From IMG/VR virus record IMGVR_UViG_3300046616_000110, positions 1 to 55,414 of that record: a stretch of 55,414 nt of DNA. The stretch is one strand, 5' to 3'. A program made the translations under genes and the position numbers. The stretch comes from a virus. Positions 1 through 55,414 of this stretch are shown in pieces; position 1 is the first letter of the stretch; every line of letters begins with the position of its first letter. Under the pieces are notes generated by a model. The model had not been told where the DNA came from. It saw only the letters and a list, made by a program, of their open reading frames with translations, and did not search any database.

Positions 1-2404
1 CGCCTCCCATTGCTACGTAAAAGCCCGCGCCTTCATCCTCGTCACGCAGCAGCGGAATATCGAGCAATTCAAGAGTGGTCGCGCCCGGCTTGAAGATCGT
101 CTGAGGCACATATCCGGTCGGGACTGCGCCCTCCCCGGTCTGCGTGTAGACCTCGACAGACTCGACACGCGCCTCCCATTCGATGATGCCGTTCGGCCGC
201 TCCCGCTTGCTCGTGATGCGCCCGCGGTACAAAGCGGCGGCTGTCGGCAGTTCGACAAGCGACGTAGGTTCCAGGCGGGCATACTTGCGCGTGGTCGAGA
301 ACCTAAAGCTCTGGTTCTGCCACGCGTCGTACAGCAGGGTGCGAGCGACTTGCTTCGCTTTTTCCGCCGTCATCACGATTGGCAGCTGCACGTTCAAGTT
401 GTGCCGAGTGTCTTTCGTGATGCGCTTGTCCGACTGGTTTCCGATCAGGTGGTCCGCTTCGATGTCCGGGTACTCGACGTCGCACTGCACCGGAAGTTCG
501 TACTCAAACGCGCGGGTAATGGTCAGGGAGTCCGGCAGGTCCTGACCGAACTCGTGCGCCGCCCGATCCTCCATCGGAATCAACGTAGCCGTGGTCTTGC
601 CGCGCTTGACGAACTTGATCTTGTCGTCGCTTTCAACCTCATCGAAAAAGAAAGCCTGCTGCAGCGGTTCTATGGCGGCGCGGGCAGCCATCTGGCGCGG
701 GACGATGTAGCCGTCTACCAGATCGGTCAGCTCGGACACGTCGATATCATCAAGCGACAAGCCAGCGCGCTGCGAAATGTCAGCAACAATATCCTTCAGC
801 AGAACCTTGTCAGCCTTCAGGGAGGGGGCGCCCAGATTCACAATCCATGTTCTACCGAACGGAAGGTAGTCGCTCTCCGCAGCGGCAAACGTTTCGTTCC
901 CCAAGTAAACGCTGTTACCGAGTCCGCCCCCATACGCATACCCCGAGTCAGGGAGCCTGCCCTTCTCGGCAAAGGTGTCTCCGTCGTAGGCGATTACACC
1001 ATCATAGAGTCCAGTATCGACATACACAGTATTGCTGTCCGGACTGTAGAACAGTGCTAGCACCGTTGTGTCATATGCTCCTTGAGAAACCAATTCATAT
1101 GATTCGGTGTCCCACATTTGAACGCCCGGCGATCCTGCGTTAGCGACGTACACATAGGGGGTATCGGGGCGAACGATCAGGCGGGATTTCATCATATTAG
1201 GAGCCGTACCCCCTAGATGACCCATGGTCCCGCCCTTCTTGAGATTTCCCTGGAATACTTCCACTCCCCCAAAAAAGCCCGTATAAAGGCGTTTTCTCGT
1301 AAATGGGTGGTAGACGAAGTTGTACACCCAGTCATAATTCTGATCGACAATCGGTTTCAGGTCCTTGTCGAGGAGGTAAGCATAAGGCGCACTTTGCGCG
1401 ATGCGGATCGTGCCAGCACCGATACCGTTAACAACCGAAACGTATAGGTACTCGTCGTCGTGGCTGACCAAACCCAGCTTACTCACCGCGCCGTTGTAAC
1501 TTGTGTCTCCTTGACCTACAACCTCGTATGTGGCTGGATTTATTTGCTGGATTACCATGCCATCCATAACGGAGTTGTTTTCGACGCCGACCCACATTTG
1601 TCCGCCAAAGTATTCGATGTTGACCATAGAGGCATTGTCAGGGATGCCTCCAGTTACTGCCACACGTTCAAGAGTGCTTGGGTCATAAACGATAACCCCT
1701 TGATCGGTGGGAGTCCACAGGTAGCCGGTAGCTGGGTCCATCGCGAGCTTGGACCCCGGCCCCAGCGGAATCGCAGGGTTGGAGCCACCTTCCACACCCT
1801 TGGTCACTACCTCGAATTCCCACTGGGGCAGCCTGCCATTCATGTCGGTGACGTCGTGGCGCTCAAACATGACATATGCATAGCCACGATACGCCGGACC
1901 GGGGCCATCGGTCGCCTCGATTAGCGGGTCCATCTCCTGATCCTCGGTGCCGAGATGGATGCGGATCGTGCCCAATCCAGGGTCTTGCGTTGGTCCTGTA
2001 TTCCCTTCGCTGACGTCGTAGACGATTTTTTTATTCCGCCAAATTCTCCTAATGCCCGCAATTGGCCCTTCGCAGATCAATACGGCGCACGAGATGGTCT
2101 GCTTGTACGTGATGACATCCGGCCCGCCCTTGCTGCTCTGCTCTTCCTCGTGCTGGACTAACTCCAGCACCTTCGGCCAGATGACCGTGCCGGCATGGCG
2201 GTTCGTGCCCCACTCGACCGGCACGGCTGCGCCGTATTGCGATATCTGTACACGCAGGTCTTCCAGGCGCGGGCCGACGCGGTCGGGGGCATTGATAATC
2301 CCATCGACACCGGAGCCGACCGAGTACGCAGTAGCCATGGCCTGCGGGTTCCAGCCGGTGAAGAAGCCGGTTACTACCGCTGCAGCCGTGCCAAGTACCG
2401 ACAT
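1..2404 (-). CDS. Tail tip / host-specificity protein (lambda J / GTA-like), N-terminal part; continues at 55414
   Basis: I translated this minus-strand frame by hand from the ATG at 2404, directly after the NlpC/P60 stop. It is open to position 1. The codon that begins at position 1 is completed by bases 55414-55413, and the frame then continues to the stop at 52746. Residues 1-200 look like the N-terminal part of GTA-type tail-tip proteins. Residues about 205-515 are an inserted beta-propeller-like stretch of blade-like repeats (for example YVYVANAGSPGVQMWDTES and SPDSNTVYV). From about 520 the conserved core resumes (LTDLVDGYIVPRQMAARAAI), and near the edge is the typical DIPLLRDEDEGAGFYVAMGG. 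The product would sit at the tail tip and contact the receptor. It follows DUF2460, DUF2163 and NlpC/P60 genes, the usual GTA-like order. The propeller assignment rests on pattern only. Confidence 0.88.
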   Translation of the reverse strand, partial: MSVLGTAAAVVTGFFTGWNPQAMATAYSVGSGVDGIINAPDRVGPRLEDLRVQISQYGAAVPVEWGTNRHAGTVIWPKVLELVQHEEEQSSKGGPDVITYKQTISCAVLICEGPIAGIRRIWRNKKIVYDVSEGNTGPTQDPGLGTIRIHLGTEDQEMDPLIEATDGPGPAYRGYAYVMFERHDVTDMNGRLPQWEFEVVTKGVEGGSNPAIPLGPGSKLAMDPATGYLWTPTDQGVIVYDPSTLERVAVTGGIPDNASMVNIEYFGGQMWVGVENNSVMDGMVIQQINPATYEVVGQGDTSYNGAVSKLGLVSHDDEYLYVSVVNGIGAGTIRIAQSAPYAYLLDKDLKPIVDQNYDWVYNFVYHPFTRKRLYTGFFGGVEVFQGNLKKGGTMGHLGGTAPNMMKSRLIVRPDTPYVYVANAGSPGVQMWDTESYELVSQGAYDTTVLALFYSPDSNTVYVDTGLYDGVIAYDGDTFAEKGRLPDSGYAYGGGLGNSVYLGNETFAAAESDYLPFGRTWIVNLGAPSLKADKVLLKDIVADISQRAGLSLDDIDVSELTDLVDGYIVPRQMAARAAIEPLQQAFFFDEVESDDKIKFVKRGKTTATLIPMEDRAAHEFGQDLPDSLTITRAFEYELPVQCDVEYPDIEADHLIGNQSDKRITKDTRHNLNVQLPIVMTAEKAKQVARTLLYDAWQNQSFRFSTTRKYARLEPTSLVELPTAAALYRGRITSKRERPNGIIEWEARVESVEVYTQTGEGAVPTGYVPQTIFKPGATTLELLDIPLLRDEDEGAGFYVAMGG

Positions 2405-2821
2405 TTATTCGACTCCCGGGAATTCGTAGACGGCGCGTACCTTCGCGCGCCAGTTCTTGGTGTAGCTCTGCACGACGCATTTCTCCACGTTCTGGTAGGC
2501 GTGCACGATCCGGCTGCCATCTACCATGACAGCGACGTGATGAGGCTGGCCGCCAAAGGTCATCAGAAGAACGTCGCCTTCCTGCGGCTCACGATACACA
2601 CGCACCAGTTGCTGGTCGAGCATCGGCTTCAACATGCCATTCGGTCGCATTGGATACGCGGTCAGGTCGCTATGCGGGATTGCGAAGTGGCGAGCCAGGC
2701 AGACGACGACTCCGATGCAGTCGAGTCCGGCGCCCGGGAGCCGGGCGCCGTGAACAAACGGGGTTCCGGCGTAACTAATAGCCAGTGCTGTTACCTGTCC
2801 TCTGGTAATTTTGCTTTCCAT
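2405..2821 (-). CDS. NlpC/P60-family tail assembly peptidase
   Basis: This 138-residue protein matches phage NlpC/P60 cysteine peptidases. The Cys is in LDCIGVVVCLARH, the His in PHHVAVMVDG, with a further polar residue near VHAYQN. In lambda-like and GTA-like tails this protein acts in tail-tip assembly and probably cuts peptidoglycan during DNA entry. Its stop abuts the ATG of the tail-tip gene. Its start lies inside the 3' end of the upstream HNH endonuclease gene, so the two overlap by 31 bases. A weak GGTGAGG ribosome site precedes the ATG. Confidence 0.9.
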   Translation of the reverse strand: MESKITRGQVTALAISYAGTPFVHGARLPGAGLDCIGVVVCLARHFAIPHSDLTAYPMRPNGMLKPMLDQQLVRVYREPQEGDVLLMTFGGQPHHVAVMVDGSRIVHAYQNVEKCVVQSYTKNWRAKVRAVYEFPGVE

Positions 2822-3618
2822 CGAGCCTCACCACCTTTCTTAGCGCGCCTTAGCATTTCTTCCTTGCCGGCGCGTGCAGCGATTTGCTGCGCTCTTAGCG
2901 AGCGGGCTGCGCGACCTACCTCGTCAAGGCTAGACTCGTATTGCCTCTGTCCCGCTCGCATTTGCTGTTTGACTAGTTCAATGTCCTCTGGCCCACGCCC
3001 ATCCCACAGCTTTCTAGAGGTTCTGGCTGTACGCATCCGGTGGTTTTCTATTTGCTCCGGAGTTGCGTTATCCCAAAATTTTCTCGAAGCTTGAGATGGC
3101 GTGAGCTTCGCTGCCTTAGCCTTTTCTCTTTCTTCGGGAAAGAGATGCCCCCACGCAGTACCATTAACAATCTTGCTGATTGTTTGCTGACTGACGCCGA
3201 AAGACTTTGCTACCTGGCTATGTGTTTCTCCTGATGCGCAAAGCTGTAGGATGCGCAGAATATCCGCCTCCGAAAACTTCGACATCGGGTGATTGGCCCC
3301 TTTACGGATTGGCCGACGATTACGCGTAAAGCTGTCGACCACGTTTTGCTGAGTCGTCCCTTCATACAGGTGATTTGGATTGAAGCAGGCTGGGTTGTCG
3401 CAGGTGTGTAGGGCATACATACCGCTCTTTAAAATACGGCCTAGCTTAAATTCCAAGGACGCTCGGTGGGCGCCTATCCTGCCGTCAACGCCTGGCCTGA
3501 TAGGAATTGACAATACCCCGTATCCCGACGATGTTCTCGCCGCCCACCACTCCATGCACGAGTCGGGGAAATTCCCATTTTTCAGTAATTTCATAAGACG
3601 ATCGTAGTTTGTAGCCAC
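2791..3618 (-). CDS. Free-standing HNH homing endonuclease
   Basis: The 275-residue protein has an N-terminal HNH_3-type fold: a Trp/Ala-rich start, IGAHRASLEFKLG, then HTCDNPACFNPNHL, with its Cys pair and the N..H..L core. A helix-turn-helix (HSQVAKSFGVSQQTISKIV) follows at about 130-150, then a basic helical tail with NUMOD-like repeats (ASRKFWDNATPEQIENH and TSRKLWDGRGPEDIE). It starts with GTG behind GGGAG. It lies between the DUF2163 and NlpC/P60 genes, which are normally adjacent, so it is very likely a mobile insertion. Its 3' end overlaps the NlpC/P60 start by 31 bases. It probably cuts the same locus of uninvaded relatives; the target is unknown. Confidence 0.85.
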   Translation of the reverse strand: MATNYDRLMKLLKNGNFPDSCMEWWAARTSSGYGVLSIPIRPGVDGRIGAHRASLEFKLGRILKSGMYALHTCDNPACFNPNHLYEGTTQQNVVDSFTRNRRPIRKGANHPMSKFSEADILRILQLCASGETHSQVAKSFGVSQQTISKIVNGTAWGHLFPEEREKAKAAKLTPSQASRKFWDNATPEQIENHRMRTARTSRKLWDGRGPEDIELVKQQMRAGQRQYESSLDEVGRAARSLRAQQIAARAGKEEMLRRAKKGGEARWKAKLPEDR

Positions 3619-3699
3619 TTTTCACTCCCATAGTTAGGCGGTACTATGGAATGATACGCCGTTGCTCAGTTCGTTACTAATGGTTTCTGCGCTCGCTTT

Positions 3700-4551
3700 T
3701 TAGGCACCCTTGAACATTTGGTCTTCGCCGGGAACATCTTTAAACCCGCCGAACTGAATCCCGTTCCCGAACTTGCCGGCGCAATCCTCGTCGTAGCGCT
3801 TCATGCAGCCGACGAACGCGGTGAACTGATCACCCTCCGCGATCGGAAATGGCATCGGCTCCTGCAGTTCGAAGGTGCCGCCATCCGTGTGCGCCCGCAC
3901 TTCCATCGACAGGCCGGCATTCGCGCCGGTCGTCCACACCACCTTGCCGGCGTCGAAGAACCCTGCAGCTTGCGACAACGAGGACGCAGTGAACCTGCGC
4001 GCCGAAGTCACGCTAGACACCGCGACGTTCGAGAACTTCCAGACACCCTCCGTTGGCTCGACCTTGCAGCGAGAGTCGAACAGGTCGTGCGGGCACGATG
4101 GCCTGACGAGGTTGCCGATGGTCTGCTGCAGCTTCTGCGTCAACGTCCGCACTTCATTCGAGAAGCTGTCGCGCCCGACGCTGATTTCACCGAACCAACC
4201 ACGCTTGAGTTTTTCGGGGCCCATACTCGGGTCGCGCCAATTCACACGCATGACACGGACTTCGCACAAATCCCACAGCCCGCATGCAATGTCTTTCTCG
4301 GATATGCCGAGCAACATCAGGGCGCCCTTCGCGTCGAGGTTATCGACAGAGAGAGTGCCGGTGGTCTCGATGTCGGTTGGCGCCATGCCGAGCGCCGGTT
4401 GATACACCAGCCCTTCGAACGGGATCGGGCGGTCATGGTCGAGTGCCACGGCAAGCACGAAGCCGTCGCGCCGCGTCAGTTTGACGATGTGCGCGAGCGT
4501 CGTAGTACCGCCGGCCATATGGTTATCGAGGGCGATCGGAATTACCTTCAC
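3700..4551 (-). CDS. DUF2163 / BR0599-type tail protein
   Basis: The 283-residue protein matches the DUF2163 family (gp13 of gene transfer agents). It has an N-terminal beta-rich half and the conserved CPHDLFDSRCKV segment near residue 150, followed by a DUF2163 C-terminal half ending in KRYDEDCAGKFGNGIQFGGF. The cysteines fit a family that binds a metal cluster in related tail hubs. It acts as a tail hub or baseplate component next to DUF2460. Its ATG overlaps the DUF2460 stop by 4 bases. An 80-base spacer and the HNH insertion follow it. Confidence 0.9.
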   Translation of the reverse strand: MKVIPIALDNHMAGGTTTLAHIVKLTRRDGFVLAVALDHDRPIPFEGLVYQPALGMAPTDIETTGTLSVDNLDAKGALMLLGISEKDIACGLWDLCEVRVMRVNWRDPSMGPEKLKRGWFGEISVGRDSFSNEVRTLTQKLQQTIGNLVRPSCPHDLFDSRCKVEPTEGVWKFSNVAVSSVTSARRFTASSLSQAAGFFDAGKVVWTTGANAGLSMEVRAHTDGGTFELQEPMPFPIAEGDQFTAFVGCMKRYDEDCAGKFGNGIQFGGFKDVPGEDQMFKGA

Positions 4552-5186
4552 TCTCGAATCTCCTGCAGAACGACCCCGTCGCCTGCCACAAAACGCTGGT
4601 CATATCCGCCCGGCGCCACCAGCTTCCAGTTCAGGTCGTTCTGCTGGAAGTGGACGGGAACGTAGAACCGCCCCGACCATTTCAGCGTCGACGGGTCACT
4701 TGATGCGGTGATCCGCCCTGTATCGGGATCGAGCGAGTGCGTGCCGGTGAACACCGAGCCGTCAGCATTGAATAGCTGGAAGCTCGTCGCCTGTGGGCGA
4801 GTTACTGGGCGGTCCCAATACCGGCCAGACTTGGGCTCTACGTACCGACGTTGTAACTGGTAATACGCCGGGGTCGTACCGACAGCGGGCATGAGCGCGA
4901 TCGAACTTAGCTTCGCGACGCAGTCAGCTGGATCTTCGATGAGAAAACCATACGCGCCGCCGAAGGTGATCTCATGGAACGACTGGAGGATTTGCCAGCC
5001 CTCCAACCGCATCGGCACCGTGTTGACGGTATATTCGCGCAGCGCCTGGGCCGAGACGGCGTTGATGCTCAGATAGCCGGTGTCACCGTGCGCGATGCGC
5101 GTATTGGTGCGCCTGATCGCCCCGGTCAATTCGCCGGAGATCAGTGCGTTCGGCAGGATCATGTCTGCCAGTACCGTGATCGGCAT
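4548..5186 (-). CDS. DUF2460 distal tail protein
   Basis: This 212-residue protein matches DUF2460, the GTA gp12 / distal-tail family. That family forms a ring between tail tube and hub. A start further upstream is possible, but I chose the ATG at 5186 (MPITVLADM) because it overlaps the tape-measure stop as TAATG with GGAACACC upstream. Residues such as EITFGGAYGFLIEDPADC and YYQLQRRY in the middle are typical of the family. It overlaps DUF2163 by 4 bases. Confidence 0.9.
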   Translation of the reverse strand: MPITVLADMILPNALISGELTGAIRRTNTRIAHGDTGYLSINAVSAQALREYTVNTVPMRLEGWQILQSFHEITFGGAYGFLIEDPADCVAKLSSIALMPAVGTTPAYYQLQRRYVEPKSGRYWDRPVTRPQATSFQLFNADGSVFTGTHSLDPDTGRITASSDPSTLKWSGRFYVPVHFQQNDLNWKLVAPGGYDQRFVAGDGVVLQEIRE

Positions 5187-8100
5187 TAGGTGTTCCTTCT
5201 CATCGACCGTTGAATGTGGCGGCCTGCCATCGCACCCCATTGCGCGGCGCTGGCTGTCGATCCTCCAGGTGGCGGGGTGACGTTGACGTGAACGACCGTC
5301 GTATCGCCGCCCTTCCCGATTGCGCTATTTGGATCGACCTTCCCGCCTTGGCTGCCCATCATCAGGTACTGCTTGCCGGCTACCTGCAACAACTCCGGGC
5401 CCTTCTCGTTGACCCGGTACATGCCGCCAGCAGAGACAGGGCCGCCCAGCTCGCGGGCGCCACGCACACGCAGGCCTTCGTGCTTGCTTTCAGCCATGAT
5501 GCGAGCGACGATGCTCATGCCCAGGTTGTCGCGGTGACGCGGATCGTCAGCGGTCAGCACCTCTTCGCGCTTCCCTTTCGGCCCACCCATCAGGATTGCT
5601 GCCACCTCGTTGTGAGCAAGCTTTGCCGCCTTGTCTGCAGCTTTGCCGACAATGCCGCCAGTGTGATAGCGCGGTGCGCCGGCAAACAGGCTCATCGAGA
5701 CATTACGAGTAGCGGGTGGCTGTCCAACGATGCCGCCGCTGTGGAAGATGCCCGACGACGCAACTGCCGCTTCATAGGAGGATGCCGAGCTAGATTTGCC
5801 GAACAGTCCAGCGATGGCGCCGAAGATACCACCGCTGCTGCCACTCGTTGCGCTGCTGGCCTGCATCGCCATGACAGCGGACTGGAACATGCTGACAATC
5901 GACGGCAGCACACCCAACGACGAGCCCCCCTTGCTGGCAGACGAAGCCAACGCAGATACCATCGTTGCGGCGCTCTTCGCTGTGTCGCCAAATACTTGTG
6001 CGCTGCTTCGCGCGTCAAGCAGTGACTCGGAGGCCGACGACGCTGTCGACTGCATGCCCACCAGCTCGGAGTCGACCGGTGGCGGACGCGTTGAATCGGC
6101 GCCTCCCTGTGCACCAATCTGCCGAATAACGCCGCCCGCCGATGCGGGCTGACCTTCCTGCGCTGCGCCGCCAATGAGAGGCTTGTTGAGCGCGTTTGCG
6201 GCGTTCTCGGCTGCGATACGCAAGGCATCAACAGCGCTAGTAGACGCCTGGATAGCTGCGGTCTGCTGTTGCTGTGCCAGCTCCTTCGGGTCCGCCTTGA
6301 TGCCAAGCGCGTCCTTGAAGAAGCCGGCGAACAGGCCATTACCTTCAGTCAGACCCTTAAGCTGGTTCTGTAGATACGCCTGCAAGGGATCGGTGATCAG
6401 CAGCTTGTTGACCGTGTTGAACACCTGCGCGGCCATCGGCTGCACGACTGCGCTGTTGATCGCTTTGAGCACCGAGCCGCCGCGCGATTCGCCTTTGACG
6501 CTGTCGCGCTTTGCTTCCTCGGCCTTGATGCGCTCGCGCAGGCGTGCTTTATCTTGCTTGTCCTGCGTGGTAGCAAGATAGCCTTCGAGCATGTCGATCT
6601 TGCGGCTGTACTCGTCCTGCTGCCGCTTGATATCGTCAGAAGCATCCTGGCGGCGCTTCGAATATTGCTCGATGAATGCGCTCGGCGCTTGACCGGCGGT
6701 GTTGGCAAGGCCTGCTGCAAGTTCCGCCTGGGCGGAGCGAAGCCTCCTCAATGCTGGGTCGATAGCGTCAGCAGCTTTGGCATAGGCGAGAGCCAAGTCA
6801 GCAGCCATCGCTTTAATGCGCGGGTCGGTCGAAACTTCGGCCAGCTCCTTGGCTTTGAGTGCCAGGGCACCAAGCTGCTCCAATTCCTGCGAGCGAAGTA
6901 CATACAGCCCGCGCTCGGTCTCGAACAGAGACCGCCCCGATTGCTCGGCAGCTAAGAGGTAAGCTTCCTCGGCGCGTGCACTGTCACTTGCCAAGAGGGA
7001 GGTTTGCCGCTGCAGGTCGTTGTATCGGTCAGTAAGAGCTATCGCACGGGTCAACCCGTCGACGTCGACCTTCCCAACTCCTGGCACCTTGTCAGACTGC
7101 GCATTCAGGACTTTGGCACTCTCGATCGCCAACTGTGCACGCAGTGCCGCAGCGCCAGCCTCGTCGCCTTGCATCTGGAGGAGATTCGCGCGGTAACTAA
7201 CGACTTGGTCGTTCAGCGCCTTAAAGCTGGCCGTCTTCTCCTGGTTGAGCAGAGCGAGGTCGTTCTTCTTGCGGGTTTCCGTTTTCTCCCGATCGACATC
7301 GATTTCATTGATGCGGGTGCGAAGTTGGACGCGTGTGGACGGGTCTTTCTCCTGCTTGAACGCCTGCTCAAGTCGGGTTTGCTCCTGATTCAATGCCTCA
7401 ATCTGCGCCTTCGCCGTGTTCTCGATGGTCTCCCGGCGCTGCTCCATCAACTCGCCAAGCGACAGCGTCCCGGCTCGGTATGCATTCTCGACAAATGCGT
7501 TCTGGAACTGGTAGGCGTCGCGCTGCTTCTCGAAGACGTCGTTGATCGTCTTCAGATCAGCCTGTAACTGGTTCCGCAGGACTTGCGAGGCTTCGCTGCC
7601 GCCTTTCTTGCGCGCAGAGGCGATCTGCTCGTCGACGCCGGCAATCGCATCGCGGAAGGTTTTGGCCTGCTCACTGTCCTTGCCGTACAGGCTGATCGAC
7701 TGTTTCAAAGCGGTGTTGAAGCGCTTGCGCTTGTCCGTCAGGTCTTCGATCTTGCCGGCTTGGCTCTGGTACGACTTGGCGGCCTCGATAGAAGCCTTGA
7801 TCTCCTTGTCGATCTCAGCGACCGTCTTGGGCGCAGGCGCGGCCCCCGGCTTCGCGGTAGCCGCGACCACGGCGTTGGGTGGCGGCGTGATTTTGCCCGA
7901 CACCTCACGCTTGCCGGTTGCTGCGCTGCCAAACCGCGAGGTGACAGCATTGGCGAGTGCGCCAGCTTGACCGCCAGGGATCATGCTCAGGCCGACAGTA
8001 CCGAGACCACCAATCTTATCGATGTTCTCGATGAGGTAGCGTACGCCGTCGACAGTCCTGCCCAGCAGCGCATTGATGTTGCGTAGGCCGTTCGATGCCT

Positions 8101-9928
8101 CCATCGATCGCATGGCACGGTCCCACGCGTTGCCAAGCGAGTCGACAGACTTCTGCAGCGGGGTCATGGCATTGTCAGCCAGCCCTTTCACGGCAGTAGT
8201 GAGCGCCTCAAGCAGCACCTTCTGTGCGCCGGCTTTGTCGCCCAAGCGTGACAGTTGCTCGATCTGCAGTAGCTGGCTGCTGCTCAGGGAGCCGAGGGCT
8301 GCGTCGAGTTGCTCGGCGCCGCGCTTCGGGTCGGCAAACGCCTTCGCAAGTTCGCGAGCAGCTTCTGGAGCCTCTTTGCCGGTCGCCTTGGCGTAGTCCA
8401 CCGACAGCGCCGCCAAATCCTTGAACAGGCTTCCGCCGATTTCGTGCACCTTTGCCAACTCAGTGACAATGGCTGCCGCAGTATCGCGGGTGACGTCGGG
8501 GAGTTCGGACAGCTTGACCAGATACTCGCGCAACTCGGCATCGCTGAACAGACCTTTGCGACCAGTGCCAGCCAATTGCGCCTGTACAGCATTGAGGTCA
8601 CGTGCCGCCGATTCCGCTTTCGAGAGCGCGAGCGCGAAGCCGCCAACGGCGACCGCGGCAGCTCCGAATGCGATCGTCGTCGGCGTCAGCAGGCTGAGAA
8701 CTGCACGGACAGCCCCACCTGTGCCGCCAAAGGTTCCCGACAACTGCGAGCCCTGCTGAATGAACGCGGTCAGCGGCGAGCCGCCCGATGCCACCTGCAC
8801 AAAGAAGTCGTGCAATTGGAAGTGCAGCTGCTGCGTCTGGTTCGCGGTCAGGGTCGACTGGCGGCCAGTAGCCTGCAGGGCGATACGGTGACGCTCGGCC
8901 GCATCAGCAGCCGCACGATGCGAGCGTGCAACGTTTGCAGTCGCCACAGATACCGCTGCTTGCGCCGATTGCAGGCGAGTTTGGGCCTGCGCTACTGCAT
9001 CCGCATTGCCAGGCGTGCGCGAGGCGTTGTCGAAAGCGGTCTGCGCTGCTGCTGCACGCTGAATTGCGACTGCAAGACGGGCGTTGGCCGCTTCGTTGCG
9101 CGCATTGGCTTCGGCCAAGTGTTGTGCAGCCTCAGCGGCGCGCCCCTGGGCAGCAGTGAAGGCGTTGGTGGCAGTCGTACCGCGAGCGGCGGCAGAAGCG
9201 GCGGCGGTGAAGGCGTTAGCAGCGCCCTGGTTCGATGCGGGCGTAAGGGGAACGCCAGGGTTCAGCGGTGCGCCAGAAGCTTGCGGGGCCGATGGAGCGG
9301 CGCGATTCAGGTCGGCGATAGCGCGGCGAGCGTTGGCAGCGCGGTCCGACAGATTGCCGAGTGCGGCCGAGGCGGCAGACAGCCCTTGCTCCGCGTTCAG
9401 GCGGATTGGCGTCGTAGCAAGCTGGCGATAAGAACCAGCAGCAGCGGCAGCAGCCGGCGTCAGTTGTACCAGGGCGTTGCGGTCATTTCGTGCGGCGGTG
9501 GTCAGGCGCTCGATCGCGGCACGCGCGGACGATGCGCCGCCAGTCAGTCGCGAGAGGTCGGTAGCGCCGGCGACAGAGACGCCCTGCGTCGGGGCCGGAT
9601 GTGCGCGGGGAGCAGCGGCGATCTGCGGAGACGTGCCAGCGGCAAAGCCCGATTGCGCACGCACCGCGGGAGACTGAGCGACTTGGCGCGCGGCATCTTG
9701 GCCCAATGCTGTCTGGGTTTCGGCCAGAGTGCGGGTGCGATTGATACCCGTGTTCAGAGCCGGGACCAGCGTTTGCGCGATTGAGCGGCCTTGCGCGAGC
9801 GCGGCGGACGTGACACGGCCTGCCGACGATGCTGCGGCATTGCCGGCATTGACGAAGCGGTCAAAGGCAGCTGCAGCCGTGCCTACCTGAGTGCTATCAA
9901 CCGCCAGTGTGAGCGTAGTCCTATCCAT
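5186..9928 (-). CDS. Tail tape measure protein
   Basis: The 1,580-residue protein is the longest in the window. The first 370 residues are Ala-rich, low-complexity coiled coil. A conserved lambda-type tape-measure segment follows (QLHFQLHDFFVQVASGGSPL, then a hydrophobic TTIAFGAAAVAVGGFALAL). A long charged coiled coil follows at about 720-1200. The C-terminal part is Gly/Ser-rich with motifs common in lambda-family tape measures (FHSGGIVG, NEKGPELL). Its length should set the tail at roughly 200-240 nm if the usual 0.15 nm per residue holds. The ATG follows AGGA, just after a terminator that ends the upstream moron. Long antisense frames over this gene are shadows. Confidence 0.95.
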   Translation of the reverse strand: MDRTTLTLAVDSTQVGTAAAAFDRFVNAGNAAASSAGRVTSAALAQGRSIAQTLVPALNTGINRTRTLAETQTALGQDAARQVAQSPAVRAQSGFAAGTSPQIAAAPRAHPAPTQGVSVAGATDLSRLTGGASSARAAIERLTTAARNDRNALVQLTPAAAAAAGSYRQLATTPIRLNAEQGLSAASAALGNLSDRAANARRAIADLNRAAPSAPQASGAPLNPGVPLTPASNQGAANAFTAAASAAARGTTATNAFTAAQGRAAEAAQHLAEANARNEAANARLAVAIQRAAAAQTAFDNASRTPGNADAVAQAQTRLQSAQAAVSVATANVARSHRAAADAAERHRIALQATGRQSTLTANQTQQLHFQLHDFFVQVASGGSPLTAFIQQGSQLSGTFGGTGGAVRAVLSLLTPTTIAFGAAAVAVGGFALALSKAESAARDLNAVQAQLAGTGRKGLFSDAELREYLVKLSELPDVTRDTAAAIVTELAKVHEIGGSLFKDLAALSVDYAKATGKEAPEAARELAKAFADPKRGAEQLDAALGSLSSSQLLQIEQLSRLGDKAGAQKVLLEALTTAVKGLADNAMTPLQKSVDSLGNAWDRAMRSMEASNGLRNINALLGRTVDGVRYLIENIDKIGGLGTVGLSMIPGGQAGALANAVTSRFGSAATGKREVSGKITPPPNAVVAATAKPGAAPAPKTVAEIDKEIKASIEAAKSYQSQAGKIEDLTDKRKRFNTALKQSISLYGKDSEQAKTFRDAIAGVDEQIASARKKGGSEASQVLRNQLQADLKTINDVFEKQRDAYQFQNAFVENAYRAGTLSLGELMEQRRETIENTAKAQIEALNQEQTRLEQAFKQEKDPSTRVQLRTRINEIDVDREKTETRKKNDLALLNQEKTASFKALNDQVVSYRANLLQMQGDEAGAAALRAQLAIESAKVLNAQSDKVPGVGKVDVDGLTRAIALTDRYNDLQRQTSLLASDSARAEEAYLLAAEQSGRSLFETERGLYVLRSQELEQLGALALKAKELAEVSTDPRIKAMAADLALAYAKAADAIDPALRRLRSAQAELAAGLANTAGQAPSAFIEQYSKRRQDASDDIKRQQDEYSRKIDMLEGYLATTQDKQDKARLRERIKAEEAKRDSVKGESRGGSVLKAINSAVVQPMAAQVFNTVNKLLITDPLQAYLQNQLKGLTEGNGLFAGFFKDALGIKADPKELAQQQQTAAIQASTSAVDALRIAAENAANALNKPLIGGAAQEGQPASAGGVIRQIGAQGGADSTRPPPVDSELVGMQSTASSASESLLDARSSAQVFGDTAKSAATMVSALASSASKGGSSLGVLPSIVSMFQSAVMAMQASSATSGSSGGIFGAIAGLFGKSSSASSYEAAVASSGIFHSGGIVGQPPATRNVSMSLFAGAPRYHTGGIVGKAADKAAKLAHNEVAAILMGGPKGKREEVLTADDPRHRDNLGMSIVARIMAESKHEGLRVRGARELGGPVSAGGMYRVNEKGPELLQVAGKQYLMMGSQGGKVDPNSAIGKGGDTTVVHVNVTPPPGGSTASAAQWGAMAGRHIQRSMRRNT

Positions 9929-9941
9929 CGCGTCCTAGAAT

Positions 9942-9966
9942 AAAAAAAGCTCGCCGTAGCGAGCTT
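9942..9966 (-). terminator. Intrinsic terminator of the moron gene
   Basis: On the minus strand the stem AAGCTCGC, loop TACG and GCGAGCTT run into seven T. It lies after the stop of the secreted-protein gene (10010) and only 13 bases before the tape-measure ATG. It would end the moron transcript and must be read through by late transcription. Confidence 0.88.
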
Positions 9967-10009
9967 GTTCAATGAGTGGCTAGATTGCGGCCAGCAATTC
10001 CAATATTTA

Positions 10010-10618
10010 TTACATGGGGCGAGGGTCTTTCAGCGCTGCCCTACGTCTTGTTTCGACATATTCTTTCGCTTTCGGCGTCTGCACTTCAACCAAGCCAGAG
10101 TCAAGGACCCCGGTAGTCGGGGAGAATTGGACTATCAAACCTGGCAAAGCCCACGATGCGAAAAACGTATCAAACGAGGCGCCGAGCTTGTTTTGCACCT
10201 TGAGTGGCTTAATCTCTGTTGGCACCCCAAATTTCCCCTTAAGTGCGGTCAGCGTCACATCTTGGGTTGAAATCCCTGCCGTATTGAATGATATCCCCTC
10301 AAGCACCCCATCGAGGATTACCATCACAATGCTCGTTCCGGAGACCAGGTTGGGTTTATCTTGGACGGGAAAGTATATGGAATATATGTCGCTAGAAATA
10401 CTTGAAGGTTCAATTTTCGGATTGCTAGAGCCGAAACAGGTAAAGTTTGTGAAGCCATAATAAAACACGGACTTCCCGATTACCTGTCTTGAACACTCCG
10501 GCAGGGAAACTGGCTTTCCTATGGTAAATCCGAACACTGATTTTTGGCTGACATCTTGAGCCGCTGCCACTACGACTGTCGCATAAAGCATTACAGAAAT
10601 AAGGATCTTAGCTTTCAT
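10010..10618 (-). CDS. Secreted/periplasmic moron protein, unknown function
   Basis: I do not recognise this 202-residue protein. It begins with a clear signal peptide (MKAKILISVMLYATVVVAAA, predicted cut before QD), so it should be exported in the lysogen or infected cell. The mature part is beta-rich with two Cys (LPECS and FTCFG) that could form a disulfide. It splits the tail genes between the chaperone and the tape measure, is richer in A+T than its neighbours, and has its own terminator. An extended -10 (TGCTATAAC) lies 38-46 bases upstream of the ATG. This promoter-gene-terminator layout is that of a moron expressed from the prophage. Superinfection exclusion or host surface change are possible roles but are only guesses. 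Confidence 0.8.
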   Translation of the reverse strand: MKAKILISVMLYATVVVAAAQDVSQKSVFGFTIGKPVSLPECSRQVIGKSVFYYGFTNFTCFGSSNPKIEPSSISSDIYSIYFPVQDKPNLVSGTSIVMVILDGVLEGISFNTAGISTQDVTLTALKGKFGVPTEIKPLKVQNKLGASFDTFFASWALPGLIVQFSPTTGVLDSGLVEVQTPKAKEYVETRRRAALKDPRPM

Positions 10619-10638
10619 ACGCCCTCCACTGGTTGTTC

Positions 10639-10660
10639 AGTTGGGGTTATAGCATATTGC
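10639..10660 (-). promoter_or_regulatory. Candidate moron promoter
   Basis: On the minus strand an extended -10 element, TGCTATAAC, stands upstream of the secreted-protein gene. No good -35 is visible 17 bases further up, which is common for extended -10 promoters. The setting, an isolated gene with its own terminator inside the late operon, supports it. Confidence 0.4.
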
Positions 10661-10678
10661 TAACGCCGCTGGCTTACC

Positions 10679-11002
10679 TTAGGTCTTCCGCATTTCTTCG
10701 AGCGCCGCATCTTCAAGGATGCGAATGTCTTCTTTCATCTGCTGCGCCGCGTCTTTGCTTAGGCAAAGGTCGTCAATTGCGCGGTAGACGATGTTGTAGT
10801 CCAGCCCATAGGGGCGCCCTGAGTCGACGCGCCACTGCGTCCCCATTTCGATGAACAGGTTCACCGCAGGGACGTTACAGGGCCAGATATACGCGGTGGT
10901 TTCTTCGGCGTAGTCGTCGGGCGACAGCCCCAGGAAGTCCATCACCGCGACGTCTTGCTTGCTCGGCGGCTTGCGGTACAGGACCGCAGCGGCCGCCCTC
11001 AG
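10679..11002 (-). CDS. Tail assembly chaperone, frameshifted T part (DUF1799-like; lambda gpT analogue)
   Basis: This frame has no ribosome site at its first possible start (GTG at 10945) and is open upstream to the slippery site at 11002-11008. A -1 shift there gives a fusion of 103 residues of the G-like protein plus 107 from this frame, 210 in all. The part from MDFLGLSPDDYAEET onward resembles DUF1799, a family found next to tail chaperones. In lambda the G and GT proteins bind the tape measure and tail-tube subunits, and their ratio set by the shift is essential. Confidence 0.8.
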   Translation of the reverse strand: MRAAAAVLYRKPPSKQDVAVMDFLGLSPDDYAEETTAYIWPCNVPAVNLFIEMGTQWRVDSGRPYGLDYNIVYRAIDDLCLSKDAAQQMKEDIRILEDAALEEMRKT

Positions 11003-11310
11003 TTTCCCACTCGGGCCTGAGTCAGATCCTTGATGAATGCGGTAACGATGGCGCCAGCCGCTGCGTGGTACTGCTTGCAGACCTTGGCGACGTTCTCGCG
11101 GTTGAACTCGCCGTCTACCTCGTGCCAGCCTTCCGCGATATCCATGATCGCGTCTTCGTTGGTGCGCTGGAGTTCGGCCTCGCGCTCGATGAATTCTTTG
11201 TACGAGTCGGTGTCCATGTGCTTGAACACCATCTTGATTGCAACTGGACCTTCCGGGGTCGGGATCTCGACGCGCGAGTTGAAGGTCGGGTTGGCTTGGA
11301 TTTTCAGCAT
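10999..11310 (-). CDS. Tail assembly chaperone (lambda gpG analogue)
   Basis: The 103-residue protein matches the phage TAC families by size, by position between tail tube and tape measure, and by sequence (MLKIQANPTFNSRVEIPTPE and a helical C-terminal half). Its last codons are GTG GGA AAC TGA, so the stop follows the slippery heptamer GGGAAAC directly. Most ribosomes would stop here, and a fraction would shift to -1 to make the longer GT product. Confidence 0.88.
   Translation of the reverse strand: MLKIQANPTFNSRVEIPTPEGPVAIKMVFKHMDTDSYKEFIEREAELQRTNEDAIMDIAEGWHEVDGEFNRENVAKVCKQYHAAAGAIVTAFIKDLTQARVGN
11002..11008 (-). promoter_or_regulatory. Programmed -1 frameshift slippery site GGGAAAC
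   Basis: On the minus strand the heptamer is phased G GGA AAC in the chaperone frame, the correct XXXYYYZ arrangement. The zero-frame stop TGA follows at once. The -1 frame leads straight into the DUF1799-like frame. Lambda uses GGGAAAG at the equivalent place. Confidence 0.85.
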
Positions 11311-11361
11311 GTAGGCTCCGGTAAAGCGGGCGACGAACCGAAGCTCGCCGCCCCGGGTTAA

Positions 11362-12006
11362 TTACGAGGCGTAGCGGGTGACTTCCGAGACCAGCGACAT
11401 GGTCACTTCCAGACCCATCAGTTCGTTCTTGGTCAGGGTCGGGGTGCGCGACAGGGTCACGTAGGCGTTCCAGTACACGACACCGCCGTTCGGCAGCAGC
11501 AGGCGGATGGCCTGCGGGGTGCGGGCCAGGTCGGCTGCGTCCAGCACGGCGTAGTGAGCCAGGGTCGCGTCGTCGGCGATCTTGAACTTGAACGAAACCG
11601 GCGACTTGACGGTCGGGATCTGGTGCTCGGCGTCGTCCTCGAGGAACGAATAGGTGACGAACTGCTGCTCACCGCCGCTCGACGAGGTTTCCAGGATCTG
11701 GGTGATCTGCTGCCAGCCCGACACTTCGACCATCGAGCCCAAGCCAGAGCCGGCCGGATAGGTCGACACGTTCGAGGTATTGATGCCTTCCAGCGTGACG
11801 GAGCTACCGCCAGCAGCAGCGCGGACGACGCGGTCGTTCAGGCGGGACCAGCCCGATTTCACGACCACGATATCGCCGGTAGCGACGGCGCCGCCGGTGA
11901 TGGTGGCAACAGCCGGGTTGGCGTTGGAAACAGCGGTAACAGGCGCCGAAGCGCTGTAGCCGGTGGCGATGTGGATGGTTGCGCCGTTGGGGAGCGATAC
12001 ACTCAT
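11362..12006 (-). CDS. Major tail tube protein
   Basis: This 214-residue protein resembles siphovirus tail tube subunits (lambda gpV / Phage_tail_3 type). It is beta-rich, with a central FVTYSFLEDDAEHQIPTVKS and a C-terminal NGGVVYWNAYVTLSRTPTLT, a motif common in these tubes. It lies directly upstream of the chaperone pair and would be one of the most expressed late proteins. Its ATG is at 12006. Confidence 0.88.
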   Translation of the reverse strand: MSVSLPNGATIHIATGYSASAPVTAVSNANPAVATITGGAVATGDIVVVKSGWSRLNDRVVRAAAGGSSVTLEGINTSNVSTYPAGSGLGSMVEVSGWQQITQILETSSSGGEQQFVTYSFLEDDAEHQIPTVKSPVSFKFKIADDATLAHYAVLDAADLARTPQAIRLLLPNGGVVYWNAYVTLSRTPTLTKNELMGLEVTMSLVSEVTRYAS

Positions 12007-12120
12007 GATGATGCCTTTCAGAAAAAAGAAAGCCGCTCAAGGCGGCGATTAATTTCTGCGAGGCATTCGGACTGCGCTTTTCAGGGCAGGCCGCGAGGCA
12101 GTGTTGCGGGTAATGCTGGG

Positions 12121-12213
12121 TTACTGCTTTTCGAGCCACTTTTCCCACGCTGACAGGCAGCCTTTCAGCAGCCGGATCAGCGTTTGGTGCAGCTCTTTGG
12201 TGACCTGGCTCAT
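12121..12213 (-). CDS. Small 30-residue protein coupled to upstream tail gene
   Basis: A short frame (MSQVTKELHQTLIRLLKGCL, then a Trp-rich end) starts at an ATGA overlap with the upstream gene's stop. It is predicted to be one amphipathic helix. The tight coupling inside the tail operon makes real translation plausible. I cannot name a function. Confidence 0.5.
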   Translation of the reverse strand: MSQVTKELHQTLIRLLKGCLSAWEKWLEKQ

Positions 12214-12437
12214 GGGTAGACGTTGTCGATTTTGGTAACGCGGATCGAAAAGTGGTTCCGGTCTTCCAGGCCGAGCACGCGCTGCGCTTGCACGGTCATA
12301 TCCACGTGCACAAACCCCTTCGCGCTATTCAAAACGCGCTCGAACTCCCTTGCGGCGGCTGCCACGTCCTCCATTGACGACGTTTCATAGTCCGATTGCG
12401 TGAAGCCAAACTTGGCCATTTCTTCAGCTTTGTTCAT
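12210..12437 (-). CDS. Phage protein of unknown function between tail terminator and tail tube
   Basis: The 75-residue protein starts at 12437 (MNKAEEMAKFGFTQSDY), where AAGGAG lies upstream. A longer frame to 12527 has no ribosome site. It is acidic and helical in the first half, with VHVDMTVQAQRVLGLEDRN in the second. Its position suggests a minor tail role. I do not recognise the family. Confidence 0.7.
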   Translation of the reverse strand: MNKAEEMAKFGFTQSDYETSSMEDVAAAAREFERVLNSAKGFVHVDMTVQAQRVLGLEDRNHFSIRVTKIDNVYP

Positions 12438-12468
12438 TGCAGCGAGACTCCTTAGAGTGAGGTTGCGG

Positions 12469-12882
12469 TTAAATGGTGTCGCTTCGGTACTCACAAGACA
12501 GCGGGACCATGTAGTGATCTGGCCCATCCTGCGCCGGCCCCTGGCTTAGAGGCGACAGCAGGAATACCCGGATTGCCCCCTGCACCATCGGCGCGGTGAG
12601 CGGGAAAGCAGCGTCAAGTGATGCGGCCAGCGTGTTCGCTGCACCTGGTCCGGTGCCGATCGGCAGGCATAGATCGACCTGGAACACGCCACGGCGCTGA
12701 CGATGCAATCCGCCCAAGTCTTCGCTCAGCGTCGGTGCAGGGAGCAGCCAGCAGCGCACGTAGCGGCCTGTCGGCGGCGTGAACGTGAGATTCTGGTACG
12801 CGACCGGGATTGGTGGCACCTGAGCGGCAGCCCATGTCGCTAGGCGCGTCTCGAAGGCTGCGCGGACGAGTGCGTCGGACAT
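12469..12882 (-). CDS. Tail terminator / DUF4128-like (lambda gpU analogue)
   Basis: The 137-residue protein resembles DUF4128 and minor-tail U-like proteins: an N-terminal helix (LVRAAFETRLATWAAA), then VAYQNLTFTPPTGRYVRCW, a mixed beta core with RRGVFQVDLCLPIGTG, and a closing PLSCEYRSDT. Such proteins cap the tube and fix it to the head connector. It overlaps the upstream gene at one base. Confidence 0.83.
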   Translation of the reverse strand: MSDALVRAAFETRLATWAAAQVPPIPVAYQNLTFTPPTGRYVRCWLLPAPTLSEDLGGLHRQRRGVFQVDLCLPIGTGPGAANTLAASLDAAFPLTAPMVQGAIRVFLLSPLSQGPAQDGPDHYMVPLSCEYRSDTI

Positions 12883-13253
12883 TAGCGACCTCGCCTCTGC
12901 TTTCGGCTGACTGGCTTGACGGTCGAATCGGATGGAATCGGCTGAGAAACGGATGAGATTGGATCGGCTACTGGCTCGCGCTTAACCACCTCGCCATCGA
13001 TCATGATGACAACGTCATCCGGCAGGGTCACGCCCTGCGCCATATCGATCCGCACGGCCCCATAGCGCACCGTATCCGGCGCCTGCTTAGGCTCGGCATC
13101 CTCGAGGAATTGGTACGTCTTACCCGGGCTGATGACAACGCGGCGGAAGTCGTCGGCAACGATCCATTCGAGGATTTCGACCTCGTTGCACCAGACGCGG
13201 CACGGCTTGTCACCGATGTCGTGATGGTCGCCAGGGATGCGGGTTACTCTCAT
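12882..13253 (-). CDS. Phage structural-module protein, unknown
   Basis: The 123-residue protein has a beta-rich core (CRVWCNEVEILEWIVADDF) and a disordered basic tail ending in RKQRRGR. It overlaps both neighbours by 1-4 bases and sits between the gp10-like and tail-terminator genes. I know no clear family. A connector accessory role is an inference from its place. Confidence 0.7.
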   Translation of the reverse strand: MRVTRIPGDHHDIGDKPCRVWCNEVEILEWIVADDFRRVVISPGKTYQFLEDAEPKQAPDTVRYGAVRIDMAQGVTLPDDVVIMIDGEVVKREPVADPISSVSQPIPSDSTVKPVSRKQRRGR

Positions 13254-13681
13254 TGGTTCAGTGCTTTCTTGACGTATTCGTTGTAGCGCAGCGCGGCGAT
13301 GCGGAACATGCCTTGCGGCGCCTGGATCGAATAACCGTTCGCAGTCTTGCCGGTCGGGTTCTTCGGCGGATTCGGGTACTGGCCGTACTCGATGACAACC
13401 GCATACGGCAGCGCGTTAGTGATATAGGTAATGCCGCCGACAGGCAGGGTCATCGCCTTCATTGCTTCCTGTAGCCCTCGTGCGGCATTCGCACTTTCCG
13501 TGACCGTCACGTCTGGTGCGCCATAGCTCACGTTCATGTTCGCGCGCAGCCGGCCGGTATCAACCGGGGCGCCCTTCACTACCGCGGTGAACACGTCGAG
13601 GGTCGACTTCCTGGCGACGGTTTCTAGATCAAGCTGCACCTTGCGGGCCAACTGATCAAGTGGGATGCTCCAGCCGCTCAT
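13250..13681 (-). CDS. HK97 gp10-like neck/tail-completion protein
   Basis: The 143-residue protein (MSGWSIPLDQL...) matches the HK97 gp10 family. It has the typical APVDTGRLRANMNVSYGAP segment and the C-terminal YAVVIEYGQYPNPPKN seen in these proteins. It joins head completion and tail. I chose the start at 13681 because it overlaps the upstream stop as ATGA. The frame extends to 13702 without support. Confidence 0.88.
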   Translation of the reverse strand: MSGWSIPLDQLARKVQLDLETVARKSTLDVFTAVVKGAPVDTGRLRANMNVSYGAPDVTVTESANAARGLQEAMKAMTLPVGGITYITNALPYAVVIEYGQYPNPPKNPTGKTANGYSIQAPQGMFRIAALRYNEYVKKALNQ

Positions 13682-14043
13682 TTGCGCACCTGTATCGTCC
13701 ACAGAACCACCGTACCAGCCGGCGCAGTCGCCTTCGCATCTATCACCTGGTACACCTTGCCAGTCGCATCGGTCAGCGTGTCACCCGGCTTCGGCTCGAC
13801 GGTCAGACCGACCGGAGACGCCAGCACGCGCTTGTCGCCAGTCCGGATTAGCGTGCCGTCGATGAAGCGTTGCGGGTAGTCGAAGATCGCCGCAATGATG
13901 GGGTGTAGCACGCTCAGCGTCTGAGCATCGCCAGTCGCCGGATCATAGGCGCCGTCCGTGATCGAGGTCAGGATGCAGCCCTGGCCGAACTCGGTTAGCA
14001 GCTCGTCAGCGGTGTTGGCTGTCTCGGCGTAGTCGAAGCTCAT
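13678..14043 (-). CDS. Head-tail connector / stopper-like protein
   Basis: The 121-residue protein has an acidic N-terminal helix followed by a beta barrel with IDGTLIRTGDKRVLASPVGL, GDTLTDATGKVYQVIDA and a closing TVVLWTIQVRK. This pattern is common in small head-closure proteins of siphoviruses. It overlaps genes on both sides by 4 bases, and its position between adaptor and gp10-like genes fits. Confidence 0.75.
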   Translation of the reverse strand: MSFDYAETANTADELLTEFGQGCILTSITDGAYDPATGDAQTLSVLHPIIAAIFDYPQRFIDGTLIRTGDKRVLASPVGLTVEPKPGDTLTDATGKVYQVIDAKATAPAGTVVLWTIQVRK

Positions 14044-14474
14044 AGTTTCAGTATGTCGATGCCGTTGCCGCAGCCAGTGTCCAGCGCGCAGGCCACTTCT
14101 ACAGCCTTGCGGGCGCTATGCCCTAGGTGCATGACAGCGAGCGCGTAGTCGGCGCCAGAACCAATGGCGAAGGTCTGATTGTGCATCTGGATCGGGATTG
14201 GGCTGGATAGGTACAGCTGCACTTCGCGCGCTGGCGTCACCACCATCAGTGTCGCGTAAGTACTGTGCTCACCTCGGTTGTCCGGATAGTTAGCTGGGTT
14301 GCAGCCGTCCTGATACCAGTGGCGTAACGCACTAATCACATCAGAATCTCCGCAACCGCCGATCAGAGCTCCGTCAGGCATGCGGTAGATCTTCGTCACA
14401 GTCGCGGGATAGCCGTTGCAATCCATCCTCTTGTCAGCCGCCATGGTGCGGCCATCCCACGCAATCACGGTCAT
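14040..14474 (-). CDS. Proteasome/HslV-like Ntn hydrolase
   Basis: The 144-residue protein begins MTVIAWDGRTMAADKR. After Met removal, Thr1 would be the N-terminal nucleophile, and the AAD motif matches proteasome beta and HslV subunits. Further matches are KIYRMPDGALIGGCGDSD (the strand carrying the GxxGD turn) and FAIGSGADYALAVM (the GSG...A helix of HslV). Length is a little below HslV (about 175). It sits among head-completion genes, so a role in head maturation or in processing a structural protein is plausible. No HslU-like ATPase is encoded here. Catalysis is inferred from motifs. Confidence 0.82.
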   Translation of the reverse strand: MTVIAWDGRTMAADKRMDCNGYPATVTKIYRMPDGALIGGCGDSDVISALRHWYQDGCNPANYPDNRGEHSTYATLMVVTPAREVQLYLSSPIPIQMHNQTFAIGSGADYALAVMHLGHSARKAVEVACALDTGCGNGIDILKL

Positions 14475-14475
14475 A

Positions 14476-14985
14476 TTAGGCTCGCACCAGCTTCACGTTC
14501 ATGTCCGAGCCAAACAGAAACGGCTCAAGCATTGCATCGATCGCACGGAAGCGCGTATAAGGCACAGCGCCGTCCACATATTCGGTCTCGATCACATCGA
14601 CCTTGACACGCTTGGCTAGCCGCCTGATATCCGGCGCCAGTTCGCCCTTGATCGCCCGAAGCGCGAGTTCAGCGCAAGCCTTGACGATGACAGGCGGGAT
14701 GGAATCGCTCGTGTAGTACGCACCGCGGACGTCCTTGACCGGCACCATTGAACGCGGCCAGGATAGCGCCTGGTCGGTCGACACACGCGACCCAGCCCAG
14801 CGTGAACCGAAGAACGTCTCGATGTAGTCGGTCGCAATGCGCAGCTTCTGCTCGCGGTCGGTATCCGAGCCAAGCGTGGCCCACGCAGTATTGCCGCGGT
14901 TCGCGTGGTACTCGGTGGCGAATGCGACTGTGCAGAATGACTCCGCGTCAGCCAGGCCGACGCCGGTTTCGGTGATCAGGGCCAC
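14476..14985 (-). CDS. Head-tail adaptor (DnaT-like ssDNA-binding fold family)
   Basis: The 169-residue protein matches the phage family annotated as DnaT-like or head-tail adaptor. It has an opening ETGVGLADAESFCTVAFATE, the central Trp-rich helix (WPRSMVPVKDVRGAYY) and ACAELALRAIKGELAPD. It probably binds the portal. The order capsid, small gene, adaptor, connector is usual. Confidence 0.82.
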   Translation of the reverse strand: MALITETGVGLADAESFCTVAFATEYHANRGNTAWATLGSDTDREQKLRIATDYIETFFGSRWAGSRVSTDQALSWPRSMVPVKDVRGAYYTSDSIPPVIVKACAELALRAIKGELAPDIRRLAKRVKVDVIETEYVDGAVPYTRFRAIDAMLEPFLFGSDMNVKLVRA

Positions 14986-14994
14986 AGTGCTTCC

Positions 14995-15192
14995 TTATTC
15001 AGCCTTCGGCTTGCGGCTACGGCGAGCAGGTGCTCCTTCTTGCGCTTCTGCGACAGGAGCGGAATCTTCCGCCTGCTCGTCCTCCGGCTTGAACCGGATA
15101 TCGATGATCTGCAGCCCTTGCTCGCGCAGTTCGGCTTTGCGCTCCGGTGTCACCGGATGCGGCTCATACGCGATGCCTGTGAATTTGGTCAT
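14995..15192 (-). CDS. Small hypothetical protein after capsid gene
   Basis: The 65-residue protein has a short structured start (MTKFTGIAYEPHPVTPERKA) and an acidic, then basic, disordered tail. It lies behind the capsid terminator with AGGAG upstream of its ATG. I do not know its function. Confidence 0.65.
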   Translation of the reverse strand: MTKFTGIAYEPHPVTPERKAELREQGLQIIDIRFKPEDEQAEDSAPVAEAQEGAPARRSRKPKAE

Positions 15193-15206
15193 GCAAGTCT
15201 CCTAAT

Positions 15207-15235
15207 GAAAAGGCCGAGCCCCGAAGAGCCCGGCC
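15207..15235 (-). terminator. Intrinsic terminator after the capsid gene
   Basis: On the minus strand a 10-bp stem with G-U pairs (GGCCGGGCTC, loop TTCG, GGGCTCGGCC) is followed by TTTTC. It would partly end the capsid transcript and so limit expression of the genes behind it. Confidence 0.8.
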
Positions 15236-15241
15236 AATCGA

Positions 15242-16210
15242 TTACTTCGCTTCGTCGCCGATCGCAACGACGCCGGCAGTCGCTTTGATGCTGGTGGCAA
15301 CCTTGTCCCAGTTCGAGCCAGTAGCCAGGGCAGCATTCGACGGCGACTTGCCGCCGTTCGCCTCATCCCAGGTGTAGCCCTTCAGCGACAGGCCGAAGGT
15401 ATAGTCCACCTGCATGGTGGTCTCGATACGCTCGTTGCCGTTGGTGGTCTGGATGTTGCTGATCAGGTCGCTGCCATCGAACACGGTAGCGGCACCTTCG
15501 ACCAGGCCAAGCACCTTCTGCTTGTTCGGAGTGCCGGCGGCGTACAGGGACGGAGCGTCGGTCACGACGATGGCGCGGCCCAGGACGTCGACCACCTGCA
15601 CGTTCCGGGCTTCGAACAGCTTCTGCGCGTTGACCAGGTTCAGGCCGATGAAGCGGTGGTATACCGAGCCGGTCATGATGTTGGCCACGATCTGGCCCGA
15701 CGCATCACCGAACTTGGCGTGGGCGCCGTTGACAGCGGCATAGTCGAGTCCAGCAGTAGCCGACACGTCATTGGTAGCGGCCGACTGGTTGCTGATCGCG
15801 GCGACCAGGGCAGCGATGGCGGTATTCAGCTGGTCAGCCATCAGGGCTTCGGCGAAGTTGCGCGAAGCCACTTCGATGCCTTCGGCGGTCGGCTTGTTCA
15901 GCCAGGTCAGCTGCGACGGCTCGAAGCGGATCGGACCGAAGCCGCCAGCGATCTTGACGGCGCTGTGCTTCAGTTGGGTCAGGTCGGTCGCGGTGGCGGC
16001 GCTGTTGGTGCCGTAGCGGTTCACGCGGCGCTGAGCCGAGTGGATGGCAGCGAAGAACGATTCCTGCAGGAAGTCGCCGTCGAAGCCTTCGGTGGTGAGG
16101 CGGATCGAGCCGTTCGAAGCCTCGTTGAACTTATCGACCATCTGTGCCAGCGTCTCGATGGTCGCCGGCATGATGTACTGATTGAATACTTGCATCTGGG
16201 AGAGGGACAT
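15242..16210 (-). CDS. Major capsid protein
   Basis: The 322-residue protein lies directly after the scaffold gene and before a strong terminator. It has features of the coat proteins found with DUF4055 portals: an N-terminal MQVFNQYIMPATIETLAQM, a central GFGPIRFEPSQLTWLNKP, and a C-terminal half with VNAQKLFEARNVQVVDVLGR and VDYTFGLSLKGYTWDEANGG. The HK97 fold is expected. A good AAGGAAAC ribosome site is upstream. Confidence 0.88.
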   Translation of the reverse strand: MSLSQMQVFNQYIMPATIETLAQMVDKFNEASNGSIRLTTEGFDGDFLQESFFAAIHSAQRRVNRYGTNSAATATDLTQLKHSAVKIAGGFGPIRFEPSQLTWLNKPTAEGIEVASRNFAEALMADQLNTAIAALVAAISNQSAATNDVSATAGLDYAAVNGAHAKFGDASGQIVANIMTGSVYHRFIGLNLVNAQKLFEARNVQVVDVLGRAIVVTDAPSLYAAGTPNKQKVLGLVEGAATVFDGSDLISNIQTTNGNERIETTMQVDYTFGLSLKGYTWDEANGGKSPSNAALATGSNWDKVATSIKATAGVVAIGDEAK

Positions 16211-16322
16211 GATGTTTCCTTATCGCAAAGTGTTGTCTACGTGGGATTGATTGAGGCATCCACCTCAGCGCGCCGCCCTCATCCGAGATAGCTGGCAATA
16301 CTCACCCCGAGCGGGGCTGAAT

Positions 16323-17084
16323 TCAGTTCTTCGGCAGATCGGGGAAGCGTGCGGCGATTGCCTGGGCGCGCTCTTTGCGATCGCCGCCAAAATTACCCTT
16401 CGGTCCTTGTGCGCCGCCTCCGCCGCCGCCACTACCAGCACCGCCACCGGATGCGCCGGAGCCTTTCAGGATGCTGTCCTTGTGCGGGTACATATCGACC
16501 AGCACATCGAGCGCCTCGTCGAAGTCGGCGAGCTCACCCGGGCGGGCACGCGAATAAATCTTGTTGTTCTGGCTGTCGTACGCGACGACCTTGCCGTCTT
16601 CGATCTTGAAGGCGTTGCCGAAGCGCGCCTGCACCATGTCGGCCGGGATCGCGAGCTTGGCCTTGTCGCCGACGATCATGGGCGAACGGGCGAAGGCGCC
16701 GCCGATCTTCTCGGCGTACAGCGCTTGCTCGAGAGTCTGCGCCTTGGTCGTGGCTTGTTCGAGCTGTGTCTGGAATGCTTTGGTGATTTCTGCCTTGACG
16801 GTTTCCACCTCGCCGGCGTCGATCAGTTTCTTCTGGTCGAGGTTGCGGACGGTTTCCAGTGCCTTGCGTGCGGCGGCCGGATCCTCGATGCCTTCGAACG
16901 GCTTGTATTTGCCCTCGGCGGCTTCTGCGCGCTCGCGGTGCGACTTGGCCTCAGCGTTCAGGCGGCTGATGGTCTGGACGGTACCAGCGGCGTCGAATGC
17001 CACTTCCTTGCCGTCGTCATGCACGTACACCGGTTTGCCGTCCTGCACGACCACATGGCCGGCATCGTCAAGTTTCAGTTTCAT
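16323..17084 (-). CDS. Capsid scaffolding protein (DUF6651-like)
   Basis: The 253-residue protein starts with a small beta domain (MKLKLDDAGHVVVQDGKPVY), continues as a charged coiled coil (about 40-140), then a globular part with IPADMVQARFGNAFKIEDGK, and ends in a Gly-rich tail. That is the usual build of scaffold proteins encoded just before the capsid. A 112-base gap separates it from the capsid gene. Confidence 0.82.
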   Translation of the reverse strand: MKLKLDDAGHVVVQDGKPVYVHDDGKEVAFDAAGTVQTISRLNAEAKSHRERAEAAEGKYKPFEGIEDPAAARKALETVRNLDQKKLIDAGEVETVKAEITKAFQTQLEQATTKAQTLEQALYAEKIGGAFARSPMIVGDKAKLAIPADMVQARFGNAFKIEDGKVVAYDSQNNKIYSRARPGELADFDEALDVLVDMYPHKDSILKGSGASGGGAGSGGGGGGAQGPKGNFGGDRKERAQAIAARFPDLPKN

Positions 17085-17160
17085 CGTTTCGCTTTCTGGT
17101 CATCCGACCAATGTGCGGGCATCCGCCCAAGGCACCGCATTGCATCCGCGCTGCGGCCAA

Positions 17161-17193
17161 AGAAAAAGGCCAGCGGGTTAGGCTGGCCTTTGG
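17161..17193 (-). terminator. Intrinsic terminator before the scaffold gene
   Basis: The stem AAAGGCCAGC, loop CTAACCC and GCTGGCCTTTTT reads as a terminator on the minus strand. It also has a TTT run on the plus strand. It lies between the zinc-ribbon genes and the scaffold gene. Confidence 0.82.
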
Positions 17194-17201
17194 TGTTAGG
17201 T

Positions 17202-17243
17202 GAGGGCTGATATCCGACGGTGCACCGACCAGATCAAGCCCTC
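17202..17243 (-). other. Structured intergenic element upstream of scaffold/capsid
   Basis: The stretch from 17194 to 17348 has no gene. It contains a nested inverted repeat: GAGGGCT-TGAT at one side pairs with ATCA-AGCCCTC at the other (one bulge), with a central CGGTGCACCG palindrome. It lies in the transcript just ahead of the terminator at 17161 and may tune passage into the scaffold-capsid genes. Confidence 0.4.
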
Positions 17244-17348
17244 TATTTGCGATATCAGGAACGACCCTGAAGGGCGCTGATGTCTTTCGTACCTCAGTCC
17301 GCTAGGTTCACATGGCTGCGCGTCTCAGCCACTGATCGCAAAAAAAGT

Positions 17349-17591
17349 TCACGCGAGCACTACACGCTCACCCTTCATAAAGCACGCGGCACACACATGC
17401 ACTGTTGTCCCGCCACTGACCTTCCCGTCTCGTAGCAGCGCACCAGTCGTCAACCGCAGCACCTCGCGGCAGCCGCAGCGATGACACTGGATCATATCGG
17501 TGGGCTTGCGTAGCTTCTTGATGCGGTCGATGACCCGCTGCTCCCGGGTGTCGGGAGGCGGAGTGCCATCGATGACGGTGAAGCGGCTCAT
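17349..17591 (-). CDS. Small zinc-ribbon protein
   Basis: The 80-residue protein carries two Cys pairs, CHRCGC and CAAC, about 27 residues apart, which suggests a zinc ribbon. The N-terminal third is basic (REQRVIDRIKKLRKPTD). Related small proteins are often found between head genes in phages of this type. Its function is unknown. Confidence 0.7.
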   Translation of the reverse strand: MSRFTVIDGTPPPDTREQRVIDRIKKLRKPTDMIQCHRCGCREVLRLTTGALLRDGKVSGGTTVHVCAACFMKGERVVLA

Positions 17592-17598
17592 GCGATGC

Positions 17599-17778
17599 TT
17601 ACCCTAAAGGCCGCGGCTTCCCGTCAACCCAAACGCGCATCACTTCTTGGATTTTGCCAATATCGCGCTCTAACGCATCGATCAGCCCTCGCGTGCACTC
17701 AGGGCATAGCTCCGGCTTGCCGGCGGGTGCGCAGGAGCAGCCCTTGCGCCATTCAGCGATCATTTCGAGAGGTGTCAT
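17599..17778 (-). CDS. Small Cys-rich protein
   Basis: The 59-residue protein starts at 17778 (MTPLEMIAEWRKG). The longer frame to 17838 lacks a ribosome site. It has CSCAPAG...CPEC, a likely zinc site, in the middle and a helical end. It sits 7 bases after the Mu F-like gene and appears to be co-translated. Confidence 0.65.
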   Translation of the reverse strand: MTPLEMIAEWRKGCSCAPAGKPELCPECTRGLIDALERDIGKIQEVMRVWVDGKPRPLG

Positions 17779-17785
17779 ACAACGA

Positions 17786-18904
17786 TTATAGCCCCGCTTT
17801 TGCGAAGGCAGCAGCATCACGGGCACGAATTTCTGCAAGAGTGAGCGTCTTACCTTTCTCGTTGTAGAAGCGATCGAGATTCAAGCCGCCCTCGCGCATC
17901 AGCTTGCCGCGAGTAGCGCCTAAAATCTCATCCTGGCGCCCTGCTGACTGCTTCTTGAGCCACTCGGCGTAGGTCGTTTCACCCGGCACTTGACCGTCCA
18001 TCGAAGCACGTGTCTCGGCGTTGAACTCGCCAATATCGACGCCACCCAGCTCGCCCCAGCTTTTCGTCACTGGCACGCTCGTGCTGCGACAGTTCCAATG
18101 CAGCGCACCGGGGCCAGCCAGCCACGGCACCTTATGACCGATCGGCTTATGCTCGTCGGGCGTGTACTTCAGACCGTCACGTAGTCGACAGCCTTCGGAC
18201 GTGCGTGAATCGAGGGTGCTGGTCCAAATTACTGCTTTGATAAGATCGCTGTTCGCCGTCAGAAAGCGATTGCGCGTGAAAGCAGCGGTGTGACTGATGG
18301 CGGTACGCACCACGGCTTCGGCGTGCCGCCTATCCACTTCGATGATGCCGTCGCTGTAGCCCTTGGCCTTCGTGCCGCGCACACGCTTGACGATCTCGCT
18401 GATCGGCTGGTTCTCAACATAGCCGATGCGCACAGCGTCGCGGATGCGCACCATGCGGCTCTCTTCGATGGTCGAGGCCCATTCCTTCATCAAGCGACCC
18501 TGAAACGGGCGCGCCATCGCTGCGGCGTAGACCTGCTCGACTCCTACCGTTGCGATATCGACCTGAGCGACGATCTGCGCGGGGATGACCGAGCGGAATA
18601 GCTGCGCCTGATACCCCGATTCGTATTCAGCCAAGTCTGCCAACTCGGTATGCAGCTCGCCAGACAGGGCTGCATATGCCTGCGTGTTCAGGTCGCGCAC
18701 GCTGGCAAGCAACTGCTCCAAGCGCGTCACGTTGAACGACTCTGGCGGCATCTTCTCGAGCGCCGCGACCAACTGCGCAGACAGATCGCTGTCGGTGCGA
18801 TTCAGCAGCGCGATCATCTTGCGCACCACACCGTTGGCGTACTGCTGCAGATCGACCTGATGGCTGATGTCCGCGTCGCGTAGTGCCTCGTTGACGCTAG
18901 GCAT
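17786..18904 (-). CDS. Mu F-like / SPP1 gp7-like minor head protein
   Basis: The 372-residue protein has the Phage_Mu_F domain at about 190-290: RHAEAVVRTAISHTAAFTRN, then VIWTSTLDSRTSEGCRLRDG, and PGALHWNCRST with the conserved Cys/His. The first 170 residues are helical. It binds the portal and is needed for head morphogenesis or DNA entry. Its ATG overlaps the portal stop by 8 bases. Confidence 0.93.
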   Translation of the reverse strand: MPSVNEALRDADISHQVDLQQYANGVVRKMIALLNRTDSDLSAQLVAALEKMPPESFNVTRLEQLLASVRDLNTQAYAALSGELHTELADLAEYESGYQAQLFRSVIPAQIVAQVDIATVGVEQVYAAAMARPFQGRLMKEWASTIEESRMVRIRDAVRIGYVENQPISEIVKRVRGTKAKGYSDGIIEVDRRHAEAVVRTAISHTAAFTRNRFLTANSDLIKAVIWTSTLDSRTSEGCRLRDGLKYTPDEHKPIGHKVPWLAGPGALHWNCRSTSVPVTKSWGELGGVDIGEFNAETRASMDGQVPGETTYAEWLKKQSAGRQDEILGATRGKLMREGGLNLDRFYNEKGKTLTLAEIRARDAAAFAKAGL

Positions 18905-20279
18905 TTGCTACGGGGTCCGTCATTTCGCCGGGCGCTGGACCTTGGGCTTCAAGACGATCCTTCTCGTCGTCATACGTCAGATCCGGCGACAGGATGCCGC
19001 GGCGCTGGTACTCAGCAAACAGGGTTTCATCGGATAGCCGGCCGGCTTGATTGGTCTTGAGCAGCAATTCAGCCGCAGCCGCGTCCATGCTCGTCTGGCC
19101 GAATTCCTTGTACACGGTGACGTTGCCGCCAGTCGGCTCGCCTACCCAATCGGCCATGAATTGCAAGGCCGTGTCGAGTGAGTCTTCCAGGTCCAGGGCG
19201 ATACGCTGCAATGCGCACAGGTTACCCTGATCCTCGCTATGGGTCTGCGTCGCGGTAATCTTGCCGGGGCGGATGACGAGCATCTCGGCGCCGGATTGAC
19301 GCATCTGCTCTTCGATCGTGTTGATTTCGTCGCGGCCGATCGACACCGACTCAGCGGAGCCTTGCAGGATCTTCGCGTCGGCGTTCAGTGGCAGCTTGAC
19401 CGCATAGCTCGAACTGGCGATAACCGGGCTCGCTTCGTCCAAGCCGGTGAACACCAGCAGGCGCTTGCGAGCGAACCGCACAGAGTCACGCTGATCCGAC
19501 GACTCGCGCCAGTGGTCCTTGTTCTGCTCGGCCAGTGCCAGGAGCGGCGGGCGGCCCTGCATGAAGCTGACGAACTTACCGTAGACAGGCACGAACGGGA
19601 TCTTGTCCAGCGTGGTCGTGCCCTCTTCGTGCAGAACCCACTTCTTGCGCCGGTCGGTCGACTGGCGCCAGATTTCCCACTTGCCGGGCTCCAAAAGGCG
19701 TACCTGCTCGATTGTGATGGTCCCGTATGGGCCGTTCTCTTCCTCGACCTCTTCCAGCAGGCGCAGTTGCGTCAGTTCCTCGCGGCCATTGATGACTTCC
19801 GAACGCCAGCCCAGGATGTTCTTGCAGCGGATATGGACGAAGTACGGGCGAACGCCGGCTTTCGCCTCCTCGGCCACCGTCTTGAGGCCTTCGGTACGCG
19901 GATAGTCGACCAGGATGCCCGCAACGCCATAGGCCAGCGCGTCTTCCATGACCGTCGCAGCGAACACGTGCAGGTTGCGGCGCATGTCGACCAGGTCGAG
20001 CCACGGACGCATACGCGCCGGCACGTTGTCGCCGATCGTCAGCTGCTTCGAGAACGGCTTGCCGGCCAGGATCTCGACTGTGCGTTCGAACGCCGGGTAT
20101 AGTGTTGCGGTATCCAGGCGGTACTGCCAGTCGTCAACCTCTTCCTTCGGCTGACGCGGCAGATATGCCTCTCCCATCTTGCGCATGGCTTCCGAGCCGC
20201 CAAGCAGCGCTTCGATCAGGCGCCAATGGCAGCCCATCGCCGCTACAGCTGCGCAGGTGTCTCGAATGCTGGTGGCCAT
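18897..20279 (-). CDS. Portal protein (DUF4055)
   Basis: The 460-residue protein matches the DUF4055 portal family. Typical features are YLPRQPKEE...YPAFERTVEILAGKPF near the N terminus, YGVAGILVDYPRTEG in the middle, and AEQNKDHWRESSDQRDSVRF. The dodecameric portal forms the DNA channel at one head vertex. It stands between the terminase and the Mu F-like gene, as usual. Confidence 0.93.
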   Translation of the reverse strand: MATSIRDTCAAVAAMGCHWRLIEALLGGSEAMRKMGEAYLPRQPKEEVDDWQYRLDTATLYPAFERTVEILAGKPFSKQLTIGDNVPARMRPWLDLVDMRRNLHVFAATVMEDALAYGVAGILVDYPRTEGLKTVAEEAKAGVRPYFVHIRCKNILGWRSEVINGREELTQLRLLEEVEEENGPYGTITIEQVRLLEPGKWEIWRQSTDRRKKWVLHEEGTTTLDKIPFVPVYGKFVSFMQGRPPLLALAEQNKDHWRESSDQRDSVRFARKRLLVFTGLDEASPVIASSSYAVKLPLNADAKILQGSAESVSIGRDEINTIEEQMRQSGAEMLVIRPGKITATQTHSEDQGNLCALQRIALDLEDSLDTALQFMADWVGEPTGGNVTVYKEFGQTSMDAAAAELLLKTNQAGRLSDETLFAEYQRRGILSPDLTYDDEKDRLEAQGPAPGEMTDPVANA

Positions 20280-20293
20280 AGTGTCCTATCGGA

Positions 20294-21547
20294 TTACATG
20301 CGGAACGTCGATACGGACGCTGCGCGCTTGAGAATCGGGTACTTGTAGACGATGAAATAGCCGGAGGCGTCCAGTACGTGATCTAGGCCGCCAGATTTAT
20401 CGGGCTCGCCGTTCTTGTCGTATGCCTGCTTCTCCAGCGATTCCACCAAGTGCGGACAGGAGTCCACGTTCACGCGGAAACGCCTGATTCCCTCGCTGTG
20501 AATCATCTTGTTGTAGCTCAGCACGCGATCCTTGACGGCTGGATTGCGGCTGTTGACGCATACCTGAAAGCCGGCCTGCTTCAATACAGCTAGGTCGGAT
20601 TCGGATGCGTTGTTCGATTTGCGGCTGTTACCCGAGGCGTCCGGATAGACCATGATGCTGTGGCCTTTGTCCTTGTATCGGGCGCGCAGCACTGCAGCCA
20701 TCGCAGGCGTATCAAGGATCTCTACGTGCTCCATGACTGCGTGCGGGTCGCCGTCACGCATCACGAAGATGACCGCAGCCATCTGGCCGACGTTGAAGTC
20801 CATGCCGACGTGGAGCGTCTCGCCCTCGCGAATCGTCTCGCTCGTCGCGTTCTTCACGCGGTCGAACTCGGAGTACACGCTGCCTGACGTCAGGTTGACG
20901 AACTCGCCGTCCAGATAAGCGGCAAGCAGGTTGCTCGGGTAGGACGCCTTCAGGCTGTCGATATACCCTTCCGGCAGGTTCCGGCTATTGCTGTAGGTGC
21001 TGGCCTTGATCAGGCGATACCCGGGCGCGCTCGTTTTCTTCCAGCGCTCGTAGACGAAGCGGAAGCCCTCGGGCGTCGTGGCTACGCCTACGGTGTTCAG
21101 CGAACCATCCGGCTTCTTCTGCCGGTTACGGCTGATGATCTTGTTCCAGACTTCCCGCGCCTGCGTGGGTTTCAGGGTGTCCAGCTCGTCGACCAGGCTA
21201 TCGGCCACCTCGTAGCCGACGATGCGCTCGGGCGTGTCCATCGTGCGGAAGATGATTTCGCCTGCGTTCTCGAGCTCAATCACCGCATTCGACTTGTTGA
21301 TCCGGTACGGCACCTGGTGCTGCTCGAGCATTTCAGCGAAGCGCGGAAAGCCGATGTTGCGCACCAGGTCGAAGGTCGGCAGGTAATAGGCGATGTTCTG
21401 CCCCGGGTATGCGAGCTTCTTGAACAGCGAGCGCGTAACAGCTGCGTGCGTCTTTCCGCTACCAAAACCTGCTACAAAAGCTGGGAACTGATCCGCGCAG
21501 GTGACGAACTCGAACTGAGGGTCACTCAGCCGGATTTGCGTCGTCAT
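20294..21547 (-). CDS. terL: Terminase large subunit
   Basis: The 417-residue protein has Walker A (GFGSGKT, residues 27-33), Walker B (DSLVDELD, about 114-121), and RNase H-like nuclease motifs starting at GMDFNVGQMAAV (about 247). A further acid lies in VYPDASGN and a third in GGLDHVLDASGY. It is the DNA packaging motor with headful or site-specific cutting. Its start overlaps the small subunit by 26 bases. Confidence 0.95.
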   Translation of the reverse strand: MTTQIRLSDPQFEFVTCADQFPAFVAGFGSGKTHAAVTRSLFKKLAYPGQNIAYYLPTFDLVRNIGFPRFAEMLEQHQVPYRINKSNAVIELENAGEIIFRTMDTPERIVGYEVADSLVDELDTLKPTQAREVWNKIISRNRQKKPDGSLNTVGVATTPEGFRFVYERWKKTSAPGYRLIKASTYSNSRNLPEGYIDSLKASYPSNLLAAYLDGEFVNLTSGSVYSEFDRVKNATSETIREGETLHVGMDFNVGQMAAVIFVMRDGDPHAVMEHVEILDTPAMAAVLRARYKDKGHSIMVYPDASGNSRKSNNASESDLAVLKQAGFQVCVNSRNPAVKDRVLSYNKMIHSEGIRRFRVNVDSCPHLVESLEKQAYDKNGEPDKSGGLDHVLDASGYFIVYKYPILKRAASVSTFRM

Positions 21548-21956
21548 ACCGGAGGATCTGGATCACTGGCGGGCCAGCTTGGAGTGGAGCGCCGTCCTTG
21601 CCGGTCAGCTCAGCCTTATCTTTCAGGTAGCCGAGCAGCTTGGCCTTGCCCATCGTGGCGGCCACTGCGGCGGAGGTTTGCGGGGTCTGCGCGGAGAATG
21701 CTGCTACCCTCGCCTCTTCAAGCTCCGCGATCAGGTCATCAACCGTGATCTCGTGGCGCTTCTGGATATCACCCTGCAGTTCTTGCACCCTTACCGTGAC
21801 CTTACCGTTCTTGAGCAGCTCACTCGCTTTGACGGCGATTACGTCGGGCTTCATGCGTTCGGCGGAATACGCGCGCCGGTATGCTTCGCTGGCGTTCCCG
21901 GTCTCCACATAAGCAAGACAGAACGCCTCCTGCTTCGGTGTGAGCTTGTCGGCCAT
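21522..21956 (-). CDS. terS: Terminase small subunit (Terminase_2)
   Basis: The 144-residue protein has the classic Terminase_2 start (LTPKQEAFCLAYVETGNASE) with a DNA-binding helix-turn-helix, then KASELLKNGKVTVRVQEL. It recognises the packaging site and recruits TerL. A 144-base spacer without a gene lies upstream, and the pac site may be in or near this gene. Confidence 0.93.
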   Translation of the reverse strand: MADKLTPKQEAFCLAYVETGNASEAYRRAYSAERMKPDVIAVKASELLKNGKVTVRVQELQGDIQKRHEITVDDLIAELEEARVAAFSAQTPQTSAAVAATMGKAKLLGYLKDKAELTGKDGAPLQAGPPVIQILRYDDANPAE

Positions 21957-22100
21957 ATCTTTCTCTATTCAGTTACATCGACCCCGCCTGCGACAGCCAG
22001 GCCTGCGATACAGCTGCAGGAGGAGCTGGCAAGTCCTTTGCTCATCGGAGTCTGCGCCCGTTATTCCCGGCCACTAGGAGCGCGCTGGCGGCTGCTGTAC

Positions 22101-22346
22101 CTACTTCTTCGGTCTGATAAGCATGGTGGTCGAGTGCGGTACGAGGCGCACTAACTCCGGCAATGAGTTCCAGGATGTGCCGTATCCAAGACTGCGCAAT
22201 ATCGAGTGCGCCGTTTCTGCCTCGACTAACCTCTCGCACAGGCGATCGAGCGCGCCGTCGTCCTCGACAACGACAGTCTCCCTGCCGACAACAGCGTGAA
22301 TGATCTGTGCCCGGAAGATGTCGAAGCTGTCGACAGCGTTATCCAT
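22101..22346 (-). CDS. Phage protein of unknown function upstream of terminase
   Basis: The 81-residue protein starts at 22346 (MDNAVDSFDIFRAQIIHAVV). The frame further up lies in the preceding gene. It is mostly helical and acidic, and ends LIRPKK. It is the second gene of the late operon. I do not recognise it. Confidence 0.6.
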   Translation of the reverse strand: MDNAVDSFDIFRAQIIHAVVGRETVVVEDDGALDRLCERLVEAETAHSILRSLGYGTSWNSLPELVRLVPHSTTMLIRPKK

Positions 22347-22354
22347 TACGCATC

Positions 22355-22696
22355 CTAAGTTACGACCTTTGGCCCGTCGTCCCGCACCTCCCACATCGTG
22401 ACGTACGCCTTCCTGCCTCGCTTGACGAACCGGTGTCGGTCCTTGTCGCCGATGCGAACGCGCCATGACAGCGCGTCCTGCACATAGAGCAGAAGCGCGT
22501 TCAGGTCTCGCTGCGCCTTGGTTGTCTTGACGCTGGAGATGCCCTTGCTTGACTCGGCGCGTCGGGCAAGATCGTCTAGCAACTGGTCGATGTCGCGGAT
22601 GCGGCCGTAATGGGCAAATGCGTAGAGTGGCGATCCATCGTCCACTTCGCCGGCGTAATGCTTCGCCAGCCGGTGCGCCGTTGCGTTTTGCAGCAT
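22355..22696 (-). CDS. First gene of the late operon, unknown
   Basis: The 113-residue protein starts at 22696 (MLQNATAHRLAKHYAGEVDD). The longer frame to 22873 runs through the leader's hairpins and is unlikely. The C-terminal half is basic (RIGDKDRHRFVKRGRKAYV), so nucleic-acid binding is possible. It follows a structured leader and terminator, so an antitermination role could be considered, but no motif shows it. Confidence 0.6.
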   Translation of the reverse strand: MLQNATAHRLAKHYAGEVDDGSPLYAFAHYGRIRDIDQLLDDLARRAESSKGISSVKTTKAQRDLNALLLYVQDALSWRVRIGDKDRHRFVKRGRKAYVTMWEVRDDGPKVVT

Positions 22697-22753
22697 GGCT
22701 GCCTCAATTACGTTGAGGCGCGCCGCGCTGAGGCTTGCGGCAGACCTCGGTAT

Positions 22754-22788
22754 AAAAAAGCCACCTGTGCATTGCTGCGACAGGCGGC
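22754..22788 (-). terminator. Intrinsic terminator in the late leader
   Basis: On the minus strand GCCGCCTGT pairs with ACAGGTGGC across an 11-base loop and is followed by six T. It lies about 60 bases before the first late gene, so it could act like lambda tR', holding late transcription until an antiterminator acts. Confidence 0.75.
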
Positions 22789-22867
22789 GAATCCAAGCCT
22801 TGGTAGGCAGGGAGGAGACAAGTCGTGGCGGCCGGGATCTCCCAACCCTACGCATTGCTGCGCTTAA

Positions 22868-22970
22868 CCACACTGAGGAAGACTAAGCGGCGCGTTAGCA
22901 TCCATGCGGCACGGCGATCCCCGCTCAACCCGCCTCAGTGTGGCGCCTAGGTTTTCACTAGGCTCGCGCC
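22868..22970 (-). ncRNA. Structured leader RNA with long closing stem
   Basis: CCACACTGAGG at 22868-22878 is the exact inverse of CCTCAGTGTGG at 22933-22943. Just beside it, GGCGCCTAG and CTAGG...GCGCC form a second hairpin (22942-22970). The long arm encloses 54 bases that can fold further. It is transcribed toward the late genes. Confidence 0.45.
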
Positions 22971-22998
22971 AATCCATCGGATTGCGCTCCAGATTCTG

Positions 22999-23046
22999 TC
23001 AGGCGACGCCGATACCTTCGGCGATGCCAGAGCCTTCTCGCTTCAT
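22999..23046 (-). CDS. Possible 15-residue leader peptide
   Basis: A short frame (MKRE then GSGIAEGIGVA) has a strong AGGAG site 6-7 bases before its ATG. It lies between the early terminator and the structured leader. Its translation could couple to folding of the leader RNA. It may also be chance. Confidence 0.3.
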   Translation of the reverse strand: MKREGSGIAEGIGVA

Positions 23047-23144
23047 GGCTCACTCCTATGTTTTAGGTGTCACCGGCAGTTGTCGGCGTGCCGGCGCCAG
23101 AGTGGGTTTTTATTGCCCGTGTACTGGATGACGCCGTAAACGAC

Positions 23145-23174
23145 AAAAACCCGCTGACCTTTCGGGGCGGGTTT
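23145..23174 (-). terminator. Terminator ending the minus early operon
   Basis: On the minus strand AAACCCGC and GCGGGTTTTT form an 8-bp stem with a 12-base loop and a T run. It lies 42 bases after the stop at 23216 and closes the early operon before the late leader. Confidence 0.8.
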
Positions 23175-23215
23175 CGTGACGCTAGAGCGCAATTGCGACA
23201 TCTAACGCATATATC

Positions 23216-23566
23216 CTAATTGAAATATCTCTTAGTGGCAACATTTTTCTTGAGTTTTGGCATCAAAATATCTTCGGCGTGGGCCAAGGCGTCAGGTAGC
23301 GAGACTTGGGGATAAATCCATACGTCGCACACCCCGAAAGCACGCCTAATTGCCCATCGCTCATGTGTTGCTAAATCGCAAACCATGACGCTGACAGCCT
23401 CGCCAATTGCCATGAACTCCTTGGTATCTTGATCGGCTGCGCTTCCGCCCGTGCTGGTCGGCTGGTCCTTCAGGCGCATCCATGCTGCCCAAGTCTTCAT
23501 GACGACGACGAAGGGGCTATCGGCCTGCGGGGCTTCTTCGAGGATTGCTTGCTCGGGGGCGCTCAT
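23216..23566 (-). CDS. Last gene of the early operon; candidate late regulator
   Basis: The 116-residue protein has an acidic, disordered start and a compact helical end (HERWAIRRAFGVCDVWIYP and AEDILMPKLKKNVATKRYF). I do not recognise a named family. In lambda-like phages the gene in this place, last before the late leader, often encodes a Q-type antiterminator. That is an inference from position. It overlaps the next gene by 4 bases. Confidence 0.65.
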   Translation of the reverse strand: MSAPEQAILEEAPQADSPFVVVMKTWAAWMRLKDQPTSTGGSAADQDTKEFMAIGEAVSVMVCDLATHERWAIRRAFGVCDVWIYPQVSLPDALAHAEDILMPKLKKNVATKRYFN

Positions 23567-24456
23567 GCCTTTTCTCCCGTGTCGGTGGTGGCACGATCAG
23601 CCTGGATGATCGTTTGCAAGTAGTTGGCGAGGTCGAGCGCCTCTTCCAATGCGTGCTGTAGCAACTCGACGCGCGACAAGCCGGCGCCCGCCAGCGTCAC
23701 GCCGTACTTGGCGATGCCGACGCGCGAGCGGTCCAGCAGCAACTGCCGGTTTGCCTCAACAACAGGATCTTCAGCCGCGCCAGCATGGGCGCCCCGAGCA
23801 ACTCCCACGCAAGTGCAGAGGCGGTATGTCGTCCGCGTGCGTTGGCTTACCTCGTCGTCAATCTGCTCAACTCCCACGACAGGGCTCCCCGCGTACATTT
23901 CGAATGCCTTGTCGTGGTAAAGGCGCGTCGATTCGGCGTCTAATGGAATATCGTATTTGGCGCGCAGAGCATTGAGTCGTGCGCTCGATGCCTCAAGCTG
24001 GTTGAGAATCTTGTTTTGCGCCTCGACCACGCTTTGCGTGACACGCGGCGGCAGGCCAGCATATAGCAGGGCGCCCTCGCCTATTTCGTTCCAGGGCTTC
24101 AAGGCGCGCACGTGCCAGCCGTGCACAGGATCATTGGCAACTACCTCCCCGACTGCCTGCGCGTCACACTGGCGGTCTGCGGCGATGACGGCGCGCATAA
24201 GGCGAAGGATGCACTTCGGGGCTTCATCGCCATAATCTTGCGCCTGCGCGATCGCCAAAAGCTGCTCGTCGCTCAAATCCCTCGCGGCCGTTCCCGGCCG
24301 GTCAGCACGTCGCGCTGCTTGCCAGACTTCCCATGCACTCTGAAGGGCATAGACCTTGTAGTTTCCATCGGCGTTCCGCCACGCGAAGTTGTTCTGAGGA
24401 CCGAAGTGCTTCTCGAAGAGCTCGCGCTCTACCTCGATATTCGATTGATCGATCAT
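23563..24456 (-). CDS. Phage protein with C-terminal MazG-like helical domain
   Basis: The 297-residue protein has an N-terminal part common in phage accessory proteins (LFEKHFGPQNNFAWRNADG and YALQSAWEVWQAARRAD). A middle region is variable, with CTCVG. The C-terminal segment DRSRVGIAKYGVTLAGAG and HALEEALDLANYLQ resembles the all-alpha MazG / nucleotide pyrophosphohydrolase fold with its acidic helix. NTP pyrophosphatase activity is plausible but not shown. It overlaps both neighbours. Confidence 0.65.
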   Translation of the reverse strand: MIDQSNIEVERELFEKHFGPQNNFAWRNADGNYKVYALQSAWEVWQAARRADRPGTAARDLSDEQLLAIAQAQDYGDEAPKCILRLMRAVIAADRQCDAQAVGEVVANDPVHGWHVRALKPWNEIGEGALLYAGLPPRVTQSVVEAQNKILNQLEASSARLNALRAKYDIPLDAESTRLYHDKAFEMYAGSPVVGVEQIDDEVSQRTRTTYRLCTCVGVARGAHAGAAEDPVVEANRQLLLDRSRVGIAKYGVTLAGAGLSRVELLQHALEEALDLANYLQTIIQADRATTDTGEKA

Positions 24457-24752
24457 AGTGAACTCCCATTACGATGCATGTCTTTACGGAGGATCGCACG
24501 CACCTCGTCATCAGTTAGCCTTCGATGCGCAGTGAAGATCGAAATCAGCGGCGCGAGCCAGAATAGCAACGGCAGGACGAGAATCAGAACGACCTTCAAC
24601 AGCGCGCCGAGGAACTCCACCAAAGTCTCCCCAAAGAGACCGCATGCAGGGAATAGCGCTCGCCATAGAGTCAGCATCGACAGAGTCGTCTGCTTCACAC
24701 CGTCCGTACCATTGACATAAATGTCCCAACGTTCTTTAACTTGAAAGTTCAC
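24453..24752 (-). CDS. Small inner-membrane protein
   Basis: The 99-residue protein has one long hydrophobic segment at about 45-72 (FLGALLKVVLILVLPLLFWL) after a polar start, and a charged cytoplasmic tail (RRLTDDEVRAILRKDMH). Its function is unknown. It is coupled by 4-base overlaps on both sides. Confidence 0.65.
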   Translation of the reverse strand: MNFQVKERWDIYVNGTDGVKQTTLSMLTLWRALFPACGLFGETLVEFLGALLKVVLILVLPLLFWLAPLISIFTAHRRLTDDEVRAILRKDMHRNGSSL

Positions 24753-25045
24753 GCTGCCTCCACTTCAACAACATCAATCAACCCACCCGGCAACAGCGCC
24801 GCCGCGCCGAGGCTCCAGTCCCAGCCAACCCTGACTATTCGTTTGTCTGCTATCGCCTCGGCAAGGTGCTTTGATGGCAATTCGTCCGGCTCAAGCTCCA
24901 TCACGATGTGCAGCTCGGATGACGTCGCGGTGCCGCGTGTGCGGATAAATGCGATGGCGCGATCGACTGCGCCTAATCCCGGCGTGATGTCGCGCTCTAC
25001 CTTGATGCGAAGTTTTTCGCGTGCGTCGCTATCTTTGAAGCTCAT
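24749..25045 (-). CDS. Phage protein of unknown function (winged-helix-like)
   Basis: The 98-residue protein has AIAFIRTRGTATSSELHIVM and LPSKHLAEAIADKRIVRVGW, which together look like a small winged helix. It might bind DNA. It sits after the RusA gene in the early operon. No named family is recognised. Confidence 0.6.
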   Translation of the reverse strand: MSFKDSDAREKLRIKVERDITPGLGAVDRAIAFIRTRGTATSSELHIVMELEPDELPSKHLAEAIADKRIVRVGWDWSLGAAALLPGGLIDVVEVEAA

Positions 25046-25060
25046 GTTCTCCCCCCCCTG

Positions 25061-25441
25061 TTATGCTGATTGGACTTCTGGCTTACCGCCTATCTCGATT
25101 CGTACGCTCCCCGGCTTGGGGCCGAATTCACGGACGACGATGACAGGATTGAACTGGACGTCATTGATTCCGAGGGCATCAGCAACGCCATCGATCGCGT
25201 TTTTGCAACTGGCCATGAGGTTGTCTCTGTCACGTAGGCGGCGGTCAGGCTGAACGAACACGATCTTCAGCGAGACCTCATGCCCCATTGGGAACGTGAC
25301 CCCACGGCTAGCCTGACGCGTGAGCAGCGTTGCGGCTTCGCGCGCAGACTTGCGCAGGGCGACAGTTGCAGCCCAGTGCCTGCCCTTGCAGCGGTTCGGA
25401 TTGAGCCGGCTATTCGGAAATGGGAGGTGGACGACGATCAT
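25061..25441 (-). CDS. rusA: RusA-type Holliday junction resolvase
   Basis: The 126-residue protein has the RusA hallmark RLRDRDNLMASCKNAIDGVA followed by DALGINDVQ. The Asp residues in DRDN and near ID/ND form the metal site, and the Lys in CKNAIDG is conserved. It opens with the usual PFPNSRLNPN and HWAAT. It cuts branched DNA before packaging and partners with the RecT/YqaJ pathway. It overlaps the SLOG gene by 4 bases. Confidence 0.95.
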   Translation of the reverse strand: MIVVHLPFPNSRLNPNRCKGRHWAATVALRKSAREAATLLTRQASRGVTFPMGHEVSLKIVFVQPDRRLRDRDNLMASCKNAIDGVADALGINDVQFNPVIVVREFGPKPGSVRIEIGGKPEVQSA

Positions 25442-25809
25442 TCAGCACCTTCGTAGCTGTGTTGAGCGAACGGCTCCCAGACCTTTATGCCGGCCTTGCG
25501 CGCCTGAGACACCATGTCTGCGGTACCCTTCCCGCCAGGGAAAGCGATCACGCCGTCGGGCTCGTACTCGCGTAGCATTTCGGTGTTGCGAATGGGGCCG
25601 GCTGCTGGCCCGTAGCGCTTCCAGTCGGCCAGCACGGTCACGTGGATTACGCCGTTAGCACCCGCCCATTCCCTCGCCAGGCGATCGGCACCTGCCGCGC
25701 CACCCTCGATCAGCAATTCGATCGGGCGCTTAGCGTGCGCTGCAGTCAGGGCGTGACGGACGGCCGATACGTTGTTGAAATCGCGGCCACCACAGACGAT
25801 GATTTTCAT
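25438..25809 (-). CDS. SLOG / DUF2493 (YspA-like) protein
   Basis: The 123-residue protein matches cpYpsA-related SLOG proteins. MKIIVCGGRDFNN starts the Rossmann fold, EGGAAGADRLAREWA gives the GGAxGAD nucleotide loop, and VIAFPGGKGTADMVSQA is the classic PGGxGT motif. SLOG domains bind nucleotides and some act in nucleotide signalling. In phages the role is unknown. Confidence 0.93.
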   Translation of the reverse strand: MKIIVCGGRDFNNVSAVRHALTAAHAKRPIELLIEGGAAGADRLAREWAGANGVIHVTVLADWKRYGPAAGPIRNTEMLREYEPDGVIAFPGGKGTADMVSQARKAGIKVWEPFAQHSYEGAE

Positions 25810-25817
25810 GCGCGACC

Positions 25818-26075
25818 TCAGCCCTGAATCCTGTGCTGGCGAATACCGGTAATCCCGTTCGGGAGCTCCTCCGGTTCGCTCGCCTTGATGAATCCGCTGT
25901 CTTTGCCGCCCGTCGCGCGGATGAAGTCAACTTCGGCCTTCGCCGTGTTCACCATGACCTGCGACAGGTCGCCGATAACCTTGGCCTTGTCGGTGTCCAC
26001 CGTTCCGGCCTTGACGCCCTGGATGGTGTCAAACAGCAGTTCACGCAGATCTTGGATCGTTCGATTCCGTGCCAT
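25818..26075 (-). CDS. Small phage protein, unknown
   Basis: The 85-residue protein begins MARNRTIQDLRELLFDTIQG and has a helical TDKAKVIGDLSQVMVNTAKA core. Proteins of this look are common in the replication modules of Burkholderiales and Pseudomonas phages. Its start lies 35 bases inside the HNH-like gene. Confidence 0.7.
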   Translation of the reverse strand: MARNRTIQDLRELLFDTIQGVKAGTVDTDKAKVIGDLSQVMVNTAKAEVDFIRATGGKDSGFIKASEPEELPNGITGIRQHRIQG

Positions 26076-26730
26076 TTTGTTTGCTCCTCTTGTTGATTTG
26101 TCGGGTCAGTACCGCGCGCAACTGGATTATTTCGTTCAATTCAGGCGGCAGGTTATGCCGGGCGTTACGTCTCATGTTGTCGGCGCGAGTGATGCACTCG
26201 ACTTTGTCGATGGTGATTTCTTCGAGCGCGTTGGTACGCATGCCGGGCTTGAATACGACGATGTGCTTGGACGGCACCGGGCCATTCACCCTGACCCAAA
26301 CCACCTCGTGAACAGCGCGCCATCGTTGAGCTCGCCGCCCTGGTGCGTCGCTAACCTTGAGGAGTAGGACGCCATCCTTGTCGATCTTCATACTTCCGAT
26401 TGGAAGCGTGGTTTGGGGCTTGCTGCCGGGCTTAAATTGAGTGGCACGGCACGATTCATCGACACCAGTGACGCCCTTCTTCCCCTTATTCCACGGCACC
26501 AAGCCCTTTTGAAAGCGGTGCTCGCGCGCCGGGTGATCGAATTGGGTCATGCGACGTGCTGATTCACTCGCCATAAGCTCGGTACTCTTCTTTAACCCGA
26601 GGGCGCGTGCTTTCTGATAGGTCGAACTCAAGGAATGCCCGACCATGAAAGCGACGTTCTCAGTGTTGAAATTCGGGTAGAACGTTCGCAGCAGGTCGAG
26701 TTGTTCGGTGGTCCAGTAAGCGCGCTTCAT
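26041..26730 (-). CDS. HNH-type endonuclease-like protein with N-terminal HTH
   Basis: The 229-residue protein starts at 26730 (MKRAYWTTEQLDLLRTFYPN), where it overlaps the upstream stop by 4 bases. A SANT/HTH-like N terminus with GHSLSSTYQKARALGLKK leads to an HNH_3-type core (AVHEVVWVRVNGPVPSKHIV, then VFKPGMRT and ITRADNMRRNARHNLPPE). The last of these is the usual RNSxHNLPPE signature. The first His is clear. It is fixed within the operon and may be a domesticated nuclease. Confidence 0.8.
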   Translation of the reverse strand: MKRAYWTTEQLDLLRTFYPNFNTENVAFMVGHSLSSTYQKARALGLKKSTELMASESARRMTQFDHPAREHRFQKGLVPWNKGKKGVTGVDESCRATQFKPGSKPQTTLPIGSMKIDKDGVLLLKVSDAPGRRAQRWRAVHEVVWVRVNGPVPSKHIVVFKPGMRTNALEEITIDKVECITRADNMRRNARHNLPPELNEIIQLRAVLTRQINKRSKQNGTESNDPRSA

Positions 26731-26939
26731 GCTCCCTCCCCTGCCCGATGCACGCACCCCAAGCACTCCCGATCGCTGGCGTGCGTCTTGGTGTAATCGC
26801 ACCTCGATAGATCGAACGCACACTTGATATCGACGTAGACCGGCTTGCGCGTGTTCCGCCATACCTTCCAGCCAGCTTGGGCCTTGTAGGTGCGGCCTTT
26901 GATCGGGCGCGGCTTGTTGTGACAGGTGTATAGGCTCAT
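26727..26939 (-). CDS. Small Cys-containing protein
   Basis: The 70-residue protein starts at 26939 (MSLYTCHNKPRPIKGRTYKA). A start further upstream has no support. It has spaced cysteines (CAFDLSRC and CLGCVH) that may bind zinc. It is coupled to the HNH-like gene. Function unknown. Confidence 0.65.
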   Translation of the reverse strand: MSLYTCHNKPRPIKGRTYKAQAGWKVWRNTRKPVYVDIKCAFDLSRCDYTKTHASDRECLGCVHRAGEGA

Positions 26940-26949
26940 GGTCAGGTTC

Positions 26950-27612
26950 CTACAATCCAAGCGCCGAGAACACGTTCTGTGGCTTTTTGCGGGTACGGCG
27001 GCGTGCGGCAGACAGCTGGCGCAGCTTCAAAGCGCGCTCGTGCCTTTCCTTGTCCGCCTTCAGTTCTTGGAACCGGTCTGCTTGCGTAATCCGTGGTTTC
27101 ACGACGTCGAGCTTGCTACCGGCGGCGTAGACTGGCGCCAGCCCACCTGGTCCTTCGGGGCGCCGCCATTCCTTGATGTAGATTCGCCGCGGCGTTTCTC
27201 TCATCAAGATGGCTAGGTACTTGTGCACATAGGCTGCGGAGCAATGACAAGATTCCACCAGGTCAGCTACCGACTGCGGTCGGGCTAAGGCGTCGACCAA
27301 CACCGCGCAATTGATGTCGGTCATGCCCTGTTTCGGCTTCGTTATCGTGTGCAGCGGCTCGAATGGCACATCTGGCATATCACCTAACGCAAACTGACGA
27401 AACGGCTTGCCGCCCGTGCGCTTCCAGCCTGATACGTGAACCTGGCGCGGCGCGTCTAACAGTCGGCACAGGTTCCAGTAAACCGTAATACGAGGCAGGC
27501 TTAGCTTCTCGGCTAACTCGAGATTCGTCAGCGGTCCGGCCTTCAGTAGCTCGAGGATGCGCGACATCGTGCGCGCTGGGCGCGGGTCGATTGCGCCGTT
27601 CTTGGTGCTCAT
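26950..27612 (-). CDS. Two-winged-helix DNA-binding protein
   Basis: The 220-residue protein starts at 27612 (MSTKNGAIDPRPARTMSRIL), overlapping the upstream stop. It has two helix-turn-helix stretches: PLTNLELAEKLSLPRITVYW (about 27-46) and QSVADLVESCHCSAAYVHKY (about 112-131). The C terminus is very basic (RRRTRKKPQ). It may regulate early genes or help replication. It is not a named family that I can assign. Confidence 0.72.
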   Translation of the reverse strand: MSTKNGAIDPRPARTMSRILELLKAGPLTNLELAEKLSLPRITVYWNLCRLLDAPRQVHVSGWKRTGGKPFRQFALGDMPDVPFEPLHTITKPKQGMTDINCAVLVDALARPQSVADLVESCHCSAAYVHKYLAILMRETPRRIYIKEWRRPEGPGGLAPVYAAGSKLDVVKPRITQADRFQELKADKERHERALKLRQLSAARRRTRKKPQNVFSALGL

Positions 27613-27911
27613 GGCTTCACTCCCAGCATGACCTTGGCACGGCCCATCAGCGGCTGACCGCCATCGCGCGGCGGCATCGTCCACATGGTGTGGTACTCAT
27701 GCACCGTGCGCCAGTGCGGGAACACATCGCGAGGCAGATTGCGCCAGCTAATACCGTGCTGCTCGCGGTATAGGATCGCGCTGAACACGTCGTAGAGGTC
27801 GTGGATGCGTGGCCGCGTCTGCTTGCGGTTGGCTTCCAGCACAGCGCGGACGGGTTCGAATTGCTCGCGGGTGATCGCCTTGATTACTTCTGCGTGCTTA
27901 TGTGGTTCCAT
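27609..27911 (-). CDS. DUF4096 / IS402-like transposase N-domain protein (domesticated?)
   Basis: The 100-residue protein starts at 27911, where GGGAGGAG precedes the ATG. RPRIHDLYDVFSAILYREQH, then GISWRNLPRDVFPHWRTVHE is the N-terminal DNA-binding domain of IS5/IS402 transposases (DUF4096). No catalytic DDE part follows, and no inverted repeats are evident. Overlap with the next gene shows it is part of the operon. It may be a co-opted DNA-binding factor. Confidence 0.75.
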   Translation of the reverse strand: MEPHKHAEVIKAITREQFEPVRAVLEANRKQTRPRIHDLYDVFSAILYREQHGISWRNLPRDVFPHWRTVHEYHTMWTMPPRDGGQPLMGRAKVMLGVKP

Positions 27912-27945
27912 CGCTCCTCCCATGTTTTCGTTGTTCATGCCCTGC

Positions 27946-29295
27946 TCACAAAAACTTCGACAACCCGTTGCCCGGCTTGCGCCGATCCTCCGGCTGTCGC
28001 TGCACCCACCTGGCGCAGTTCTCGAACCGCGTGTATTCGCCCTGGTAGGTCAGCGCGACAGTGCCCGGTTCGCCCTGGCGCACCTTCGGCAGACCGAGCT
28101 CACAGATGCCCTTGTCGGGCGAATCAGGGTTGTAGACTTCGTCGCGGTACGGGAACACGAGTGCATCGGCGTCCTGTTCGATGGCTCCCGAGTCCCGCAG
28201 ATCCGATGGCAGCGGGCGCTTGTTCGGCCGCTCCTCGACCTTTCGGTTAAGCTGCGACAACAGGAGGACGCCTATCTCGAGTTCCTTGGCGAGCGCCTTC
28301 AGACCTCGCGTGATCGTCTCGATCTGCGCGTTTCGGTTGTCACCCTCGCCTTCCATCAGCTGCAGGTAGTCGATCGCGAGCAGGTCGAGGCCACGGCGGC
28401 GCTTGACGCCCTTAGCTTTCATGCGGACGTCCAGCAGGCGCAATCCGCCCTGGTCGTCGATGTACAGGTTCAGCTCTGCCAGCTTGGTCGCGGCGTAGGT
28501 CAGGCGCTCCCAGTCTTGGTCCGTCATGCCTTCCGGCTGCAACACGTGCGGCAGCGGGATCTTGCCGATGTTGGCGATGTTCCGGTCGTGCAGCTGGGCG
28601 CGCGGCATTTCCATCGACAGGAACAGCACCGAGTAGTCGCGGGCGATGTTCAGGGCGATGTTCATCGCCAGCGCGGTCTTGCCCATAGCAGGGCGGCCGG
28701 CGATCACGATCAGCTCGCCGCGGCGGATACCGCCGTTCAGGCGCTTGTCGAGGTCGACGTAGCCGGTCGGGATGGCGCGCGGACCACCCTCGAGACGACT
28801 CTGGATCTCGCCCACGTGGTTCGCCAGATCCTCGGAGACGCGCACCGGTTCCTGGCTCATGCGAGCCTCGGCCAGCTTCTCGAGACGCGAAGTCGCTGAG
28901 TCAAGTAGGCCGGATGCCTCCCGCGGCCCATATGCCTCCTCGCTCACATCCTTGCCGAAGCTGATCAGGCCGCGCTTGATAGCCTTGTCGCGCACGATGG
29001 CGGCATAGCGGGCAATATTCGCCGACGACGGCGTACTTTGTGCCATCTGGTTCAGGTATGCACCCGGCTCGCTGATCTTGCCGTCGAGAGCAACCATCAG
29101 CGAGATCACATCGCAGGATCGGCCCGTGCTCAGGTGCTTGATCATCTCTGCGAAGATGACCTGGTGGTCGCCCAGGTAGAAGTGCTCCGGGCGCAAGTCG
29201 CCCATGCGGTCGATGGCGTCGTTGTCGCGCAAGAGTGCGCCGATGACGCTCTGCTCCGCTTCGACGCTGTGCGGCGGGGGTTTGATGTCGGTCAT
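27946..29295 (-). CDS. dnaB: Replicative DNA helicase DnaB
   Basis: The 449-residue protein starts at 29295 (MTDIKPPPHSVEAEQSVIGA), overlapping the methyltransferase stop by 4 bases. The N-terminal DnaB domain is followed by the RecA-like core: Walker A GRPAMGKTALAMN at about 210, FLSMEM, Walker B LLAIDYLQLM at about 315, and LSQLNRKVEERPNKRP. It unwinds the phage fork and pairs with the DUF1376 protein, which likely plays the lambda O role. Confidence 0.95.
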   Translation of the reverse strand: MTDIKPPPHSVEAEQSVIGALLRDNDAIDRMGDLRPEHFYLGDHQVIFAEMIKHLSTGRSCDVISLMVALDGKISEPGAYLNQMAQSTPSSANIARYAAIVRDKAIKRGLISFGKDVSEEAYGPREASGLLDSATSRLEKLAEARMSQEPVRVSEDLANHVGEIQSRLEGGPRAIPTGYVDLDKRLNGGIRRGELIVIAGRPAMGKTALAMNIALNIARDYSVLFLSMEMPRAQLHDRNIANIGKIPLPHVLQPEGMTDQDWERLTYAATKLAELNLYIDDQGGLRLLDVRMKAKGVKRRRGLDLLAIDYLQLMEGEGDNRNAQIETITRGLKALAKELEIGVLLLSQLNRKVEERPNKRPLPSDLRDSGAIEQDADALVFPYRDEVYNPDSPDKGICELGLPKVRQGEPGTVALTYQGEYTRFENCARWVQRQPEDRRKPGNGLSKFL

Positions 29296-29999
29296 GCCAG
29301 TTCTCCAAATATCCCTAACTGCTCTTGCTTGATTTGCTCTGGAGTGAAGAGCTGCCCTTGTGAGACTTCTTGCTCGAGGCGAGTGCATGCGACGTCAAAC
29401 CAGCGGCGCTCGATGTCGATTCCGATATAGCGGTACCCGCCGCGCAGCGCAGCGATTCCGAGCGAGGCGCTGCCCATGTAGGGGTCGAGAATGACGGCAC
29501 CTGCCGGAAGCTTGCACTGCTCAATGACCCAGGCCAGCATCGCGACAGGCTTTTGTGCTGGGTGCAGGCGTATCGCGCCGCGCGAAACGTTCTCTTCGCC
29601 GCTGCGCACCATGCCGCGCCACTTCTGCGAGAACAGGCGGGCCGGGCCCTTCAGGTTCGTCCAAGCTAATTCGCAGTCGGCGCAGCTGTCGGACGTGCCG
29701 CCATCACGCTTATCCCAGATCAGCCAGCAGGAGGCATCAGGCAGCCGGCTGCCAAAGTGGTTGCCGCCGAAGAGCACGACCTTGCCAAAGCCGAGCCACG
29801 GCGTCGGATCGAAGTCATGGTCATCGCCGACGATGTTGAAGCCGTAGTTCGTGCCCTCATTCCAGCGGTTACGGCCGGTACCGCTGATCTTGCCCAAGTT
29901 GATGCCGTAGGGCGGATCGGCGATCACCGCGTCAACGTTGCCCAAGCTCGGAAGAATCTGGTGACAGTCGCCGTGGTATAGCGTGGCGTTGCCGATCAT
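29292..29999 (-). CDS. Site-specific DNA methyltransferase (DPPY, beta-type order)
   Basis: The 235-residue protein starts at 29999 (MIGNATLYHGDCHQILPSLG). DPPYGINLGK is the catalytic motif IV. A later DPYMGSASLGIAALRGGYRY with IGIDIE is the AdoMet-binding motif I, so the order is beta-like. Target recognition lies between. Asn6-adenine or N4-cytosine methylation is expected. No cognate restriction enzyme lies beside it, so protection from host restriction or control of replication is likely. Confidence 0.9.
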   Translation of the reverse strand: MIGNATLYHGDCHQILPSLGNVDAVIADPPYGINLGKISGTGRNRWNEGTNYGFNIVGDDHDFDPTPWLGFGKVVLFGGNHFGSRLPDASCWLIWDKRDGGTSDSCADCELAWTNLKGPARLFSQKWRGMVRSGEENVSRGAIRLHPAQKPVAMLAWVIEQCKLPAGAVILDPYMGSASLGIAALRGGYRYIGIDIERRWFDVACTRLEQEVSQGQLFTPEQIKQEQLGIFGELA

Positions 30000-30013
30000 C
30001 GCGACTTGATGAT

Positions 30014-30832
30014 TCACGCTGCCTCCGCTACGGTTTGGGCCTGCTTGCCCTGGGTGGTCAGGAAGTACTCGCCGTCGGCATTGACTGCCCACAGCTTCAG
30101 GTAGTTGTTCTCGACGTAGTTCCGGAACGTCTTGCGCCAGTCCTTTTGCAAGTTCGCCTCCTTCACTCCGCCGGCGCCGAATCGTCGGCAGAACTCGACC
30201 CAGGCCAGGGCGACAAAGTGCTCGGGCAACTTGGCGTTGCGGGTGTAGATCCACAGCGGCTCGTAGTCCCGCATGGGGCGTATGTCGTTGGCCTTGCAGT
30301 CAGCAAGGAAGGTCTTCAGGGTGATGCCTCGGGTCTTGGGTTTGCTTTCAGGCTTGGTAACCACGGTGAGCCCCCCAGCGGGGGGTTTGGGGGGTTCTTC
30401 TTCTGGTAATGGTTCTTGGTTATTGGTTGGGATCTGAACGCTTTCTGATTTCTGATCTGATCTCATATCTGATTTCATATCTGATTTCAGATCGGGTTTA
30501 GATCCTTCTCCGTCATGTTTCGCATTCCACCGGGCCTTGTTGGCGGACTTCGCCCGTTCTGCCTTCGCCTTGTAGGCTTCGATTTCACGCTCGCAGCGCG
30601 CACTCTTGTAACCAGCGTCTGATTTCACAAAGAACTCAGACAGCACATCGGTCACTTCCTGCATATAGTCGCGCATGCCGATCAGACGAGCCACCTTTGC
30701 GGGATCGGCTGGCAGCGGCGCTTCGGATGTGTAGTACAGGTCGAGCATCCGGCGATAGGCCAGGTCTTCCATCAAGCTCAGGTGACGGGTATGGGCGGCA
30801 TAGTCGCCTAGGTGGAAAGGATAGAAATTCAT
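30014..30832 (-). CDS. DUF1376 replication initiator-like protein
   Basis: The 272-residue protein has the DUF1376 (YdaU) N-terminal domain: NFYPFHLGDYAAHTRHLSLM, then EDLAYRRMLDLYY and PADPAKVARLIGM. A low-complexity linker at about 110-155 includes a repeated SDMK/SDMR unit coded by 12-base DNA repeats. The C-terminal helical part (FVALAWVEFCRRFGAGGVKE) ends the chain. In lambdoid phages such proteins replace gpO, and the helicase follows. The ATG overlaps the upstream stop. Confidence 0.85.
   Translation of the reverse strand: MNFYPFHLGDYAAHTRHLSLMEDLAYRRMLDLYYTSEAPLPADPAKVARLIGMRDYMQEVTDVLSEFFVKSDAGYKSARCEREIEAYKAKAERAKSANKARWNAKHDGEGSKPDLKSDMKSDMRSDQKSESVQIPTNNQEPLPEEEPPKPPAGGLTVVTKPESKPKTRGITLKTFLADCKANDIRPMRDYEPLWIYTRNAKLPEHFVALAWVEFCRRFGAGGVKEANLQKDWRKTFRNYVENNYLKLWAVNADGEYFLTTQGKQAQTVAEAA
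30444..30490. other. Candidate origin iterons inside the initiator gene
   Basis: Two exact copies of CATATCTGATTT (30464-30475 and 30476-30487) are flanked by partial copies (TCTGATTTCTGATCTGATCT and CAGATC). The repeats lie in the linker-coding part of the DUF1376 gene next to an A+T-richer stretch. Lambda has its ori iterons at the same relative place in gene O. Confidence 0.5.
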
Positions 30833-31068
30833 CGCTCACCCTCGTCCATCTCCGAAGGGAGATCCTCGACGATCATGTCGGCCTGGCGCACGAGATTCTC
30901 GCGGCGGTCGACGACCTGCAGCTCGTTCAGGCGGTCACATTCGCGCTTGGCGAGGGCTTCGTTAGAAGCCAGCCCTGCTAGCGTGAAAACATGCTCGGCG
31001 CCTGGCGTCGGATAGCCGACCAGGTAATGACCGCTCTCGGTCGGACCTTTGACTTCGTAGTTCAGCAT
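30829..31068 (-). CDS. Small phage protein, unknown
   Basis: The 79-residue protein starts at 31068 (MLNYEVKGPTESGHYLVGYP). GGAG lies 7-8 bases upstream and the start overlaps the Ref stop. A start at 31080 is possible. The end is an acidic helix. Its role is unknown. Confidence 0.62.
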   Translation of the reverse strand: MLNYEVKGPTESGHYLVGYPTPGAEHVFTLAGLASNEALAKRECDRLNELQVVDRRENLVRQADMIVEDLPSEMDEGER

Positions 31069-31520
31069 GAGGGGCTCCATCCGATCATTGCCATGCACTC
31101 GGCCAGCAGCTCCATCTGCGTGCCGTACATTTCCTCGAATTTCGCTTTATGGGGATGAACGCCAATGCGGCCTGCAGGGTCGGTGTCGTCGTGCTGGTGA
31201 TGGCTCGAGCAGAGCGGCAAAACGTACATGTGCGCGTTGACAGCCGTGCGGCCGGCGATGTGATGCAGGGAGATCCAGGGATTAACGTGACCATCCTTCA
31301 GGCATGCGATGCAGCCCAGGCCAGCGACAGCATCCATGAAGCGGCGCTCGAGTGCAGTAGGAGTGCGACCCTTCATGCCGCGAGACTTGAGGCTGGAGAC
31401 TTTCTTGGTGACCTGCTCCTTGGCGCGACGCAGAAAGCCGCTACGCTTCAAGGGAGTCTTTTGCTGCAACGGCTTCGTGCGCTTCATCGGCGCCGAACGA
31501 GCGATCCTCAGCGTGGTCAT
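31062..31520 (-). CDS. Ref-type RecA-dependent nuclease
   Basis: The 152-residue protein matches the phage P1 Ref family: a basic, unstructured start, then GRTPTALERRFMDAVAGLGC, CIACLKDG, NPWISLHHIAGRT (HH of the beta-beta-alpha metal motif), MYVLPLCSSHHQHD (His pair) and GRIGVHPHKAKFEEMYGTQM. Ref cuts DNA at RecA filaments and raises recombination. Together with imuA and the two LexA boxes it is part of the SOS theme here. The start at 31520 overlaps a tiny upstream frame; MKRTKPL at 31487 is an alternative. Confidence 0.88.
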   Translation of the reverse strand: MTTLRIARSAPMKRTKPLQQKTPLKRSGFLRRAKEQVTKKVSSLKSRGMKGRTPTALERRFMDAVAGLGCIACLKDGHVNPWISLHHIAGRTAVNAHMYVLPLCSSHHQHDDTDPAGRIGVHPHKAKFEEMYGTQMELLAECMAMIGWSPSC

Positions 31521-31579
31521 GGCATACCCCGCGCCAGGCTAGAACGACGTCCGGTAAAGCTCTGCTCAAAACGTTGCAT
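31517..31579 (-). CDS. Possible 20-residue peptide coupled to Ref
   Basis: A short frame beginning MQRFEQSFTGRRSS has GGGAG before its ATG and overlaps the Ref start as ATGA. It may only serve translational coupling. Confidence 0.3.
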   Translation of the reverse strand: MQRFEQSFTGRRSSLARGMP

Positions 31580-31601
31580 GACGACTCCCGCTGGTGAAAA
31601 G

Positions 31602-31628
31602 AATGGCGCGGTGTTTAAGCCGCGCCGT
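31602..31628 (-). terminator. Weak terminator-like hairpin
   Basis: On the minus strand GGCGCGG and CCGCGCC pair around an 8-base loop and are followed by ATTCTTTTC. It lies just after the gene at 31637. The T run is imperfect, so partial termination is likely. Confidence 0.45.
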
Positions 31629-31636
31629 GGTGCTGA

Positions 31637-31963
31637 TTACGCTGCTGCTTCTGGTGCGATGAGGCCGAAGAAGTGCGCCAGAACGTCCCAGTGGCCCTGC
31701 ACGATCTTCAATCGCGCACGTGTCGCCACGACGTCAGGGTCCTGGCCGTAGCGATAGCCGGTCAGCGACTGGTACTTCTGGCTTCGCTTTTGCTCGAGCC
31801 TGACCTGGTGGATCATTTCGTCCTGCGCGAGCTGCGCGATGTGTTTCCTGACTGCGTTGACGGATAGGCCAGTCAAGCAGACGATCCGTTCGACCGTGAT
31901 GTCCGGACGCTTGCGGATTACCGCCAAAACTGCCTTGCGGCTCGGATGCATCTGGGGCTTCAT
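31637..31963 (-). CDS. Winged-helix DNA-binding protein
   Basis: The 108-residue protein has an HTH in its first 50 residues (RPDITVERIVCLTGLSVNAV, then RKHIAQLAQDEMIH). The rest is basic and helical. It is the third or fourth gene after the Cro-like gene, a place where lambdoid phages may carry CII-like or replication control proteins. Confidence 0.68.
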   Translation of the reverse strand: MKPQMHPSRKAVLAVIRKRPDITVERIVCLTGLSVNAVRKHIAQLAQDEMIHQVRLEQKRSQKYQSLTGYRYGQDPDVVATRARLKIVQGHWDVLAHFFGLIAPEAAA

Positions 31964-32148
31964 GGATCACTCCTGATTAATCTGTCGACGGCATCGCGAA
32001 ATGCTGCTTTCGCTTGCCAGTGCCTCGTGTTCGCGGTTTCTTTTTCCTCCCCGGTGGCGCACATCGCCGATTTTTCGGTCTGGCGTAACAACCGGGCGCA
32101 ACGCACTACTTTTCGCTCAAGAGCCATTCGGTTCTCCTCCTCTGTCAT
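31960..32148 (-). CDS. Small helical protein, unknown
   Basis: The 62-residue frame starts at 32148 behind GGGAGGG. An internal ATG at 32127 behind GGAGGAG is an equally good start. It is charged and helical (RKVVRCARLLRQTEKSAMCA). It overlaps the next gene. Confidence 0.6.
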   Translation of the reverse strand: MTEEENRMALERKVVRCARLLRQTEKSAMCATGEEKETANTRHWQAKAAFRDAVDRLIRSDP

Positions 32149-32170
32149 AACCCTCCCAAGTCATGTAGTA

Positions 32171-32194
32171 AGGAGCCCGCGCTATGACGGGCTC
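32171..32194. terminator. Hairpin, weak terminator in early operon
   Basis: GGAGCCCG and CGGGCTCC form an 8-bp stem with a loop of 8. The plus strand has CTCCTTTG after it and the minus strand only TTACT, so it is a weak terminator at best. By position it resembles lambda tR1 between the Cro-like gene block and the replication block. Confidence 0.45.
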
Positions 32195-32256
32195 CTTTGT
32201 CAGGTGGCCCCTGCGTTATCAGGGGCTAGCCACGCCATGCGTACAAAACATCCATC

Positions 32257-32514
32257 TCAAATCCTTGGTCTAACTGGAGCCACGCCGTAGTTCCACCTGG
32301 AGTTCGCCGTTGGTATGGCCCACTTCTGGCCAGAGTCTGGACATTTATCCGGACCGGCAGATTCGGTAGACTGGCGTTGTCGTATCCAATTCATCGCCAG
32401 ATCTCGCAGGAGTCTGCTATGTGACACCTCGGCGCTACCACAGGCGTCATTCAATGCCATCAGCTCGTCGGCGTTGAACAAAGCCTTCACAACAAAAGTT
32501 CTCGGGTTCTTCAT
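32257..32514 (-). CDS. Small protein downstream of Cro-like gene
   Basis: The 85-residue protein has a short compact N-terminal part (TFVVKALFNADELMALNDAC, SHSRLLRDLAMNWIRQR), which resembles small MobC/ribbon-helix proteins, and a disordered tail. AGGAG lies upstream. It holds the cII position of lambdoid maps but is not CII by sequence. Confidence 0.6.
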   Translation of the reverse strand: MKNPRTFVVKALFNADELMALNDACGSAEVSHSRLLRDLAMNWIRQRQSTESAGPDKCPDSGQKWAIPTANSRWNYGVAPVRPRI

Positions 32515-32632
32515 CGATCACTGCTCCTATGACGGACTACAAGGATTGGTGACTGCTACTACGGGTCCTGCTGCACTGCTGTTTTTTGGACGTTGCTTAA
32601 TTGCCGCTTGCGGCTATAGTGGTTCTTGGTAC

Positions 32633-32881
32633 TTAGTTGGTTCGGCTGGCTCGGGACTTCGATACGGACCTGATCTCAGGCCAGATGTCCATCCAGTCAG
32701 AACGGAGGTCGCGTCGCGTTACGGCGCCCTCCGTGTACTTCTCGATCAGCACACACCTTGCGGGTGAGATCGCGGCATCGCCAGCGGCCATCTGCGAAAG
32801 GAACGACGGTGACACTTCAAGTTGAGCAGCAAGCCGAGCCGACGAGCCACGCTCTGCACTTAGGTAATCGCGAAGCTTCAT
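32633..32881 (-). CDS. Cro / YdaS-like transcriptional regulator
   Basis: The 82-residue protein is a YdaS-type HTH: MKLRDYLSAERGSSARLAAQ, LEVSPSFLSQMAAG (recognition helix), then ISPARCVLIEKYTEGAVTRR with the WMDIWPE end typical of YdaS. It is divergent from the repressor gene, so it takes the Cro role at the lytic switch and is the first gene of the minus early operon. Confidence 0.9.
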   Translation of the reverse strand: MKLRDYLSAERGSSARLAAQLEVSPSFLSQMAAGDAAISPARCVLIEKYTEGAVTRRDLRSDWMDIWPEIRSVSKSRASRTN

Positions 32882-32911
32882 TTGGCCTCTCTAAAAGAAA
32901 TAACTTAACGT

Positions 32912-32929
32912 GTTTAGAGAACTCTAAAC
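32912..32929. promoter_or_regulatory. Repressor operator O1 over the minus early promoter
   Basis: A palindrome with exact 8-base arms, GTTTAGAG-AA-CTCTAAAC, overlaps the -10 of the minus promoter. It is probably bound by the CI-like or Cro-like protein. Confidence 0.75.
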
Positions 32930-32949
32930 CAGAGGGCGCGCAAAGTCAA
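32921..32949 (-). promoter_or_regulatory. Minus early promoter (PR-like)
   Basis: On the minus strand TTGACT (32949-32944) and TAGAGT (32926-32921) stand 17 bases apart, 40 bases before the Cro-like ATG. The -10 lies within operator O1, so repressor binding would block it. Confidence 0.72.
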
Positions 32950-32953
32950 GGAT

Positions 32954-32982
32954 TTGCTTGTTTAGGGAATTCTAATCAGAAT
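32954..32982 (+). promoter_or_regulatory. Repressor maintenance promoter (PRM-like), leaderless
   Basis: TTGCTT (32954-32959) and CAGAAT (32977-32982) are 17 bases apart. The expected start of RNA falls at or next to the repressor ATG at 32989, and no ribosome site is visible. Lambda cI mRNA from PRM is leaderless in the same way. Confidence 0.55.
32960..32977. promoter_or_regulatory. Repressor operator O2
   Basis: GTTTAGGGAATTCTAATC matches O1 at 15 of 18 positions and lies 48 bases away, inside the spacer of the repressor promoter. Confidence 0.65.
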
Positions 32983-32988
32983 ACGCGA

Positions 32989-33375
32989 ATGCAAATTGAA
33001 AACATCCGCCGCGCCAAACTTCGCCTGTGGTTTACTGGGCGCAGCATACCCCCCAAGGAAAAGAGCTACATCTCACAGCTCTTGAAGGAAGGTAACGCTT
33101 TCGGTGAGCGTACCGCGCGTCGCCTGGAAAAAGATTACGGGATGGGAGAGGGGTACTTGGATATGCCAGAAAACGATGAGCAGGACCACCGGCCGGCGCC
33201 TGAGAGTCAACAACATGTGCCCCAGCTGGTTGGCGCCCCGGACTATCTACTCCAGGCCATAAGGCTGCTTGAGTTATTTCACAGCGCCGATGATCGTGGC
33301 CGAGCCGACATGCTCAGGCTTGCCGAGACTTTGTGCGGGCCGAATAACTATCATATTGGAAGCAACAAGAGCTAG
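32989..33375 (+). CDS. CI-like phage repressor, short form without peptidase domain
   Basis: The 128-residue protein starts at 32989 (MQIENIRRAKLRLWFTGRSI). Residues 1-60 look like a lambda-repressor-type HTH (KSYISQLLKEGNAFGERTAR, RLEKDYGMGEGYLDMPE). The remaining 65 residues are a helical tail (PDYLLQAIRLLELFHSADDR) with no Ala-Gly cleavage site and no S24 Ser/Lys pair, so RecA-driven self-cleavage is not expected. It is divergent from the Cro-like gene with operators between. Its 3' end overlaps an antisense small gene by about 100 bases. Confidence 0.82.
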   Translation: MQIENIRRAKLRLWFTGRSIPPKEKSYISQLLKEGNAFGERTARRLEKDYGMGEGYLDMPENDEQDHRPAPESQQHVPQLVGAPDYLLQAIRLLELFHSADDRGRADMLRLAETLCGPNNYHIGSNKS

Positions 33376-33525
33376 GCGGCTCTCTGTTGCCTGACGCTTT
33401 TCTTGGCGCTTGTCCTGGCGTCGTGGGTGGGCTCGTGCTGCAGCTTCAGCCATCATCAAGTGTTCGGCCTGAGCACGGTCGTCCATTGCCTCAAACGCTG
33501 CCATCCATCGTTCAATTTTAGTCAT
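33274..33525 (-). CDS. Small protein antisense to the repressor 3' end
   Basis: The 83-residue frame starts MTKIERWMAAFEAMDDRAQA behind GGGGAGA and is convergent with the repressor gene. The first half is an acidic amphipathic helix, the second is basic. Translation or antisense transcription here could affect repressor levels. I am only fairly sure that it is a real gene. Confidence 0.5.
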   Translation of the reverse strand: MTKIERWMAAFEAMDDRAQAEHLMMAEAAARAHPRRQDKRQEKRQATESRLALVASNMIVIRPAQSLGKPEHVGSATIIGAVK

Positions 33526-33691
33526 GGTCTCCCCGCCCTAGTTCGCAACGAAAAACTAATGCTATCTAGACTTTAGCATTACCAAACGGAAAATAGGTGA
33601 TCAATTCTGCGCCTTCTCAACTCTTTCTTCGTAACAGGTTGTAAGTTCCGAGTGAAAAGAGTTGGTCGAGAGCGAATTTTCAAGCCAAATG

Positions 33692-33711
33692 TGGTGGCAG
33701 ATGTGCCACCA
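33692..33711. promoter_or_regulatory. Palindromic operator upstream of RHH gene
   Basis: TGGTGGCA-GATG-TGCCACCA is an exact inverted repeat 40 bases before the RHH gene. Arc-like proteins often repress their own gene from such sites. Confidence 0.6.
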
Positions 33712-33751
33712 AAACACAACACTTTACTTCTGTCTCGCGCACAATCGCGCG

Positions 33752-33976
33752 ATGAAGATTGCAAAAGATCAAGAACGCACTAAGAAGACTGTCCGCCTGC
33801 CTCCCGACCTCAGCGCGGAAATCGACCAGGAAGCCGAGGATCGCGGGGTTTCATCTAACGATGTGATTGTTGAGCGCCTCCGCTCCGCTCCGCTGGCCGG
33901 CGAAATCGCCAGGCTGTCGGCAGAGATTACGGAGATCAAAGCTATGATTCGCCAGCTCATCGCTTCCATTGGCTAG
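33752..33976 (+). CDS. Arc-like ribbon-helix-helix regulator
   Basis: The 74-residue protein starts at 33752 (MKIAKDQERTKKTVRLPPDL). The strand KKTVRLPP and helices SAEIDQEAEDRGVSSNDVIV form a ribbon-helix-helix fold. A C-terminal coiled coil (AGEIARLSAEITEIKAMIRQ) could give tetramers. P22 Arc represses the antirepressor gene in an immunity region, and this gene lies in the immunity region too. Palindromes at 33692 and 33734-33751 precede it. Confidence 0.82.
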   Translation: MKIAKDQERTKKTVRLPPDLSAEIDQEAEDRGVSSNDVIVERLRSAPLAGEIARLSAEITEIKAMIRQLIASIG

Positions 33977-34074
33977 ATTCTGACCTAATAACACCAGTAG
34001 ATACCTCAAGCTCAATATGGGCAGTTGGGCCCTTGGCACTAACTCGGGCGGTCGTCGCTTTTTCCTCCGACAAA

Positions 34075-34094
34075 TACTGTATATATGAACAGTA
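34075..34094. promoter_or_regulatory. LexA (SOS) box in the immunity region
   Basis: TACTGTATATATGAACAGTA has both conserved halves (TACTGT and ACAGTA) and the CTG-N10-CAG spacing of the LexA consensus, with an A+T-rich centre. No gene starts close downstream on either strand. Confidence 0.82.
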
Positions 34095-34129
34095 GTGTAC
34101 AGCATTCGGGCAATTTTTCAACGCAAATT

Positions 34130-34145
34130 GTTTAGAATCCTAAAC
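34130..34145. promoter_or_regulatory. Operator-like palindrome O3
   Basis: GTTTAG-AATC-CTAAAC has the same half-sites as O1 with a spacer shorter by 2. It lies downstream of the LexA box. Confidence 0.5.
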
Positions 34146-34236
34146 TATTAATTGCACTCGCCTGGTGCAGGTAACGTTGCAATACCGCACACTGTCTGAC
34201 CGTAATCATTACAACATAGAAAGGTGTTGCAAATTT

Positions 34237-34259
34237 AACCCGCTTCAGCGGGTTTTTTT
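34237..34259 (+). terminator. Intrinsic terminator before the plus early promoter
   Basis: AACCCGC-TTCA-GCGGGTT followed by five more T. It would stop any transcript that starts near the LexA box or the RHH gene before it reaches the early operon. Confidence 0.9.
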
Positions 34260-34288
34260 ACGTCTGTTGCAATCCACCCTAAATTTTT

Positions 34289-34304
34289 TCTAAACCTGTT
34301 TAGA
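34289..34304. promoter_or_regulatory. Operator-like palindrome O4
   Basis: TCTAAAC-CT-GTTTAGA is an inverted arrangement of the same half-sites, just upstream of the -35 of the plus early promoter. Confidence 0.5.
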
Positions 34305-34310
34305 TTTGAC

Positions 34311-34340
34311 TTGACGTTTAAGTTTAGCTTGAACTAAACT
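34311..34340 (+). promoter_or_regulatory. Plus early promoter (PL-like) with operator O5
   Basis: TTGACG (34311-34316) and TAAACT (34335-34340) are 18 bases apart. Operator O5, GTTTAG-CTTGAA-CTAAAC (34322-34339), fills the spacer and overlaps the -10, with the same half-sites and 6-base spacer as O1. Repressor at this site would silence the recombination operon. Confidence 0.72.
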
Positions 34341-34383
34341 GTATTCATCGACGACGCACCAACACAAGAAGGATTAGTAAGCC

Positions 34384-34527
34384 ATGAAAACGGTACTCGG
34401 ATACGTAGCCATGGTCATCCTGGCTTTCGTTCTCGCAGCAACGCTCGGCCTGGTGCTCGTCGAAGAGATCCACAAAGTCTTCCCGCTCATTGCCAACAAG
34501 CTGAACGACACACAACAGGGAGCTTGA
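34384..34527 (+). CDS. Small membrane protein, first gene of plus early operon
   Basis: The 47-residue protein begins MKTVLGYVAMVILAFVLAAT and has one membrane helix followed by an amphipathic tail. It is the first gene behind the early promoter, a place where phages put small host-takeover or Kil-like products. The role here is unknown. Confidence 0.6.
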   Translation: MKTVLGYVAMVILAFVLAATLGLVLVEEIHKVFPLIANKLNDTQQGA

Positions 34528-34529
34528 AA

Positions 34530-34667
34530 ATGCCTACGCCACAGCAAGTCAGGAATTGGATGCAGCAGCGCCAGGTGGAGAAGAAGCCGCCGCCGACGCC
34601 GGAACAGGTTCGCCAGGCTCTTGGCTGGCATCTGATCAGTGGTAAAGCGCCTGAGTGCGCACGTTGA
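34530..34667 (+). CDS. Small soluble protein
   Basis: The 45-residue protein begins MPTPQQVRNWMQQRQVEKKP, two bases after the upstream stop, with GGGAGCTTG before the start. It is Gln/Pro-rich. No family is recognised. Confidence 0.55.
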   Translation: MPTPQQVRNWMQQRQVEKKPPPTPEQVRQALGWHLISGKAPECAR

Positions 34668-34677
34668 GGAGGCTGCG

Positions 34678-34974
34678 ATGAAGCTTGGTTCGAAACTCCT
34701 GTATGCCGGCTACGACCACTACGGCGCCAAGTTGGACCTCTACGGTCTCCGCGCCAGTGAAGATGAAGGATACGTGGTCACCGATGTGATGCGCGCCGGG
34801 ACTTCGCTGAACCTGACTTACCTGTTCACCGACAAGTGCCTGGACGAGATGGGGTTCTGGCTGGATGCCGGGCTCCACGAAGAATACCTGCTGTCGATTC
34901 AAGAAGCAAAGGCCGAAATCGCCTTGCACGACAGGCAGATGGTGCAGCTCGATCACCAATGGAGGTCGCTTTGA
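34678..34974 (+). CDS. Phage protein of unknown function
   Basis: The 98-residue protein starts at 34678 (MKLGSKLLYAGYDHYGAKLD) behind GAGGAGG. A beta-rich first half is followed by an acidic helical half (YLLSIQEAKAEIALHDRQMV). It is co-translated with the next gene. Confidence 0.65.
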   Translation: MKLGSKLLYAGYDHYGAKLDLYGLRASEDEGYVVTDVMRAGTSLNLTYLFTDKCLDEMGFWLDAGLHEEYLLSIQEAKAEIALHDRQMVQLDHQWRSL

Positions 34975-35237
34975 TCTCCCGGCTTATCGGCGACAGCGCG
35001 CTGCGCCATGAGATTGATGACATGCGCCTGGGGCATCACCCTGCCCCGCAGTGGGAGCGCGATGCGAAGTACTGGATCCTCAACACGATCATCAAGTACA
35101 TGCCGCACAGCGACGAACTAAAGGACGAGGCATGGGCAGAACACAGAGCTTTGCGGCTGGATGCGCCAGCAAAGCCGTATCAGCGAAGAGTAAGTGTAGT
35201 GGCAGCTGAAGTGGCAGCAGCAGTGGTTGGTGAGTAG
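34971..35237 (+). CDS. Small phage protein with probable TTG start
   Basis: The frame has an ATG at 34959, but the GGAGG at 34962-34966 is best placed for the TTG at 34971, which overlaps the upstream stop. This gives 88 residues beginning with the ISRLIGDSALRHEIDDMRL stretch. It is helical with a basic C-terminal part. Function unknown. Confidence 0.55.
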   Translation: MISRLIGDSALRHEIDDMRLGHHPAPQWERDAKYWILNTIIKYMPHSDELKDEAWAEHRALRLDAPAKPYQRRVSVVAAEVAAAVVGE

Positions 35238-35508
35238 TTCTTGCTTTCGACCCAAGCCGGTAGTGGGGTAGATAACACCGGCAGGTGCATGCGTATGGGA
35301 AGCCTGATCCTCCTTGCCTCGCAAGGCTCTAGGGCGCGTGGTGCATCTGGCGGTCCGGAACTAGACGGACGTTATAAGAGAGTCGGCTGTGCTGCATGTG
35401 CTCATTCCGTGAGGCGTATGCGGCGGCTGTCACGGAGCGTACAGGGAAACCTGGGCAGCCGATTCTCTTGTAACCGATAGAGCGCAGTCCAACAAACAGG
35501 AGGCCAAC
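35238..35508 (+). other. Gene-free interval, early operon A
   Basis: No start codon with a fair ribosome site opens a convincing frame in these 271 bases. Almost the whole stretch can fold as RNA; see the structured element at 35256-35473. Confidence 0.6.
35256..35473 (+). ncRNA. Structured RNA element A with 18-bp closing stem
   Basis: Bases 35372-35389 (TTATAAGAGAGTCGGCTG) pair with 35456-35473 over 18 positions with two G-U pairs. Inside lie a 7-bp helix (TCCGTGA 35406-35412 with TCACGGA 35430-35436) and CAGG-GAAA-CCTG (35442-35453), a GNRA-capped hairpin, so a three-way junction is likely. Upstream hairpins are GCCGGT/ACCGGC (35256-35282), CCTTGC/GCAAGG (35312-35326) and GTCCG/CGGAC (35353-35370). 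It matches no RNA class that I know by eye. Confidence 0.55.
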
Positions 35509-35673
35509 ATGAATGTGAATGTGAACGTAACGATCAAGACCGAGAAGCAGTCACCCCAGCCGCACGACGTCGTATTCGAGGTCAAGATTTTGCCGCAGAC
35601 GGGCATGAGCTTGCCCGCGATGGGCCGGAGCATTGCGCAAAGCATCCAGCGTTCGGCCCGGCGCAACGCCTAA
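35509..35673 (+). CDS. Small protein between structured elements
   Basis: The 54-residue protein begins MNVNVNVTIKTEKQSPQPHD and ends in a basic helix (SIAQSIQRSARRNA). AGGAGG lies upstream. Its leader (GCGCAGTCCAACAAA) recurs before the next gene, which suggests a local duplication of the translation start. Confidence 0.65.
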   Translation: MNVNVNVTIKTEKQSPQPHDVVFEVKILPQTGMSLPAMGRSIAQSIQRSARRNA

Positions 35674-35713
35674 TTCGCCTTGGTGCGCAGTCCAACGAAT
35701 AAGGAGAGGAGAG

Positions 35714-36022
35714 ATGAATGTGACACCACAAGAAATGAAGTGGGAGCGCGACGGACGCACTGTGTACACGCTGATGCATCACGGCTGGAGCAAGGGCGAA
35801 GAACAGTTCAGGAATCGCTACTACTTCCAGGTGCAGTACGACCACTCGACGCTCACAGAGAAGGACGGTGAAGCGATGGCGGAAACGATTATCTCGGCAA
35901 TCGAGACGCGCACATGGTTTGTTTGGGCCATGAAGGAAATGCGTGCACGAATTTTGAACGGCGAGGACGTGCCTCTCGTTTTTGTGGAGGCGGCGCTGAT
36001 CGCAGCAGGTGAGCCAGTGTGA
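35714..36022 (+). CDS. Phage protein of unknown function
   Basis: The 102-residue protein starts at 35714 (MNVTPQEMKWERDGRTVYTL) behind AGGAGAGG. It has a beta-rich half (RNRYYFQVQYDHSTL) and a helical half (ETIISAIETRTWFVWAMKEM). The first residues and the leader repeat those of the gene before it. It lies directly ahead of structured element B. Confidence 0.65.
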   Translation: MNVTPQEMKWERDGRTVYTLMHHGWSKGEEQFRNRYYFQVQYDHSTLTEKDGEAMAETIISAIETRTWFVWAMKEMRARILNGEDVPLVFVEAALIAAGEPV

Positions 36023-36404
36023 CAGCAGCAGCCCAGCTTCGGGTAGCAACACGAGCCGGTGCGCTGCGACTCCGTAGAACTTCGTGGCTTGCCCTGATCT
36101 CGGGTCAGAACGTAGAGGGAGTGGAATCTCAAATGTCCCGCCGCCAGCGCGTTACAGGCCGCCTGACTGGTCGTAAGCCAGTCACCACAGAACCACTGAC
36201 TAGCCTCGGGTTTGACCGAGCCTGAGTCGAAAGCCTCTAGGGGACTGCCCTAGTCAGTGGCTCTGTGGTGGACCGCATGACCGGAGCTGTCTGGCTAGTA
36301 CCCAGACCGGAAGCGCGAGCGGGTAGTAAGGACCGCCGCCACTCACGAGAGAGCGAGGGTAACCCGGCTTGCCACACCTAACAACGATAGCGAGGAGCAG
36401 ACAA
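36023..36404 (+). other. Gene-free interval, early operon B
   Basis: These 382 bases hold no convincing coding frame, although the operon on both sides is tightly packed. The central part forms the structured element at 36164-36310. Confidence 0.6.
36164..36310 (+). ncRNA. Structured RNA element B with 21-bp closing stem
   Basis: Bases 36183-36203 pair with 36250-36270 over 21 positions with a single A-C mismatch. The arms include CCACTGACTAG and CTAGTCAGTGG. Within the loop are CTCGG-GTTTGA-CCGAG (36205-36220) and AGTC/GACT (36225-36246). Flanking hairpins are TGACTGG/CCAGTCA (36164-36184) and TCTGG/CCAGA closed by CCGG (36281-36310). It may be transcribed with the early operon or on its own. 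No known class was recognised. Confidence 0.6.
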
Positions 36405-36707
36405 ATGCAAACGAAGCACACCCCGGGACCATGGCACTTGTTGCTGACCCATGGCGCTGCATTTGAAATTGGCGACCACAGTGATCTGAACAAGGCAAAC
36501 ATTCTCTGCACGCGCTACGAGTGGGAAGAGCGCGCAGGCGAAATGTTGGCAAATGGTCGTCTGATGGCCGCTGCGCCGGACCTGCTGGAAGCCCTGCAGG
36601 CGATTCTGCCCGACGCAGTTGGCAACCACATCGGCGGGCCGGATACGCAAGCGCGCATCGACGCTGCCCGTGCCGCCATCACTAAGGCTACTAGGGGTGC
36701 CAAATGA
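36405..36707 (+). CDS. Phage PGPW-type hypothetical protein
   Basis: The 100-residue protein starts MQTKHTPGPWHLLLTHGAAF and has ANGRLMAAAPDLLEALQAIL. Both motifs are common in a large family of phage early proteins of unknown function. The start is supported by GAGGAGCAG upstream. Confidence 0.75.
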   Translation: MQTKHTPGPWHLLLTHGAAFEIGDHSDLNKANILCTRYEWEERAGEMLANGRLMAAAPDLLEALQAILPDAVGNHIGGPDTQARIDAARAAITKATRGAK

Positions 36708-36904
36708 TCGCCGCCCGCATCGCCCGCCGCCTGGTGCGCAAGATCACCAAACCCGCCGCCCTCTGGTGGACCACCTGCAAGATCCGCCGCGCACAGGCAG
36801 AGGTCGCCTACTTCGAGCGCTTGCTGCGTGGCCTGGTGCCGCAAGACTTGAAGCGCAACGTGGTCGACCTGATCGCCGAGCGTAACCGCATCCAGAACTG
36901 GTAA
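36704..36904 (+). CDS. Small basic helical protein
   Basis: The 66-residue protein overlaps the upstream stop as ATGA. It is rich in Arg (MIAARIARRLVRKITKPAAL), with a predicted amphipathic or membrane-surface helix, and ends in NRIQNW. Function unknown. Confidence 0.6.
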   Translation: MIAARIARRLVRKITKPAALWWTTCKIRRAQAEVAYFERLLRGLVPQDLKRNVVDLIAERNRIQNW

Positions 36905-36922
36905 CACACCAAAGGAGCAGTC

Positions 36923-37099
36923 ATGGGACTCAATCCGAACGCAATCAGCAAGAACATGAAATGCCGCAACTGGACATCCGAAGTCACCGCCGACGAGATT
37001 TTTGCCGCCAAAGTGAAGTTGATCGGTGCTGTGATCCTGATCCTGGCCGATGCCTTGGTTCTGACGCTGATTGGCTTTCCGAACCTTCCACCGCCGTGA
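36923..37099 (+). CDS. Small membrane protein
   Basis: The 58-residue protein (MGLNPNAISKNMKCRNWTSE) has one membrane helix near its C terminus (KLIGAVILILADALVLTLIG). AGGAG lies upstream. It is not recognised. Confidence 0.6.
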   Translation: MGLNPNAISKNMKCRNWTSEVTADEIFAAKVKLIGAVILILADALVLTLIGFPNLPPP

Positions 37100-37170
37100 T
37101 CTGCGCGGGCGTCTCGACCGAATATCGACAGTCAATCTACGCGGGCACAGTCTCCGCAGAAAGGCAAATC

Positions 37171-37929
37171 ATGAGCACTCAACTCGTAGTTCAGCAAGCC
37201 TCCAAACTCGCTGGCCTCTTCAACATTCCTGAGTCGAGCGACTTGGTAACGGTTCTCAAAGCCACTGCGTTCAAAGGTCAAGTCACGGACGCCCAAATGT
37301 CGGCGCTCCTGATCGTCGCGAACCAGTACCGCCTGAACCCCTGGACGAAAGAAATCTACGCTTTCCCCGACCAGAACAACGGCATCGTGCCGGTGGTAGG
37401 CGTCGACGGCTGGGCCCGCATTATCAACGAGAACCCGGCCTTCGACGGCATGGACTTCGCGCAGGACGACGAGTCCTGCACCTGCATCATCTATCGCAAG
37501 GACCGCAGCCACCCGATCAAGGTCACCGAGTACCTGAGTGAGTGTAAGCGCAGCGTGAAGCCTTGGCAGTCGCATCCCAAGAGGATGCTGCGCCACAAAG
37601 CCATGATCCAGTGCGCGCGCCTCGCGTTCGGCTACGTCGGCATCTTCGACCATGACGAGGCCGAGCGCATTGCAGAGGTCGAGGTCAACCCGCGTCCTGC
37701 CCGCCAAGGTGCCGCCGCAGTCGCCGAGCAGGCCATGACGGTCGAGTTCACCGAGGCAGACGAAAGGCTGGTCGCCGACCTGGAAGCGGTCGCCGATACC
37801 GGGCTGGCCGCGCTTGAGGAATCGTGGGGCCGCCTGACGAAAGAACAGCGCCGCACCCTAGCCTCGAAATTACCAGACTTGAAGAAGCGCGCTGCAAACG
37901 TTATCGATGCGGAGGTGCCAAATGCTTGA
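37171..37929 (+). CDS. bet: RecT/Bet single-strand annealing protein
   Basis: The 252-residue protein matches phage Bet (RecT family): TDAQMSALLIVANQYRLNPW, TKEIYAFPDQNNGIVPVVGV (the FPxxxGIxPxxGxDGW hallmark), and WQSHPKRMLRHKAMIQCARL with AFGYVGIFD. It anneals complementary single strands with the YqaJ exonuclease encoded next. Start at 37171. Confidence 0.95.
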   Translation: MSTQLVVQQASKLAGLFNIPESSDLVTVLKATAFKGQVTDAQMSALLIVANQYRLNPWTKEIYAFPDQNNGIVPVVGVDGWARIINENPAFDGMDFAQDDESCTCIIYRKDRSHPIKVTEYLSECKRSVKPWQSHPKRMLRHKAMIQCARLAFGYVGIFDHDEAERIAEVEVNPRPARQGAAAVAEQAMTVEFTEADERLVADLEAVADTGLAALEESWGRLTKEQRRTLASKLPDLKKRAANVIDAEVPNA

Positions 37930-38566
37930 TCGTCAATCCAACCAGGGCGGCGCCGATTGGTTGCTCGAGCGCGCCGGCCATGCGACCGCATCCTGCTTCG
38001 CCGACATCATCGCCGTTGGCAAGAACGGTCAGCCGTTGAAGGCTCGGGAGGACTACTTGATGCGCCTTGTCGTCGAGCGAATCACTGGCGAGCCGGTCAT
38101 CACTCCAGCCAGCTTCGCAATGCAGTGGGGCACCGAGGCCGAGCCATACGCCCGCGCCGCCTACGAAGAAGAAACCGGCGCCATTGTGCGCGAGGTCGGC
38201 TTCATGAAGCACCCGACGCATCCATGGGTGGGCGCATCGTCGGACGGCCTGGTGGGTGACAAGGGTGCGATTGAGATAAAGAGCCCGCACAACAGCGCGA
38301 TTCACCTGCTGACTTGGGAGAACGGCATGCCCGATCACCACAAGCCACAGGTGTTCGGCCAGATGTGGGTACTGGGCCTTGAGTGGGTCGACTTCTGCTC
38401 CTACGACCCGCGCATGCACGCCGGCGCCGAGCACTTGAAGTTGTACCGCCAGCGCGTCTACCGCGATGAGGCTTATATCGCGCAGCTCGAGAAGGACGTT
38501 CTGGCGTTCCTGGCTTTGGTGCAGGCCAAGGTTGACATGTTCATGGCATTCAAGGAGGCAGCATGA
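37922..38566 (+). CDS. YqaJ-type (lambda Exo-like) recombination exonuclease
   Basis: The 214-residue protein starts at 37922, overlapping Bet by 8 bases. It has the YqaJ nuclease core: TASCFADIIAVGKNG, AMQWGTEAEPYARAAYEEET (with the catalytic Glu), VGASSDGLVGDKGAIEIKSP (the D..ExK motif) and HHKPQVFGQMWVLG (the QxxxY/W motif). It makes 3' overhangs for Bet. Confidence 0.95.
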   Translation: MLDRQSNQGGADWLLERAGHATASCFADIIAVGKNGQPLKAREDYLMRLVVERITGEPVITPASFAMQWGTEAEPYARAAYEEETGAIVREVGFMKHPTHPWVGASSDGLVGDKGAIEIKSPHNSAIHLLTWENGMPDHHKPQVFGQMWVLGLEWVDFCSYDPRMHAGAEHLKLYRQRVYRDEAYIAQLEKDVLAFLALVQAKVDMFMAFKEAA

Positions 38567-38910
38567 GCAAGCCAATTGAGAGCCGAGCGGTGGCAGCGTG
38601 CGTCGAATATTTGCGCGCCAAGCAGGAAGTTGAGTCTCTCGGCCGCCAAATCGGCGAGGCTCTGTCGCGCTGCCCGAATAGTAGATTCGACAGCCCTGAG
38701 CCAACGCATCTTAGCGCCTTCTATAAAGCTGGTGATCTGGCTTATGAATTCGGCCCATATGGGTATGGCGGCACTGATTATCGCGCCGAGTTCGAAGCGT
38801 GCGACCACTGCATGAAGGCCGACGAACTTATTCAGAAGCGCAAGAGCGCCCGGCAAACCCTTGGCGCAGCAAAGCGCCAGATTGCTCGGATCGCTAAGGA
38901 GGCAGCATGA
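38563..38910 (+). CDS. Phage protein of unknown function
   Basis: The 115-residue protein (MSKPIESRAVAACVEYLRAK) has helical ends and a Gly/Tyr-rich middle (YEFGPYGYGGTDYRAEFEAC). It overlaps both neighbours by 4 bases and may aid recombination. No clear family. Confidence 0.68.
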   Translation: MSKPIESRAVAACVEYLRAKQEVESLGRQIGEALSRCPNSRFDSPEPTHLSAFYKAGDLAYEFGPYGYGGTDYRAEFEACDHCMKADELIQKRKSARQTLGAAKRQIARIAKEAA

Positions 38911-39131
38911 CCCCCGACCACGCAAAAGAGATGTACGACCGATTCATGCGCGATGTCCGCAATGGCGACTATCCGCACCTCGTCGACGCCGCAGACGCTT
39001 TCGATGAAGGATCGACCGGCGCAGAAGTGGCCTATGTAGTGGCGGAAGGGCTCAACATATCTCTGAGTGAAGCGATTGATTGTCTGGCGAGCGTTGATGT
39101 TGATGCGCTGCGTCGGGAGTTGCTGCCGTGA
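38907..39131 (+). CDS. Small acidic phage protein
   Basis: The 74-residue protein (MTPDHAKEMYDRFMRDVRNG) is strongly acidic and helical. Such a charge could suit a DNA mimic or a partner of a basic protein, but nothing shows it. Coupled at both ends. Confidence 0.62.
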   Translation: MTPDHAKEMYDRFMRDVRNGDYPHLVDAADAFDEGSTGAEVAYVVAEGLNISLSEAIDCLASVDVDALRRELLP

Positions 39132-39568
39132 GCGCGCGTGGCTTTGCATCGTTGGGGCTGTTCAACCCGAAAGACCATCTGAACGTAGGTGGAGCACTTC
39201 GGGCGGCAGCGTGCTACGAGGCTGCACTGGTTGCCGTGCAAGGCGAGCGATATCGCAAGTCGAGCACGGACACCACGAGCGCTTGGCGGCATGTACCGAC
39301 CATCCACACGGACGATCTGATTTCGTCGATTCCACTGGGAGCCGTTCCGGTCGCAATCGAGTTCATCAAGACCGCTCGCCCGCTGACTGGATACGTGCAT
39401 CCAGAGAGTGCGTTTTACATCTTCGGGCCGGAGGATGGCTCGATCTCTAAACGGGTGCTAGATCAGTGCCGCGACGTCGTATATGTGCCGACAAGTCACT
39501 GCATGAACCTCGCGGCGACTGTGAATGTGGTCCTTTACGACCGCCTGATGAAACGAGGCGGCAAATGA
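39128..39568 (+). CDS. SpoU/TrmH-like RNA methyltransferase
   Basis: The 146-residue protein has the SPOUT knot motifs: motif 2, AFYIFGPEDGSISKRVLDQC (with the xGxExGxS pattern), and motif 3, VYVPTSHCMNLAATVNVVLY (the IP...SLNVxxAxxIxLYE pattern). The motif 1 Asn/Arg region is less clear (ALVAVQGERYRKSSTDTTSA). It is as short as TrmL-type enzymes (about 155). 2'-O-methylation of tRNA or rRNA is the family activity; the target here is unknown. Confidence 0.85.
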   Translation: MSARGFASLGLFNPKDHLNVGGALRAAACYEAALVAVQGERYRKSSTDTTSAWRHVPTIHTDDLISSIPLGAVPVAIEFIKTARPLTGYVHPESAFYIFGPEDGSISKRVLDQCRDVVYVPTSHCMNLAATVNVVLYDRLMKRGGK

Positions 39569-40026
39569 CGCAGATCGTCTTGATGAAGGCCCCGAACGGC
39601 GTGCTCGTGCCGTGCGACCCGCAGGCGACCGAGTTTATCGCCGGTCTGAAGCTGGGCGCTCCGGTCAAGGCCGAAGTCAAGCGCATGCGGAACTACAAGT
39701 TTCACCGTAAGTTTTTTTCCTTGTTGGACTTCGCCTTCGAAAACTGGGAGCCGCGCGAAGCAACTTACAAGGGTGAGATTGTCGCAAAAAACCGGAAGCA
39801 GTTTCGTAACGATGTGACCGTGCTAGCAGGCTTTGGCGAGACAACGCTCACCCTGAAGGGCGAGATCCGCGTAGTAGCGAAGTCGATCAGTTTCGCAAAC
39901 ATGGAGCAAGACGAGTTTGACCGGCTTTACAACTCGGTAGTCACAGTGATCCTGTCCAAGATCCTCAAGAACTACACGCGCGACGACCTGGACAACGTGA
40001 TTAACCGCTTGATGGATTTCACCTGA
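39565..40026 (+). CDS. DUF1367 recombination-linked protein
   Basis: The 153-residue protein starts at 39565 (MTQIVLMKAPNGVLVPCDPQ) and fits DUF1367 (Rac YdfU-like): MRNYKFHRKFFSLLDFAFENW and the helical end DEFDRLYNSVVTVILSKIL. Members lie near recombination genes of lambdoid phages. Confidence 0.87.
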   Translation: MTQIVLMKAPNGVLVPCDPQATEFIAGLKLGAPVKAEVKRMRNYKFHRKFFSLLDFAFENWEPREATYKGEIVAKNRKQFRNDVTVLAGFGETTLTLKGEIRVVAKSISFANMEQDEFDRLYNSVVTVILSKILKNYTRDDLDNVINRLMDFT

Positions 40027-40036
40027 GGCACGCGAT

Positions 40037-41665
40037 ATGACCGCTCGCCCAGCTATGTACATTCGCTACAAGCCAGACGCCCTATACCCCGACTACAAGA
40101 CTGTGCGCTTAGAAGACAAATTAGGAGAAGACATGCCAGATCAGAAACGCCGTATCGAAGACCGTCATCCGGGCCAGCCGCTGGACTGGAGCGATGCCCA
40201 AGCCGAGCAGAAGCAAAGCGCCGGTGCCGCGCGCCAGGGCGGCAATACGAACAATATCGCCCGCTACCGTACCGATTACGGCGACCCTGGCGTCATGCAT
40301 CCTGATGCTGGTGGCGAATGGGTGAGATTTGCCGATGTTGCTGCCCACCAGTCACAGGCAGCACAGCCGAGCGAATTGACGATCATCGAAGAAACTGGCC
40401 TAGCAGAGCTTGCCAATCGCCTGATCGCAGCAAACGAAGAACCTATTGCGATTTCGGTGCAGGCTGCCGTTGCAATCCGCAAGCTTCTCGCCCTCCGCGC
40501 GGCCAGTCGCCTTGAAGACAGCGAGCAATACCGCCTCCAGATGGCCGCAATTAGCACGGCTGCATTTGGCTACTGGACCGAAGAAGAAGGCATGAAGCCC
40601 GAATACGACACCGTGCCGCTGCGCGATGTTGCCAAGCTCTACGCCAAATACGCAGCACTTCACTCGTCACAGGCAACCAAGGTGCAAGCAGTGCCGGAAG
40701 GCTTCGTGCTGGCTCCGCACTTCCGAGGCTACGCACACCTCGGTATCGGCGCATACGTCATCAATCATAGCGCGAAGGGCGAACCCGCCGAATTGGTGAT
40801 TAGCGTTGCCACCGAAGAAGAAAAGGCCGGGCGCACCGTCGGAGACAGCCGCGACAATGCGCCCGATGCAATGCTCCAGCCCGAGGCAATGGCCGTCCGC
40901 CTGCGCTTTGAAAACGTCGCCGGGCTGGACGCACTGGAGCAACAATTGCGCTTCGTGCGCAGCGAACACTTTGCCGAATCCCCCGCACAGGAAGTCACCC
41001 AGCAGGCAGCGCCGACCGCATGGCTTGCAACTGATCTGGATGGCCGTGGTGACGTGGCATTCACCAAGGAAGAAGCCAAGAGCCGCGCTGGTGAGGGTTG
41101 CACCGAGTTTTTCCCGCTCTATGGCATTGCCCCCGTCACCCAGCAGGCAGCGAAGGCCGAGACAGCCGAGCTGGCAGAAGGTGAGCAGCCGCGCTACATT
41201 CCCGATTCGGAATGCAAACAGGGCCGCTGCGCGTTTCAGACCGTAAGCTGCTGGGATAAATGCCGCTTGGATGATGTCGTTAAAGGCCCAACCACCGAGC
41301 AGGCCACCGCGAACACTGTGCTTGGTAAAAATGGCTGGCACGTTTGTAACGCTGCACCTACTACCAAAGGTGCAGCCGCAACGCTCGATCAGACGCGCAC
41401 GGCGGGGGCCGCGAAGGGCGGCGAGGACAAACCCAACAGATCAAACTCTGCCCCTACTACCAGCACCGTGAGCGCGCCAGATGAGATTCGCAATGCTGCG
41501 CTGGAAGAAGCGGCGAAGCTCTGCGATGCGGCGCGCGAACGCTGGACCACGGCTGTTGGCACGGCATGCGCCGTAATGTTGGCGGACACGATTCGAAACC
41601 TCAGGCGCACCACTCCCGCTACCCCGGCCAGCACGGCCGATGAGCAGAAAGGCGGTGCGCAGTGA
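40037..41665 (+). CDS. Mosaic accessory protein
   Basis: The 542-residue protein appears to be built from modules common in phage early regions: a short start (MYIRYKPDALYPDYKTVRLE), a helical part with LAELANRLIAANEEPIAISV, a FGYWTEEEGMKPEY segment, a WLATDLDGRGDVAFTKEEAK-type domain ending FFPLYGIAPV, and a final helical domain (ALEEAAKLCDAARERWTTAV). Linkers contain VTQQAA repeats. An internal ATG at 40133 with AGGAG upstream is an alternative start. Function unknown. Confidence 0.7.
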   Translation: MTARPAMYIRYKPDALYPDYKTVRLEDKLGEDMPDQKRRIEDRHPGQPLDWSDAQAEQKQSAGAARQGGNTNNIARYRTDYGDPGVMHPDAGGEWVRFADVAAHQSQAAQPSELTIIEETGLAELANRLIAANEEPIAISVQAAVAIRKLLALRAASRLEDSEQYRLQMAAISTAAFGYWTEEEGMKPEYDTVPLRDVAKLYAKYAALHSSQATKVQAVPEGFVLAPHFRGYAHLGIGAYVINHSAKGEPAELVISVATEEEKAGRTVGDSRDNAPDAMLQPEAMAVRLRFENVAGLDALEQQLRFVRSEHFAESPAQEVTQQAAPTAWLATDLDGRGDVAFTKEEAKSRAGEGCTEFFPLYGIAPVTQQAAKAETAELAEGEQPRYIPDSECKQGRCAFQTVSCWDKCRLDDVVKGPTTEQATANTVLGKNGWHVCNAAPTTKGAAATLDQTRTAGAAKGGEDKPNRSNSAPTTSTVSAPDEIRNAALEEAAKLCDAARERWTTAVGTACAVMLADTIRNLRRTTPATPASTADEQKGGAQ

Positions 41666-42039
41666 GCAAAGAGCCAGAATTCGTTTGCGGACAGGAGCAT
41701 CGCGCGCCATTCCCATTCACGCGCGACACCTACGAAGGGCCGCCAGATGATCCCGAAGGAACCATGTTCGTAAAGGTTCCGACATGGAAGCCGGGCGCGG
41801 AGCTGGGCGCGGACGAATACGAGGAATGGTGCGTGGCCGATGGCGTCGGTGAAGTGGTCTACAACGTGATCGCCGTGTTCAAGCCGGGCAGCTTCCCGAC
41901 CCGCGTGTTCTACACCCGCAATTGGATCGATCCCGATGGCAAGCGGTTCGGCAAGAACAAACTGCGCATCACGACTGCGCACCATTTCCGCACGCTCATC
42001 AATGGCTACCGGCACGCTTACGAATTGACCGAGGAATAA
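41662..42039 (+). CDS. Phage protein of unknown function
   Basis: The 125-residue protein (MSKEPEFVCGQEHRAPFPFT) is acidic and beta-rich, with GDEVxxxF-type strands (KPGSFPTRVFYTRNWIDPDG). It overlaps the gene before it by 4 bases. Not recognised. Confidence 0.65.
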   Translation: MSKEPEFVCGQEHRAPFPFTRDTYEGPPDDPEGTMFVKVPTWKPGAELGADEYEEWCVADGVGEVVYNVIAVFKPGSFPTRVFYTRNWIDPDGKRFGKNKLRITTAHHFRTLINGYRHAYELTEE

Positions 42040-42042
42040 GCC

Positions 42043-42699
42043 ATGACCACCACAAACACAATCGACCTGGACGACGAATACGAAGCGCCGAAGGTCTGCA
42101 TTCACCCGCTGGCAACCCGCCCGGTCCTGTACACCGACACCGTAGGCGGCGTGCAAACCTGCCGCGATGACTTGTGGGCCGTCACCACCGACGAACTGAA
42201 CGCATTGGCTGGGCAAGCCGCGCCCGTAGCACCTACCCTGCCAAAGTCGAATGACGGCCAAGAGCAGGAAGCGTTTGAGGCATGGGCGCACGGCGAGCGT
42301 TACGATATGACCACGCATCCTCTGCATTGGCTGTTCCTGAACGAACGCACCTATGCCGCCCGCCAAGGCTGGAAGGCCGCGCTTGAATATGTCGGCAATG
42401 TCATGGCCGCTGCACCTGCCACCCAGCAGGCAGATGCGCCCGACCCGCGTATGGTCGCGCTCGATACCGCCAACGCTCAGGTGCGAGATGCCGCCAGCCG
42501 CCGTGAGGAACGTGCCGAAAGGCTTGGAATCACTGCGGCCACCACGGCAAGCGCGAGCCGGGAAGCTACGCCTTTGACTCGTTGCGCTGCCGGTCGAGAC
42601 GGTGACTGCAATCATCCTCAGTGCCCGCAGGCGCGCGACGGAGAGCCACACAAGAGCCAGCGCCACTGCCCGCTCGATACTCTGGAGGACGACGAATGA
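42043..42699 (+). CDS. Phage accessory protein with EAW and Cys modules
   Basis: The 218-residue protein has an EQEAFEAWAHGERYDMTTHP segment, then RQGWKAALEY, which is a module common in phage accessory proteins. The C terminus carries CAAGRDGDCNHPQCPQARDG with spaced Cys/His that may bind zinc. It includes the PATQQAD linker that resembles those of the 542-residue protein. Confidence 0.65.
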   Translation: MTTTNTIDLDDEYEAPKVCIHPLATRPVLYTDTVGGVQTCRDDLWAVTTDELNALAGQAAPVAPTLPKSNDGQEQEAFEAWAHGERYDMTTHPLHWLFLNERTYAARQGWKAALEYVGNVMAAAPATQQADAPDPRMVALDTANAQVRDAASRREERAERLGITAATTASASREATPLTRCAAGRDGDCNHPQCPQARDGEPHKSQRHCPLDTLEDDE

Positions 42700-43055
42700 G
42701 CCAAGGAATCAAACCGTGGCAGGACCGCGTGCGCGAGTCGTATTCGGAAACCGTTGACGGCCCGACTCTCTCGCCGATCAACGCCGCCTGCGCTGAAATT
42801 GCCGACCTTCGCGCCGAGTTGGCTCGCCGTTGCCGCGCGCAGCGCACGGACAAGGACAGCGAAAACCTTGCAGCACAGGCTACGCATGCTGGCGCGGAGA
42901 TCGTCGGGCATGCTGAACTCAACCGCTTCATGGACGGCTACTGCAATGGCAAACCGGAACTGATGGCCTGCGCACAATCTGCGATGTTCTTTTTCAATGC
43001 CTGCGCTCGCGCCGCTATCGCCGCCCATGCGGCACAGGATGGAGATCAGCAATGA
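42696..43055 (+). CDS. Phage protein of unknown function
   Basis: The 119-residue protein starts at 42696 (MSQGIKPWQDRVRESYSETV), overlapping its neighbour as ATGA. It has a coiled coil (INAACAEIADLRAELARRC) and a C-terminal helix of Ala/Phe (SAMFFFNACARAAIAAHAA). Function unknown. Confidence 0.65.
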   Translation: MSQGIKPWQDRVRESYSETVDGPTLSPINAACAEIADLRAELARRCRAQRTDKDSENLAAQATHAGAEIVGHAELNRFMDGYCNGKPELMACAQSAMFFFNACARAAIAAHAAQDGDQQ

Positions 43056-43615
43056 ACGACGAATTTCTGAAGGATGCACTCGCCATCGTTGATGGCCTGA
43101 CTGATGAACAAATCGCGCAAGGTTTGACTGAGGCCGGGATTGCGGTTGCCCCTATAGGTCAAGAACTGCCGCCGCCCGACGTGTACAACGGCGACGGCCC
43201 TTATCTTGCACCCAAGACCGCATACAGCCGCGCGGCGGTCGAGCAGATCATCGCCCAGCGGGACGAGCGTATCGCCCACCTGGAGCGCGAGCTGGCAGGA
43301 CGAAAGCCGGTGAGCATTGGCGATGACGAGCACTTCCACGCGCTTGTGGTAGACATCATGGTCGCCGCGAAGGCCGCCACGCCCATCCTCAAGCAAGCCG
43401 AGAAGTTGGAAGCCCTCATCGCCTACATTGACGGTCGCACTGCTGGAACAGCGCCCGATGACTTGCTTGAAATCGGCAACCGCATGGCGACCACGCTTGA
43501 AGTGCTGGCTTGCGCGCTCAAGAACCCCGGCACGGCAGAAGGCGTCCGCCGCACGGTCGAAGAATGGCGCGCTGCCGCTCTATCCCCTCAATCGAAACAG
43601 GAGGCAGCCAAGTGA
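43052..43615 (+). CDS. Phage protein with coiled coil, unknown
   Basis: The 187-residue protein has an acidic start (MNDEFLKDALAIVDGLTDEQ), a YSRAAVEQIIAQRDERIAHL coiled coil and a helical end. It shares the style of the accessory proteins before it. The next gene starts in its stop codon. Confidence 0.62.
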   Translation: MNDEFLKDALAIVDGLTDEQIAQGLTEAGIAVAPIGQELPPPDVYNGDGPYLAPKTAYSRAAVEQIIAQRDERIAHLERELAGRKPVSIGDDEHFHALVVDIMVAAKAATPILKQAEKLEALIAYIDGRTAGTAPDDLLEIGNRMATTLEVLACALKNPGTAEGVRRTVEEWRAAALSPQSKQEAAK

Positions 43616-44145
43616 GCGCCGCGCACCGATTTGACAATGGCAAGCGCCGCCGCGCGGAAGACCACGACCGGCAGGCCATGATGACGCCAACGTATGTGCT
43701 GGAACCGATTCGGCAACTGCTGGGCGGGATCGAACTGGACCCATGCACCGAACCGGACAACCCGGTAGGTGCCGCGCGCTTCTACCACCTGCCGATGGAT
43801 GGCTGCGCGCTGCCGTGGGATGCGCAAACAATTTTCTGCAATCCGCCGTATGGCGAAGCGCGTGACCGCTGGGTAGATCGCTGCATCGCGGAAGCGCACG
43901 GGCGCAAGATCATTCTGCTGATCCCGGCGCATCCCGATACGCGCACGTTCCAGAAGGCGATGCAAGCCTGCACTTCGGTGTTATTCGCAAAAGGACGCCT
44001 GAAGTTCGGCGTGCTGCGGGAAAACCGCCGCCAATGGGCGGCAAGCCACGGCTCAGCATTGTTCGGTTTTAACGTGGACCTATCGCCGCTGTCGGATCTC
44101 GGAATGGTCTTGATCCCATCGCGGCGTGAAACGGAATTGTTCTAG
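43612..44145 (+). CDS. Phage N6-adenine DNA methyltransferase (Dam type)
   Basis: The 177-residue protein starts with GTG at 43612, overlapping the upstream stop. It fits the phage Dam family: TPTYVLEPIRQLLGGIELDP then CTEPDNPVGAARFY, TIFCNPPYGEARDRWVDRCI (NPPY catalytic motif) and IILLIPAHPDTRTFQKAMQA. It would methylate adenine in the phage DNA and may shield it from restriction. This is the second methyltransferase in the genome. Confidence 0.9.
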   Translation: MSAAHRFDNGKRRRAEDHDRQAMMTPTYVLEPIRQLLGGIELDPCTEPDNPVGAARFYHLPMDGCALPWDAQTIFCNPPYGEARDRWVDRCIAEAHGRKIILLIPAHPDTRTFQKAMQACTSVLFAKGRLKFGVLRENRRQWAASHGSALFGFNVDLSPLSDLGMVLIPSRRETELF

Positions 44146-44153
44146 GAGTCAGA

Positions 44154-44462
44154 ATGGACATCGAGAAGATTAAAGGGCTGGCATTGGTGGCACAAGACGG
44201 TAGCAATCCCGACAGGAGCACGCGGGCATTCTCTGACTTCTTGGGCATGGTATCTAACCCCGCTACTGTGCTTGAACTGATTGCCGAAGTCGAGCGCAAA
44301 GATGATGAGCTTGCGCGCCTGCGCGACTGGTTTGAGTCTCAGCGCAAGGCCATCAGCAAGGGCGCTGGGAGCACTTGGGATATGTGCCAGTGCTCCGATC
44401 AGACCGAGCGCATCGACGCAGCTATTGCTGCGCACAGCAAAGCCGGGAAGGAGCCGGCATGA
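44154..44462 (+). CDS. Phage protein of unknown function
   Basis: The 102-residue protein (MDIEKIKGLALVAQDGSNPD) has a helical AELxAEVERKDDELARLRDW-like segment. It lies eight bases after the methyltransferase gene. Not recognised. Confidence 0.65.
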   Translation: MDIEKIKGLALVAQDGSNPDRSTRAFSDFLGMVSNPATVLELIAEVERKDDELARLRDWFESQRKAISKGAGSTWDMCQCSDQTERIDAAIAAHSKAGKEPA

Positions 44463-44500
44463 ATGTCGTAACCAGCGGACTGAGCAACAAAGGAGAAATG

Positions 44501-44704
44501 ATGAATACCCCTCGACGCTTCCTGCGCATGCCCGATGTGATCAAGCTGGTCGGCATCGGTCGCACGGTCATCTACGAGCGCATCAAGAAAGGAACCTTTC
44601 CGGCGCCGGTGCAAATTGGCCCCCGCGCGGTCGCCTGGGACGAAGCAGACCTGGCAAACTGGCAGCAAAGCCTGCCCCGCGGCGTCAAGTCCGAACCAAT
44701 TTAG
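44501..44704 (+). CDS. AlpA-like excisionase
   Basis: The 67-residue protein starts at 44501, where AGGAG is 5 bases upstream. Starts at 44498 and 44459 are possible. It is an AlpA / MerR-type winged HTH: FLRMPDVIKLVGIGRTVIYE, RIKKGTFPAPVQIGPRAVAW, DEADLANWQQ. AlpA proteins act as recombination directionality factors or activate int. Its position directly before the integrase supports excision control. Confidence 0.88.
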   Translation: MNTPRRFLRMPDVIKLVGIGRTVIYERIKKGTFPAPVQIGPRAVAWDEADLANWQQSLPRGVKSEPI

Positions 44705-44921
44705 TGACGTGGGTAGGAATGGGGGTAGACGAGAAAAACCCATCTATTCTCATAGGAGAGATGGAAGGCGAGGACATCCTTCACACCGATGTCCGGCATC
44801 GTCCGCGTACGTCCGTATCTCCTTGATTTTTATAGGATTGTGGCCTAATCTTTGTCCGGTTGAGTTCGGCATAATCCGGTACAATCCGCTATCGGCTTGT
44901 GGGTAGAAACGGGGGTAGGAT
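44705..44921. other. Candidate attP region with arm-type and phased repeats
   Basis: This 217-base stretch between excisionase and integrase has no gene. The 20-base sequence GTGGGTAGGAATGGGGGTAG at 44709-44728 recurs at 44899-44918 with 18 matches. GTCCG occurs three times at a spacing of exactly 10 bases (44791, 44801, 44811), and AATCCG twice at 10 bases (44873, 44883). GGGGGTA-type repeats before P4-type integrases are usual near att sites. The core crossover cannot be found without the host junction. Confidence 0.55.
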
Positions 44922-46160
44922 TTGGCGAGGACGATTGAGAAACTGAGCGCGCTGGCAGTGAGCCGTGCAAAAGAGCCGGGCTATTACAGCGACGGCGGTG
45001 GTCTTTACTTGCAAGTGTCTCGTTCCGGCACGAAGAGCTGGATCTTCCGGTACACCCTCAACAAGAAATCGCGCGAGATGGGCCTCGGGTCGCTGCACAC
45101 GATTACGTTGGCGCAAGCGCGCGAACAGGCCAGGTCTTGCCGCGCCGCCCTGCTAGAGGGAGTGGACCCGCTAGAGACCCGTAATGCGGCAAAGCTGGGC
45201 CTTGCACTCGAGCGCGCGAAGACGGTGACGTTTGACGACTGCGCCGCACAGTATATCGCAGCGCATCGGAGCAGCTGGAAACGAGAGCAGCACGCGCTGC
45301 ATTGGGAGCGATCGATCACGAACCATGCGAGCGCGATCATCGGCGACATACCTGTGTCCGCGATCGACACGGCGCTGATCGTGAAGGTTCTGCAGCCGAT
45401 CTGGGGAACGAAGACCGAGACGGCCAGCAAGCTGCGAGGCAGGATCGAAAGCATCTTGGACTGGGCGACGGTAAGCCATTTCCGCTCGGGGGAAAACCCC
45501 GCGCGCTGGAAAGGACATCTCGATCACCTGCTGGCGGATCCCGGCAAGGTCGCTAGGGTAACGCATTACGCTGCCCTACCCTGGCAAGAAGTCGGCGAGT
45601 TCATGGCCTCGCTTCGCCAGTGCAGGGGTGTAGCAGCTCGCGCCCTGGAATTCGGCATTTTGACGGCGGCCCGATCGGGAGAGGTGCGCGGAGCACGATG
45701 GGAGGAAATCGACTTGGATGCCGCAATCTGGACGGTGCCGGCGGAGCGGATGAAAGCCGGGCGCGAGCATCGCGTGCCGCTTTCGACAGCAGCCATCGCG
45801 CTGCTCAAGTCTATGCCTCGGGTCGAGGACTTGGTGTTCCCGGGGATGAAGAAGAACGTCGGCCTGTCGGACATGACCATCACTGCAGTCCTGAAGCGCA
45901 TGGGCCGCGGCGACATCACTGTGCACGGGTTTCGGTCGACCTTTCGCGACTGGTGCGCCGAGTCGGCGGCAAATTCATTCCCGCGCGAGGTGTGCGAGCA
46001 CGCGCTGGCTCACCGCATTCCCGACAAGGTCGAGGCAGCCTACCGCCGCGGCGACCTCATCGAGAAGAGGAAAGTACTAATGCAGGTGTGGGCGGACTAC
46101 TGCGCGAAGATCCCCGCCTCTGCCGAGGTGACAGCAATTCGGCTGACCGGCTCGGCCTGA
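44922..46160 (+). CDS. int: P4-type tyrosine integrase
   Basis: The 412-residue protein starts with TTG at 44922 behind GTAGGA. It has the DUF4102 arm-binding domain (YYSDGGGLYLQVSRSGTKSW and GSLHTITLAQAREQA), a SAM-like core domain, and the catalytic domain. The first Arg is in TAARSGEVRGARWEEIDLD, then GRGDITVHGFRSTFRDW (HxxR), and ALAHRIPDKVEAAYRRGD (H and the Tyr nucleophile). It integrates and excises the phage. Its last 64 bases overlap the end of the convergent imuA. Confidence 0.95.
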   Translation: MARTIEKLSALAVSRAKEPGYYSDGGGLYLQVSRSGTKSWIFRYTLNKKSREMGLGSLHTITLAQAREQARSCRAALLEGVDPLETRNAAKLGLALERAKTVTFDDCAAQYIAAHRSSWKREQHALHWERSITNHASAIIGDIPVSAIDTALIVKVLQPIWGTKTETASKLRGRIESILDWATVSHFRSGENPARWKGHLDHLLADPGKVARVTHYAALPWQEVGEFMASLRQCRGVAARALEFGILTAARSGEVRGARWEEIDLDAAIWTVPAERMKAGREHRVPLSTAAIALLKSMPRVEDLVFPGMKKNVGLSDMTITAVLKRMGRGDITVHGFRSTFRDWCAESAANSFPREVCEHALAHRIPDKVEAAYRRGDLIEKRKVLMQVWADYCAKIPASAEVTAIRLTGSA

Positions 46161-46831
46161 CGCTGCCTCTGCGGAACAAACGTCGACACCGACATAGGCA
46201 GGAAGATCGGCTCCTCACGCTGAGGCCCTGCCCTTTTCACCACTCCGACATTGATCCCGCCCGGTGCCGGTCGCACACTCAGCCGCAAAGGCGCTGGCGA
46301 TGCGTCCTGCTCAGCTGCCAGATGACGGAAGTTGAAGAACAGCGTCTCGCCCTGCTGGGCCGCTAGGTGCAAGCGTCTCAGACTCTCAGCGCGAACTGGC
46401 TGCTGCCTCGCGTTGGAGCTCGACGTTAGGCCGGGCCAAAACAGCAAGGCGCCACAGCTTCCACTGCGGAGCACCTGCTCGGCGGCCCAAAGGGCGTCCG
46501 CGGTGCGTTCCGAGCGTATCCATAAGATCGACTCTAGAGGCAGTCCAAGCGCCGCCAGGGACAGCGCCTGGGGAGCGTGCGGCGGCTGTAACAAGACGAC
46601 TTTGCGCGCCGTCACCTTTGCCAGCGCAGGCGCAATCAGCCGCATCTCTCCTATTCCCGGCTGCTGCACCAACAGGTCGACAAGCGTACCGACAGGCCAG
46701 CCGCCGCCGGGGAGTTGATGCGACAACGTCGGATGCCCGGTGTCGATGCAGCGCGTATGGCTGCGGGCGAGCTGAGACGCTCGCCAAAGCGAAGGGTGAA
46801 GCTCTTCCAATGATGGGGCCGAATCTGGCAT
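46097..46831 (-). CDS. imuA: ImuA translesion-synthesis factor (SulA/RecA-like)
   Basis: The 244-residue protein is full length for ImuA: LWRASQLARSHTRCIDTGHP, LSHQLPGGGWPVGTLVDLLV, QPGIGEMRLIAPALA, LGLPLESILWIRSERTADAL and WAAEQVLRSGSCGALLFW match the family. ImuA binds RecA and supports the ImuB-DnaE2 mutasome in SOS mutagenesis. Neither imuB nor dnaE2 is here, so it must work with host partners or modulate them. A LexA box lies 17 bases before its ATG. It converges with int and the ends overlap. It may be cargo beside the attachment site. Confidence 0.9.
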   Translation of the reverse strand: MPDSAPSLEELHPSLWRASQLARSHTRCIDTGHPTLSHQLPGGGWPVGTLVDLLVQQPGIGEMRLIAPALAKVTARKVVLLQPPHAPQALSLAALGLPLESILWIRSERTADALWAAEQVLRSGSCGALLFWPGLTSSSNARQQPVRAESLRRLHLAAQQGETLFFNFRHLAAEQDASPAPLRLSVRPAPGGINVGVVKRAGPQREEPIFLPMSVSTFVPQRQRQAEPVSRIAVTSAEAGIFAQ

Positions 46832-46847
46832 TTTTGACGCTCTGAAA

Positions 46848-46867
46848 TACTGTGGTTATATCCAGTA
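46848..46867. promoter_or_regulatory. LexA (SOS) box before imuA
   Basis: TACTGTGGTTATATCCAGTA matches the LexA consensus at both ends (TACTGT and CAGTA) with CTG-N10-CAG spacing. It lies between divergent imuA and the small plus gene at 46936, so it may control both. Confidence 0.8.
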
Positions 46868-46935
46868 TATCAACAAGCGTCGTGACATTTGATTAATTTC
46901 AAAGCGCTACCGAAACATCTTGGTACGGTAGCCGA

Positions 46936-47151
46936 ATGAACGCTGACCGCCCAAACCGCACCCTCTCATCCGATGTGGAATTAGCGCTGATCCTCGCTGA
47001 GCGAGTGGGCGTACAGGTCGCTGCACGCTTCCTGACGAAGCGCGGGGCTGGTTTTGCGCTTACTTGTCGCGTGCTGGGGGATCCGGATCGACGAAGAGTG
47101 AATCCTGAGCAGTTGAACGTCGATGTGCCCGACCCGCTTCAAACCGTATAG
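46936..47151 (+). CDS. Small protein divergent from imuA, unknown
   Basis: The 71-residue protein begins MNADRPNRTLSSDVELALIL and has VQVAARFLTKRGAGFALTCR, which looks like one compact helical unit. It is the only plus-strand gene between int and the late lysis genes and lies next to the LexA box, so it may be SOS-linked cargo. It overlaps the convergent metallophosphoesterase gene by 13 bases. No family is recognised. Confidence 0.6.
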   Translation: MNADRPNRTLSSDVELALILAERVGVQVAARFLTKRGAGFALTCRVLGDPDRRRVNPEQLNVDVPDPLQTV

Positions 47152-48365
47152 ACCTCACGCGACTCAGGTGCGGCGATGCAAGCCCGGCCCAGTCTGGCGC
47201 GCACCTCCTGGATCGGCAACACTCGCCGCCCGACTTCGCCGTACGACTTGGAGCGCAGCACAATCGTGATGGACTTGCGATTCCGATAGCCGGCATCGTG
47301 CGCCCACTTGTCCAGCGCCGCTAGGTGGTTGAACGACTCCACGAAAATTCCAGGGTGCTCCTTCATCACCATGCCGTGGTGCACGTGGCCGACGTCGACA
47401 TAATGGAATTCGGTCTCGCCGTAGTCCTTGCGGTAATCGTTGGTCATGACGTGAGCGAGTTGCGACGGTTTGCACTTGTCCGAGTGGTGCGTCATCACCA
47501 AGGTATTGCCCATCCGGTAGGCGATGAATACAGAGTCGTTGTTCAGCACATGGACCCGCCCAGTGTGCCCGTACGCCACCCGCAAAAGCTCCGCCATCCA
47601 GATATCGTTCGTGCGGCTGTGGTTCCCTTGATTGACGATGACATCGACGTGCCTAGCTTTAGTCAACGCCTTCTCGACGATGAAGCGCATCACCCGCGAG
47701 TAGACCTTGATCATCTTCGGGAAGCGAGTGTCGCAGTCGAGTCTATGTTTGCTGGCTTGAGTTTCCCCTTCGAAATTCTCGTAATGGGTTGCATCACCGA
47801 GGTCATTGATCACCAGGCGCTCGCAGGACGGCAGTTCGTCGATCAGGATGCCGATCGCGGCGCATAGCTCCTGCTCCGCGATCTTGAGGTCGAAGTGTTC
47901 GCCTACCTCGTTGGCATGGGCCAGCATGCCCAGGTGCGCGTCGCCGATTTGGATCCACGGAATGACGTCGGACTGAAAGTCGAGCGGCGCCGGCGGCGCA
48001 TTGATCTGCCCCACATCTTCGATGAAGCCCTCAATCGCCTCGCGGATCAGCTCGCGCTGCATCTCTGGATCGACGGCGGACTTGACCCACTGCCCGGTCG
48101 GCGCGCCGTCCTTGTTGTAGTAGGTCGAGACACCTTTCGCCAGGAAGCCGATCGGCACGGCGCGTGTCATATCGTGGTCTGGAGAATAACCGCGCCGCGC
48201 TGCCGACACCTTCAGCCGCTCGATAGCTTGCTGCACACTACTCTTGGATAAGCCCAGCTCGCGCGCTGCGGCTCGCATGCTCCCGAGTCGGTTTGCCGCC
48301 TCGATATACTGTTCCTGCCGCGGGGTCGGATCGAATTCGAGCAGCTTAGGGTCGATGATGGTCAT
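47139..48365 (-). CDS. HTH-metallophosphoesterase
   Basis: The 408-residue protein starts at 48365 (MTIIDPKLLEFDPTPRQEQY), overlapping the o-spanin stop by 4 bases. An HTH is at about 17-50 (GSMRAAARELGLSKSSVQQA). The calcineurin-like fold shows IGDAHLGM (GDxH), INDLGDATHYENF (GD), VNQGNHSRTND (GNH), VMTHHSDK and VDVGHVHHG (GHxH), so all metal ligands seem present. It may be a sequence-directed nuclease or phosphodiesterase. It is the last gene of the late operon, behind the lysis genes. Confidence 0.85.
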   Translation of the reverse strand: MTIIDPKLLEFDPTPRQEQYIEAANRLGSMRAAARELGLSKSSVQQAIERLKVSAARRGYSPDHDMTRAVPIGFLAKGVSTYYNKDGAPTGQWVKSAVDPEMQRELIREAIEGFIEDVGQINAPPAPLDFQSDVIPWIQIGDAHLGMLAHANEVGEHFDLKIAEQELCAAIGILIDELPSCERLVINDLGDATHYENFEGETQASKHRLDCDTRFPKMIKVYSRVMRFIVEKALTKARHVDVIVNQGNHSRTNDIWMAELLRVAYGHTGRVHVLNNDSVFIAYRMGNTLVMTHHSDKCKPSQLAHVMTNDYRKDYGETEFHYVDVGHVHHGMVMKEHPGIFVESFNHLAALDKWAHDAGYRNRKSITIVLRSKSYGEVGRRVLPIQEVRARLGRACIAAPESREVYTV

Positions 48366-48682
48366 TTGCTCTCCGGTGCAGGTTGCGGCCAAGCTTCGAT
48401 CGAAGTACGTTTTTCGCTGCCGAACTTTTCAGTTTTCGGCCGACAGCCGGCCATCGCCGCCTCGAGCCCGGTCGAATAGACCTCCCATGCCGCCGAGTCC
48501 TGCAGGGCGATCTGAGCGGCGGCCTTATCGCCCGGGTAGGCACCAACGCCATAGCGGTTCGCTGGTCGCGCCGGTACCTCACCTAAGCAGCCGACTGCGA
48601 CCGGAACCTGTATCGTCTCGGGTGCCGGCTTGGTCGTGGCGCAGCCGGTCAGCAGCAGCGCGCAGAGGATAAACACTCTCAT
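48362..48682 (-). CDS. Outer-membrane spanin lipoprotein (Rz1-like)
   Basis: The 106-residue protein starts at 48682 (MRVFILCALLLTGCATTKPA), overlapping the Rz-like stop as ATGA. LLTGC is a lipobox. The mature part is Pro-rich at first and then helical with a Cys near AMAGC. With the Rz-like protein it would bridge the envelope and disrupt the outer membrane at lysis. It is longer than lambda Rz1 (60). Confidence 0.85.
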   Translation of the reverse strand: MRVFILCALLLTGCATTKPAPETIQVPVAVGCLGEVPARPANRYGVGAYPGDKAAAQIALQDSAAWEVYSTGLEAAMAGCRPKTEKFGSEKRTSIEAWPQPAPESK

Positions 48683-49044
48683 TGCCATGCTCCCCACGCC
48701 TCGCGCAGCACGCCGTCGCAATTCGTAGCGCCGCTACCGGCAACCGCGGCAACTCGCTTGTCGATGCCTTTGATGACCACCGCGGCGTGCTTCTCGGCCT
48801 GTTTGCGTAGTTCGTCGGCGCTCTGAGCCGCAGAGTTCAGCGTGGCGATCGCCTGGTTCTGCTCGCGCACCTTGTCTAGCAGGGCGTCGTATTCCTGCTG
48901 CTTGACCGCCAGCTCTTTCAGGTGAGCGCGCTCCAGCCTCCAGCCATTGACCATGGCCCCGGCAAGTGCCGACCCGATGATCACGGTTAGAGCGAAGACG
49001 GCCCCGGCCAGCAGCCGATATGGCGATGGGATTGGGTCAATCAT
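48679..49044 (-). CDS. Inner-membrane spanin (Rz-like)
   Basis: The 121-residue protein has an N-terminal membrane anchor (LLAGAVFALTVIIGSALAGA), then a periplasmic coiled coil (LKELAVKQQEYDALLDKVRE, QNQAIATLNSAAQSADELRK) and a C-terminal Cys/Trp end. This is the i-spanin layout. It overlaps the holin-like gene before it and the o-spanin behind it. Confidence 0.87.
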   Translation of the reverse strand: MIDPIPSPYRLLAGAVFALTVIIGSALAGAMVNGWRLERAHLKELAVKQQEYDALLDKVREQNQAIATLNSAAQSADELRKQAEKHAAVVIKGIDKRVAAVAGSGATNCDGVLREAWGAWQ

Positions 49045-49322
49045 GGTTGCGGCTCTTGGGGTGGAGGTGGCGGAGCGGCGTCTGCGCGCATGAGGGACTT
49101 GGCGCCGACCGAGGCGGCGAGTGTCCCGGTGACCTCAATCATTTGGCGAACGTAATCACCAAGCACGGACATATCGATGTGGATCGAGCCGACCGCTACA
49201 CCGATAGCGGCGGCGATGTGATAGATCGACACGGCCACGGCGCCAAGAATGCGCACTGGGCAGAGTGTGGAATTATTCGCCTCCGTCAGCATTTGAGCGA
49301 ATATCTTGCGAAGCCAATTCAT
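49041..49322 (-). CDS. Second holin-like membrane protein
   Basis: The 93-residue protein has one clear membrane helix (CPVRILGAVAVSIYHIAAAI) and a second weak hydrophobic stretch (QMIEVTGTLAASVGAKSL), ending in a Pro-rich tail. Its position between endolysin and spanins suggests a holin, antiholin or pinholin. The exact role is not clear. Confidence 0.68.
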   Translation of the reverse strand: MNWLRKIFAQMLTEANNSTLCPVRILGAVAVSIYHIAAAIGVAVGSIHIDMSVLGDYVRQMIEVTGTLAASVGAKSLMRADAAPPPPPQEPQP

Positions 49323-49325
49323 GGT

Positions 49326-49889
49326 TCACCCCTTCAAGACACGTAGCGCAGTTGCATACAAGGCGATTCGCTCCTGCAGCCCATTCGCACCGCCGTTGAC
49401 CGCCCGGGTTACGCGCACCTGGTCGCCCGTATCGGCAATCGCGTTGATGCCGCGCGAGGTCCAATACCAGCCAGCCGAGCGGCAGGCATTGGTCGGCGTC
49501 TCCAGCAGCTCGGGGCTATGCAGCAGACGGTCGTCTCCGAACAGGGCGTAGCTGCAGGCGCGGAAGTTATCTTTTCCTGTGATTTGCAGAAGTCCGCGCC
49601 CCTTGTACTTCTGGCCGTCACCGTCCTTGTCCGTGGTGTTGCCGAGCTTTTCCGCAACACGCCCGGTGTCGTAAGCCTCGCCACTTGCCAGCTCGAGCAC
49701 GTAGCGCAACTGGCCAGACTCGACGCCGACCTGCGCCAGGAACGAAGCTTGCCGTTCCGCGGTGTTGATCTGGGCTTCGTCCATCGTGGCATTCAGACCA
49801 TCGAGGTAGCGCGCCGCGCGGTTACGTCCATACGGGTAGATCCGCACCAGCTGTTCCAGAGTCAAACCAGCGCCGCTTAGGGCCATCAT
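49326..49889 (-). CDS. Endolysin, GH19 chitinase-like muramidase
   Basis: The 187-residue protein starts at 49889 behind GGAGGAG, overlapping the holin stop as ATGA. It matches GH19 lysins: RQASFLAQVGVESGQLRYVL (catalytic Glu in VGVESG), KYKGRGLLQITGKDNFRACS (GRGxxQxTG), and ACRSAGWYWTSRGINAIADT then VTRAVNGGANGLQER. No signal peptide is seen, so it needs the holin. Confidence 0.94.
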   Translation of the reverse strand: MMALSGAGLTLEQLVRIYPYGRNRAARYLDGLNATMDEAQINTAERQASFLAQVGVESGQLRYVLELASGEAYDTGRVAEKLGNTTDKDGDGQKYKGRGLLQITGKDNFRACSYALFGDDRLLHSPELLETPTNACRSAGWYWTSRGINAIADTGDQVRVTRAVNGGANGLQERIALYATALRVLKG

Positions 49890-50077
49890 TGCTCCTCCTT
49901 CTTCGACTTGCGGTCGCGGCGCGATTTCATGGGTGCCGAGTGGTAGAACTGGAACGCAATCCAGAGGATTGAGGCCAACGCCGCCATCGGTGGAAGCACA
50001 TTGGCAAACCACCCCACGATGGTGAAGGTGGCAGCTACCGTTGAGCCGGCGTCGAAGATGTGTTTGATGTGGTCCAT
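49886..50077 (-). CDS. Class II (T7-like) holin
   Basis: The 63-residue protein has two short hydrophobic segments (TVAATFTIVGWFANVLPPMA and LASILWIAFQFYHS) and a highly charged C-terminal tail (KSRRDRKSKKEEQ), the layout of T7-type holins. It opens the inner membrane for the endolysin encoded next. Confidence 0.84.
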   Translation of the reverse strand: MDHIKHIFDAGSTVAATFTIVGWFANVLPPMAALASILWIAFQFYHSAPMKSRRDRKSKKEEQ

Positions 50078-50125
50078 GTGGACTCGCAGGTGACCGCGAT
50101 AAGCGGTTAGGTTTGAGGGGTGGGG

Positions 50126-50410
50126 TTACTTACCTGCCGAATCGCGGCAGTGGTTCGGGCTGAGCGCATCGAGGATGCGGCACAAGATGCAGCCCCATCG
50201 CCTGCCTTCCGACCGCGCACGGTTGGCGCGGCTGCTGATGGTCTCTTCGTTGCTGCCGTTGATCGCTGCGTTCCCTGCTCTATCCAAGGCGACCGCGATG
50301 TCTTTCGCCTTCTCCGGTGCGCTGGCGACACAGAACAGCATGCGAATGAGAGTGAGCACGGTCCCGCACAGGCAGACCAGCCAGACGGCGAAGAGACGGA
50401 GACGCGGCAT
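50126..50410 (-). CDS. Membrane-anchored phage protein
   Basis: The 94-residue protein has an N-terminal membrane segment (LFAVWLVCLCGTVLTLIRML) followed by VALDRAGNAAINGSNEETIS and SRANRARSEGRRWGCILCRI, a pattern common in small proteins next to lysis genes of Burkholderiales phages. Possibly a lysis accessory. A terminator lies just upstream. Confidence 0.72.
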   Translation of the reverse strand: MPRLRLFAVWLVCLCGTVLTLIRMLFCVASAPEKAKDIAVALDRAGNAAINGSNEETISSRANRARSEGRRWGCILCRILDALSPNHCRDSAGK

Positions 50411-50421
50411 TTCGACCTCGG

Positions 50422-50448
50422 AAAAAGAAAAGCCGCCCGAAGGCGGCC
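50422..50448 (-). terminator. Intrinsic terminator before the lysis genes
   Basis: On the minus strand GGCCGCC-TTCG-GGCGGC is followed by TTTTCTTTTT. The same GC stem and loop occurs at 52703-52725. Confidence 0.85.
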
Positions 50449-50467
50449 TTGGTGGAGGGTGGAGTGG

Positions 50468-50854
50468 TTACAACGCCAGCTTTGCGGCGCCGCTACCGGG
50501 CTCAATGAGACCCTTTGCTTCGAGCCTCGCCATGCATGCAATAGTCAGCGGGTCATCGAAATGAACGACCTGCGACTTATCGGTCATCGCACAGATGTCG
50601 GCTACCTCTCCGTCTGTGAGCGCAGATGCCCGGATGGCGGCGCGCTCCGCTGCGCTGAACCTCGTCTTCAGCCACGTAAATGTATCCATCTGCGCGACAG
50701 TGTAAGCAGCGACGAGGTTGGCAAGCTGCCCGTCGACCAGCTTTTGCATGAACGCTTCCTGCGTCAGTTGCGGGTTGCTCGCGTTGTATGCGTCCAGTGC
50801 GCGTTGAAGTGCAACGGCTTTGGCGCTATCGGTAATGCTGATGGTGTAATCCAT
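50468..50854 (-). CDS. Phage protein downstream of tail fibre genes
   Basis: The 128-residue protein (MDYTISITDSAKAVALQRAL) is helical with QLTQEAFMQKLVDGQLANLV and TRFSAAERAAIRASALTDGE. It is typical of small proteins at the end of tail modules. Assembly or fibre-chaperone function is possible. A terminator follows. Confidence 0.7.
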   Translation of the reverse strand: MDYTISITDSAKAVALQRALDAYNASNPQLTQEAFMQKLVDGQLANLVAAYTVAQMDTFTWLKTRFSAAERAAIRASALTDGEVADICAMTDKSQVVHFDDPLTIACMARLEAKGLIEPGSGAAKLAL

Positions 50855-50868
50855 GATGTCCTTTCAGA

Positions 50869-51330
50869 TTAAGTGCATACAAAAACTTGAGATCTCGCTG
50901 TACTGGCGGCGACAGGCACATTAAATGTCTTGATGCCATTACTCAACCAATCTGTCACCCCTGCCCTAGTGTCAGCGGTCGTCCAGGCGGTGCCGTTGTC
51001 GGACCATTGCAGCGTCCAGTTCTTAGGCGCTCGTACCTGTGACACTGTGATCTGGATTGTGTATTGCAGGACATCGACCGCGCTGGAGAACTGGTACGTC
51101 AATATGCCAGTGGTGATGGCGGTTCCCGTAATCCAGGCCGTATTTGCGTCATTGTCAAAGGCGTTCGCTGCTACATACGAAGGGTAGTTCGATGATGCGC
51201 TAGAGATACCGCCATTACACTGGTCGGCACCGCCCGTTGTTGCTCGCATCTCGACTTCGGTAATGGCCAGATAATCGGGATCGCCATTGTTGGCAGTTAT
51301 ATTTAACCGCCAGTAAAGATGGGCTGCCAT
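50869..51330 (-). CDS. Discoidin (F5/8 type C)-like tail protein
   Basis: The 153-residue protein has a galactose-binding-like sandwich: HLYWRLNITANNGDPDYLAI, ITEVEMRATTGG, YVAANAFDNDANTAWITGT (the usual AFDxxxxTxW motif) and a VRAPKNWTLQWSDNGTAWTT strand pair. It could bind a surface glycan as part of the tail fibre. One base is shared with the fibre gene. Confidence 0.82.
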   Translation of the reverse strand: MAAHLYWRLNITANNGDPDYLAITEVEMRATTGGADQCNGGISSASSNYPSYVAANAFDNDANTAWITGTAITTGILTYQFSSAVDVLQYTIQITVSQVRAPKNWTLQWSDNGTAWTTADTRAGVTDWLSNGIKTFNVPVAASTARSQVFVCT

Positions 51331-52691
51331 TAACGAGTCCCCGCAAGAACGATTCCAACATCTGCCAGAGTGGCGTCAGCAGTGGTGGGCGCGGAAACGG
51401 AAATGATGTCACCTGCAGCCAAGTTGACCACTGCGCCGCTTGTGGTTGCGAACGTAGCTGAGGTGCTACCTGCTGCAAACGTGATCGTGCCGACGGCCGA
51501 TCCGTTCTTCTTTATGGTGAAGACGGTCGAAGATGTCGCGGCTACGCTGGCGGTCGCGACACTTCCTGCAAGGTTGGCAGGGAAGGATACCGCCAGGGCG
51601 ACAGGTACGCGAGTAACGGTTGCGTTGGAGGTTGGCACGCCCGGATAAAAGGCCGTCAGGTGATAAACGTAAGTGTCCGATGAAAGGTCGCCCTTCGCGA
51701 TTGTCCGCATGGTTGGCGTGGCCGCCGCGCCAGACACAGGGCCAGCGAGGAACGTGTTGGCGGCCTGCGTTTTGAGAGCGAAGGTAAGCGTGCCAGCCCC
51801 CGTCACAGGACCGCCCGAAACCGTATAGAGAAGCCCCGGTACAGCCAGGTTGACACTCGTCACGGTGCCGCCGGTGCCGGTCGGATAGCTAAGCGCAGTC
51901 CATGAGCTAACCTGCGTCGGGTCTGATCCAGTGATGACATAGACGGTGCTCGTGTCCGACCGCGCGCACCAGTCGCCCTTCTGCCCACTCAGGGCAAGCA
52001 TGGCAGTCTGGTTCGCCACCGTGCCGAGGAAGTCGATAATCGCGAGGTTCGGCAGCTGAGAAGTCAGAAGTTTTCCGCTTCCGTCGAGAGACGCTGCGCC
52101 ATTGGCTGCGCCGAGTGCGCTGGTCGCGACTGCGCCGACGTCGGATGCCGTGAGCGTCACCGCTCCCGTATGACCGTTGACGCTGGACACGCCTGTTGCG
52201 GCCGTCGAAGGTGCATAGCGCGAATCACCTTCGGCTGGCGTCAGATATTGCGGGTGCGGATCAGACTCCGCCTTATGTGCCGCGATCGCGTCGGCAATAT
52301 CGTCCGAGGTCACGCCGCCACTCCCGCCACCAAGCACACGCAGGTCCAGCCAAGTTGTGGCGGTGTTTGCGCCGGCGGCGATCTGATATAGCGGCATCCT
52401 GCCAGCCGTAAAGCCGGTCGTGTTCACTGAGACCGATCCATCTGTGGGGTCGGCTTCGAGGTAGTTCGTGGCCGACGCGGTCAGTATCAGCGTGCCGTTG
52501 GCGACCTGCGTCGGCGTGCCGTTGATCAGGACTGTCCCGCCGAAGTAGCCCCATGTCAGAGCTACGCAAGCCGTCGCATCTCGTCCGTATGTCGCCGCAG
52601 GAGAGAGCGCGTCGACGATTTGATTCAGCGTTACCTCTTTCTGCGCTTGTCCTGAGCCGATTGTTCTCAGGTGCGTTGTGCTATTTGCCAT
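51330..52691 (-). CDS. Tail fibre protein
   Basis: The 453-residue protein has an N-terminal attachment-like part (LRTIGSGQAQKEVTLNQIVD), then DPHPQYLTPAEGDSRYAPST and VSSVNGHTGAVTLTASDVGA, which are common fibre motifs. DFLGTVANQTAMLALSGQKG then GDWCARSDTSTVYVITG is a repeat unit seen in many fibres. The C-terminal half is low in charge and beta-rich. It forms part of the adsorption apparatus with the discoidin-like protein. Confidence 0.85.
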   Translation of the reverse strand: MANSTTHLRTIGSGQAQKEVTLNQIVDALSPAATYGRDATACVALTWGYFGGTVLINGTPTQVANGTLILTASATNYLEADPTDGSVSVNTTGFTAGRMPLYQIAAGANTATTWLDLRVLGGGSGGVTSDDIADAIAAHKAESDPHPQYLTPAEGDSRYAPSTAATGVSSVNGHTGAVTLTASDVGAVATSALGAANGAASLDGSGKLLTSQLPNLAIIDFLGTVANQTAMLALSGQKGDWCARSDTSTVYVITGSDPTQVSSWTALSYPTGTGGTVTSVNLAVPGLLYTVSGGPVTGAGTLTFALKTQAANTFLAGPVSGAAATPTMRTIAKGDLSSDTYVYHLTAFYPGVPTSNATVTRVPVALAVSFPANLAGSVATASVAATSSTVFTIKKNGSAVGTITFAAGSTSATFATTSGAVVNLAAGDIISVSAPTTADATLADVGIVLAGTR

Positions 52692-52702
52692 CGCGTTCCC
52701 AT

Positions 52703-52725
52703 AAAAAAAGCCGCCCGAAGGCGGC
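52703..52725 (-). terminator. Intrinsic terminator after the tail tip gene
   Basis: On the minus strand GGCCGCC-TTCG-GGCGGC is followed by seven T. It lies between the tail-tip stop and the fibre gene. Confidence 0.9.
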
Positions 52726-52745
52726 CTGTTGGCTATCAGTGGTGC

Positions 52746-55414
52746 TTACGCGCCATTCATGGTCGAGTTCGCATCTTGACCGATCATGGCTTTCCAACCG
52801 GTGTAGCTGTATTCGATACCGGCATTCACGCCATCCCAAGTAAGGGCAAATTTGTCGGTGTTGTTGCTGGTATAGGTATTGTTGCTCCACGTCGCCCAGC
52901 CCGCGAAGTTGGAACCGGCTCCGAGGTTGTAGGCGTACTCGTTGTTGTTCAGGGTCATGGTGTTGAACTTTACTTGATTGCCGTAGGTGGTTGAATTGCT
53001 TGACCCCGCGTTGGCGAACAAGATGTGCTGCACGGTCGATTTAGTGAAGGTGTTGTTCTGCACCACATTGTTGAAGGCATCATGCAGCAGCAGACCCACC
53101 GTGTTGTTGGTCAGCGTATTGCCTGTCACCGTCACGCCATTGGAGCCATCGTCCAGATAGACGCCGTAGACCTCCGAGCCGGTGCCGTTCTTGACCGTGT
53201 TGCCGGAGATCGTCATGGTCAGCGGCGTACGGTCGACGGCCCGCGTGTAGATGCCGCCGCCGTCGCGGAGCACCTTGCAGAAGCCGTCGACCGTGTTGCC
53301 GCTGATATTCGAGCTGCGGTTCTGGTTCACGCTGATGCCGATGTAGGACGTATTGTTCACGGTGTTGTTCTGCACCAGCGTGTTAGTGTTCGGGCCGCCG
53401 ATGAAGATGCCTGCTAAGGAAGGACAGGGGTTGCCCACCATGCCGATGTTCTCGATCTTCGGGCAGTTCTTGACGGTCACGCTGGTGGAGCCGTAGAAGG
53501 CATTGATGCCGTTCTCGCGGGCATTCGTGATACTCAGCCCGTCCACCACCAGACCAGTGCTGCCGCTTGCGTAGACGCCGTCCCGCGACAGGTTCTTCAG
53601 GTAGCCGCTGGTGATGTGCAGGTTGGTCGAAGACGAGCCGCTGATACCGTTGGAAGCCGCCTTGACGTCGATGCCCCCGATGGTTACGCCGGACGAATTG
53701 TCGGCGTTGATGCCCGGCGCATCCGGCGCAGCCCATGCGCGACCTTCAGGCGTCTGTCCGTCCGGTGTCCAGACGTACAGGAAGCCGTTTTCGTAGGCCC
53801 ATGCATTCGCCCCTGTCAGCATCCAAAGCTTGCCCTCCAGATAGAAAGGCAGGTTGGTAGGAACCGAATTGCTACTCAACACCGAAGAGTCGATGCGCGA
53901 CTGGTTGGTGAGTTGGTACAGCGTTGCTCCGGTCACATCCGCGCTCGGCATTCCACTGGTACTGGTAGCCCAATTCGGCACCGTCACGGGCCACGAGGCC
54001 CGCTTGACCGGCACATCGCTCAGCGAGATCTGTACCGGGACGAACCCGACGCTGGCTTTGTAGATCTGGCCGGAGTGTAACGTCCAGCCGGTGATCGGTT
54101 GACCCGGAGTGATGATCGGGGCGGCACCTGTCCCGGCGGCGGCAACCACAGTGACATTCGACTTACCTACTATGTCCAGCGTACCTCGGTAAATCGTGTC
54201 GCGCGCCAAGGTCACGGTCGAGCCATTCGCGATCCCTGTCGGGACCGGGACCACAGTAGCCGCACCACCTCCGCTGGCCGCTGTCGTGAAGCTCGCGCCG
54301 GTCGCTACTGCAGACTCCAGACCGGAGCTATTACGGTGCAAGTAGTGCGGATAGTACGTCATATCTGCGGTGAGCCCGGCGGCGTTCACAACTTGTGCGC
54401 CAACAGCCGTCACGGCTTGCGATAGTCCCGCCTTGACTTGCGCCGCAGTCGCGGTCGAGCTGGTCGAGAACAGGCTGTACAGCGTGCCGTTGCCCTGGTT
54501 CGTCGTTACACTACCCAACGCAGTAGTGGGTCCAGTTTGTGCCGCAGCCGGACTGGTAAGTACAGGCGCCACCGGGCCAGTGTCTGAGCCGCCGCCAGAT
54601 CCGCCACCGGTTACGACTTCGCCAGTGTGTCGCAGAGCTCCCCTGCCGGGATAGCCGCGGCCGACCGTGGACGACAGCTGGTAGACCTGCGCATAGACCG
54701 GATCGCCCGGTGCGATACCATCCGCGACCTGGTCGGCAGCGCTGTAGACCACGGTTGGCGAGCTCAAGCCGCTCAACGTCCGTTTGATCGTCGTGAATGT
54801 CGCATCCATAATGTCCACCTCGTATGCTTCGCTTGCCTCACCGATTGGCACGTCGACGTTGTCGCGCCACGCTCCATCGATCCGCGTGCGCCGTACCCAA
54901 TTGATCGTCAGGTTTCCATCGGTGTCACTTCCCCCACCGATGTGTACCGGCGCATAAGGCCTCAGACCGGCAGCGGTATTTGTAAACGACTGCGCTGTTG
55001 CCGACCCCAGCGAAGCGCGCGCCGTGACGCCCTTGTACAGCCGCGATAGTCCGATCTCCGAATTACCTGGATTGGGACGGCGCCAGGCGTTCGGATCGGC
55101 CACCGTGAACCGGTCGCCCGGTGCGTGCAGCCCCATCGCCCATTCGGTGCCGCGCCGGCCGCGGAGCAAGCCCGAGAGCCTGTACGTCTTCGGCCCGACG
55201 AGCGTTGCCACCTTATATTGCAGAATCTCCCAGCGACCAGGGGCACCTAGCACGCAGAGTCCAGCTCCGTTGAGAACTTGGAGTTCCGTGTAGCTCGTCA
55301 GCGTGCCGCCCGATTGCAGGGACACCGTGACCGTGTTCAGCTCGTCGAAGACGTTGCCACCACCGAAATCACCCAGCGCGCCGTTAGCAACCCCGATGAT
55401 TGCCGAGGTTGTGG
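52746..55414 (-). CDS. Tail tip / host-specificity protein, C-terminal part with beta-helix; continues from position 1
   Basis: The frame is open to the right edge and joins the codon at position 1, so this is residues about 803-1690 of the tail-tip protein. It opens with the rest of the GTA-like core (LGAPGRWEILQYKVATLVGP, then the LSGLLRGRRGTEWAM motif). An FN3-like domain ends in VGRGYPGRG, and Gly/Ser linkers follow. From about 1130 on there is a pectate-lyase-like right-handed beta-helix with rung repeats (SGVTIGGIDV, GLVVDGLSITNARENGI, NNTVNNTSYIGISV, GVTVTGNTLTNNTVG). That domain probably binds or cleaves a host polysaccharide. The GTG at 55325 is only an internal codon. Confidence 0.9.
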   Translation of the reverse strand, partial: TTSAIIGVANGALGDFGGGNVFDELNTVTVSLQSGGTLTSYTELQVLNGAGLCVLGAPGRWEILQYKVATLVGPKTYRLSGLLRGRRGTEWAMGLHAPGDRFTVADPNAWRRPNPGNSEIGLSRLYKGVTARASLGSATAQSFTNTAAGLRPYAPVHIGGGSDTDGNLTINWVRRTRIDGAWRDNVDVPIGEASEAYEVDIMDATFTTIKRTLSGLSSPTVVYSAADQVADGIAPGDPVYAQVYQLSSTVGRGYPGRGALRHTGEVVTGGGSGGGSDTGPVAPVLTSPAAAQTGPTTALGSVTTNQGNGTLYSLFSTSSTATAAQVKAGLSQAVTAVGAQVVNAAGLTADMTYYPHYLHRNSSGLESAVATGASFTTAASGGGAATVVPVPTGIANGSTVTLARDTIYRGTLDIVGKSNVTVVAAAGTGAAPIITPGQPITGWTLHSGQIYKASVGFVPVQISLSDVPVKRASWPVTVPNWATSTSGMPSADVTGATLYQLTNQSRIDSSVLSSNSVPTNLPFYLEGKLWMLTGANAWAYENGFLYVWTPDGQTPEGRAWAAPDAPGINADNSSGVTIGGIDVKAASNGISGSSSTNLHITSGYLKNLSRDGVYASGSTGLVVDGLSITNARENGINAFYGSTSVTVKNCPKIENIGMVGNPCPSLAGIFIGGPNTNTLVQNNTVNNTSYIGISVNQNRSSNISGNTVDGFCKVLRDGGGIYTRAVDRTPLTMTISGNTVKNGTGSEVYGVYLDDGSNGVTVTGNTLTNNTVGLLLHDAFNNVVQNNTFTKSTVQHILFANAGSSNSTTYGNQVKFNTMTLNNNEYAYNLGAGSNFAGWATWSNNTYTSNNTDKFALTWDGVNAGIEYSYTGWKAMIGQDANSTMNGA

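Follow-up and report, generated by a model that had tools for sequence, protein, structure and literature searches.

We propose, with about even confidence, that the imuA gene of temperate Massilia phages is a long-established, selected accessory ('moron') gene supplying an extra SOS-controlled ImuA, which would act on the ImuB and DnaE2 of the host through its docking face. In bacteria, imuA is one of three genes for copying past DNA damage and for mutation under stress. Here it sits beside the integrase of a phage that has neither imuB nor dnaE2, with a LexA-type operator upstream. The phage copies have a single origin and are under selection, and the hosts have imuA-imuB of their own (and dnaE2 where it was searched for).

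A lone imuA next to a phage integrase

The window (the whole stretch of DNA analyzed, 55,414 bases) is a linear IMG/VR virus record, IMGVR_UViG_3300046616_000110. Its structural genes encode terminase, portal, major head, tape measure, and tail proteins, and it also encodes an endolysin, a DnaB helicase, a Bet/RecT annealing protein, an exonuclease, and NinB. With repressor-like genes, AlpA, and a P4-like tyrosine integrase, it unites integrase, repressor region, structural genes, and lysis genes in one genome, as expected of a temperate phage. Minus-strand late genes continue through both ends of the record, and a tail gene stays open across the junction of these ends, in frame, without a stop, and with consecutive profile positions on either side. 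The in-frame reading of this gene across the two ends is most simply explained if the record is a phage genome that is complete and circularly permuted. The features discussed below are as follows.

32633..33375, strand not given: immunity region with repressor-like genes (phrog_35 and phrog_5736)
44459..44704, plus: AlpA-type regulator (PF05930 on the overlapping ORF 44375–44704)
44765..44779, plus: candidate attP core AAGGCGAGGACATCC, 15 bp, 5′ of int, common to the window, L044, L045, and L070
44922..46160, plus: tyrosine integrase with P4-like arm-binding domain (Pfam Arm-DNA-bind_3, Phage_int_M, Phage_integrase)
46831..46097, minus: phage imuA, complete, 244 codons (NF033429 match, RecA fold, phage-only clade)
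46436..46525, minus: imuA codons 103–132, aligned to the RecA segment that docks the neighbor's N-terminal motif (RecA-NT)
46406..46435, minus: imuA codons 133–142, insertion of about 10 aa at the RecA loop L1 position
46850..46865, minus: LexA-box-like operator CTGGATATAACCACAG (CTG-N10-CAG), 34 bp 5′ of the imuA ATG
46936..47151, plus: small ORF of 71 aa, divergent from imuA and sharing its operator region
47139..48365, minus: DNA-repair-exonuclease-like protein (phrog_704), the last late gene before imuA
48679..50012, minus: lysis module of endolysin and small membrane proteins (phrog_181 endolysin for 49326–50012)

The imuA product matches the NCBIfam ImuA family NF033429 with 215 bits (curated cut-off, 150 bits) over model positions 1–181 of 181. 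The gene is the last on the minus strand, after the lysis genes and the phrog_704 exonuclease and before the integrase, which is convergent with it and shares 64 bp with its 3′ end. A tblastn search with ImuB found no match in the window, and dnaE2 is likewise absent from it, the only ORFs long enough being the tape measure gene and the tail gene that spans the two ends of the record; the cluster is not an ImuA-ImuB-DnaE2 cassette. Family score, operator, tblastn, and ORF lengths together bear out the sequence-only reading, which had described a full-length imuA with a LexA-type box beside int and without imuB or dnaE2. The same reading had considered that imuA might be a host fragment joined by assembly error. 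This is refuted, because imuA has phage genes to its left and right, the reading frame of the tail gene continues from one record end to the other, and the arrangement recurs in dozens of independent contigs.

The operator lies inside TACTG...CAGTA. A CTG-N10-CAG sequence is found just upstream of imuA in all 44 phage loci and in 78 of 79 chromosomal loci, and the perfect form CTGTN8ACAG, for which shuffling gives an expectation of about 0.001 per locus, stands at the same place in 43 of the 44 phage copies. The window is the sole exception: its CTGT half-site is altered (CTGG...ACAG), a point against the explanation that we prefer. As in the LexA regulon, an operator is present at the promoter, with one mismatch in the window; because of this mismatch to CTGTN8ACAG, LexA control of the window's own copy is likely rather than certain, and its operator may be bound more weakly than the perfect form. 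A scan for sigma-70 promoters found nothing.

A perfect CTGTN8ACAG (CTGTATATATGAACAG) also occurs at 34077–34092 in the immunity region of the window, next to GTTTAGAATCCTAAAC-type repeats, and host LexA may thus have a part in controlling lysogeny. We did not use this second SOS box as evidence, since a single 8-base match of this kind in each window is close to what chance gives.

The small divergent ORF is present in 37 of the 44 imuA phage loci, carries a motif like 'GVPxxxxxRVLxxPxxRR', and has no Pfam match. We considered and rejected it as a dedicated partner of imuA: it also occurs in eight loci of integrase relatives that lack imuA and is therefore a general gene of the slot.

Occurrence, ancestry, and selection of phage imuA

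Scanning IMG/VR with the ImuA protein recovered 42 other loci, and an alignment query added seven more from the same clade, one of them truncated, giving about 49 other IMG/VR contigs with imuA and no imuB; the 50,697 phage records of INPHARED held no match. Chromosomal loci nearly always have imuB immediately after imuA, but it is absent from all 44 phage loci studied in detail. Sixty of 62 Massilia genomes have imuA, and seven of the 62 carry prophage copies without imuB (eight copies, all of the phage clade); one further genome has a lone imuA on a plasmid. A chromosomal imuA-imuB pair is present in all eight genomes with an extra copy (seven prophage, one plasmid), and in the host of the prophage L070, DnaE2 scores above cut-off on the same contig as that host's own imuA.

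Three contigs with imuA were not counted as phage. L216 (80 kb) and L217 (279 kb), both labeled viral, have a lone, LexA-boxed imuA of Burkholderiaceae type in the vicinity of ParA/ParB and of a gene resembling DNA ligase; the ParA/ParB genes give them the look of plasmids, which they probably are. On L218, imuA is followed by a dnaE2-like ORF.

A first tree of 44 phage and 78 host ImuA sequences resolves one phage clade (SH-aLRT 98). In a careful tree that includes prophage and plasmid copies, this clade is supported at 96/90 (UFBoot/SH-aLRT), and its grouping with the Massilia plasmid copy as sister at 99/99. Against a host sample made up of the 80 closest genome loci, the phage clade stands apart from every chromosomal imuA. 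The single clade suggests that the gene was captured once, long ago, from an Oxalobacteraceae-like ancestor and then passed among phages whose integrases differ.

Across 929 pairs of phage copies, dN/dS has a median of 0.21 and a maximum of 0.43; between the window and its nearest relative, dN is 0.13 and dS 0.98. By these ratios phage imuA is under purifying selection and not a passenger. That the host keeps an imuA copy of its own would suit a neutral passenger or an assembly artefact, but we judge either very improbable: dN/dS among close pairs is 0.04–0.25, the operator is kept, the copies form one old clade that recurs in dozens of contigs, and disrupted copies are rare, with only L264 (viral) and L209 (genomic) truncated.

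The imuA slot and the attachment site

With few exceptions, the phage loci have imuA flanked by lysis or exonuclease genes on one side and by the integrase or provirus end on the other. By sequence, the integrases beside it fall into at least five clusters (Pfam confirmed four representatives in addition to the window's type), and imuA is therefore not tied to one attachment site. The slot itself is variable, and phages that have the window's integrase type and no imuA hold other genes there.

In four of these relatives the slot is occupied by a family of about 100 residues (L045 4169–4483, L056 1102–1419, L065 7457–7744, L068 1521–1820). A LexA-like box is present at three of the four loci, and the L065 member has no Pfam match. 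Its sequence setting suggests that this family is another SOS accessory gene of the imuA slot.

The attachment site bears on a further proposal of the sequence-only reading, namely integration of the phage in host imuA, with the phage copy restoring the operon. Mapping gave a candidate attP: AAGGCGAGGACATCC marks the point at which phage homology stops and host DNA begins, and because it lies 5′ of int, attP and imuA are on opposite sides of int. The host side is less firm, for AAGGCGAGGACATCC matched once more, in apparently coding DNA of G005, and the site showed no tRNA; attB is therefore tentative. The closest prophage, L070, in a Massilia MAG, has the order tail, lysis, imuA, one ORF, and int, then host DNA just 5′ of int; it ends directly after the stop codon of an unrelated host gene. 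A different contig of that host (L078) holds an intact imuA-imuB. Further prophages are likewise inserted at other places, the one in G030, for example, adjoining murI. Integration in host imuA would fit a gene that adjoins int and overlaps its 3′ end, and several proviruses do end shortly past imuA. The relatives nevertheless speak against it: in none of these tests does attachment fall within imuA or interrupt the host gene, attP lies away from imuA, L070 and G030 lie beside other genes, seven lysogen genomes keep an intact imuA-imuB, and the same imuA clade occurs with different integrase kinds. We reject the proposal for the relatives and regard it as the least credible of all the readings considered here.

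The ImuA protein and its possible roles

The predicted structure of the window's ImuA (mean pLDDT 76.5, pTM 0.73) has RecA as its best PDB matches (E 4e-12, TM 0.6). Where RecA has its Walker A stretch the phage protein reads QQPGIGEMR and lacks the motif, as does the proteobacterial ImuA1 group (PMC12926913), to which it conforms. Codons 103–132, the segment aligned to the RecA-NT docking region, are better conserved among phage copies than any other stretch (mean identity 0.86); phage-host identity is 0.77 in this segment vs 0.69–0.76 in the rest of the core, a modest rise. Docking of ImuA on ImuB through RecA-NT is experimental in mycobacteria (PMC11791113), and by analogy codons 103–132 are the expected ImuB-binding face. 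The L1/L2-like loops are altered in phage copies, most of which, including the window's, have the insertion of 9–10 residues at the L1 position that nearly all host ImuA proteins are without. The C-tail is 0.29 identical among phage copies and 0.17 between phage and host; in hosts, where the end of the gene overlaps imuB, it is conserved, and in phages it is free to drift.

An effect of the phage gene on mutagenesis or on RecA is plausible because a lone, SOS-boxed imuA with a conserved docking surface is carried in hosts that have both partners. We infer SOS induction, docking on host ImuB, and an effect on DnaE2 mutagenesis in the following order. DNA damage would lead to cleavage of host LexA, and the lysogen would then make phage ImuA on top of host ImuA. 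The phage protein, an inactive RecA-like protein, would dock on the RecA-NT motif of host ImuB and feed the host ImuB-DnaE2 mutasome. The outcome would be that the lysogen and the replicating phage DNA tolerate more damage and mutate more. Host imuA already has an SOS box of its own; a further copy may thus have no effect on mutagenesis, or it may compete.

The docking face would fit the RecA N-terminal motif just as well, which counts against the ImuB reading. A role on RecA is the main rival because this face would accept RecA and because M. xanthus ImuA has been reported to bind and inhibit RecA (Sheng 2021, as described in PMC11791113). Phage ImuA might bind the RecA N-terminal motif of the host and shorten or cap its filaments, which we rate as possible though doubtful; as a tentative consequence, recombination, LexA cleavage, and prophage induction would be damped, or the phage's own Bet/RecT-type recombination would be favored. 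The RecA-like fold and the retained docking segment agree with such a role, as do the phage's own annealing protein, exonuclease, and NinB, and it would need no partner gene. Yet M. xanthus ImuA falls in the Walker-motif-bearing ImuA3 group, unlike phage ImuA (PMC12926913), and no sequence feature singles out RecA over ImuB. A related and similarly tentative account is that phage ImuA has left the DnaE2 mutasome and, under SOS, targets host RecA (or blocks ImuB), tuning induction, recombination, or host mutation, with the L1-position loop and the changed L2-like segment as adaptations.

Roles as a decoy or as a SulA-like protein are less likely than the mutasome and RecA readings. As a decoy, phage ImuA would compete with host ImuA for ImuB without being competent itself, lowering mutagenesis in the lysogen and protecting the prophage. 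The kept docking face, together with a C-tail (0.17 phage-host identity) and loops that differ from those of host ImuA, would suit this, but the overlap of host imuA with imuB may explain why the C-tail is conserved there and has drifted in phages without functional change, and the whole core is under purifying selection; we think a decoy unlikely. An SOS-induced block of cell division during prophage induction is more improbable still. ImuA is related to SulA, the window's protein has weak NCBIfam SulA matches of 19 bits, and SulA PA3008 appears in the search of solved structures (E 0.015); those 19 bits, however, are far below the curated SulA cut-offs (150–162) and the ImuA score of 215.

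Among known systems, bacteriophage P1 HumD, a UmuD' homologue, is a lone phage-encoded SOS mutagenesis accessory thought to work with host partners; it belongs to the UmuD family and Pol V, not to ImuA and ImuB-DnaE2. The chromosomal imuA-imuB(-dnaE2) cassette shares with the phage gene the ImuA family, the inactive RecA-like fold, and a LexA operator at the same place, whereas the phage gene differs in having no cassette partners, in belonging to a separate clade, in usually carrying the L1-position insertion, and in its drifted C-tail. Mobile SOS mutagenesis genes are also known as imuABC cassettes on the Cupriavidus taiwanensis symbiotic plasmid (PMC4151985) and on ICEPni2 (PMC7466150), but these carry the polymerase and ImuB, and the phage has imuA alone. 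Closest in form is the imuA of a Massilia putida 6NM-7 plasmid (NZ_CP019036), which is lone, has a LexA box, and is sister to the phage clade; it differs in being on a mobilizable plasmid, behind a 115-codon ORF and next to Tn3 genes. On this plasmid (L215 4608–5711), LexA box, 115-codon ORF, and lone imuA form one likely operon.

Among the papers listed by searches of the open-license full-text literature for imuA with phage, prophage, and viral genomes, none describes a lone imuA that forms a clade in phages. The new part is this phage-borne clade, single SOS accessories being known in other phage families and complete imu cassettes on plasmids and ICEs. If our proposal is true, prophages widely carry one subunit of a host mutagenesis system under the host's own damage switch, and a soil genus owes part of its evolvability and damage tolerance to its prophages. 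Phage imuA would also be a natural experiment on ImuA function away from its operon partners.

A separate rearrangement was seen in Massilia sp. Root133 (L115, 219–10678; G003:C35:274777-310349), where host imuA is split and its 3′ piece lies about 35 kb away. The order, read from the sequence, is the 5′ part of imuA, a Tn7-like tnsA/B/C and tniQ/tnsD-type set, and a divergent imuA-imuB; this looks like a Tn7-like element inserted in imuA and carrying its own imuAB.
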